A stretch of 36,059 nucleotides of DNA from Synechococcales cyanobacterium CRU_2_2 (GTDB taxonomy: Bacteria; Cyanobacteriota; Cyanobacteriia; PCC-9006; JAAUQQ01). The translations under genes were made by a program, and so were the position numbers. The stretch covers positions 1-36,059 of the forward strand of contig JAAUOP010000039.1 of the NCBI GenBank assembly GCA_012034805.1. The letters run 5' to 3'. Below the pieces are notes generated by a model. It was not told the DNA's origin, searched no databases, and saw only the letters and a list, made by a program, of their open reading frames with translations. This document shows, piece by piece, positions 1 through 36,059 of the stretch (within the stretch, counting starts at the first letter, position 1; every line of letters starts with the position of its first letter).

Positions 1-1386
1 CAGCAGCACCATAAAAACAGGGACGGTACAAAATAAACCGCTAGGCCAAACCCCAGCACCAGCACGACACTTTGCACCAGCCAAATCAAGAGCCGACGCC
101 CGGTTCGTGCGTCTTTTTGCACATTGCCTGCGGCCAACATCCAGGGAAACACCGCCAGCGCCAGCAGCGGCCACAGCTTCAGCCGAGCTGGAATCAGGAG
201 CCAGGGCAACCACACGATTTCGGCTAAGGCCCCAAACGCAAACCAGAGTCCGCCGAACAGCCCGAGCCCCACAGCGATATTTTGTAGCGATGGCCGGGGC
301 AAGCGTGCCGAGAATGCTAGCCAGACTATGCCACCAATTAGAAACCACAGCGCGACAGCGCCCCCGACTTGAATGCCACCGAGAGCGGCAAGATCCAGGT
401 GCTGGTTGGCTTGCAGTAGAACTGCTCCTGCGACGATGGGAGCCGTGACCAGTCCTAGCCAGGTGGATTTTGGACGCTTGAAGGTCACCGGAAAAAGGGG
501 GAATTGAGGGCGATCGCCCCCAAAAATACCAGTCCGGCCAGCCCATGCACCAACCCCAAAAAATCCGGCGATCGGAATACAAAATCTGCTGATCCGGGGG
601 CACCGTTGCTCCCGTCACACCCAGACCAAAGACCTGGTTAAGCCAAGACAGGGCGGCTTGGTGGCTTTGATCGCTAAACAAAATGGTTGTGTGCTCAACG
701 TTTTCAATTGCCACGAGCGATCGCCCTTGTCCATCCTCGGTGTTGGCTTGGGCACCACCCGCCGCCGCCAGCAACTGCTCAGCATTATTTTGCATCCAAC
801 GGCCTTCCAAAACCCCGTATTGCAGCTGTAGATTGCGGGGGCGATCGCCTTTCACCGGGGCCGGAACGGAGGAAATGGCAATCGTTGCCGCAAAGGCCTC
901 AGGATCTTGGATGGCTGCTTGGAGTGAGGTACCGCCGCCCAGGGAATGGCCGAGTAGGGCGAGGCGATTGCTATCAACCTCGGGCTGCGCTTTGAGGGCT
1001 TCGAGGGCAACGCGGAAGGCTGGTGAAGGTTTAAGCTGTCCCTGGCCCGCATCGCCAGACAGTTCAAACGAACCAAGGCCTTGGGCATTGTTGCCATGTC
1101 CTGCGTTATCCCACAACAGCACACCATAGCCCCAGTGGGCGAGCACGTGGCCATAGCCCAGCATCAGTTGCTTAGAACCCGCATAGCCGTGGGTGACCAG
1201 TACCCCCGGCACTGGCGACTGTTGGGCAGAGGGCGGTGCCATGAAAATCATCGGGACGCCGGATTGGCTGAAGCGGCGGACGATCAGGCTGTGTTGCGTT
1301 AGCAATACTGCTGCCCAAGCTGCAATCATCAAAACCACCGCGAAAATTGCCACGATCCAGCGCCGTTGTCCCATTGCTACTCCCAT
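1..1386 (-). CDS. alpha/beta hydrolase with C-terminal membrane domain, frameshifted, cut by window edge
   Basis: A signal-anchor helix (GQRRWIVAIFAVVLMIAAW) is followed by a hydrolase domain with an oxyanion-type HGYAG motif and the nucleophile elbow GHSLGGG, so a serine hydrolase or esterase is likely; the substrate is unknown. The C-terminal half is a run of hydrophobic helices (for example GLGLFGGLWFAFGALAEIVW) in another frame. The coding phase changes twice, near 611-613 (CCC on plus) and 492-501 (A5G5). Adding one base at each site gives one continuous protein running off the left edge. Two starts are possible, 1386 and 1374; the second has GGGAG five bases upstream. The two shifts match the homopolymer pattern seen elsewhere here, so I read them as sequence error, though real decay is not excluded. 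Confidence 0.7.
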   Translation of the reverse strand, partial: MGVAMGQRRWIVAIFAVVLMIAAWAAVLLTQHSLIVRRFSQSGVPMIFMAPPSAQQSPVPGVLVTHGYAGSKQLMLGYGHVLAHWGYGVLLWDNAGHGNNAQGLGSFELSGDAGQGQLKPSPAFRVALEALKAQPEVDSNRLALLGHSLGGGTSLQAAIQDPEAFAATIAISSVPAPVKGDRPRNLQLQYGVLEGRWMQNNAEQLLAAAGGAQANTEDGQGRSLVAIENVEHTTILFSDQSHQAALSWLNQVFGLGVTGATVPPDQQILYSDRRIFWGWCMGWPDWYFWGRSPSIPPFSGDLQASKIHLARTGHGSHRRRSSSTASQPAPGSCRSRWHSSRGRCRAVVSNWWHSLASILGTLAPAIATKYRCGARAVRRTLVCVWGLSRNRVVALAPDSSSAEAVAAAGAGGVSLDVGRRQCAKRRTNRASALDLAGAKCRAGAGVWPSGLFCTVPVFMVLL

Positions 1387-1450
1387 GCTTCTAACCGATT
1401 GCTCCTAGTGATTGCCAATGGCTTGCCAAATGATCGTTGCTGAATGATTT

Positions 1451-2170
1451 CTAGGAGCCGTGAGCCGCTCGTTCAAAATCGGCGGTCGCTCGCTGGGTTG
1501 TGGCAACATCAAAAAGCTGTGCCGCGATTTTGGCCGAAAACGTAAAAGTGTCAAGCCCTTGGGTGGCCAGAAAGGCAATGTCACCGATCTCGCGGATGCT
1601 GGCAGTGAGGATGCGGGTGGAGCTGCCGACACCCTCGAGCGCCTGCTGCATCGTCGCGATGGTTTCCCGACCGTTGCGGCCAAAGTCTGTGATCCGGCCA
1701 AGATAAGGGGCCACGTATGCTGCACCGAGGGCCGCGCCAATGAGCACCTGATGGACTTCATAAATGCCGGTTAGGGTGATGCGAACACCGGTTTTCATCA
1801 GCTGGGCGGCGGCGGTGGTACCTGCCCGGGTGATGGGCACTTTGACGACGACGCGGGGATCGATCGCGGCTAGCTGCTGGCCATGTTCGATCCAAGCTTC
1901 CACTGTGCCACCCCAGGTTTGTAGCTGAACTTCCTGCATACCGAGGTCAAAGGCTTTGGTGGCCAGCTGTTCCAGCTGTTCTAGCGTGCAGGGCAACTGG
2001 GCGCGCTCCAACAGCAAAGGGTTCGTCGTGACACCGTAAAAGATGCCTGAACCAAGCCAAACGTCCCATTGCTCGGTGTCGGCGGTGTCGAGATAAAGGC
2101 GTAACTTCGTTAGCGGGGGTTGGGACGGGGGTTGGGATGGGGGTTGGGACGGCGGGGTGGTCGCAGTCAT
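1451..2170 (-). CDS. transaldolase / fructose-6-phosphate aldolase family protein
   Basis: A 239-residue TIM-barrel aldolase of the short transaldolase (TalC/FSA-like) type. The conserved core begins at about residue 23 with LRLYLDTADTEQW, continues with GVTTNPLLL (46-54), and carries the expected Schiff-base lysine K110 in VVVKVP. The usual small-transaldolase length is about 215-220, so the extra length is the N-terminal tail, a PSQP-rich stretch encoded by a 12-bp tandem repeat (about 2116-2155). The true start could lie inside that tail. The enzyme would transfer or cleave dihydroxyacetone units of sugar phosphates in the cytoplasm; transaldolase and FSA activity cannot be told apart by eye. 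The hydrolase gene starts 64 bases downstream on the same strand. Confidence 0.82.
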   Translation of the reverse strand: MTATTPPSQPPSQPPSQPPLTKLRLYLDTADTEQWDVWLGSGIFYGVTTNPLLLERAQLPCTLEQLEQLATKAFDLGMQEVQLQTWGGTVEAWIEHGQQLAAIDPRVVVKVPITRAGTTAAAQLMKTGVRITLTGIYEVHQVLIGAALGAAYVAPYLGRITDFGRNGRETIATMQQALEGVGSSTRILTASIREIGDIAFLATQGLDTFTFSAKIAAQLFDVATTQRATADFERAAHGS

Positions 2171-2218
2171 GAAATCATGCAGATCGGCGAAGATATCTGC
2201 GCAATGGTGAGGGATCTG

Positions 2219-2248
2219 GTGAGCGATTGTTTCGTGAACGATTGTTCA
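2219..2248. repeat. 15-bp tandem repeat (two imperfect copies)
   Basis: Two adjacent 15-mers, GTGAGCGATTGTTTC and GTGAACGATTGTTCA, lie in the short spacer between the WG-repeat gene and the transaldolase gene. They are probably a local slippage duplication. Confidence 0.7.
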
Positions 2249-2297
2249 TGGTCTAGATTAGACGGTTTTTAGCGCGATCGCCCCTCAAATTCGCCCA

Positions 2298-3398
2298 TCA
2301 AGGCCGACCCAGGTAACCCCACTTGGCTCCTTTGCGGACGGGAGCCAATCCGTCCCGAAAATCCGTCGCCAGGGAGAACTGGGGCTCAATCACGCGCTTG
2401 CCGCTGCGATCGACATAGCCCGCCATTTTTCCGACTCGAATCATCGCCAGCCCTTCCGAAAAATTGCCGACGAAATCATCAAACTGGGGCTGAATGACAA
2501 ACTGACCCGACTTGTCGATATAGCCATATTGACCCCCAAGATGGGCCGCTGCAAGACCCTCAGAAAAACTTTTCGCTCGGTTGAATTGGGGTTGAATAAT
2601 AAATTCGCCGGACTTGTTGATATAGCCCCATTTCCCCCCCAGCTGCACGGCGGCCAAATCCTCAGCAAAATCCTCGGCATCTTCGAATCTGGGGGCGATC
2701 GCAAACTTGCCACTGGAGTCAATAAATCCTAACTCACCCTTCAATTGAACCACCGCCAACCCATCAGCAAATTCCCAAGCCTGCTCAAATTGAGGCTCAA
2801 TCGCGATTTTCCCGGCAGTATTGATGTAGCCCCAATTGCCATTGTTTTGTACTGCCGCTAACCCCTCGGAAAAGGCCCGAGCTTTTTGGTATTGAAGCGG
2901 TATCACGGGCTTTCCTTGGGTATTGACATAGCCCCAGCGGCCTTTGACCTCGATTTCTGACAACCCATCAGAAAACGTCGGGCTGATGAAGTTCACAGCA
3001 GGTTTAATCCGCAGGATAACCTTGCCCGTTTTGTCGATAAAGCCACGTTCTTCGCCCGTTTTGACCAGCGCTAAACCCTCAGAAAAGCCCCAGGTAGAAT
3101 CAAATTGCGGTGAGATAACCAGTTCGCCCTTCGGATTGATATATCCCCAGATATTGCCCACCCGCACCGGAGCCAAACCCTCTGCAAAGGGAGACGCATG
3201 ATCAAAGGTCGGTGGAATTGCAAAGTTGCGATCGCTGCTATCCATCTCTGAAGTCGCGCCGATGGTGCTGGTCGCTTCGGCCTTGGGCAACGAGGAGTTC
3301 GCCTGGGTAGCCTCCACAGGAATACCCATCAGCAAGCCGAATAGTAGCATCAACAAAACCTTGAACGGAGTTGGCGTCAACAGAGTTTTCATCAACAT
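2298..3398 (-). CDS. WG-repeat exported protein
   Basis: From ATG 3398 this is 366 residues. An N-terminal hydrophobic stretch (VLLMLLFGLLMGIP) ending near VEA looks like a signal peptide, so the product is probably exported. The rest is about nine tandem units of the WG beta-repeat (G-x-W-G-Y-I ... G-K ... I-x-P-Q-F ... F-x-E-G-L-A), including IWGYI, RWGYV, NWGYI, KWGYI and QYGYI; the last unit is partial. Such repeats form beta-rich scaffolds and the function of most members is unknown. Alternative starts are 3392 and an upstream ATG at 3467; the signal peptide favours 3398 or 3392. No clear Shine-Dalgarno is visible. Confidence 0.85.
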   Translation of the reverse strand: MLMKTLLTPTPFKVLLMLLFGLLMGIPVEATQANSSLPKAEATSTIGATSEMDSSDRNFAIPPTFDHASPFAEGLAPVRVGNIWGYINPKGELVISPQFDSTWGFSEGLALVKTGEERGFIDKTGKVILRIKPAVNFISPTFSDGLSEIEVKGRWGYVNTQGKPVIPLQYQKARAFSEGLAAVQNNGNWGYINTAGKIAIEPQFEQAWEFADGLAVVQLKGELGFIDSSGKFAIAPRFEDAEDFAEDLAAVQLGGKWGYINKSGEFIIQPQFNRAKSFSEGLAAAHLGGQYGYIDKSGQFVIQPQFDDFVGNFSEGLAMIRVGKMAGYVDRSGKRVIEPQFSLATDFRDGLAPVRKGAKWGYLGRP

Positions 3399-3526
3399 GG
3401 CACAGAAAAGATAATGACAATCTATCAGAGTTGACGATCTTGCGACCCCTGTACCCCAATCGACCAAGCGACTCCCCCAGGCCCAAAAAAGTTCCTGCCC
3501 AGGACCGTCTCAACCTTGGGACTCAC

Positions 3527-3574
3527 CTTGAGATTTGCCTTGAGATTTAACTTGAGATTTAACTTGAGGTTCAA
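3527..3574. repeat. 12-bp tandem repeat, four units
   Basis: Four 12-bp units of consensus CTTGAGATTTAA, two of them identical and two diverged, lie immediately beyond the stop codon of the lipoprotein gene that ends at 3595. Confidence 0.8.
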
Positions 3575-3594
3575 CCTAAAATCTGAGCTGAAGT

Positions 3595-4217
3595 TCAACA
3601 GCCGGCCTTACCCTCCACAGGAATCGCAATGGTTTCGGTACCGGCCTGGAGTTGCACCGAGCCACTCGGAATCGGAATCGATTCGGCTTTGCCCAGGTTC
3701 TCGTCGTCGCTGCCTGGGTCTGCTTCCACGATCGCAATCAACTTAAGCTCAGCATTGCTAAAGGTCTGGCTGGGGGTTTGACCATAAAACTCGGCTCCCC
3801 GCCCTTCCTCTAGCTTAAACGGCACCAACTTGCCATTGATTTTCATCAACATCGGTGAACCGTCTACGCCGTGGAACAGCAAAAATCCTCCCGCCGCTTG
3901 CTCTTGGGCCGCCTCAGGGGTTGGCTGCAAAGACAGGCCACAGCCACCGCTCCCGGCGGCAAAGAGTTCTTCTTGGCTAAATAGGCCCAACTCAAAATTG
4001 TTGGGTGGTGGCGCGATCAAGCCCCCAGGGGCGGAGGGGGCGCTTAAGCCCGTCGGGGCGCTCGGCGCTGAGGCGACGACACGGGGTGTCTCCTGTCTGG
4101 GCAGAGCTTCTGGGGCATTGGCTTCGGGCGCAGCACCACAGCTGCCCAGCATCCCTGTGAGCGTTAGGGTGGCGATCGCAGCCCAAACGAGCCCCCCCTA
4201 GAGCCGGGACGATCCAT
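3595..4217 (-). CDS. putative lipoprotein, frameshifted in signal peptide
   Basis: The product is about 207 residues if one G is restored in the C7 run (plus strand 4192-4198). This joins the start MDRPGSR to GLVWAAIATLTLTG and the lipobox LGSC. Without the repair the hydrophobic leader is cut off by TAG. The mature part is Ala/Pro-rich (about 40 residues) followed by a soluble domain containing LLFHGVDGSPMLMKINGKL and QTFSNAELKLIAIVEADPG, with no family I recognise. Two cysteines remain in the mature chain. Restored length is an exact codon multiple, which supports the repair. It lies in a minus-strand run of exported proteins. The exact start is uncertain, with another ATG six codons upstream. 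Confidence 0.65.
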
Positions 4218-4281
4218 TGACGGTGGTCGGGACATGCAAGGCGATTGACGCAGCAGCCCAGCAGATGCAGTGAGTCTCATA

Positions 4282-4346
4282 GGATATTTCGTTGGGTACT
4301 TCGTTGGATACGTTCGTTGGATACGTTCGTTGGATACTTCGTTCTT
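4282..4346. repeat. 12-15 bp tandem repeat, five units
   Basis: Five units related to GGATACGTTCGTT are arranged head to tail in the spacer upstream of the lipoprotein gene; the third and fourth are identical. Confidence 0.8.
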
Positions 4347-4385
4347 GGATGAACAGCGGTTCAATAGCGCTTGGATCTAGGGCGC

Positions 4386-4415
4386 TTAGACGTATGTATT
4401 TTAGACGTATGTATT
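4386..4415. repeat. 15-bp tandem repeat, two exact copies
   Basis: TTAGACGTATGTATT occurs twice back to back, about 55 bases beyond the stop codon of the TIGR03790-family gene. Confidence 0.85.
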
Positions 4416-4469
4416 AAAGTCCCTAGATGGATCGTTGACAATTTTTTTTAGGCAGGGGCGATCCCTCCG

Positions 4470-5492
4470 CTATCGAAACGGCTTCGCCAGCGGCTCCCCA
4501 ATGAACATCCCCTGGCCGGGCCAAGCCACACTTTTCCAGTAGGCCTCAATCAGCGTATCCCCACGCCGGTAGTGGTGCAGCAGCACCGCCGGATGGGGAA
4601 ACTTTTGGGTGTAATTGCAGGGTTCTGTCACCGTGCCGTAGCTGCCCGTTGCCCCGGCTTCGAGCCAGCGCAGACTGCTCATCTGGCTGCTATCAGTTAA
4701 CATGCCGCCAAAGGAGGTGAGGTGGTCCGCCACGGCCCCCGGCAAAAAACGGTTGCTGCGAATGTTCTCAACCTGGGCTAGACCCGTGAAATAAAACATC
4801 ACGTCCCGTTTGTTTTCGAGTTTGTCGGCTTGAATTTGTTCGATGGCAAAATCCGGCACTGCGGCCAGCACGGTGGCATAGTTGGCCGCACGGGCATTGC
4901 GGGGCACGTCGCTGGTGCTGAGCAAATAGGCGGTGCCCTGGGGGCGATCGTAGTCAGAGCGGATACCGCGTTCGATCAAGTCTCGGGCCTTGGGGAAACT
5001 GGTGGCGGCGATCGCCATCGTCGGCCTAAGGCCAAAATCCCGATAGGGCGCACCACTGTCCTGGTTAAAGTAGGGACTCGGTGCCGTCGCCACGCAGCCC
5101 TCGGAACAGTATTTTTCGTCAAAGCCCAGGGCAAAAGCAGCCGTGATCGACATACAACCCACGCGGTAGGGCTCGGCCCAGGTGAGAGCATAGGCTTGGA
5201 CGCCCACGCGGGTCTGGCGCTCAACCTCCCGGCGGATTTTGCGAAATTCGCTGGGCGAGACGCTGCTGCGGTGGGTGGGCAACTCGATTTCAATCCAGTT
5301 GCGAGCGGGGATACGACGGCGATCGCGATAGTATTCACCAATGCGAATGCTCAGAGGATCATTTGTATTGACAACAATTGCTAAATCCTGGGGCTGGAGT
5401 GCGGCGCTCAAGTCTGGGTTGATTTCGTCGCAGGCACTCACCCCCAATGCTGACAATACCACCAGCAATAAGCCCAGGATTAATCGTCTCAA
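4470..5492 (-). CDS. TIGR03790-family protein (putative lipoprotein)
   Basis: A 340-residue protein. Its leader LILGLLLVVLSALGVSAC ends in a lipobox-like VSAC, so it is probably lipidated or exported. The body has the features of the TIGR03790 family: DLAIVVNTNDPLS near the start, YYRDRRRIPARN, ALTWAEPYRV, AYLLSTSD, and a C-terminal block with VTEPCNYTQKFPHP. The family is uncharacterised; as I recall it occurs mainly in genomes that also carry the exosortase/PEP-CTERM system, so this cell may have one. No exosortase gene is in the window. The reading frame is intact. Confidence 0.8.
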   Translation of the reverse strand: MRRLILGLLLVVLSALGVSACDEINPDLSAALQPQDLAIVVNTNDPLSIRIGEYYRDRRRIPARNWIEIELPTHRSSVSPSEFRKIRREVERQTRVGVQAYALTWAEPYRVGCMSITAAFALGFDEKYCSEGCVATAPSPYFNQDSGAPYRDFGLRPTMAIAATSFPKARDLIERGIRSDYDRPQGTAYLLSTSDVPRNARAANYATVLAAVPDFAIEQIQADKLENKRDVMFYFTGLAQVENIRSNRFLPGAVADHLTSFGGMLTDSSQMSSLRWLEAGATGSYGTVTEPCNYTQKFPHPAVLLHHYRRGDTLIEAYWKSVAWPGQGMFIGEPLAKPFR

Positions 5493-5534
5493 ATCAAGCT
5501 TCTCCCCTACATGATTTTGCTTAGGTCTGAATGT

Positions 5535-6305
5535 TCAGATCTTAGCAGGTTGGGACCAGCGAATCACCTGGGCAAACAGCCGGGGAGAGAGCGATCGCAC
5601 CACACTGCCGCGTGACTTTGCCAGCCCACCAGGATCTCACGCTTCCCCCGCTTGATCCCAGCGACCATCGCCTTGGCCACCTGCTCGGGCCGAGCCGCCT
5701 GCACCCAACGAAACGGCGTCATGTCTTTGACCATGTCAGTTTTGGTCAGGGATGGCATCAGGTTAGTGACCTTGATGTTGTGCGGTGCGAGCTCAGCGCG
5801 CAGTGCCTGACTAAAACCAACAATCGCGTGTTTGGTCGCAGAATAGATCGCCATCGAGGGCGCAGCCACCTTGCCCATCAAGCTCGAGACATTGACAATA
5901 TGCCCCTGCCTGCGCCGCATCATTTGGCGAGCAACGATGCGAGTGATGGTGTACATCCCAAGCAAATTAGTCATCAGTTCAGTCTCCAACTGCTGCAAGT
6001 GAGACTCAATGAACCGTCCCTGATGGGCAACACCGGCACAATTGACCAACAAATCGATAGGAGGGTGGTGACGCAGGGCCTTAACCACCGTTGCATGAAC
6101 TCTTCTGGGCTCGGTTAAGTCGAGCGGCAAAATTGAAACTTCTGTGCCCATTTGCTCTAGGTCAATTGCAACTTTCCGAAGCTGTTTTGTATCCCTTGCA
6201 ACTAATAGCAAGGTGCGAATATTCTGCTGGGCGAGGGAGAAGCGATCGCCTTACCAACCCTCGGGAAGCTCCAGTAATCAGAGCTGTTTTTCCACGAAAA
6301 TCCAT
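5535..6305 (-). CDS. short-chain dehydrogenase/reductase, three frameshifts
   Basis: An NAD(P)-dependent SDR of the classical type. The start MDFRGKTALITGASRG (ATG 6305, with GAGGT upstream) gives the TGxxxGxG cofactor motif. The middle, in another frame, carries NCAG, the catalytic serine in VNVSS, and YSATKH (YxxxK). The C-terminal end is in a third phase and would end ...RLFAQVIRWSQPAKI. Three single-base insertions (near 6254, 6235 and 5601-5612) restore one protein of 257 residues, and the total is an exact codon multiple. The first two sites are CC and GGG runs; the third is less certain. The substrate cannot be told from sequence. Confidence 0.72.
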
Positions 6306-6944
6306 GGTGATACCTCGTAATCTTGTATCTCGCGCTTGGCTTGTGTTAGCAGCACGAACACCCGAACATCGGATGCCCCGCTGGCGGGAAGCTTTGGTAA
6401 GAACCCGATTAGTGTGTCACAGCCAAGGTCACGAGCTAAACAGTTGCATCAAATACAGTTGCGTCAAATACGCCTGTGTCGAATACGGCTGCATCAAACG
6501 TGAGGGGCAATCTTGAATCGCCATAAACTCCAGCAGCGACTCTTCATTCCAGCACCTGACAATAATCTTGCCAAGAAGGGTCTTGGACTACAGCTTGTGG
6601 ACGGAGCTAGATACAAACAGAGTCAAACAAGAACAAGGACGGGGTTTAGATCAGAACAGAGTTCAGATCCGAACAGAGCTCAGGTAAGGACAAAGTCAGA
6701 AATTGCAGCTCAAGCAACTCTTTACGAACATTAACACTCGATTTCCAAAATCGACGGAATGATTAGAAAATGTAATTGACCGCAGGAACTTTTTGGCGGG
6801 ATCGATAGGTAAAGCTGATTGATTTTGGTCGAATTCTGGTATCAGATCACAACGCACAGTTACCCATTAACCGTCAATTTGTAAATTCAATTGCGCAAAA
6901 ACTGTGTGAAAACTGCGCGAAGAAGATCAGATATAGATAGCTGA
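6306..6944. other. 639-bp spacer without a supported gene
   Basis: This spacer lies upstream of the SDR gene and downstream of rtcB. It contains the 15-bp repeat at 6444-6500, a looser repeat around CAGAACAGAG (about 6650-6690), and an AT-rich end (6735-6940). Open frames here are short, lack ribosome sites and follow the repeat periodicity. I see no tRNA or terminator. Confidence 0.6.
6444..6500. repeat. 15-bp tandem repeat, nearly four units
   Basis: Units related to TTGCATCAAATACAG run head to tail, the last one truncated to 12 bases. They are intergenic, upstream of the SDR gene. Confidence 0.8.
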
Positions 6945-8125
6945 CTAACCCTTGACGCAAACAACCTGGCGCAAGGTCGCCACCACTTCCACCAAGTCGG
7001 CCTGATGGGCCATGACCGCCTCAATCGGCTTGTAGGCCGCCGGAATTTCATCGAGAATACCTTCGTCTTTACGACACTCGATCCCTTCGGTTTGGGCAAT
7101 TAAATCATCTAAGGAATAGACACGCTTGGCCTTGGAGCGCGACATCAGCCGCCCCGCGCCGTGGCTACAGGAGCAGAAGCTCGGGACATTACCCTTGCCT
7201 TTAACAATGTAGGATTTCGCTCCCATCGATCCGGGGATAATGCCGTAGTCGGTCTCGCGGGCACGGACAGCACCCTTGCGCGTGACATAAACTTCTTCGC
7301 CATAGTGAATCTCTTGCTCGGCATAGTTGTGATGACAATTTACCGACAAGAGCGGCTTGGTCAATTTCCCTCCGGCGACGTGCTTTTCCATGATTCGCTT
7401 AAACCGCGCCATCATCACATCGCGATTGAACAAGGCGTAGGATTGGGCCCACTGCAGGTCATTCCAGTAATGGTCAAACTCGGACGTACCTCTGACAAAA
7501 TAGGCCAAGTCGGGATCTGGTAGCTTTGCTTGGGCGAGCTTGGCCAAATGCTTGGCCGTATCGATATGGCACTGGGCGAGCTTATTGCCAATATTGCGGG
7601 AGCCGGAATGGAGCATGAGCCAGACCTGGTCTTCGGTATCGATGCAAACTTCGATAAAGTGGTTGCCACCGCCGAGACTGCCAAGCTGCTTGAGCGCCGT
7701 TTTGTCGCGATCTTGAACGCCCTTGTGGAGATCCTGAAAGCGTTGCCAACCCGGCCAGTTTTGAACCGATTTTTCAATGGCTTTATTTTCTTCAAAGCCT
7801 GTGGGTATCGCGGCTTCGATATCCTTACGAATTTTCTTGAGCTTGCCCTCAAGCTGGTGCGATCGAAACGGTAGTTTGATCGCGCTCATACCACAGCCAA
7901 TATCAACCCCGACGGCAGCAGGAACGATCGCATCCTGGGTTGCCAACACTGATCCCACCAGCGCACCTTTGCCCAAATGGACATCGGGCATCAGGGACAG
8001 ATGCTTGAACACAAACGGCAACGATGCAACGTTTTTGCCATTTGAATTTCCTGGGGGGCCAAATCGTGGTTGGCCCAGGAAAGCACGGGCTTGTCGGTGG
8101 TGAACGGAACCGGCTGATAGGGCAT
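6945..8125 (-). CDS. rtcB: RNA-splicing ligase RtcB, frameshifted near N-terminus
   Basis: RtcB joins 2',3'-cyclic-phosphate or 3'-phosphate RNA ends to 5'-OH ends using GTP and Mn2+, in tRNA splicing or RNA repair. Visible family motifs are MPDVHLGKGALVGSV, VDIGCGM (metal Asp and Cys), GGGNHFIE, MLHSGSRNIGN, NCHHNYAE, GSMGAKSYIVKGKGN and HGAGR, which holds the histidine that is guanylylated. The natural start MPYQPVPFTTDKPVLSWAN (ATG 8125) is in another phase. Adding one base to the T5 run at 8032-8036 joins it to the body, giving 393 residues, close to the usual length. The zinc-ribbon gene ends 24 bases upstream, so the two are probably co-transcribed. No rtcA is present here. Confidence 0.93.
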
Positions 8126-8149
8126 GGTATCCGGCGGATAGGGATTGAT

Positions 8150-8815
8150 TTAGGACTGGAGTGGGTTGCCGCAGGCGCTGCAGAAGCGATCGCTTGCCTC
8201 CACCGCACTCCCGCACTGGTTACAAAACTTGCGGGCAGGCTGGGCGGGTGTGGCGGGTGTGGCGGGTGTGGCAGGTGTAGCGGGAGGATTTAGGTTCACC
8301 CGACTGTTGACCGAGACACTGCTGTGGCTTGAGGCTCCCCCCATGGACATGGCCATGTTGCCCATGCGCATCTGCATCGGATTCATCTGCATGTTGCCCA
8401 GATTCATTGACGGCATTGACGGCATTGGCGGCATCGGTGGCATCGGCGGCATGGGCTGCATCGGCGGCATTCCTCCTGCCATCGCGTCCATTCCCTCCAT
8501 CATGCTGGTGGGCCATGCTCCATCTTGGAGTGCCACCTGTTCGTAGGCTGCCGTCGAGGGTGTGCCCACCCTTAAACTGATGCTATTGCCCTGCACCTGA
8601 AGATAGGACTCGCCCTGAGCCGCTGTAATCTGGATCAGCAGACCTGAGCCTGTAGAAAAGGCGAGGGGCATGGCGCTCCAATCGCCCGTCTGAAAGCTGC
8701 TGCCCGATTGCTGCTGTTGCCCAGGGCCGGTGAAGCTGACCAGCAAACGCGTCTGGCCACCTGGGTTATCCAGGTAAACCGTTTGCCCGGTGTTAAGTCT
8801 GCAAACAAATGCCAT
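8150..8815 (-). CDS. zinc-ribbon protein with Met/Pro- and TPA-repeat linker, upstream of rtcB
   Basis: A 221-residue protein, not recognised as a whole. Residues 1-85 form a likely beta-rich domain (GQTVYLDNPGGQTRLLVSF). Residues about 110-155 are a low-complexity Met/Pro/Gly linker with MPPM units. A short TPA-repeat tract follows, encoded by 9-bp repeats at about 8236-8280. The C-terminus is a classical zinc ribbon, CNQCG ... CSACG (CxxC-x12-CxxC). The start ATG 8815 has GGGGTGA upstream. Its stop is 24 bases before rtcB on the same strand, so it may act with RtcB, but this is inference from position. The zinc ribbon could bind RNA or protein. Confidence 0.8.
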   Translation of the reverse strand: MAFVCRLNTGQTVYLDNPGGQTRLLVSFTGPGQQQQSGSSFQTGDWSAMPLAFSTGSGLLIQITAAQGESYLQVQGNSISLRVGTPSTAAYEQVALQDGAWPTSMMEGMDAMAGGMPPMQPMPPMPPMPPMPSMPSMNLGNMQMNPMQMRMGNMAMSMGGASSHSSVSVNSRVNLNPPATPATPATPATPAQPARKFCNQCGSAVEASDRFCSACGNPLQS

Positions 8816-8962
8816 GGGATCACCCCGTTCTAGAGTGCTGGTGTGGAATGTGGGTCAACTGAGTTCTCGTTGCTGACATCGCCACGCATTTCCTATTTTC
8901 CTAGACATACAACGATAACGGGGAGAGTTAAAAAGACTTAAAGTCCCAGGGGCGATGGGTGG

Positions 8963-9004
8963 TGCGGTGGTGCTTGTGTGCGGTGCTTGTGTGCGGTGCT
9001 TATG
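8963..9004. repeat. 13-16 bp tandem repeat over a stop codon
   Basis: Three units related to TGCGGTGCTTGTG. The third unit covers the stop codon of the dehydrogenase gene that ends at 9000. Confidence 0.75.
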
Positions 9005-9863
9005 CGCGAGGTTCGACGGCGGCGGCGATCGCCGAGTAGTCCAGCTCTCCAAAGCCGAGGGCGATCGCTTTTTCCAGAATGCGCTCCGTCCCGTCCAAAT
9101 TGCCGGTTTGGAGCTCCAGCGTCGCTGCCTCTTTCAAAAACAATTGCACATCCTTGAGCAGGTGCTTGGTGGGAAAGTTGGGGTTTTCGAAATTGTGCGT
9201 CTGCATGCGGGCCAGTTTTTTGTCGAAGGTGGGGGCATAGAGTGCGCTCTCTCGCAAAATTGCCATGAACAAATCCACCGGCACCTGATTTTGCTTAGCG
9301 AAGGCCAAACTCAGGGCAAAACTATTGGTCAAACCGGCGATCAGCTGATTGAGTGATAGCTTCAAGGCCATGGCTGTCCCCACCGGGCCAATGTGACAAA
9401 CGTTTTCACCCAGCGTTTGCAGCAATGACTTCCACTGTTCGAACTGGGGCAGCGTACTGCCCACCATGACGATGAGTTTGCCGTGTTGCGCCTGGGGAAT
9501 ACTGCCGAGTACGGGGGCTTCGAGGTAGTCGATGTTCGCGGCTTGCAATTCCTGGGCGATCGCCTGACTCTCGCTCGGCCCAATGGTTCCCATTTGCAGG
9601 ACAGTTTTTCCGGCCAGCGCAGCCTTGACGGCGTCGGTCAGCAGGGTTTCCCGAATCGCATGGGCATCGGTCAGCATCAAGATGACGCCATCAACGACGC
9701 TGGCCAAGGCTTGGGGAGAACCGGCGATCGCGATGCCTGCCTCGGCCAAATGCTGCACTTTCTCGGTCGTGCGGTTGTACACCGTCATGTCCAGGCCAGC
9801 ATGGTGCAGCCGTAGCGCCATCGGGGCTCCCATTAATCCTGTGCCCATTAAGCCATATTCCAT
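9000..9863 (-). CDS. NAD(P)-dependent beta-hydroxyacid dehydrogenase (HIBADH/GLYR type)
   Basis: A 287-residue enzyme of the 6-phosphogluconate dehydrogenase-like superfamily. The Rossmann motif GLMGTGLMGAPMA is at residues 4-16, followed by VYNRT (28-32), which suggests NADPH preference through the Arg. The substrate loop is MGTIGPSES (91-99), then LEAPVLGS (114-121), and the catalytic lysine is K168 in GTAMALK. The EAPVLGS form resembles glyoxylate/succinic-semialdehyde reductases more than true 3-hydroxyisobutyrate dehydrogenase, so reduction of a short semialdehyde is a reasonable guess. It stands alone; the zinc-ribbon gene begins about 185 bases downstream. Confidence 0.85.
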   Translation of the reverse strand: MEYGLMGTGLMGAPMALRLHHAGLDMTVYNRTTEKVQHLAEAGIAIAGSPQALASVVDGVILMLTDAHAIRETLLTDAVKAALAGKTVLQMGTIGPSESQAIAQELQAANIDYLEAPVLGSIPQAQHGKLIVMVGSTLPQFEQWKSLLQTLGENVCHIGPVGTAMALKLSLNQLIAGLTNSFALSLAFAKQNQVPVDLFMAILRESALYAPTFDKKLARMQTHNFENPNFPTKHLLKDVQLFLKEAATLELQTGNLDGTERILEKAIALGFGELDYSAIAAAVEPRA

Positions 9864-10056
9864 TTTGTTTTCCCTGAATGATCTCGAGCGACGCAGATCA
9901 GCATATCAAGCCCTTGTTCTGATCATGCGGAGTTCTGATCCTGCGGACTGGAGAACGACCCGGCGAACTGGCATAACCCCCCATCGTCGCTTTTTCCCCA
10001 GACCGCTAGGATGGTGACGGTTCGTTTGATGACTTCGTTTATAGGTATAAACCGGA

Positions 10057-10861
10057 ATGTCGATTCTGTCGCTTTTCCAAGCTGGGGGCGTTGTCATGCT
10101 GCCCCTGCTGATGTTTTCGGTGGGGGCGATCGCCCTAATCATTGAGCGTATTTTCTTTTGGGTGGGTCTTTCCCAACGTCAGGAGCCCCTCGTGCGGGAA
10201 GTGCTGAAGCTCTACCGCGACCATCCGGCCATGGCCTACAAAAGCTGAAGCAAAATGGGGATCTGCCCATTGCGCGCATTTTTCTCTCCGCCGTCGAACT
10301 GGAATGTCCGACTCCCGATGAGTTCCGTCTGGCCCTAGAAAGCGCGGGCCAAGCAGAACTGCCCTTATTGCGTCGGTTCAACACGGTGTTTGACACGGTG
10401 ATTACGGTCGCGCCGATGCTGGGACTCTTGGGGACAGTCTTGGGATTGATTGCTTCCTTTTCCTCGTTGAATTTGGGCAGTGGCGATACCACTCAAACCG
10501 GTGCCGTGACGGGCGGGATCAGTGAAGCCCTGATTTCGACGGCCACGGGGTTGATTGTGGCGATCACGGTGTTGTTGTTTGCCAACGGGTTTCGATCGCT
10601 CTACCGCCGCCAGCGAGCTCTGATTGAGGAATATGGCGGTCAGCTGGAATTACTCTATCGCCGTCATCAATTGCAAGATCGTCAGGACATGGCGCAGTTG
10701 TCCGGCAATCCCTCTGGGTTTCCCCAGCCCAATCCGTCTCGCCGATAGGTCAATCTGGCCAATCCGAACCGCCGGACGGGCGCGGTGCGTCCCGACGGCC
10801 AGAATCAGATAACCCGTTCCGTAAAGCGTTCCAGAACTTGCCCATTCCCCCAGGAGATTAA
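10057..10861 (+). CDS. exbB: MotA/TolQ/ExbB proton channel family protein, two frameshifts
   Basis: The inner-membrane channel subunit that couples proton flow to TonB-type or envelope energisation. The first TM segment (VVMLPLLMFSVGAIALIIER) and the cytoplasmic helix are in one phase up to AMAYK. The rest, with the TolQ/ExbB signature APMLGLLGTVLGLIASF and the third TM (TATGLIVAITVLLFA), is in another. One A added to AAAA at 10240-10243 joins them. A second added C at 10728-10730 replaces an early TAG with a Gln/Pro/Gly-rich tail ending LPIPPGD. The stop then lies two bases before exbD, a normal operon junction. Restored length is 268 residues, an exact codon multiple. The second shift is less certain than the first. 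Confidence 0.85.
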
Positions 10862-10863
10862 CC

Positions 10864-11274
10864 ATGCGCCTTAGTCAGGATGACGAATCTGATGCTCCCG
10901 CGCAAGTGAACATGCTGCCGATGATCGATGTCATTTTTGCGATCCTGGCGTTTTTGATTATGTCAACGCTGACCCTGACTCGGGTGGAAAGTTTGCCGGT
11001 GAATTTGCCCGGTGCAGCTACGTCGCGGCTCCAGCAAAATAATCTGGATGCCCTGATCACGATTCAGCCCGATGGGACGCTGTATCTCAACCGGGATCCG
11101 GTGACCGAGGAGGGATTGGGCGATCGCATTCAAACCCTTAAGGGCGAAAGGCCCGAACTGCTGGTGATTCTCAATGCCGACGAAGCCGTGAGCCATGGCA
11201 AGGTGGTAGCAGTGATGGACCAACTGCGCAAATTGAAGGGCGTGAAATTGGCGATCGCCACCCGCCCGCAATAG
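10864..11274 (+). CDS. exbD: ExbD/TolR family biopolymer transport protein
   Basis: A 136-residue partner of the channel protein just upstream. It has a short cytoplasmic N-terminus and one TM helix, MLPMIDVIFAILAFLIMST, containing the conserved proton-carrying aspartate (MIDV). A periplasmic domain follows, with ALITIQPDGTLYLN and ELLVILNADEAVSHGKVV typical of the family. AGGAG lies at the right distance upstream. ExbB/ExbD normally energise TonB-dependent outer-membrane uptake of iron chelates or vitamin B12, or septum functions as Tol. No tonB or receptor gene is in the window, so the substrate is open. Confidence 0.93.
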   Translation: MRLSQDDESDAPAQVNMLPMIDVIFAILAFLIMSTLTLTRVESLPVNLPGAATSRLQQNNLDALITIQPDGTLYLNRDPVTEEGLGDRIQTLKGERPELLVILNADEAVSHGKVVAVMDQLRKLKGVKLAIATRPQ

Positions 11275-11339
11275 TGCAGGAGCCTAGCCGACCCCCAGCA
11301 CGCTTGTGGGGTAATACCCTAGCGGTTGAGGTAACATCT

Positions 11340-11472
11340 ATGGACGATTTTCAGTACACAGCTCTCCCCCATAGCCTCTTTGCTGGCGACGTATGTGGGG
11401 GTTTTGATCCTGACCTATGGGGTGATGCCAAGATTGATCAAACTCTTTGCTCGCTGGCTTTACCCCGCCTAG
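11340..11472 (+). CDS. possible small membrane protein, frameshifted
   Basis: ATG 11340 has a good ribosome site (GAGGT, seven bases upstream) and starts MDDFQYTAL. The +1 phase then encodes IASLLATYVGVLILTYGVM and PRLIKLFARWLYPA before TAG at 11472, a typical single-TM miniprotein with a basic amphipathic tail. The two phases meet at CTCTCCCCC (about 11363-11371). Losing one C, or restoring two bases, would give 43-45 residues. In the literal frame the product is 48 residues without a membrane segment. The position just after exbD suggests the same transcript. I do not recognise the family. Confidence 0.4.
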
Positions 11473-11490
11473 GCGTCGTCCCGTGAGCGA

Positions 11491-13455
11491 TCAGGTCTCC
11501 GACAGCTCTGACAGTTCTAGCCAGCGTTCGGTTCCGGTTTCGATCGCCTGGGTCAGCTCCCCTAAACGAGCCGATAGCTTTTCTAACGCTTCGAAGTCTG
11601 AAGGCGCGTTCTGGTAAAGGGTTTTTTCGAGCTGTTCTTTTTCGGCTTCCAGGACTGGAATTTGGGTTTCTAGCGTTTCAAGTTCACGCTTTTCTTTGTA
11701 GGACATGCGGCGAGCGCGGGCGGCAGAGGGCGCTTTGGCTGCCGATGGTGAAGTCGAGTTCTGGGCCTGATTTTGTTCGGCTTTTTGTTCGGCTTGTTTC
11801 TTCTCGGCCTGGGTTTTCTCCGCTGCCTTCGCGGCGGCGTCTTGCTCTTTTTTATAGTCTAAATAGACCGAATAATTGCCGGGATATTGCCGAATATTTC
11901 CCCCAGCCTCCAAGGCGAAAATCGTCTCTACCACGCGATCGAGAAAATAGCGATCGTGGGAAACCGTAATCACACAGCCATTAAACTCTTCTAGGTATTC
12001 CTCCAACACCGACAGCGTCTGCACATCCAGATCATTGGTCGGCTCATCCAAAATCAACACATTGGGAGCCCCCATCAACACCCGCAGCAAAAACAGCCGC
12101 CGCCGCTCGCCACCGGAGAGCTTCGCTAGGGGAGCATATTGTTGTTCGGGCGGGAACAAAAATCGCTCTAACATTTGCGATGCGGTGATCACGCTGCCGT
12201 CTGAGGTTTTGACGAGCTCGGCGGTTTCCTTGATGTAATCAATCACACGCTGATTCTCGTCGGCGGCTTCGAGCAATTCATTCGAATATTGATCGAAATA
12301 GCCAATGTGAATCGTTGCGCCCAGTTCAATCTTGCCGGAATCCGGCTCTAGGCGACCGGTAATCATATCCATTAAAGTCGATTTGCCTGCGCCATTGCTG
12401 CCGATGATTCCAATGCGATCTTCGGGGGTAAAGGCGTGGGTGAATTGGTTGATGAGGATGCGATCGCCATACCCCTTGGTCACATTTTCCGCCTCAATCA
12501 CCTTTTTGCCAATGCGCCGTCCAATCGTCGAAATCTCGACTTTACCCAAGTCTTTTTTAAATTCTTTCTCTTGCATCGCCTCAATGCGCTGGATGCGGGC
12601 GCGTTGCTTGGTGCTGCGCGCCTTGGCACCTCGGCTCAGCCATTCGAGCTCGCGCCGCAGAACGCCCTTGTGCTTTTGCTGGGTGCTGGCGGCGGAGTCC
12701 TCTTGCTCGGTTTTCTTTTGCAAGTAGTAGGAATAGTTCCCGTTAAAGCTGGACAAATCACCCCGGTCTAGCTCCAGAATCCGGGTGGTGACGCGATCGA
12801 GAAAATAGCGGTCGTGGGTAATCAGCAGCAGCGCCCCCGGATAGCGATTCAGATAAGTTTGCAACCACTCCACCGACAGGGCATCCAAATGGTTGGTGGG
12901 CTCGTCCATCAGCAGCACCTCCGGCTCCGCCAGCAGCGCCGTCGCCAGGGCAATCCGTTTGCGATACCCTCCCGACAGCGAGCCAATGCGGGCCTCAAAG
13001 TCTTCGATCCCGAGCTGGGTCAGGACAATTTTGGCCTTGGCTTCCAAATCCCAGGCCCCGATCGCATCCATCCGCTCGGTCAGCCGCGATAACTGGTTGA
13101 GCAGAGCATCGCTGCTATCCGTTCCCGCTGCAATCCGATGAGATACATCTTCGTATTCCCGCACCAGCTCCATCCGTTCACCACTGTCGGCAAACACCTG
13201 CTCCAGAACAGTTCGACTCTCATCCAGGTCAGGCTCTTGGGGCAAATAGACAATGCGAACCGCTGGGTTCACCAAGCGAGCGCCGCCATCCACGGGCTCC
13301 AGGCCCGCAATAATCTTCAGCAGCGTCGATTTCCCAGAACCATTCGTACCAATCAGGCCAATCTTATCCGTCGGCCCCAGACTAAAGCTGACCTCGTTCA
13401 AAATCGGCTTAATGCCAAAATCCTTGGAGACCGATTGCAACGTAAAGATGCTCAT
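11491..13455 (-). CDS. ABC-F family ATP-binding protein (Uup-like)
   Basis: A 654-residue protein from MSIFTLQSV with two ATPase domains and no membrane part. Domain 1 has Walker A GTNGSGKST, signature SGGYRKR and Walker B LLMDEPTNHLD. Domain 2 has GSNGAGKST, LSGGERRR and LILDEPTNDLD. A long charged linker with RSTKQRARIQRIEAM lies between. The C-terminal 100 residues are Lys/Glu/Gln/Ala-rich and then form a predicted coiled coil, as in Uup. ABC-F proteins act on the ribosome or, for Uup, bind DNA and affect transposon excision. The frame is open 30 codons further upstream, but that part is unlike the family. Confidence 0.9.
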   Translation of the reverse strand: MSIFTLQSVSKDFGIKPILNEVSFSLGPTDKIGLIGTNGSGKSTLLKIIAGLEPVDGGARLVNPAVRIVYLPQEPDLDESRTVLEQVFADSGERMELVREYEDVSHRIAAGTDSSDALLNQLSRLTERMDAIGAWDLEAKAKIVLTQLGIEDFEARIGSLSGGYRKRIALATALLAEPEVLLMDEPTNHLDALSVEWLQTYLNRYPGALLLITHDRYFLDRVTTRILELDRGDLSSFNGNYSYYLQKKTEQEDSAASTQQKHKGVLRRELEWLSRGAKARSTKQRARIQRIEAMQEKEFKKDLGKVEISTIGRRIGKKVIEAENVTKGYGDRILINQFTHAFTPEDRIGIIGSNGAGKSTLMDMITGRLEPDSGKIELGATIHIGYFDQYSNELLEAADENQRVIDYIKETAELVKTSDGSVITASQMLERFLFPPEQQYAPLAKLSGGERRRLFLLRVLMGAPNVLILDEPTNDLDVQTLSVLEEYLEEFNGCVITVSHDRYFLDRVVETIFALEAGGNIRQYPGNYSVYLDYKKEQDAAAKAAEKTQAEKKQAEQKAEQNQAQNSTSPSAAKAPSAARARRMSYKEKRELETLETQIPVLEAEKEQLEKTLYQNAPSDFEALEKLSARLGELTQAIETGTERWLELSELSET

Positions 13456-13599
13456 GAGAGGGATTCGACGCGAATGTTGAACGCGAGGGCTAGGGTGAAC
13501 GGCCAGTCGGCAGCAGGGCGAGGCTGGGGGCAAAGCCAGACCCAAAACACACCCGCTCTATTCTAAACGCAAAGCCGCTCCTTGGCAGAATGTCCTCCG

Positions 13600-13788
13600 T
13601 ATAAATACGGCATTTAATGTATCACTTTTGAGGGGTCTGCACCCTCATCCCATTTTTTAGGCTGAGCACTACGATAGGAAGCATGTAACCCCGACATCAG
13701 GGCAAACTCGGTCTTAACCCCACTGAGTTTCCAGCATTGAAGGAAGAATATGACGACCCATCTAGGTGCTTTAGGGTCGTCTTTTTTT
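13600..13788 (+). ncRNA. candidate small RNA ending in an intrinsic terminator
   Basis: No gene lies here, yet the segment ends in a good terminator. Upstream are two other stems: GAGGG/CCCTC around GTCTGCA (about 13632-13650), and an 8-bp stem AACTCGGT/ACTGAGTT (about 13706-13731). A TATAAA box at 13600-13605 could be a -10 element, but its possible -35, TTGGCA at 13582, is too close (12 bases). The 5' end is therefore a guess. I recognise no known RNA family. Confidence 0.35.
13752..13788 (+). terminator. Rho-independent terminator
   Basis: The stem GACGACCC/GGGTCGTC (8 bp, perfect, 14-base loop) is followed by seven T. The T tract is on the plus strand, so it ends a rightward transcript, although no rightward coding gene precedes it (the ABC-F gene reads away). 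Confidence 0.85.
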
Positions 13789-13897
13789 GTTTTTTTAAGT
13801 CTTTTTTGGTTTTTTAAGGTGTTTTAGCGCGGCCTTGGCTTGGGCGGGACTAGATGCCGCTAGGCTAGGTAGCGTCCTACTTTGGTTCTAGATACTT

Positions 13898-14188
13898 ATG
13901 AGCGACTCCAAGCAAACGGGTGCAGAAGCGGTGGATGCGGCGATCGCCCAGGGACTTGATCTCGACGGCTCCCCCATTCCAGCCAAAATGCTCGCACTCT
14001 ACCAGGGTGTCATGGCCCTCGAGGGCGATCGCCAGCGGAGCGGTGTTACAAACAGTATGCGATCGCGCATTGTCCGCATCGGGGCCAAGCACATTCCCCA
14101 AGCAGAGCTCGACCAAAAACTCACCGAAGCGGGTTGGGCTCCCCTGAAGGAGAAGGAAATCGCATTCTACTACGGTGGAAAAGGCTAG
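13898..14188 (+). CDS. small conserved cyanobacterial protein (DUF4090-like)
   Basis: A 96-residue soluble protein with GSPIPAKMLALYQGVMALE, the basic block SMRSRIVRIGAKHIPQ and the C-terminal PLKEKEIAFYYGG. It resembles a short, well conserved cyanobacterial family that I believe is DUF4090; the function is unknown. The codon pattern is convincing and HIP1 sites lie inside the gene. No clear ribosome site is visible before the ATG. It is convergent with the ABC transporter gene downstream. Confidence 0.75.
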   Translation: MSDSKQTGAEAVDAAIAQGLDLDGSPIPAKMLALYQGVMALEGDRQRSGVTNSMRSRIVRIGAKHIPQAELDQKLTEAGWAPLKEKEIAFYYGGKG

Positions 14189-14677
14189 GGGAGAACCGTG
14201 AGGCAAATTCTTGGATCACGAATTCAGAGAAATCAGTAGTTCTACTGTTTTTTGAGATGTTTTCCTGCCTGGATTAATCGGTCGTGAATGGGTAGGTAGT
14301 TGATAGAAGGCTTCTCGACCCAGTCCGGCCGATGGCGACACCTGTCAGCTGTGGCGATTGGCTGCGCCAAGCTCCACAGGATTGACAGATTGGGTTTAGC
14401 CTCGCGCTCCGTAGTAATTCCTTAGATATCCTCTATGAAGTACGCTCAGAGTTATCAGGCCGGTGTTTCCAGACCCCACAGTTCATACCATTCCCAATGG
14501 TTTTCCGCTGCCTACCAGACAGGCGTTGGCCAAGTCCCTCGGGCCATTCCCTCCCCAGAGCAGCCCAAAAACCGCTCAAGACCTGAGTCCAGGCTATTCA
14601 TCGTAGGCTGTTCCTCTGGGGTTACGGTGCTCAAGCCAACCCCCTAGGCCTGTTGGGTTGCGTGGCCTCAACCCACC
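14189..14677. other. 489-bp convergent spacer without a supported gene
   Basis: This spacer lies between the DUF4090-like gene and the end of the ABC transporter gene. Near its right end GGGTTG/CAACCC forms a 6-7 bp stem inside CCTAGG-flanked sequence (about 14645-14685), without a T tract. A 70-codon open frame at 14435 has no ribosome site. I see nothing else. Confidence 0.55.
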
Positions 14678-16530
14678 CTAGGCAACACCCAAAAGCTGTA
14701 GTTTGTACAAACTCGCATAGAGACCATTGGCAGCCAGCAGCGCTGCGTGGCTGCCCGATTCGACCAGCTGACCCTGGCGCAGCACCAAAATGCGATCGAC
14801 ATTGCGAATCGTAGACAAACGGTGGGCAATAATAATCGCCGTGCGCTGCTCGAGCAACTGCTCCAAGGCGATCTGAATATCGGCCTCCGTGCCCACATCG
14901 AGGTTGGAGGTGGCCTCGTCGAGCACCAAAAGCTGTGGGTTGCGCACTGCCACTCGGGCGAAGGCCAAGAGCTGTTTTTGTCCCCCCGAAAGATTGGCTC
15001 CCCGTTGGCGCAGCTCGGTATTGTAGCCGTCGGGTAGCTGCTCGATAAATCCAGCGACGTTGGTTTGTTCGGAAGCTGCGCGAATTTGTTCAAAGTCGTA
15101 GGATTCACCCAGGGCAATATTGCTTTTGACGTCGCCTGCAAACAAAAAGCCATCTTGGAGAATGACGCCGATGTGGCGACGCAGTTCTTGCTGGGGCAGA
15201 TCGCGAATATCGACACCGTCGATCAAGATCCGGCCCCGACTGGGTTCATAAAGGCGGCAGAGTAACCGAATGATTGAGCTTTTGCCCGCACCGGTGGGGC
15301 CAACGAGGGCGATTTTCTCACCGGGTGCGATCGAAAAATTCAGCCCCTTGAGCACAAACTCGCTAGGCTTATAGCCAAACCAAACATCTTCAAATTGGAT
15401 CGATCCGCGCTGATGGCCGCTCGTGCTTTGGGGCAGCGTGGCGAGGGTGCCCAGGCGATCTTGAATTTCAACCGGTTCATTCAGTAGGTCGCTGATGCGC
15501 TCTACCGCCGTCAGGCCGGCCTGGATGGACGTGAACTTTTCGGCGAGCTGGCGCAGGGGTTCAAACAATCGCTGGGCGAAGAGAATGAAGGCCGCCAGTT
15601 GCCCCAAATCCAGCGGCCCGCGCAAGACCAACAAACTCCCGGCATACAATACCCCCGCCGTCGCCCCCAGCGAAATCCACTCCAGCGTGGCTGAAATCGC
15701 GGAGTCGTGGAAAATGGTTTTGTCCACTTCCTTGATGTACTTCTGGTTGGTGGCTCGAAACACCTCGCTATTGAACCGCTCCCGGCGGAACAGCTGAACC
15801 ACATTGATCCCCACTACATTTTCCTGGAGCATCGAGTTGAGCTTGGAGAGCTCCTCCCGCGCCCGATAGTTGGCTTTGCGGTAACGCTGCTGAAAAAAGA
15901 CCATCAGCGCTGTCACCGGCAACAACATCACCGTGAGCAATAATGCCAGTTGCCACTGCAAGAGAAACATCATCACAATCACGGTGATCAGCGAAAATAG
16001 ATCGCTGACAATGCCGATCGCCCCCGTTGAAAACACATCACCCAGGGCTTCCACATCGCTGGTGAGCCGTGTAATTAAACGACCGACCGGCGTGCGATCG
16101 AAAATCGCACCGACAACGACGTCACGTGCTCAAATAAATCATCTCGAATCGCCGCCGTCATCCGCTGGCCCACCTCCTGCACCAGGTAGCCCTGCCAACC
16201 GCGAAAGGCCAGCCGCAGCAAAATAGTTCCCAACAGCAAAAACGCCAGCAAATTCAGCCCACCGGCCAGACTGCCCTGGCCGGTGATCAGAGCAAAGACG
16301 CCGTTGCAAACCGTGGGATTGTCCTGGCACTGGATAAAGGAAATCGCTTGGCCCAGAATAATCGGCTGAATGGCCCCGGCGATCGCCACCGGCACCAGCA
16401 AAGCCAGCGAAATCGTCAGCAAGCGGCCATTTTGCTGGGCATAGGGCACCAGGCGCTTGACGAGCTGCCAATCATTTTCGCGGCGGTCTGGGGTGGCGAT
16501 CCCAGGGGAAGAAGGAGAAACCGAGGTCAT
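14678..16530 (-). CDS. ABC exporter, fused TM and ATPase domains (MsbA/MdlB-like), frameshifted
   Basis: A half-transporter of 617 residues after one added base in AAAA at 16101-16104. That repair joins LFEHVTSLSVRF to FDRTPVGRLITRLTSDVEAL, a hallmark coupling-helix region of these exporters, and makes the length an exact codon multiple. The N-terminal part has about six TM segments. The ATPase has Walker A GPTGAGKSS, a Q-loop, signature LSGGQKQ, Walker B LLVLDEATS and the H-loop AHRLST. The start at 16530 has GGAAG just upstream. It exports lipid, peptide or drug as a homo- or heterodimer; the substrate is unknown. Confidence 0.88.
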
Positions 16531-16833
16531 GGAAGCTTCCAGCTGACGAGACGGGTCTTCTAGCCTAACAGTTTCGGCTAAGGCCTGGGTTCTTCGGCCA
16601 AGGGCGAGGTCTTTCCGGATAGCCCAGTCTCATTCCCATGCGCGCCAAACCCTTGAACTGAAACAATTCAAGCGCTGTTCGATTGCGATACATTACGTCG
16701 GTGTAACGCCAGATAACAATTGGCTTCGATCGCCTTGAGAATCCGTTGCGCTTCTTCAAACTTTCGCCAAAATACGTCAACAAGCGAGACGATGACCCAT
16801 GGCATGAATCGATCGCCCTCGGAGCGTAAAGCA
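16531..16833. other. 303-bp divergent spacer before chlB
   Basis: This spacer separates the leftward ABC gene from chlB and must hold promoters for both. A short inverted repeat TTGAA/TTCAA lies near 16651-16669. I could not assign a convincing -35/-10 pair. Confidence 0.45.
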
Positions 16834-18411
16834 ATGAAATTGGCCTATTGGATGTACGCAGGTCCAGCCCACATTGGCACCCTTCGTGTTGCCAGCTCGT
16901 TTAAAAATGTCCATGCCATCATGCACGCACCCATCGGCGATGATTATTTCAATGTGATGCGATCGATGCTGGAACGGGAGCGCGACTTTACCCCCGTTAC
17001 CACCAGCGTCGTCGATCGCCATGTGCTGGCGCGGGGCTCCCAAGAAAAAGTGGTGGACAACATCACCCGCAAGGATGGGGAAGAGCATCCCGACTTGATT
17101 GTGCTGACGCCGACTTGCACCTCCAGCATTTTGCAAGAAGATTTGGAAAACTTTGTCGAACGCGCCCAGCTTGAGGCCAAGGCCGATGTCCTGTTGGCGG
17201 ATGTCAATCACTACCGAGTCAACGAGCTACAAGCTGCCGATCGCACCCTAGAACAGATTGTTCAGTTCTATGTCAAAAAAGCGATCAAAGCCGGTGATTT
17301 GCAAACCGAAAAAACGGCTAAACCTTCGGTTAATATCATCGGCTTTTCGACCTTGGGTTTCCACAACAATCACGATTGCACCGAGCTGAAAAAGCTGATG
17401 GGTGAACTGGGGATTGAAGTCAACTTGGTCTTGCCCCATGAAGCCTCGGTACATGAACTCAAGAGCTTGCCCCGAGCTTGGTTTAACTTGTTGCCTTACC
17501 GTGAGCTGGGACTGTTGTCGGCTCAATATCTAGAATCCGAATTTGGCATGCCCTACGTGGACATTACGCCCATGGGGATCGTCGAAACGGCTCGCTGTAT
17601 TCGCAAGATTCAGCAGGTGGTGAATGCCCAGATCGCTCAGATGGAAACGGGCAATCCTTCGGAGCTTGGCGGAGCCAATCGCATCCCCGAAGTTGATTTT
17701 GAAGGGTTTATCGATCGCCAAACCCGCTACATTTCCCAAGCCGCTTGGTTCGCCCGCTCGATTGACTGCCAAAACCTGACCGGTAAGCGTGCCGTGGTCT
17801 TTGGCAACAATACCCATGCTGCCGCCATTACCAAGGTGCTAGCGCGGGAGATGGGGATCAAGGTGGTGTTGGCCGGAACCTATTGCAAACACGACGCTGA
17901 TTGGTTCACGGAGCAGGTGAGTGGATTTTGTGATGAGATCTTGATTACGGATGTGAATGCGGAAATTGCCAATGCGATCGCCCGTCTCGAACCCTCCGCC
18001 ATCTTTGGCACCCAGATGGAACGCCATGTCGGCAAACGCTTGAATATTCCCTGTGGAGTCATCGCGGCTCCGATTCATATTCAAAACTTCCCGGTCGGCT
18101 ACCGTCCTTACGTCGGCTACGAAGGTGCAAATCAACTGGTGGACTTGATTTACAACTCCTTCAAGCTCGGGATGGAAGATCACCTACTCGAAATTTTTGG
18201 CGGCCACGACACCAAGGAAATTCTCACGAAGGAAGTGGCGAACAATGCAGCTCTCCACTGGAGCGAAGACGGTTTGGTTGAGCTCAAGAAAGTCCCTGGT
18301 TTTGTGCGGGGTAAAGTTCGGCGCAATGTCGAAGCCTATGCCATTAAGCGCGGAACCAATTCGATTACGGCAGAGGTGATGTATGCAGCGAAGGAGTCCG
18401 TGGGAGCTTAG
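16834..18411 (+). CDS. chlB: light-independent protochlorophyllide reductase subunit B
   Basis: ChlB is the catalytic-component subunit of dark-operative protochlorophyllide reductase (ChlL-ChlN-ChlB), which reduces protochlorophyllide to chlorophyllide without light. The 525-residue protein starts with the family's [18 protein letters not shown] and has D36 (IGDDYF), the unusual aspartate ligand of the NB [4Fe-4S] cluster. [31 protein letters not shown] and the C-terminal EVMYAAK block also fit. GGAG lies nine bases before this ATG. The frame is open further upstream, but the conserved start is here. chlL and chlN are not adjacent in this window. The enzyme is oxygen-sensitive. Confidence 0.97.
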
Positions 18412-18424
18412 CCCAACGGCTGCG

Positions 18425-18456
18425 TTCAATGCTCAAACACTTCAATGCTCAAACAC
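18425..18456. repeat. 16-bp tandem duplication over a stop codon
   Basis: TTCAATGCTCAAACAC occurs twice, exactly and adjacently. The right copy encodes the last residues and stop of the RNase D-like gene; the left copy lies just past the stop. Confidence 0.9.
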
Positions 18457-19071
18457 ATTACCAAACTGTTGCAAGTCCAAATCGACCAGGGTGGGCAGGC
18501 AGTCAAAGCAGCTTTGGGCCAACTCCCAACGCTCCTCTCGCTCTAGCATCGTGGTCAGTTTTTGACGCAGACTGATCAAGTAGCGGACGTCATTGGCTGC
18601 GTAGGCCAGTTGAGTTTCGCTCAGGGCCATGACGTTGCCCCAGTCCGAGCTTTGGGCCGACTTGTCGAGTTCGATCTGCTCGAGCTCTTGCACCAGGGCT
18701 TTGAGGCCATGACTCCCCGTGTAGGTGCGGGCGAGTTTGCTGGCAATCTTGGTGCAAAAGACCGGATTCACCTGAATGCCCAGGTGATAGTTGAGTGCCG
18801 CCAGATCGAAGCGAGCAAAGTGAAAAATTTTGGTGATGTTCTGGGCTTCCATCAGTTGCTTAAGCCGGGGGGCCGCAGCCTGGCCCTTTTCGAGCCGGAG
18901 TGCGCTGGTGTAGCCTTCCGGGTCGCACAGCTGCACCAAACAGAGGCGATCGCGTCGCGGATTAAGCCCCAGGGTCTCGGTGTCCACCGCGATCGCCTCC
19001 GCCTGGAGGTATCGATCCAGCAGGGCCTTGGGCAGGTCGCGATCGCACAGCTCAAACTTTTCTAAGGCCAT
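18442..19071 (-). CDS. RNase D-like 3'-5' exonuclease
   Basis: A 209-residue DEDDy exonuclease consisting of the catalytic domain alone, without the C-terminal HRDC domains of E. coli RNase D (about 375 residues). Exo I is AVDTETLGL (D30, E32), Exo II is FHFARFDLAAL, and Exo III is LAYAANDVRYL with the tyrosine. The likely role is 3' trimming of tRNA or other small RNA; DNA substrates cannot be excluded. The start MALEKFEL at 19071 is chosen because the frame upstream is unrelated to the family and overlaps the neighbouring gene. Confidence 0.88.
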   Translation of the reverse strand: MALEKFELCDRDLPKALLDRYLQAEAIAVDTETLGLNPRRDRLCLVQLCDPEGYTSALRLEKGQAAAPRLKQLMEAQNITKIFHFARFDLAALNYHLGIQVNPVFCTKIASKLARTYTGSHGLKALVQELEQIELDKSAQSSDWGNVMALSETQLAYAANDVRYLISLRQKLTTMLEREERWELAQSCFDCLPTLVDLDLQQFGNVFEH

Positions 19072-19126
19072 AGTCCAGCGCGATCCCTTCGCAAATATCA
19101 GCACGGCTGCTAGCCAGCCCCAAATA

Positions 19127-20155
19127 TCATAGGCGCTGACGCGGCATCCCTGACGACTGGCGAGCAACTGAGATCGATCTTTGATAATCCTGATAGAGCA
19201 TCTGGAGATAGGGGCCGATATCGTGGTTCTCGGCAGCGGAAAAGTCCAGGTCAAACAGGTCATTGGCATGAATCTTGAGGCCATCGAGCAACCGGAACGC
19301 AGCCCTAGAGTGCGCGTGCAATTGCCCCATACGGTCAAAATAATACAGCTGGCCCACATGGTGATAGCCCAACGATCGCAGCGGAATGCGAGGAATCAGG
19401 TCGTTTTTGTTGACCACTCGGAAGGTTTTGAAGCCAAAATCTGTGTTGAAATGGTGGGCGAAGGTGCGATCGCCCACGCGCGGCGAAGCAAAGCTATAAA
19501 GCCCTTGGATGCTCTCATTGACCAAACGTAATTGGGCCACTGCAAGCGTTGCCAGGGCTGCCCCCAGACTGTGCCCCGTAAACCAAACCGCTAGCTCTTT
19601 TCCCCGCCAGTGGGCCTGGACCTTGAGCCGGCCAATGGTTTGGCGCATGTCTTGCCCAACTGCTCCGATCATCTTCAAAAAACCGGCGTGAACTTTCCCC
19701 TGAATCAGGCTGTTCATCGGGCCATCGATCGAGCTCTGAAGGGCTTTGGGACCTGGCTCGGAACTCGGCTGCTGGGTCGAGTCATGAACCAAATCCAATT
19801 TGAGATTATGGAGCCAGTCCTCCAGGCCATCGGAGCCTCGGAAAGCAACAATAATTTTCTCGGAATCGGCTGTGATAAAAGCTTCCGTCGATCCGATGGG
19901 AAAGAATTCCACGCTGTCAAACCCCCATTCCTCTAGAAGTGTCGTCTGAATGAGGCGGCGGGAGCAGTAGCTCAAGTCTGCCATCTGGCCCAGGGCTAGG
20001 GCTCTGGCACTGCAATAGCGAACCGGAGGATGCAGCGGGGGTAAGCCCGCCCTTGAGCCAGATGCCCCGTCGGAGTCGGGGCTCAACATAGGACTAAAAA
20101 TATTTAGAGCAGCAAAATGGGCGGCAGTCTGGGGCAAGACATGCGTCAAAGTCAT
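19127..20155 (-). CDS. class 3 lipase family protein
   Basis: From ATG 20155 (AGGTG six bases upstream) this is 342 residues. It is an alpha/beta hydrolase of the Lipase_3 type: IIVAFRGSDGLEDWLHNLK forms the oxyanion region, FTGHSLGAALATL gives the nucleophile (about S196), NKNDLIPRIP the acid (about D252), and GYHHVG the histidine (about 265). It probably cleaves membrane or storage acylglycerols. No convincing signal peptide is visible. A further in-frame ATG at 20233 would add 26 residues without hydrophobic character. It is divergent from the phytase-like gene. Confidence 0.88.
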   Translation of the reverse strand: MTLTHVLPQTAAHFAALNIFSPMLSPDSDGASGSRAGLPPLHPPVRYCSARALALGQMADLSYCSRRLIQTTLLEEWGFDSVEFFPIGSTEAFITADSEKIIVAFRGSDGLEDWLHNLKLDLVHDSTQQPSSEPGPKALQSSIDGPMNSLIQGKVHAGFLKMIGAVGQDMRQTIGRLKVQAHWRGKELAVWFTGHSLGAALATLAVAQLRLVNESIQGLYSFASPRVGDRTFAHHFNTDFGFKTFRVVNKNDLIPRIPLRSLGYHHVGQLYYFDRMGQLHAHSRAAFRLLDGLKIHANDLFDLDFSAAENHDIGPYLQMLYQDYQRSISVARQSSGMPRQRL

Positions 20156-20398
20156 AGAAGCACCTGAGCGAGGCGCGTCCATTCTAGGCGGACAGTTTGA
20201 ATCGACTTCCGTGCTTCTACAGAGTTCTGCCATAACCTAGAAGGGGTCAGCGCCGAGACGGCTCGATCGCCCTAATTCGTCCAGGATCCATCCCCCTAGG
20301 CGGGCATCGGCTGTTGTTACGGTCTCGCTTGTTACGGTTTTGAATCGATACGCGTAAATAGAGACGAGAATTAAATTGTTTCGATATTCCGTGGGATC

Positions 20399-21552
20399 AT
20401 GTCTCGATTGTCTATCTCCCGATTGCCCATGTTCCGGCGTTTACTAGGCTTCAGTTTGCTCTTGCTGCTGTGGGGAGCCCCGGCTTGGCAACAGCAGGCG
20501 ATCGCCGCTCCCGATCGCCGCTTTATCCAAAATCTTCAGGTTGAATGGATTAATGAATTTATCCTGCCTGCCCAAACGTTTGAGAGCACAACGGTAGGGG
20601 GATTGTCGGCGATCACCTACGATCGCAAAACCGGCAAATTCTATGCCCTCTCCGATCAGCACGGCAGCGGCCAAGCCCATTTCTATACCCTCAATCTCGA
20701 GATCACCGACGCGGGCATTACCTCAGCCCAGATCGAAGCCGTCACCTATCTGAGCGATGCTGCGGGGAATCGCTACGGGGGCGCGTTTGATCCCGAAGGA
20801 ATGGCCCTGACACCCCAGGGATCGCTCTATGTTTCGAGCGAAGGCAATCCGGAGCAGTCCCTGGGACCGGGGTTAACGGAGTTTGATCTGAAGACGGGAC
20901 AGCAATTGCGATCGCTCCCGATTCCCGAGCACTTCCAACCCGCAGAAAACCAGGGCGTCCAGGCCAACCGAGGGTTTGAGTCCCTGACCTTGGGCCTGGG
21001 CGGCACCGCGTCGAGCGAGCCCCTGCATGTGTTTACGGCCACCGAAGGCCCGCTACTCCAAGACAAAACGGCCAACAGCGTCAACGCCACGCCACGCAAC
21101 CGTTTTTGCACTACTACCGAGATGGCGGAGACGATAGCCAGCCGCTGGTGTTGGGAGAATATGTCTATGAGCTCGACCCGGCACCGGGGGCACTGATCCA
21201 TGGCCTGAGCGAGATCCTGGCGCTGGATGGCAATGGCCATTTTCTGGGACTAGAGCGAGCCTTTTCGCCGTTGGTGTTCCAGGTCAAGCTTTTCCAGTTC
21301 AGTTTGGCCGGGGCCAGTGATGTTTCCAGTCGGCCCGCCTTGCAGGGCAACCTGCGTGGTGTTGAACCGATTCACAAACAATTGGTGATGGATCTTAGCC
21401 GTCTGGATAAGCTCAGGCTTGACAATCTGGAGGGGATGACCTGGGGGCCACAGCTGGCAGATGGGAGTCGATCGCTCATTTTGATCAGCGACGATAATTT
21501 TAAGTCCTTCGAGAAAACCCAGCTGCTATTATTCAAGGTCAGGTTGTCCTAG
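20399..21552 (+). CDS. exported phytase-like / esterase-like domain protein, frameshifted
   Basis: A signal peptide (LLGFSLLLLLWGAPAW, cleavage near AIAA) is followed by a beta-propeller-like domain of the esterase-like phytase group: GGLSAITYDRKTGKFYALSD, ALTPQGSLYVSSEGNP and, in the second phase, LDNLEGMTWGP and LILISDDNF. The phase changes at the T5 run 21103-21107. One added T joins NATPRNRF to LHYYRDGGDD and yields 384 residues, an exact codon multiple. Members of this group are annotated from remote similarity, so true phytase activity is unproven. An inverted repeat CCCGCTC/GAGCGGG follows the stop (21563-21582) without a T tract. Confidence 0.82.
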
Positions 21553-21670
21553 GGAAGCTTCCCCCGCTCGGGCTGGAGCGGGTACCCGCTGGAATAAGGG
21601 TCAAAATGCCTGTCAAACTATAGGCTGAGATCAGACGTGATACTTCTACGGGTTTTCAACGGCCTTTTCC

Positions 21671-24601
21671 ATGCGTAATCGTTCCTTTTGGCTCGCGCTT
21701 TGGCTGAGTTTGCTCCTAACACTGACCAGTGGCGGCGGTTTTTTACTCCGGTTGGCCCAGGCGGCTCCCCCGTTCGTTATGGCCCAGTCCGGGGATGGCA
21801 CGGGTAAGTCTGATAGACGAACAAATACCAGCGCCGCTCCCCAGCCGGACTCTGTCGGGAAGGAGCAAAAGCCAGCCCCCGAAAAGAACTTTGCCACTGA
21901 GATCGCGGGGCTGGACGTGCAAGACGGAGTTGTGACGTTGTATCGCGATCGCAAAAAGCAAAAACTCCTCGCCGCCCTCCGACCCGAGCAGCTCAACCGC
22001 TACTACCTGATGGTCACCAGCATCAGCCGGGGGGTCGGCGAATTTGGCCTCTATCGCGGCATGCCGCTCCAGGATTTTCCGCTGACCTTGCGCCAGGTGG
22101 ACGATGCGGTGCAGGTTGTGGTTCCGAATCTCTACTTTCGCACCAGCCCAGACGACCTGCTCGGCAAAACCCTGAAGGATTCGTTCAGCGATTCGGTGCT
22201 CTACACCTTGCCCATCCTGGCCACCCACCCCGAGGATCAACGGTTGCTCGTGGATGTCAGCCCGCTGTTTCTGGGCGAGCCCATCGCCCTCAGCGCCCTA
22301 ATGCCGCTGTTGCAATCACTCGGGTATCGTCCCGATTTGGAGCTGTTCGCGCTCAAAGCGGTGAATAACCTAGCGCAAAATCTAGAACTGGACACGACCT
22401 ACGAATTCAAAAGCGGTAAAGCAGAAGGCTCGCTCGGCTTTGGGGCATTGCCCGACAACAGCGCTCTCACTCTGGGAATTCATTACAGCTTTTCGGCGCT
22501 GCCCTGGAATAACGGCTATCAGCCCCGCCCGGCGGATGAGCGGATTGGTTACTTTGTCACGGCCTATCGCGACATTGGGGCGCGGGAGCAGTCGGATCCG
22601 TTTGTGCGATCGCTCAATCGCTGGTTCCTCGAAAAGGCCGAGCCCGAGGCAGCACTCTCGCGGCCCAAGCAACCCATCGTGCTCTGGATTGAAAATACGG
22701 TTCCCAAAGAATATCGCTTGGCCTTTCGCGACGGGGCGCTGATGTGGAATCAAGCCTTCGAGAAAATTGGCTTCAAAGACGCTATCGAAGTCAAACAAAT
22801 GCCCGACGATGCCGATTGGGATCCAGCGGATATTCGCTACAACACCCTGCGCTGGTTTGAGGCGGTTGACGGTGATTTTGCTCTGGGGCCTTCTCGGGTG
22901 AATCCGTTTAATGGCCAGATTTTGGATGGTGATGTTTTGGTGGGGTCAGGGTTGGTGCGCTATGCCCAGGAAGAATATCGAACCTTGACCCAACCGGGGA
23001 GCACGGCTGCCGAGGCCCTGATGCCCAGTCTGGGGCAGGCGATCGCCCAACGGCTCCAGGGCCAGATCCGCGACAGCGACCCGAGCAGCGACATCGGCCA
23101 GATCCGCGACAGCGGCCAGATCCGCGACAGCGACCCCTGCGCCAGTGTGATCGATCTCCAGACGTTGCGGCGCGGGGAAGCCTCGCCCCGGTTCCGTCCC
23201 GCTGGGGATGAAACCCGGTTTGGTCATAGCGATCGCTGTTTCTCTACCCAAATGACCCAGCAGTACGCCTATGGCAGCCTAGCCCTCTCCTCCCTGCGCC
23301 AGGTTCTGCCCAGCAGTGACGCCGCCAAGGACTACATTCGCCAATATCTCACCAGTTTAATCGCCCACGAAGTCGGTCATCTGCTCGGTTTACGCCACAA
23401 CTTCCAGGGCAGCGACTGGCTCTCCCCAGCAGAACTCAACGACCCCAGCATCACCCGCAGTCGGGGCATGGTCGCCTCGGTGATGGACTATGTGCCGGTG
23501 AATTTGGCCCCTGCGGGCGTGACCCAAGGGGACTATTTTCCCCAGGTGATTGGCCCCTACGATGAATGGGCGATCGAATACGGCTATCGCCCGGTGCCAG
23601 AGGCCGCAGGCCCCGCTGCCGAGCGGCGGATGCTGGAGGCGATCGCCAGCCGAGCTGCCGAACCCGGCCTCGCCTACGCCACCGATGAAGACACCATTGG
23701 CCTCGACCCCCGTGTGCACCGCTTTGACCTCAGCAACGACCTGCTCACCTACAACGCCGCCCAACTCGAACAAACCCGCCAGCTTTGGGAAAAGCTCAAC
23801 CTGCGTGGCCCAGGGCCAGGTAGCCGCTACAGCGATTTGCGGCGGCAGTTTTCGATTTTGCTCAATCACTATATGCAAAACGCCGTCGTCTTAAATGACT
23901 ACATCGGTGGGCAGCAGTTCAACCGCTATCGCGCCGGAGATGCGCCGGGTCAATTGCCCCTGACCCCCGTGTCCTTGACCCAACAGCGGCAGGCACTCCA
24001 GGTACTCTCCCAAAATGTCTTTAACGCCGAGGCCTTGGCCCTGCCGCCCCAGTTGCTGGATAAACTCCCCCCTCCCCGTTGGTTCCACTGGGGCCAGTCT
24101 CCCAGCTCGAGTTTGGAATATCCGTTTTACGATCAAGTCTCGCTGTTTCAGACGTTTATGCTGAGCGACCTGCTGTCGAGCGATCGCCTTTCCCGACTGC
24201 GCAACGCAGAACTCCGCCGTACTCCCCAAGCCACCCTCAGTCTGGAGGAACTGTTCTCGACCTTGCACCGCAGCATCTGGAGTGATCCCCTAGGCAGCGG
24301 CCAAATTTCAACGCTCCAACGCGGGTTACAACGGCAGCATCTGGCGATTTTGAGCAACATGACCCTGCGTAATAGCAAGGCTGCGGCCCAAGCCACCAGT
24401 CTGGCAGATTGGATTGCGTCGATGATGACGGTGGACGCACCAGAAGACGCCAGAGCTCTGGCCCGATCGCACCTTCAGCAGCTCCGAACCGAGGTGCAAG
24501 CGGCAGGGCGCAAAAGCCGCGATCGCACCACCCGCGCCCACTGCGAGGACATCGAACAGCGCATCGAGAAGGTCTTAGCCGCTCCGATTATCGGCAGTTG
24601 A
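21671..24601 (+). CDS. large exported zinc-dependent metalloprotease (DUF5117-type)
   Basis: A 976-residue protein with an N-terminal signal segment (SFWLALWLSLLLTLTSGG). A long N-terminal region is of the DUF5118/DUF5117 type (VTSISRGVGEFGLYRG, PDDADWDPADIRYNTLRW). The metzincin-like zinc site is HEVGHLLGLRHN at about residues 566-577, with H566, H570 and H576 as ligands and E567 as base; SVMDYV downstream is the Met-turn. The C-terminal domain is helical. An insertion around residues 464-487 is built from three exact 18-bp repeats. It probably acts in the periplasm or outside; substrate unknown. No ribosome site is evident, and the phytase-like gene ends about 120 bases upstream. Confidence 0.9.
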   Translation: MRNRSFWLALWLSLLLTLTSGGGFLLRLAQAAPPFVMAQSGDGTGKSDRRTNTSAAPQPDSVGKEQKPAPEKNFATEIAGLDVQDGVVTLYRDRKKQKLLAALRPEQLNRYYLMVTSISRGVGEFGLYRGMPLQDFPLTLRQVDDAVQVVVPNLYFRTSPDDLLGKTLKDSFSDSVLYTLPILATHPEDQRLLVDVSPLFLGEPIALSALMPLLQSLGYRPDLELFALKAVNNLAQNLELDTTYEFKSGKAEGSLGFGALPDNSALTLGIHYSFSALPWNNGYQPRPADERIGYFVTAYRDIGAREQSDPFVRSLNRWFLEKAEPEAALSRPKQPIVLWIENTVPKEYRLAFRDGALMWNQAFEKIGFKDAIEVKQMPDDADWDPADIRYNTLRWFEAVDGDFALGPSRVNPFNGQILDGDVLVGSGLVRYAQEEYRTLTQPGSTAAEALMPSLGQAIAQRLQGQIRDSDPSSDIGQIRDSGQIRDSDPCASVIDLQTLRRGEASPRFRPAGDETRFGHSDRCFSTQMTQQYAYGSLALSSLRQVLPSSDAAKDYIRQYLTSLIAHEVGHLLGLRHNFQGSDWLSPAELNDPSITRSRGMVASVMDYVPVNLAPAGVTQGDYFPQVIGPYDEWAIEYGYRPVPEAAGPAAERRMLEAIASRAAEPGLAYATDEDTIGLDPRVHRFDLSNDLLTYNAAQLEQTRQLWEKLNLRGPGPGSRYSDLRRQFSILLNHYMQNAVVLNDYIGGQQFNRYRAGDAPGQLPLTPVSLTQQRQALQVLSQNVFNAEALALPPQLLDKLPPPRWFHWGQSPSSSLEYPFYDQVSLFQTFMLSDLLSSDRLSRLRNAELRRTPQATLSLEELFSTLHRSIWSDPLGSGQISTLQRGLQRQHLAILSNMTLRNSKAAAQATSLADWIASMMTVDAPEDARALARSHLQQLRTEVQAAGRKSRDRTTRAHCEDIEQRIEKVLAAPIIGS
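23060..23131 (+). repeat. 18-bp repeat, three exact copies, inside the metalloprotease gene
   Basis: GGCCAGATCCGCGACAGC occurs at 23060-23077, 23096-23113 and 23114-23131, encoding repeated GQIRDS. The frame is kept, so it is a lineage-specific insertion in a surface loop. Confidence 0.9.
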
Positions 24602-24618
24602 ATGTGGCAGTTGAATGC
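24593..24618. repeat. 13-bp tandem duplication over a stop codon
   Basis: GGCAGTTGAATGT and GGCAGTTGAATGC are adjacent. The first copy contains the TGA stop of the metalloprotease gene. Confidence 0.85.
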
Positions 24619-24968
24619 GGTCGTTGGATCGATGGGGAACAATTCGGCATTACCGGTGATTTTTGGGTGAGAAAAATAAATTTTCTCGACGAGGCACTGA
24701 TTATCTTTGCCGATCAAATAGATGCGGGATTTAGACCCAAAATCGACTGAAACCCCCGCCAAATCGTCTCTAAGACTTGACTTTGGGTGCGATCAATCAA
24801 TAAATATTCGGGCATCCTAACAGGACAAGCGAGTCGGTTATTCGTTCAACAAAATTCAATCGATGTCCATCTTGAATGGATGTCAATTGGATCTTGCATG
24901 ACCGATAACCTTCGATTTTCATCATCAGGCCTGCTTTCCCATCATCAGGGTTGTCCGTAGGGTGTTCT
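24602..24968. other. 367-bp spacer without a supported gene
   Basis: Apart from the stop-codon duplication at its left end and a direct repeat CATCATCAGG (about 24919 and 24940), I see no gene, RNA or terminator here. Confidence 0.5.
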
Positions 24969-26021
24969 ATGACTGTTCGTTCTTTCACTGTGCTCTATCC
25001 CATTATTCTCTACCCCCATGCCCTCACGATCGCTTGGAGCCAAAAACCCGCCACCCCCACCTTTCATGGGCTCGAACCCTGTCCGCCGCCACGTCCCCAG
25101 GGGATCAACTGGAAACTGATTTTGGTGGAGATGGCGCTTACCAGTTTGGCTGCAGTTTTCTTTGGGCTGCTCGGGTTTTGCCTGGGTCTGGTGGTGACGA
25201 TTACCCAGGTGCTGCTCGAGCAAGATGCCTACCGTCGCCGCCGCCGTCGCTTCTACCTTCAAGTCGATCGCTACGAAAAGGAACTCAAGATCTATTTAGA
25301 TAAGGAGGCCAACCATCGAATTTACTGTGAGGCGAGTCAAGGCCCTCAAAGCATTGCAGCCTATCAATATCAACTTGTGTTAGCCGCCCTCAAAACGACC
25401 CAAGGCTATGATGTCGAAATTGGCTACGATATCAAAAAAAGTGTGGCTCGCCGGGAGGCCGCCGAAGAGTTCCTAGAACCCTATCTTAACAAGTACTTCC
25501 CCGGAAAAATTCTAACGAAGGCAGCCCTTTCCTATTCAGGTTTTCAGGATGTTTATGCCCCTAAATTTGCCTATGTGGACATCGAAACGGGCTTGCATAT
25601 CAATCTTGAAATTGATCAGCCCTACATCCTGAAACCTGGATCCAAAACAGGGCAACCGATTCATTATCTGGGTGATCAAAAAGATGGCGATCGCAACGAT
25701 TTCTTCCTCGAAAAAAATTGGCTAGTGATCCGCTTTACAGAAGAACAGGTGATGCGTAGACCCCAGAGCTGCTGCAAGGTGATTGCCCGGGAAATCTTCA
25801 AAATCACGGCCCAAAGTGGTCTGATGGAACGCTTCGAGCGGGTGGCCGATCTGCCCGAACAACCCCAGTGGACTTGGGCCGAAGCAGAAGCCATGGCCCA
25901 GCAGCAGTACCGCCTCAGCTATCTCAGCCTAGATGTTGAACCTGAAGGCGCAGATGCCGCCTCGGACAGCCGTGAGCTGCTCAAACAAGCCTCTTTAGCC
26001 CTACTGGAGTTGGGAACGTGA
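24969..26021 (+). CDS. membrane-anchored protein with DUF559/PD-(D/E)XK nuclease-like domain
   Basis: About 350 residues. A hydrophobic segment (ILVEMALTSLAAVFFGLLGF, then CLGLVVTITQVLL) is followed by RRRRRR, which would keep the rest in the cytoplasm. The C-terminal domain has the order seen in DUF559/Vsr-type nucleases: FAYVDIETG, LHINLEIDQPY (the acidic strand) and DRNDFFLEKNWLVIRFTEEQV. A lysine of a classical ExK is not obvious, the Gln in EIDQPY standing where many have Gly or Glu. The family is common in cyanobacteria and mostly uncharacterised. ATG 24969 is preferred over a TTG six codons upstream. Nuclease activity is inference. Confidence 0.6.
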   Translation: MTVRSFTVLYPIILYPHALTIAWSQKPATPTFHGLEPCPPPRPQGINWKLILVEMALTSLAAVFFGLLGFCLGLVVTITQVLLEQDAYRRRRRRFYLQVDRYEKELKIYLDKEANHRIYCEASQGPQSIAAYQYQLVLAALKTTQGYDVEIGYDIKKSVARREAAEEFLEPYLNKYFPGKILTKAALSYSGFQDVYAPKFAYVDIETGLHINLEIDQPYILKPGSKTGQPIHYLGDQKDGDRNDFFLEKNWLVIRFTEEQVMRRPQSCCKVIAREIFKITAQSGLMERFERVADLPEQPQWTWAEAEAMAQQQYRLSYLSLDVEPEGADAASDSRELLKQASLALLELGT

Positions 26022-26116
26022 CTGCTTAGGGATCAAGTAATCAGTAACTGGTAACCGGCAACCGGTAATCAGTCGCTGTGCGTCTTTTGGGTTTTGTTTA
26101 AGTTTTAACCCTGGTC

Positions 26117-26482
26117 TTAACCCTTGGCGATCGCCTGTTGCTGCCAAGCCCGCCAGTAGGCTCCCGTCAAAACGCCCAACGCCGTCATCGCCAGGTTGAC
26201 CCACTGAAACACCAAGGGCTCCTGACCCGTGGCCGCCGCTGAGACAATCCACATCCCGCTCGCCAAGCCCACGAGGGCGAGGCCGTGGATCATGGGTGCT
26301 TCGTGGGCCAGCAGGGCGGTGACATAGCCGCTCGCGGTAGCGAGGGCAAGGTTACAGAGACTGGCGATCGCCAAAAATCCTGGCGTCACTGAGGTCTCCC
26401 CAGAAACAAGGGCAAACAGCCCAACGAGGCCAAGGGCCATCAGCAAATAGCCTGCAAAAATTGCGATCAAACTTCTAACCAT
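26117..26482 (-). CDS. small integral membrane protein, four TM segments
   Basis: A 121-residue hydrophobic protein from MVRSLIAIFAGYLL, with AGGTGA five bases before the ATG. Four helices are visible: SLIAIFAGYLLMALGLVG, FLAIASLCNLALATASGYV, IHGLALVGLASGMWIVSA and WVNLAMTALGVLTGAYW. No charged catalytic motif and no family I recognise. It is convergent with the nuclease-like gene, and the spacer between them holds TAATCAGT/ACCGG repeats (about 26037-26075). Confidence 0.7.
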   Translation of the reverse strand: MVRSLIAIFAGYLLMALGLVGLFALVSGETSVTPGFLAIASLCNLALATASGYVTALLAHEAPMIHGLALVGLASGMWIVSAAATGQEPLVFQWVNLAMTALGVLTGAYWRAWQQQAIAKG

Positions 26483-26634
26483 CGAAATCACCTGTGGTCA
26501 CTGCAACCGAGCCATCCCAAGCTGAGCATACAATACGCATTCGGTTTTAGCCGTTAAGAAGCATGCACAAAAATGAAGCAATAAAAATTATTGCTGAACC
26601 GGTACTGAATGCGCGAAAAAACCACTTTTTGCTC

Positions 26635-28446
26635 TTAAACCAACATTTCACCGGTTTCCTGGAGCCAATGCAAACGGTGATAAATCCCACGTTGCGCGAG
26701 CAATTCAGTATGGTCTCCCACTTCCACGATGCGACCTTGGTCGAGCACGACAATTTTATCGGCATCGCGAACGGTGCTGAGCCGGTGGGCAATAATCAGC
26801 GTGGTGCGGGTGCCATAAATCGACTTCATCGCCAGTTGAATCGATCGCTCCGATTCATAGTCCAAACTCGAAGTCGCCTCATCCAAAACCAACACATCCG
26901 GATCCACCAGCAGCGCCCGTGCAATCCCGAGCCGTTGGCGCTGTCCCCCCGAAAGCCTCAAGCCACGTTCTCCTACGACGGTTTGGTAGCCCAGGGGCAA
27001 GTCCCGCAGGAAGGGTGCGACTTGGGCAATTTGGCAAGCGGCTTGCACTTGCTCGAAGCTTACTTGGGGGTTGCCGTAGGTGAGGTTATCCAAAATCGTG
27101 CCGTTGAACAGATCGACTTCTTGGTGAACGATCGCCAGCTGCCGCCGATAGCCCGTAATATCCAAATCGCGAATATCTTGGCCATCAATGCGAATGGTGC
27201 CGCTGGACGAATCAAAGTAGCGAAACAGCAGTTTTACCAAGGTCGATTTGCCCGAGCCCGACCGACCGACCAAGGCCACGGTTTGGCGGGGTTCGATCAA
27301 CAAATCGATGCTCTTCAAAATCGGGCGATCAAGGTTGTACTCAAAACTGACCTGATCAAACTCAACCTTGCCACCAAACTGATAGCTTGGCACTGCGCCC
27401 TCCAGCTTGATGTGTTGGGCATCTGGCCCCGTCGGCTCACGCATGAATTCATGGTAGCGCTGGATAGCCGCGTAGCGTCGGGCAAACATTTCTGCCAGCA
27501 TACTTAACGGGTCGAGCTCCGCGTAGGCCATGCTCGACACGGTTAATGTGGTGACAAAATGTCCCAGGGAAATTTGTCCGTTCAGGGTTGCCCCCAGCGT
27601 CAGACTGAGCACCCCAAATACACAACTCTGCACTACAGTACGCTGCCAGGTGCCTAGCATGACATAGCCCCAGTGAATCCGGTACAGCACCACAAACAGC
27701 TCGCGGCCCAACCGAAGGTTCTGCCGCCGCAGTTCCCCCGCTTCGGTGCCAAAGGCTTTGACGGTTTTGATATTGGTGATAATTTCAGAGGTGCGACTGG
27801 CGGTATTTTCCATGTAGCGATCGAGCAATTGCTCTCGCTGCATAATCGACTTTAGATTGCGCAAGCTCAGGGCTAAAATGAGGATAAAGGAGAGCAAAAA
27901 GGCGATCGCAATCCGCCACTCAATCAACAAAATCATCCCAAAAATTGCTAACACTCGCACCAGCTTCGGCAGCATTTGGCCAGTGATTTCGGGATAACCC
28001 CAAGTGTGATTTTCTAAGCCTCGGGCGACGCGTCCGGCAATGCGCCCTGGGTTGTTTTCGTCGTAAAACTCCAGCGGTAAAGTTAAGATTTTTCGCAGCA
28101 CTTTTTCATGGTTTTCGCGTCTGGCTTGCAGGGCGATCGCCCAGTGGTACCAGTTGGAAATCAGGGACTGAATTGGAGCGCGAACGACGGTGACAAGAAA
28201 AATGAAACTGAGGAGAAGGGCGATCGCGGTTCCATCAAAGCTGCGATCGAGCTTCGGGGCCAAATCTGCCACGACCTTCTCTAGGGCAGTGTCTAGGGGC
28301 TGCCCTGAGAGCACATTGAGAATTTGACCAATGGCGTAGGGAACCACGAGGTCTATGCTTTCGAAGAAGCTACTGCTGGCGATACTCGCGATCGAAAAGC
28401 GCCGATAGGATCGGAAATAATTCAGAAAATCGTTGAGCGAAGCCAT
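26635..28446 (-). CDS. ABC exporter, fused TM and ATPase domains
   Basis: A 603-residue half-transporter with an intact frame. The TM domain has about six helices (for example ALLLSFIFLVTVVRAPIQSL and VRVLAIFGMILLIEWRIAIA). The ATPase domain has Walker A GRSGSGKST, signature LSGGQRQRLG, Walker B VLVLDEATSS and the H-loop AHRLST. The coupling region LTLPLEFYDENNPGRIAGRV is typical of the type IV exporter fold. It is not a close copy of the exporter at 14678-16530. Substrate unknown. It is divergent from the AT-rich island gene. Confidence 0.92.
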   Translation of the reverse strand: MASLNDFLNYFRSYRRFSIASIASSSFFESIDLVVPYAIGQILNVLSGQPLDTALEKVVADLAPKLDRSFDGTAIALLLSFIFLVTVVRAPIQSLISNWYHWAIALQARRENHEKVLRKILTLPLEFYDENNPGRIAGRVARGLENHTWGYPEITGQMLPKLVRVLAIFGMILLIEWRIAIAFLLSFILILALSLRNLKSIMQREQLLDRYMENTASRTSEIITNIKTVKAFGTEAGELRRQNLRLGRELFVVLYRIHWGYVMLGTWQRTVVQSCVFGVLSLTLGATLNGQISLGHFVTTLTVSSMAYAELDPLSMLAEMFARRYAAIQRYHEFMREPTGPDAQHIKLEGAVPSYQFGGKVEFDQVSFEYNLDRPILKSIDLLIEPRQTVALVGRSGSGKSTLVKLLFRYFDSSSGTIRIDGQDIRDLDITGYRRQLAIVHQEVDLFNGTILDNLTYGNPQVSFEQVQAACQIAQVAPFLRDLPLGYQTVVGERGLRLSGGQRQRLGIARALLVDPDVLVLDEATSSLDYESERSIQLAMKSIYGTRTTLIIAHRLSTVRDADKIVVLDQGRIVEVGDHTELLAQRGIYHRLHWLQETGEMLV

Positions 28447-28731
28447 GGAACGGCAGATGCAATTTTTGCAGACAAATGAATATACTACATGATACTACAA
28501 AAAAGTTTTTTTGGCTTCAGGTCGAAACAGAGGCCGGGGAAACCATCACGGATAGCCAAGGAAATGGGTATTGTGTCTAGTCCTTAGTTCGAATGTATTA
28601 GGGAGAATTCTAAAAAAGTGCGGACAGGAGAAACTGAGGGCTATTTAGCCTAACGCCCTGATTCGGGCGCTGATGCGCGGCTTGAATCGGTTCAATGTTG
28701 CAATTTGGGGAGTTAGGCTGACGAATTTTGG

Positions 28732-28737
28732 TACAAT
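28732..28737 (+). promoter_or_regulatory. possible extended -10 element upstream of the histone-fold/ACP-like gene
   Basis: TTGGTACAAT reads as an extended -10 (TG-N-TACAAT). No good -35 is visible, which extended -10 promoters tolerate. The distance to the ATG is about 250 bases, so a long leader would follow. Confidence 0.35.
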
Positions 28738-28762
28738 GCTCTGTGTTTGGGATTATGTTAGG

Positions 28763-28798
28763 TAGACTTAGATCAGTCTAATATCTAAACTTTAGATA
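28763..28798. promoter_or_regulatory. two adjacent palindromes, possible operator
   Basis: TAGACT-N6-AGTCTA (28763-28780) is followed after one base by TATCTAAA-C-TTTAGATA (28782-28798). Both arms are perfect. They lie 25-60 bases past the possible -10 and could bind a dimeric regulator or form leader hairpins. Confidence 0.45.
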
Positions 28799-28986
28799 GA
28801 TAGGCGCAGTAAATTTCGGCTTAATACCCCCATAAGAGGTGAATAGGCCGACGCAGTTCAGCCTAAACAATACTTAGACTACAAGAGCCTGATAGTAATA
28901 GTACTTCTATCGTATTTGTTTGGGTTTAAGTTCAGATATTGTCGAGTTAGCTGAGATTATAAATCAATTAATCAATTGATCTGGTT

Positions 28987-29607
28987 ATGGACGTCTGTTT
29001 GTGTCGGAGAGAGTTCAGTGAACATAATGATAAGGTTTACGAACTACGTATACTAAAGAAAGTGATCGATTCTTGTTTAGACAATAGTGTGTCAGCTACA
29101 GAGGAAGGATTGAACTTACTCCTTCATACATGTGATGAGTTGGTTTGGGAGATAGCCACAATAATTTATACTCGAAGTGGACACAAAGTTGAGTTTTCCA
29201 CAATACGTGATGTTATTGATTCTCGGATTAAAATCTTAAAAGTACATGTAGAGGCTGAGAAGGCAGAGACGCTTCAGCAAAGAGAAGAGATAGAGAAGCA
29301 GAGAAAAAATCGCTTGATTCTGTTGTCTAAACAGTTGGAAGTATCTGGCAGAGACAACTGTATGTCCGACCTCTTCCTAACTGTTCAGGATATAGTTGCA
29401 AAACAATTGAGTGTTGATGTAAGTGAGATAACTTTAGATGCCTCTCTTGTCAGTAACTTGGGAGCTGATGAGTTGGATGTTCCTCAGCTTGTAATGTCGC
29501 TTGAAGAAGAATTTTGTATCGAGGTACCAGATTGCAAATCAGAAAATTTGTCGACTGTTGGGGAGTTTTTGGATTACATTCATGAACAACTAGAGCTTCA
29601 ATGCTAG
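28987..29607 (+). CDS. histone-fold-like / coiled-coil / ACP-like protein lacking the carrier serine
   Basis: A 206-residue protein, not recognised as a whole. Residues 20-82 match the helix-loop pattern of archaeal histones: a short helix, loop with NSVSA (compare RVSD), a long central helix of about 27 residues (39-64), SGHKVEF (compare AGRKTI), then a third helix. Residues 84-118 are charged and heptad-like, a probable coiled coil. Residues 128-204 are a clear acyl-carrier-protein domain (ASLVSNLGADELDVPQLVM, SLEEEFCIEVPD), but the Ser of GADSLD that takes phosphopantetheine is E162. It cannot act as a normal carrier. The gene is AT-rich, has no HIP1 site and no ribosome site. An internal ATG (29362) would give the ACP part alone. 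Confidence 0.65.
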   Translation: MDVCLCRREFSEHNDKVYELRILKKVIDSCLDNSVSATEEGLNLLLHTCDELVWEIATIIYTRSGHKVEFSTIRDVIDSRIKILKVHVEAEKAETLQQREEIEKQRKNRLILLSKQLEVSGRDNCMSDLFLTVQDIVAKQLSVDVSEITLDASLVSNLGADELDVPQLVMSLEEEFCIEVPDCKSENLSTVGEFLDYIHEQLELQC

Positions 29608-29935
29608 CGTGTGCGGCAATTGCAGTACAAACAGACTGGCAATTGTATTGTAGTGGAACAAATTGTCTTTTTCGTTGAGCTGTAAAGGTTGTCTGAGTCC
29701 GCTGAACACGATCGTTAAGTTGCAGCTGATGCTGGGGAGTGCAGAAAACAGTCAAACACGGTGTATTAGAAAACGCTCGATCGCATTTTGTCCAACCATT
29801 TCTTTCAGAAGACCCAATATCGTGAAGAGAATGTTTGGACAGTATCTTTCGCGATCAGCACGCCACACGATTATCGCTTCAATCTCAGTTTTGACTTCCT
29901 AGGATTGAAGCAATAATTGACAGCTATATGTACAG
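29608..29935. other. 328-bp convergent spacer, possible gene remnant
   Basis: A 48-codon open stretch at 29770-29916 (plus) without a start reads coding-like (FFQKTQYREENVWTVSFAIS) and may be the end of a decayed gene. GGCAATTG occurs twice near the left end. Nothing else is supported. Confidence 0.3.
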
Positions 29936-32900
29936 CTATTCAGGCTGTTTTTCTGGCAACAGACACTTGTCTGAATCACACCCCGCAGGCCCAGCTTCCA
30001 TCATCGGCCCCGTATCATAGCGCTTCAATGCCGCCAGGAAATCCGCCGTATTCCGCCGCTTCAGCACCGCCGCCATCAGCGATACATACGCTGCCTTGTC
30101 AATGGGCTCGAAGGGCAAACGCGGGAACGTTTGCAAATCGTCGAACCGGGCGAGCAGAGCTGCGGACATGTAGCCCTCATCTTGGGCGATCGCCTCATAC
30201 AACCGCTGGGCCAAGGGTTCAATCTCCGCCTCCCGCAGTTCCACCGTCGCTGAGGTATTGTGCGTGGTGTAATGCCGTTGTACCTGCATATAAAAGTCGA
30301 ACTGGGCCAGCGCCGAAAACTGACTAATATCGACTTGATCCGCTCCAGGCAGATTGGCCCAGCTCACCTCCGTCGGAATTTCCACCAGCCATTCGGTGCA
30401 ACGTGGGTCGAAGGGATCGTCAAGCAAATTGCCGTTTTCATCCTTGTCCGACTGGGACGGCACAATCGTATAGCCGTAGTCAATACAAGCCATCGCCACC
30501 GGGTCATTCTTGCGGAATGTAATCCGGCGCAGGAATCGCTGGGCCTTGGGCGGATGCCAGCCCGAGCTGGCACCAGTAAGCAGACTCTTGGTGCCAGCCG
30601 GTTGCACGGTGGTGCAGCGATTCGGACGGCGGAGGTTGTGGCGATCGCAATACTCCCAAATTGTTGCATGGACAACCTCTCGCCAGCGATTCAGATACTC
30701 CGCCTCCTTTTGCTTAAATTCAAGGCCTTGGAGTGTTTCAGGTCGACCTTCTACCCACCACTCTAGCCACGGCGTGCCAAAGGCATGGACAAAGAAATCA
30801 AACAGACCTGTAAACGAAACGCCCACGATCGGATCCCATTCCCGCGATTGGCGGTAGCGGTCTTCGAGAAACTCATGATTTAACAAGGCTGCCACCGAGA
30901 GGGCTCCGGCCTTGAAGGCGTCTGCCTGGTCTTGCGCATCGTGGGGGTCGAGTTGATTGAGGTGAACCTCCGAAAGATTACAGTGAAAGTTTGTGCCGAT
31001 TATTTCACCGCAGTTGTGGGCAACAAATCCGTTGGCATCGAACCGGGCCGGGCCAGGTACTGTGCAGTCGTAGACCGACTCCATACCGTCAGGCGCAATT
31101 TCCGTGACGGTGACGGCAAAGCGCTCCCGGTTAAAGTTGCGCTGGGAGTTGCTCAGGAGATCGGTGAGTTTTTTCTGCTTGGTCGGATCTTGGAATCCAA
31201 TCAGGCTGGCGAACTCCACCAAGTTGTCATTGGCAATCACTAATTCATGCTGAGCCTTGCAGTTGTACTCGGCGAGGTTGCGATCGGAATCGGGCATCAA
31301 GCGCACTTGAGCGGGGCGGCGATCGCGATAGAGCTTCGAGACAATCCCCAACCGCATCAGCATCCGCTGCACGGCTTGGAGCATCAGCAGATCACTCTGC
31401 GCCAACCGGACAGAAATACCTTTCAACTGGCTGCCCTGGACGCTCCCATCCGCATCAAACAACCCTTGTAGGAAACCACAGTAGAATTCGCAGCTACCCT
31501 GTTCTACTTCCGCCGTAACGGTTTTGTGACTGGGAAAAACGCCGAACTGCTTCGCGATCTGAGCTAAGGCAGAAGAACCGACTTCAAAGTAGCGATTGCG
31601 CTCATGGTAGGTGCCATGGCTGGGTTTTGTCGGTGCGCCGTCTAGTTGATTGACCAAGGCGAGAGCGTGCTCTTTCATCACATCCTGGGTGTCGCCCCAA
31701 TAACGCAACTTGGCTTGGTAGGTGTGGTTTTTGGGATAGTCCACGAGGGAGCCGTCGCCGATCAGACTGCCCAGAAGCCAACCTTCGGCTTCACTTCCGG
31801 CCCCGCCCCAGGGCTGCAAACCTCGGTGGTTGTGGATCAGGACGCGATCGCCCGCCACCAAATCTCCAGCTTCGACCCATTCGCTATATTGCGCTTTCTG
31901 GGTCTGACCAATGACCTTTAGAACACGGTGATTTGCGGTCAGACGCAAGCTTTGGCCTTCTTTTGTCTGGAGTTTGACAACCGGTTTGATGCCGCTGAAG
32001 AAGAATCCATCAGCGGTGGTGCTGAACAGTTCACCGTTGATATAAGTGCTATGCTGCTGGCCGATTAGGCTCTGCACCTGGCGAGGGCCGTCTCCGGTAT
32101 GGATCCAGGTGTCGGCGGTGACGCATGGATTCAGGCCATATCGCTGAAATCGGTGTTCTAATTCACTCTCGGTCATGTCAGGCTGATATTGCTTAAGCCA
32201 TTGCATGGCTTCTTGAATACCCAGCTCCCCATAAATTGCCAAAAATTCAGCTTTGAGATCGGGATGGGTGAGCAAGTCGGCATTGGCGCGGGCGATCGCC
32301 TCTGGTGCATACTGAATCGCGCCCTCTCCCGAATAAAACTGCTTCCGCACCGCTTCGAGAGTCTCCTCAGCCGTGGGCTTGCGATGGAATACGCGGGTAT
32401 GATTCGCCATCCGCAGGGCATCCCGCTCGGGGTCAATGCGCCAGTTACCACTTTCGTCTTGCTGCCAAAGATTTTCCTTGGCACCGGCTGCAATCTCATC
32501 ACGAGAATCAAACTGTCTCATGCCCGCACTCCTGCGGATATTGCCTGCGACAATTGTTACTGCAGCTTCGTCAATTAACAAGCAGCACTCGATCGAATTG
32601 AGCTGCCGACCCTGGGCCTGATTCAAAATCCGCACCACACGTTGATACATATCCGGCAGCTTCACCGGATTGGCCATGCCGCCGAATCCCTTCAGGGTTT
32701 CACCGGCGGGGCGGACATCGCTCATGTCCACGAGAATTTCGACGGTGCCATCAAAGCGATCGCTACTCGACAGCTCCAGCAGCGTTTCGTAGGACTTGAC
32801 CCAACCCTGGCGGCTGTCTCCCACATGGATGGCCACCGCCTGGTTGTCATTCCAAATAACCTCCGTTTCCTCCCGACGCAAGCTCGCAGGCGTCGTGCCC

Positions 32901-33355
32901 ACGGCTCCCTGCACCCGCAGCGAAATCCGATTGCGAATCGGCGGCAGCAGCTCAATGTATTTCGGCTCAAGCATTGCCCCCGTACCACAGCCCATCATGG
33001 CCAAGTCCATCATCAGGGCAAAGGCATGCCAGTCCGTCACATTAGTGGAGGTGCAATTGTAGCCGCCGGAGAAATTCTTTTGCGAATCTATCCAGTCAGT
33101 GCCACCAATCCAGAGCCAGCGGCCTGAGGTGAGAGTCTTGAGTTCCTGTTGCATCCGAATGATCAGGGCTTCTTCTGGGGAGGTCAGCCTGCCGAGTTTG
33201 GCAACCCCGGCCACTGTGCGATCGCACACCTGCTCCCAACTCTCACGCCCCGCCTCAGTTTGCCGACTGTAGGTGCGAAAAAAGACGGGGTTTGCAGCGG
33301 GGGCAGAAGCCGGAAAGTCAGCGATGCGACGGGTGCGAACGATATCTTGAACCAT
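29936..33355 (-). CDS. nrdJ: adenosylcobalamin-dependent (class II) ribonucleotide reductase with intein
   Basis: A 1139-residue precursor that splices to about 768 residues, close to the monomeric Lactobacillus-type RTPR (739). It reduces ribonucleotides using vitamin B12 coenzyme, without oxygen or a second subunit. Redox cysteine C101 (GGYNCTSTN) pairs with C792 (FHCNLSE). C782 in NPCGEI is the thiyl-radical cysteine, with E784 beside it. C1126 and C1131 (CDSDKC) are the C-terminal shuttle pair. Residues 411-781 are an intein (separate entry), so activity depends on splicing. Asn and Pro of NPCGEI end the N-extein. No B12 riboswitch is visible upstream; a weak NrdR-like box lies at 33487-33502. 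Confidence 0.95.
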   Translation of the reverse strand: MVQDIVRTRRIADFPASAPAANPVFFRTYSRQTEAGRESWEQVCDRTVAGVAKLGRLTSPEEALIIRMQQELKTLTSGRWLWIGGTDWIDSQKNFSGGYNCTSTNVTDWHAFALMMDLAMMGCGTGAMLEPKYIELLPPIRNRISLRVQGAVGTTPASLRREETEVIWNDNQAVAIHVGDSRQGWVKSYETLLELSSSDRFDGTVEILVDMSDVRPAGETLKGFGGMANPVKLPDMYQRVVRILNQAQGRQLNSIECCLLIDEAAVTIVAGNIRRSAGMRQFDSRDEIAAGAKENLWQQDESGNWRIDPERDALRMANHTRVFHRKPTAEETLEAVRKQFYSGEGAIQYAPEAIARANADLLTHPDLKAEFLAIYGELGIQEAMQWLKQYQPDMTESELEHRFQRYGLNPCVTADTWIHTGDGPRQVQSLIGQQHSTYINGELFSTTADGFFFSGIKPVVKLQTKEGQSLRLTANHRVLKVIGQTQKAQYSEWVEAGDLVAGDRVLIHNHRGLQPWGGAGSEAEGWLLGSLIGDGSLVDYPKNHTYQAKLRYWGDTQDVMKEHALALVNQLDGAPTKPSHGTYHERNRYFEVGSSALAQIAKQFGVFPSHKTVTAEVEQGSCEFYCGFLQGLFDADGSVQGSQLKGISVRLAQSDLLMLQAVQRMLMRLGIVSKLYRDRRPAQVRLMPDSDRNLAEYNCKAQHELVIANDNLVEFASLIGFQDPTKQKKLTDLLSNSQRNFNRERFAVTVTEIAPDGMESVYDCTVPGPARFDANGFVAHNCGEIIGTNFHCNLSEVHLNQLDPHDAQDQADAFKAGALSVAALLNHEFLEDRYRQSREWDPIVGVSFTGLFDFFVHAFGTPWLEWWVEGRPETLQGLEFKQKEAEYLNRWREVVHATIWEYCDRHNLRRPNRCTTVQPAGTKSLLTGASSGWHPPKAQRFLRRITFRKNDPVAMACIDYGYTIVPSQSDKDENGNLLDDPFDPRCTEWLVEIPTEVSWANLPGADQVDISQFSALAQFDFYMQVQRHYTTHNTSATVELREAEIEPLAQRLYEAIAQDEGYMSAALLARFDDLQTFPRLPFEPIDKAAYVSLMAAVLKRRNTADFLAALKRYDTGPMMEAGPAGCDSDKCLLPEKQPE
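31013..32125 (-). mobile_element. intein with LAGLIDADG homing endonuclease, in nrdJ
   Basis: The 371-residue intein covers residues 411-781 of the precursor. Block A begins with C411 (CVTADTWIHTGDG). Block B is SLRLTANHRVLK with the TxxH pair T473/H476. Block F is VYDCTVPGPARFDANGF and block G is VAHN, with penultimate His and terminal N781, followed by +1 C782. The central part is a DOD endonuclease with two motifs, LLGSLIGDG (527-535) and FLQGLFDADG (628-637). Both keep the catalytic acids (D534, D636), so the endonuclease may be active. No frameshift or stop is present. It is a full-length, apparently mobile intein at a conserved active-site position. Confidence 0.95.
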
Positions 33356-33729
33356 GGGAAAAGTCTGGCTAGAGTCTGACTAAATGGATGGGGGCTTGCT
33401 CGCATTCATTCAACCGATGACGCGTGCAAATATCCACCCAGGACATTCTTATCATACGAGGGAGCGCAAGCTTTATTCTGCGTTCTGCCACATATGTAGT
33501 GCAATTCATTGACACATGACTCTACGGATAGTGGATGACTGGAGAATGGAGCGCCCAGCTCTGGGTTTTCTACAGCGGTTTTCAACCCACTGGTATGGAG
33601 GGGCACAGCTCGCCCGAATGATTGGCATACAATCGGGGCAGGATGGGTGTGGGGTCAGACCGCCGGTAGCTAGATAGTCCATTGTTCAGTCGATCGCGAA
33701 ACAACAGTCCTGGAGCATGGAGGTTCAAG
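33356..33729. other. 374-bp divergent spacer upstream of nrdJ
   Basis: The spacer lies between nrdJ (leftward) and the four-cysteine gene (rightward). GCCACATATGTAGTGC at 33487-33502 matches 10 of 16 positions of the NrdR-box consensus as I remember it; a second box at the usual spacing is not evident. CATACAAT near 33627-33634 could be a -10 for the rightward gene. No gene is supported. Confidence 0.4.
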
Positions 33730-33927
33730 ATGGTGGTGCTTTTAACGCAAGATCAAGTTCTCTCGACTCAGCAAGTCTGTCGGTTTTGCATGTTTGCCAG
33801 CCAAGCAGGCGAGCCTCGCTGGCGCGATGGTTATCTCGCCTGTGGCAGACTGAAACGCCAGTCAACTCAAGCTTCGTCTCAGCAACAGTGCCCCATGGGG
33901 TTTCGGGTGGTTGACATCCCTCGCTAA
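33730..33927 (+). CDS. small four-cysteine protein, putative zinc-binding
   Basis: A 65-residue protein with a strong ribosome site (GGAGGT six bases before ATG 33730), which decides the start against an in-frame ATG at 33682. Cysteines C17, C20, C38 and C54 (VCRFC, ACG, CPMGF) could bind zinc or an iron-sulfur cluster. RFCMFASQAGEPRW and CPMGFRV look conserved-type rather than random. I do not recall a characterised member. It stands between divergent nrdJ and Tic20 on the same strand as Tic20. Confidence 0.65.
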   Translation: MVVLLTQDQVLSTQQVCRFCMFASQAGEPRWRDGYLACGRLKRQSTQASSQQQCPMGFRVVDIPR

Positions 33928-34022
33928 AGAGCCCAGGAGGCCGGGTTCGCGACACAGCCCAGCCACCTAGATCGCCCAGGGAGCTCGAGCCAAGTAACCC
34001 AACCTAGGTGCTGACGGGGTTG

Positions 34023-34088
34023 CCCCTAGCTCGGTGCGTTATCCTAAGGGATATTGATGTAACCCTAGCTCAGTACCCTTAGTTCAGT
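34023..34088. repeat. 13-14 bp repeat, three copies, upstream of the Tic20-like gene
   Basis: CCCCTAGCTCGGT (34023), ACCCTAGCTCAGT (34062) and ACCCTTAGTTCAGT (34075) are related; the last two are adjacent. They lie 18-80 bases before the start codon, where they may overlap the promoter. Confidence 0.6.
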
Positions 34089-34105
34089 AATTTAGGAGAA
34101 TTTCC

Positions 34106-34609
34106 ATGGCGTGGCGCGGCACCAGCTCCCTTTCGGATCGGTTCTTTGCGACCCTTCCCTACTTGCTTCCCTTGATCGACGTGATTGTTTCGGGGTTTGG
34201 CAAGTTTCTGTTTGCCCAGGTTCCAGGGTTGGCGCTCTTGTTTGCACCCCTAGCCCCCCTCATCATGGTTTACAGCGGGGTTCCCTTTGTGGGCCTGCTT
34301 GTGTTCTTTGCGCTATACCTGCTAGTCATTCGCAACGAGAATATCTCCCACTTTATTCGCTTCAACACGATGCAGGCGATCTTGATCGACATTGTGCTGA
34401 TTCTTTGCAACGTCGTGAATGTCTATCTCATTGGTCCAACCCTGGGGCAGATCGGCAGCTCTGCGAACTTTCTCATTGAGGTGCTGTTCAATGTGGTCTT
34501 CCTTGGGACACTGGCGGCGGTGGGCTACAGCGTCGTTCAGGTGGTGCGCGGCGTTTACCCCGACAAGATTCCGAGCCTGTCCGACATTGTTCATATGCAG
34601 ATTCGTTAG
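34106..34609 (+). CDS. Tic20-family membrane protein
   Basis: A 167-residue protein with four predicted TM segments: LPYLLPLIDVIVSGFGKFLF, the region of LIMVYSGVPFVGLLVFFALY, MQAILIDIVLILCNVVNVYL and VVFLGTLAAVGYSVVQVV. The Tic20 hallmark ISHFIRFNTMQA is present. In plants Tic20 is part of the inner-envelope protein import channel; the cyanobacterial homologue's role is not settled. GGAG lies just before the ATG. The stop codon sits in a 14-bp tandem repeat. Confidence 0.9.
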   Translation: MAWRGTSSLSDRFFATLPYLLPLIDVIVSGFGKFLFAQVPGLALLFAPLAPLIMVYSGVPFVGLLVFFALYLLVIRNENISHFIRFNTMQAILIDIVLILCNVVNVYLIGPTLGQIGSSANFLIEVLFNVVFLGTLAAVGYSVVQVVRGVYPDKIPSLSDIVHMQIR

Positions 34610-34637
34610 TGCAGATCCGTGAGGGCGGATTCGTGAG
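34596..34637. repeat. 14-bp tandem repeat over a stop codon, three units
   Basis: TGCAGATTCGTTAG, TGCAGATCCGTGAG and GGCGGATTCGTGAG run head to tail, with part of a fourth. The first unit contains the Tic20 stop codon TAG. Confidence 0.85.
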
Positions 34638-34643
34638 GGCGGT

Positions 34644-35435
34644 CTAAGCTTTGGGCGATTTGCGGCTGATGACGGTGTTTTCTAGGCTGCCAATGCCTTC
34701 GATTTCGATGCGGACGCGATCGCCCACCGTTACCGGCCCCACGCCCTCTGGCGTCCCAGTCAGCACCAGGTCGCCCGGTATCAGAGTCATGATCTGACTG
34801 ATGTAGGAAACCAGGACATCTGGCGGGTAGACCATTTGGTCAATCGACGTCTGCTGGACAGCTGTGGGGTTGTCGTTGAGAAAGGTTTGCAATGTGGCTC
34901 CCGTGGGCAGCTCCCGAACCAGCCAAGGCCCCAAGGGGCAAAAAGAGTCAAACCCCTTGGCCCGAGCCCAAGGCCCCAGGCTTGCCTTCTGGAGATCCCG
35001 CGCCGTGACGTCGTTGGCAATGGTGTAGCCCCAGATTTTGTGGGCGGCCTCTTCGGGGGTGCAGTCGGTGCAGCGATCGCCAATCACCAAGGCCAATTCC
35101 CCCTCATAGTCCACCCGGTGGGACTGGGGTGGGTACAAAATCGGGTCGCCATTGGCCACAATGGCGCTGGGGGGCTTGAGAAACAGCAGCGGCTCCGGGG
35201 GAACCACCGATCCCATCTCGGTCGCATGGGCGACATAGTTCTTGCCAATCGCCACCACCTTGCTGGGTGAACAGGGGGCCAAGAGTCGATAGCGATCGGG
35301 TTCTAGCTCAAGCTCCGTCGGCTGTCCCTGGAGCCAGGGGGGCGCATCCAAAACCTTGACGGTTCGGTTGATCTGGAGAATCCCGTAGTGGATTTTGCCC
35401 TCGGGGGTGCAAACGCGGACATAGCGGGTCGCCAT
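34644..35435 (-). CDS. fumarylacetoacetate hydrolase family protein
   Basis: A 263-residue protein with the FAH fold: IGKNYVAHATEMG, FLKPPSAIVANGDPI, the metal-binding block VDYEGELALVIG (two Glu), IANDVTARDLQ with the Asp ligand region, and LTGTPEGVGPV near the end. Family members hydrolyse or decarboxylate beta-diketo acids such as acylpyruvates or oxaloacetate; the exact substrate cannot be read here. The extra N-terminal 50 residues match the usual small domain of this subgroup. It is convergent with Tic20 and divergent from rpsF. The frame is intact. Confidence 0.9.
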   Translation of the reverse strand: MATRYVRVCTPEGKIHYGILQINRTVKVLDAPPWLQGQPTELELEPDRYRLLAPCSPSKVVAIGKNYVAHATEMGSVVPPEPLLFLKPPSAIVANGDPILYPPQSHRVDYEGELALVIGDRCTDCTPEEAAHKIWGYTIANDVTARDLQKASLGPWARAKGFDSFCPLGPWLVRELPTGATLQTFLNDNPTAVQQTSIDQMVYPPDVLVSYISQIMTLIPGDLVLTGTPEGVGPVTVGDRVRIEIEGIGSLENTVISRKSPKA

Positions 35436-35532
35436 AAAAAGTCTGTGTCAGTCGGCGGAAACTCATCTAGTATTGTAAAGCCTTGCTTCTTGCAGCACGC
35501 AAGAGGCCAGTAGTCCAGAAGGAGAGTGAACC

Positions 35533-35856
35533 ATGAAGGATTTTATTTACGAAACCATGTACATCCTGCGCCCAGACTTGGGTGAGGAAGACGCGGAAAA
35601 GAATATCACCGCCTACCAAACTATTCTGAAGGAAGCAGGTGCAGATATTATTGAGACCCAGCATCGGGGCAAGCGCCGCATGGCCTACCCGATCAACAAG
35701 CGCCGTGAGGGCATCTATATCCAGATGAACTACCGTGCGCCGGGTGCGGCGATCGCCCCCATGGAGCGAGCCATGCGCCTGAGCGAAGATGTGATTCGCT
35801 ATCTCACGGTGAAGCAGGAAGTCCGGGAGGAAGAGCCTGCCGAAGAAGTGGCGTAG
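35533..35856 (+). CDS. rpsF: 30S ribosomal protein S6
   Basis: A 107-residue small-subunit protein. The start [16 protein letters not shown], the [18 protein letters not shown] block and the acidic tail EEEPAEEVA are typical of cyanobacterial S6. AGGAG lies before the ATG. A strong terminator follows 30 bases after the stop, so it appears to be a single-gene transcript; rpsR and ssb are not next to it. Confidence 0.97.
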
Positions 35857-35888
35857 ATTAGGGTTTTCCAGAAAGTCTTCTCGGAAGG

Positions 35889-35923
35889 CGGGGCAGGCTT
35901 TTGAAAAAGCCTGCCCCGTTTTT
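35889..35923 (+). terminator. Rho-independent terminator of rpsF
   Basis: A perfect stem CGGGGCAGGCTTTT/AAAAGCCTGCCCCG with a minimal loop is followed by five T on the plus strand. Confidence 0.95.
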
Positions 35924-35957
35924 GATTCTGTTTCGTTTTGCGCGGGGGTGTGGTGCA

Positions 35958-36059
35958 ATGCAATACAAAGATTTTTGGATTCGGGATTGGGAAGCACGCG
36001 ATCGCATTCTTGTCCGCTCAGCTGACTTGCCCAGGCTGTTGGTGCAGAATATGGCGTTC
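35958..36059 (+). CDS. possible start of a GNAT-type acetyltransferase, cut by window edge
   Basis: ATG 35958 opens MQYKDFWIRDWEARDR, which resembles the N-terminus of a cyanobacterial GNAT family. Further on, other phases (SAQLT; AQAVGAEYGV) look more family-like than the literal frame, so one or two frameshifts are possible. Only about 34 codons are visible. Confidence 0.3.
   Translation, partial: MQYKDFWIRDWEARDRILVRSADLPRLLVQNMAF

Follow-up and report, generated by a model that had tools for sequence, protein, structure and literature searches.

Coiled-coil histones reported so far are archaeal; their C-terminal helix is long and they have acidic tails (PMC11390915). An RxTxxxxD motif has been described for most prokaryotic histones, and phage histones are among those that do without it (PMC11390915). 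In cyanobacteria, effector-associated domains (EADs) are common as small, non-catalytic helical adaptors (PMC8195603, PMC7159879), and the known binding partners of acyl carrier proteins (ACPs) include non-FAS proteins, SpoT among them (PMC3340395). Here we describe a cyanobacterial gene whose product joins a helical N-terminal domain (N-domain), through a charged helical stalk, to an ACP-like C-terminal domain (C-domain) that has lost the phosphopantetheine serine in most members of its family. This architecture is real and undescribed: relatives with identical domain order exist, so it is no artefact, and we found no publication that joins a histone fold with an acyl carrier protein, a coiled coil and cyanobacteria.

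The gene lies on the forward strand at positions 28987-29607 of a 36,059-nucleotide contig of Synechococcales cyanobacterium CRU_2_2 (the window, meaning the whole stretch of DNA analysed), whose cyanobacterial origin is evident from genes such as chlB (16720-18411) and rpsF (35533-35856). The open reading frame of 206 aa, with its ATG at 28987, is borne out by the list of open reading frames, by its translation and by an alignment with 13 relatives. In this alignment the relatives' proteins begin around residue 8-12 and offer nothing to match the first ~12 residues, which leaves the true start of the window gene uncertain. The annotated ATG stands upstream of a GGAGAGAG stretch (29005-29035) and has no clear Shine-Dalgarno site, while the stretch itself is at about the position of a ribosome-binding site for the relatives' start and is followed by no in-frame start codon.

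Composition and comparison with sister genomes place the gene, alone, in an AT-rich island (28450-29935): GC content is 39% in the gene and 40-43% in its flanks, against 55% in the window. An ABC transporter gene lies on one side and a ribonucleotide reductase gene on the other, and these two are not adjacent in the relatives examined. Our search of related genomes did not find the N-domain gene in the nearest sister species, where the two flanking genes sit on different contigs with other neighbours. In sister genomes the flanking genes are either non-adjacent or on broken contigs, and no clean empty site was seen. The low GC and the sporadic presence of the gene suggest that it was acquired. 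The only Rfam match near the gene was a sub-threshold microRNA, which we take to be chance. As a separate observation, the ribonucleotide reductase ORF (29936-33355) contains an intein-like insert of ~1.1 kb (31014-32121, reverse strand) whose translation has splice-like motifs, C at the start and HNC at the end. The relative G005 is without the insert, its alignment being continuous over the site (L129 576-580), and the sister species G001 has a stretch of equal length there that is no longer alignable by blastn.

The family is small and has so far been seen only in Cyanobacteria, a restriction that rests on the collections searched, namely cyanobacterial genomes, genome contigs, viral contigs, plasmids and phages. 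Of 386 cyanobacterial genomes sampled with an N-domain profile, 13 contain the domain, counting matches at E ≤ 2e-5 since weaker rows fall within unrelated proteins; within one family the count is 12 of 50 genomes. The copies are often decayed. Searching 96 related genomes revealed two clear relatives that match most of the protein's length, plus several others in which N- or C-domain matches fall in a single frame. The relationship of the G067 member is weak. The order of N-domain, helical stalk and ACP-like C-domain is common to all intact copies; a search for homologues with this order had been suggested as a check of the original prediction. Three N-domain alignments found no relative in viral contigs; of the full-length queries against the same contigs, one gave nothing and the other gave two loci matching the C-terminal half only. 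The N-domain was also absent from the plasmid and phage records searched, and the sole find of a single-protein scan of genome contigs was a planctomycete ACP. No neighbour is conserved across genera, the neighbours varying and being mostly housekeeping genes, and local synteny is shared among closely related genomes. In one genus, genes for the same oxidoreductase and small membrane proteins adjoin it, and in another group its neighbours are genes for a glycine dehydrogenase and a HigA-like protein (functions assigned by eye).

The C-domain (residues ~127-201; 29365-29589, forward strand) matches the Pfam PP-binding model PF00550 above the cut-off (E = 6e-8) and the NCBIfam acyl carrier protein model TIGR00517 with 73 bits (cut-off 70.45). 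These matches uphold the ACP-like domain of the original prediction, which however overlooked that the phosphopantetheine serine is absent: the window protein reads GADELD for GADSLD, with Glu replacing Ser so that DSL becomes DEL, within the motif NLGADELDVPQL (29446-29481, forward strand), whose counterpart in AcpP, by comparison with relatives and AcpPs, is DLGADSLDTVEL. Glu occupies this position in 12 of 18 family members, and Ser is kept in one of the 18 (G219a, which reads DSL) as well as in a split gene of G456. The AcpPs that we collected from these and related genomes keep the serine as GADSLD or GMDSLD, although the collection pattern required one of these motifs and is therefore not an independent census of the residue. 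Judged from its sequence, the window C-domain is ACP-derived but cannot be a classical carrier; a carrier role appears possible in some members, given the two copies that keep Ser. The NCBIfam model would annotate these proteins as "acyl carrier protein", though most of them cannot carry anything.

What the C-domain does retain is the acidic helix II (DVPQLVMSLEEEFCIEVPD), which is its best conserved part and in which E51 and E52 are invariant. In several members helix II and the last helix are separated by a large insert, which may alter ACP-like docking. In a tree built from 85 columns, all collected AcpPs fall in one well-supported clade (100/98) and the family C-domains fall outside of it, with long branches limiting further inference from this tree. 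The AcpP clade also holds the E. coli AcpP sequence used for comparison. This type of C-domain also ends a different protein, so it appears to be a transferable module. That protein, a 398-aa product of G032 (L028 2137-3333) that looks YaaW-like by eye, has a serine-less ACP-like domain at its C-terminus with Tyr at the Ser position, and the domain is placed next to G164/G032 in the tree. We also observed a 275-aa charged coiled-coil protein in the sister species G001 (L027 6022-6849) that lacks the N-domain and has two ACP-like domains, each bearing Glu in place of Ser.

The N-domain of ~70 aa (residues ~17-86; 29035-29244, forward strand) was delimited from the family alignment, AlphaFold2 single-sequence models and pN/pS. 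It is predicted to comprise a helix of 16-18 aa, a loop, a helix of 26 aa, a 5-aa loop containing SGHK and a further helix, with the conserved pattern DxxVWxIATxIYxxSGHxVEFxxIRDxI. Across 13 members, L, D, T, Y, G and R positions are invariant and V, W, I, S and I positions nearly so. From the single sequence, AlphaFold2 modelled helices of 18, 26 and 40 residues in a first model (pLDDT 79, pTM 0.53) and of 16, 26 and 17 residues for a shorter piece (pLDDT 70, pTM 0.43), both of them low-confidence monomer bundles that are too weak to settle the fold. Within these models the originally proposed layout of helix, long helix, SGHK loop and helix holds, with predicted lengths of 16-18, 26 and at least 17 residues that are compatible with a histone, but the accompanying fold search did not return one: neither low-confidence model had a significant Foldseek match in the PDB, and no histone stood among the best 50. 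The weak Foldseek matches include designed three-helix bundles, ribosomal protein S20 and MIT domains, and PHROG, PADLOC and PDB profiles gave nothing firm on the N-domain.

The original prediction went further, stating that the N-domain follows the archaeal-histone plan closely and that the gene could encode a nucleoid or DNA-binding protein. As a calibration, global alignments of residues 16-86 to archaeal histones were compared with those of helix-prone windows taken from neighbouring ORFs. Of these windows, 27% reach the HMfB score, 16% and 9% the scores for two other archaeal histones, and 18-39% the median scores of the family. The profile-profile comparison that had been proposed as a check gave a raw hhalign score of 9.7 against archaeal histones, no better than column-shuffled nulls (9.85 ± 2.2, n = 60), where an archaeal-histone positive control, an easy and close one, scored 73.8. 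A Pfam scan of the 13 members at E values up to 10, at which HMMER filters still drop most very weak matches, found no match to a histone family, CBFD_NFYB_HMF included, or to DUF1931, the latter having been suggested as a second profile to compare. A search of the gene's own genome with the Pfam archaeal-histone model PF00808 did not pick it up, and the family profile found no histone among PDB chain sequences. In the family alignment the RxTxxxxD motif is absent and SG[HY]KVEFxxIRD stands at its place. The whole proteins are acidic (pI 4.5-5.6) and the N-domain has a net charge of -7 to +2 versus +3 for HMfB, which does not agree with a basic DNA-binding surface, though there may be a local basic patch. 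Neither the histone fold nor DNA binding is thus supported by HMMER profiles, hhalign, calibrated alignment, charge or Foldseek (the last on low-confidence models), and the failure of an apparent histone resemblance under calibrated comparison is a caution.

These results make it improbable that the N-domain is a handshake histone-fold dimer on a coiled-coil tetrameric stalk, with the acidic ACP-like domain as a tail or interaction module, in a protein that bridges DNA. The modelled helix lengths and the short second loop with G-[HY]-K would suit a helix-long helix-helix layout, the long C-terminal helix and acidic tails of archaeal coiled-coil histones offer a precedent, and the missing motif is not fatal because phage histones are also without it. 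Yet the profile, alignment, charge and Foldseek results all stand against it, and in our models the helix layout is the only remaining point in its favour. We consider it extremely unlikely that a divergent histone-fold dimer with a coiled-coil stalk displays a dead ACP and links DNA, or another conserved target, to lipid-synthesis proteins; if true, it would define a new class of factors that organise DNA or proteins in bacteria. Most likely the N-domain is a small helical bundle rather than a histone, and it is probably an oligomerisation or partner-binding domain.

The long helix that was expected after the N-domain is present as a charged helical stalk (residues ~87-120; 29245-29346, forward strand), the charged helical stretch spanning ~86-120 and the helix of the AlphaFold2 single-sequence model running continuously to residue ~109. 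It corresponds to the stalk of the relatives, which is variable in length. Both the stalk and the C-domain insert vary through tandem repeats. The repeat units measure 33, 45, 18 and 9 bp, each a multiple of three; those of 33, 45 and 18 bp occur in relatives' stalks, and the 33-bp unit encodes 11 residues in one relative. The repeats at L053 9748-9803, L054 9952-10057 and L057 9098-9193, with units of 9, 33 and 45 bp, are in frame and lie in a relative's insert or stalk; the copy number of the 9-bp Ser-Tyr repeat varies between close orthologues. A comparison of four close orthologues from a single genus, in which the counts are small, puts pN/pS at 0.13 in the N-domain and 0.35 in the C-core without the insert; the stalk reaches 0.82, and the C-terminal part together with its insert 0.73. 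The N-domain and the C-core are under purifying selection among these four orthologues. Given that both domains are constrained there, the serine-less C-domain is not the product of mere decay.

We tentatively favour, at slightly less than an even chance, an accessory cyanobacterial protein whose helical N-domain displays a dead ACP, by way of a stalk of variable length, as a docking module or mimic. The constrained N-domain would bind itself or a conserved partner and the stalk would set the reach of the displayed C-domain. The C-domain, lacking phosphopantetheine, keeps the acidic helix II through which ACPs dock and could bind, uncharged, an ACP-recognising protein or another ACP partner, which the N-domain would then bring to a second target or cluster. 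Because the acidic helix II is kept, the dead ACP domain is most likely a docking module or ACP mimic, and the interaction role that had been proposed for the C-terminal part is probable. Against docking, the gene neighbourhoods of the relatives contain no conserved neighbour that would name a partner; we infer the docking function, the oligomerisation and the nature of the partner.

The main alternative to a docking scaffold is an adaptor of a conflict or cell-suicide system, in which a small helical domain is combined with a homotypic or docking module as in EAD proteins. Sporadic occurrence, absence from the sister species, the low-GC island and tandem duplicates (in G268 and G219) form an accessory-gene pattern, with which the frequent decay and the length changes driven by repeats also agree. 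Some genomes also have suggestive neighbours, with XisH and XisI directly adjoining the gene in G032, a PIN-type pair (PIN/antitoxin-like by eye) near it in G038, and the HigA-like gene mentioned above. However, no effector, NTPase or protease domain occurs in the gene or beside it, neighbours differ among genera, and PADLOC gives one weak match only (E = 0.0023, 14.8 bits), so we regard this role as unlikely. That the gene is a non-functional remnant, a transferred ACP fusion in decay, seems a poor explanation: copies are broken or partial in G038, G305, G235 and G456, and probably also in G468 and G473, and the window copy has an unusual start and low GC, but its ORF is intact across 206 codons and the intact orthologues of one genus show the constraint described above. 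Poorer still is the suggestion of a working carrier, a specialised ACP on a stalk that still bears a substrate in some members. The NCBIfam cut-off is passed and DSL is kept in G219a and in the split G456 gene, but the window protein has Glu at the Ser position, most members have replaced the Ser, and no biosynthetic genes lie nearby, making this very improbable. If the C-domain is instead the dedicated docking module that we favour, it would be a natural ACP mimic and provide a handle on the proteins that read ACP surfaces in cyanobacteria.

Among described proteins, the archaeal coiled-coil histones of the HMfC type (PMC11390915) are similar in having a short helical domain, then a long C-terminal helix and an acidic appendage, but no sequence or profile similarity to them was detected. 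Further, the N-domain of the present protein is acidic, the protein is cyanobacterial, and a folded ACP-like C-domain replaces the tail. EADs (PMC8195603, PMC7159879) are likewise small, non-catalytic helical domains coupled to another module and sporadic in cyanobacteria, whereas no effector or NTPase partner was found here and comparison through Pfam and PADLOC profiles gave no EAD match. With AcpP (PF00550, TIGR00517), the C-domain shares homology by profile and a largely kept acidic helix II sequence. It differs from AcpP in the loss of the phosphopantetheine serine in most members, in the Ser/Gly-rich insert that precedes the last helix of many relatives, in its position outside the AcpP clade, and in being the C-terminal part of a longer protein.
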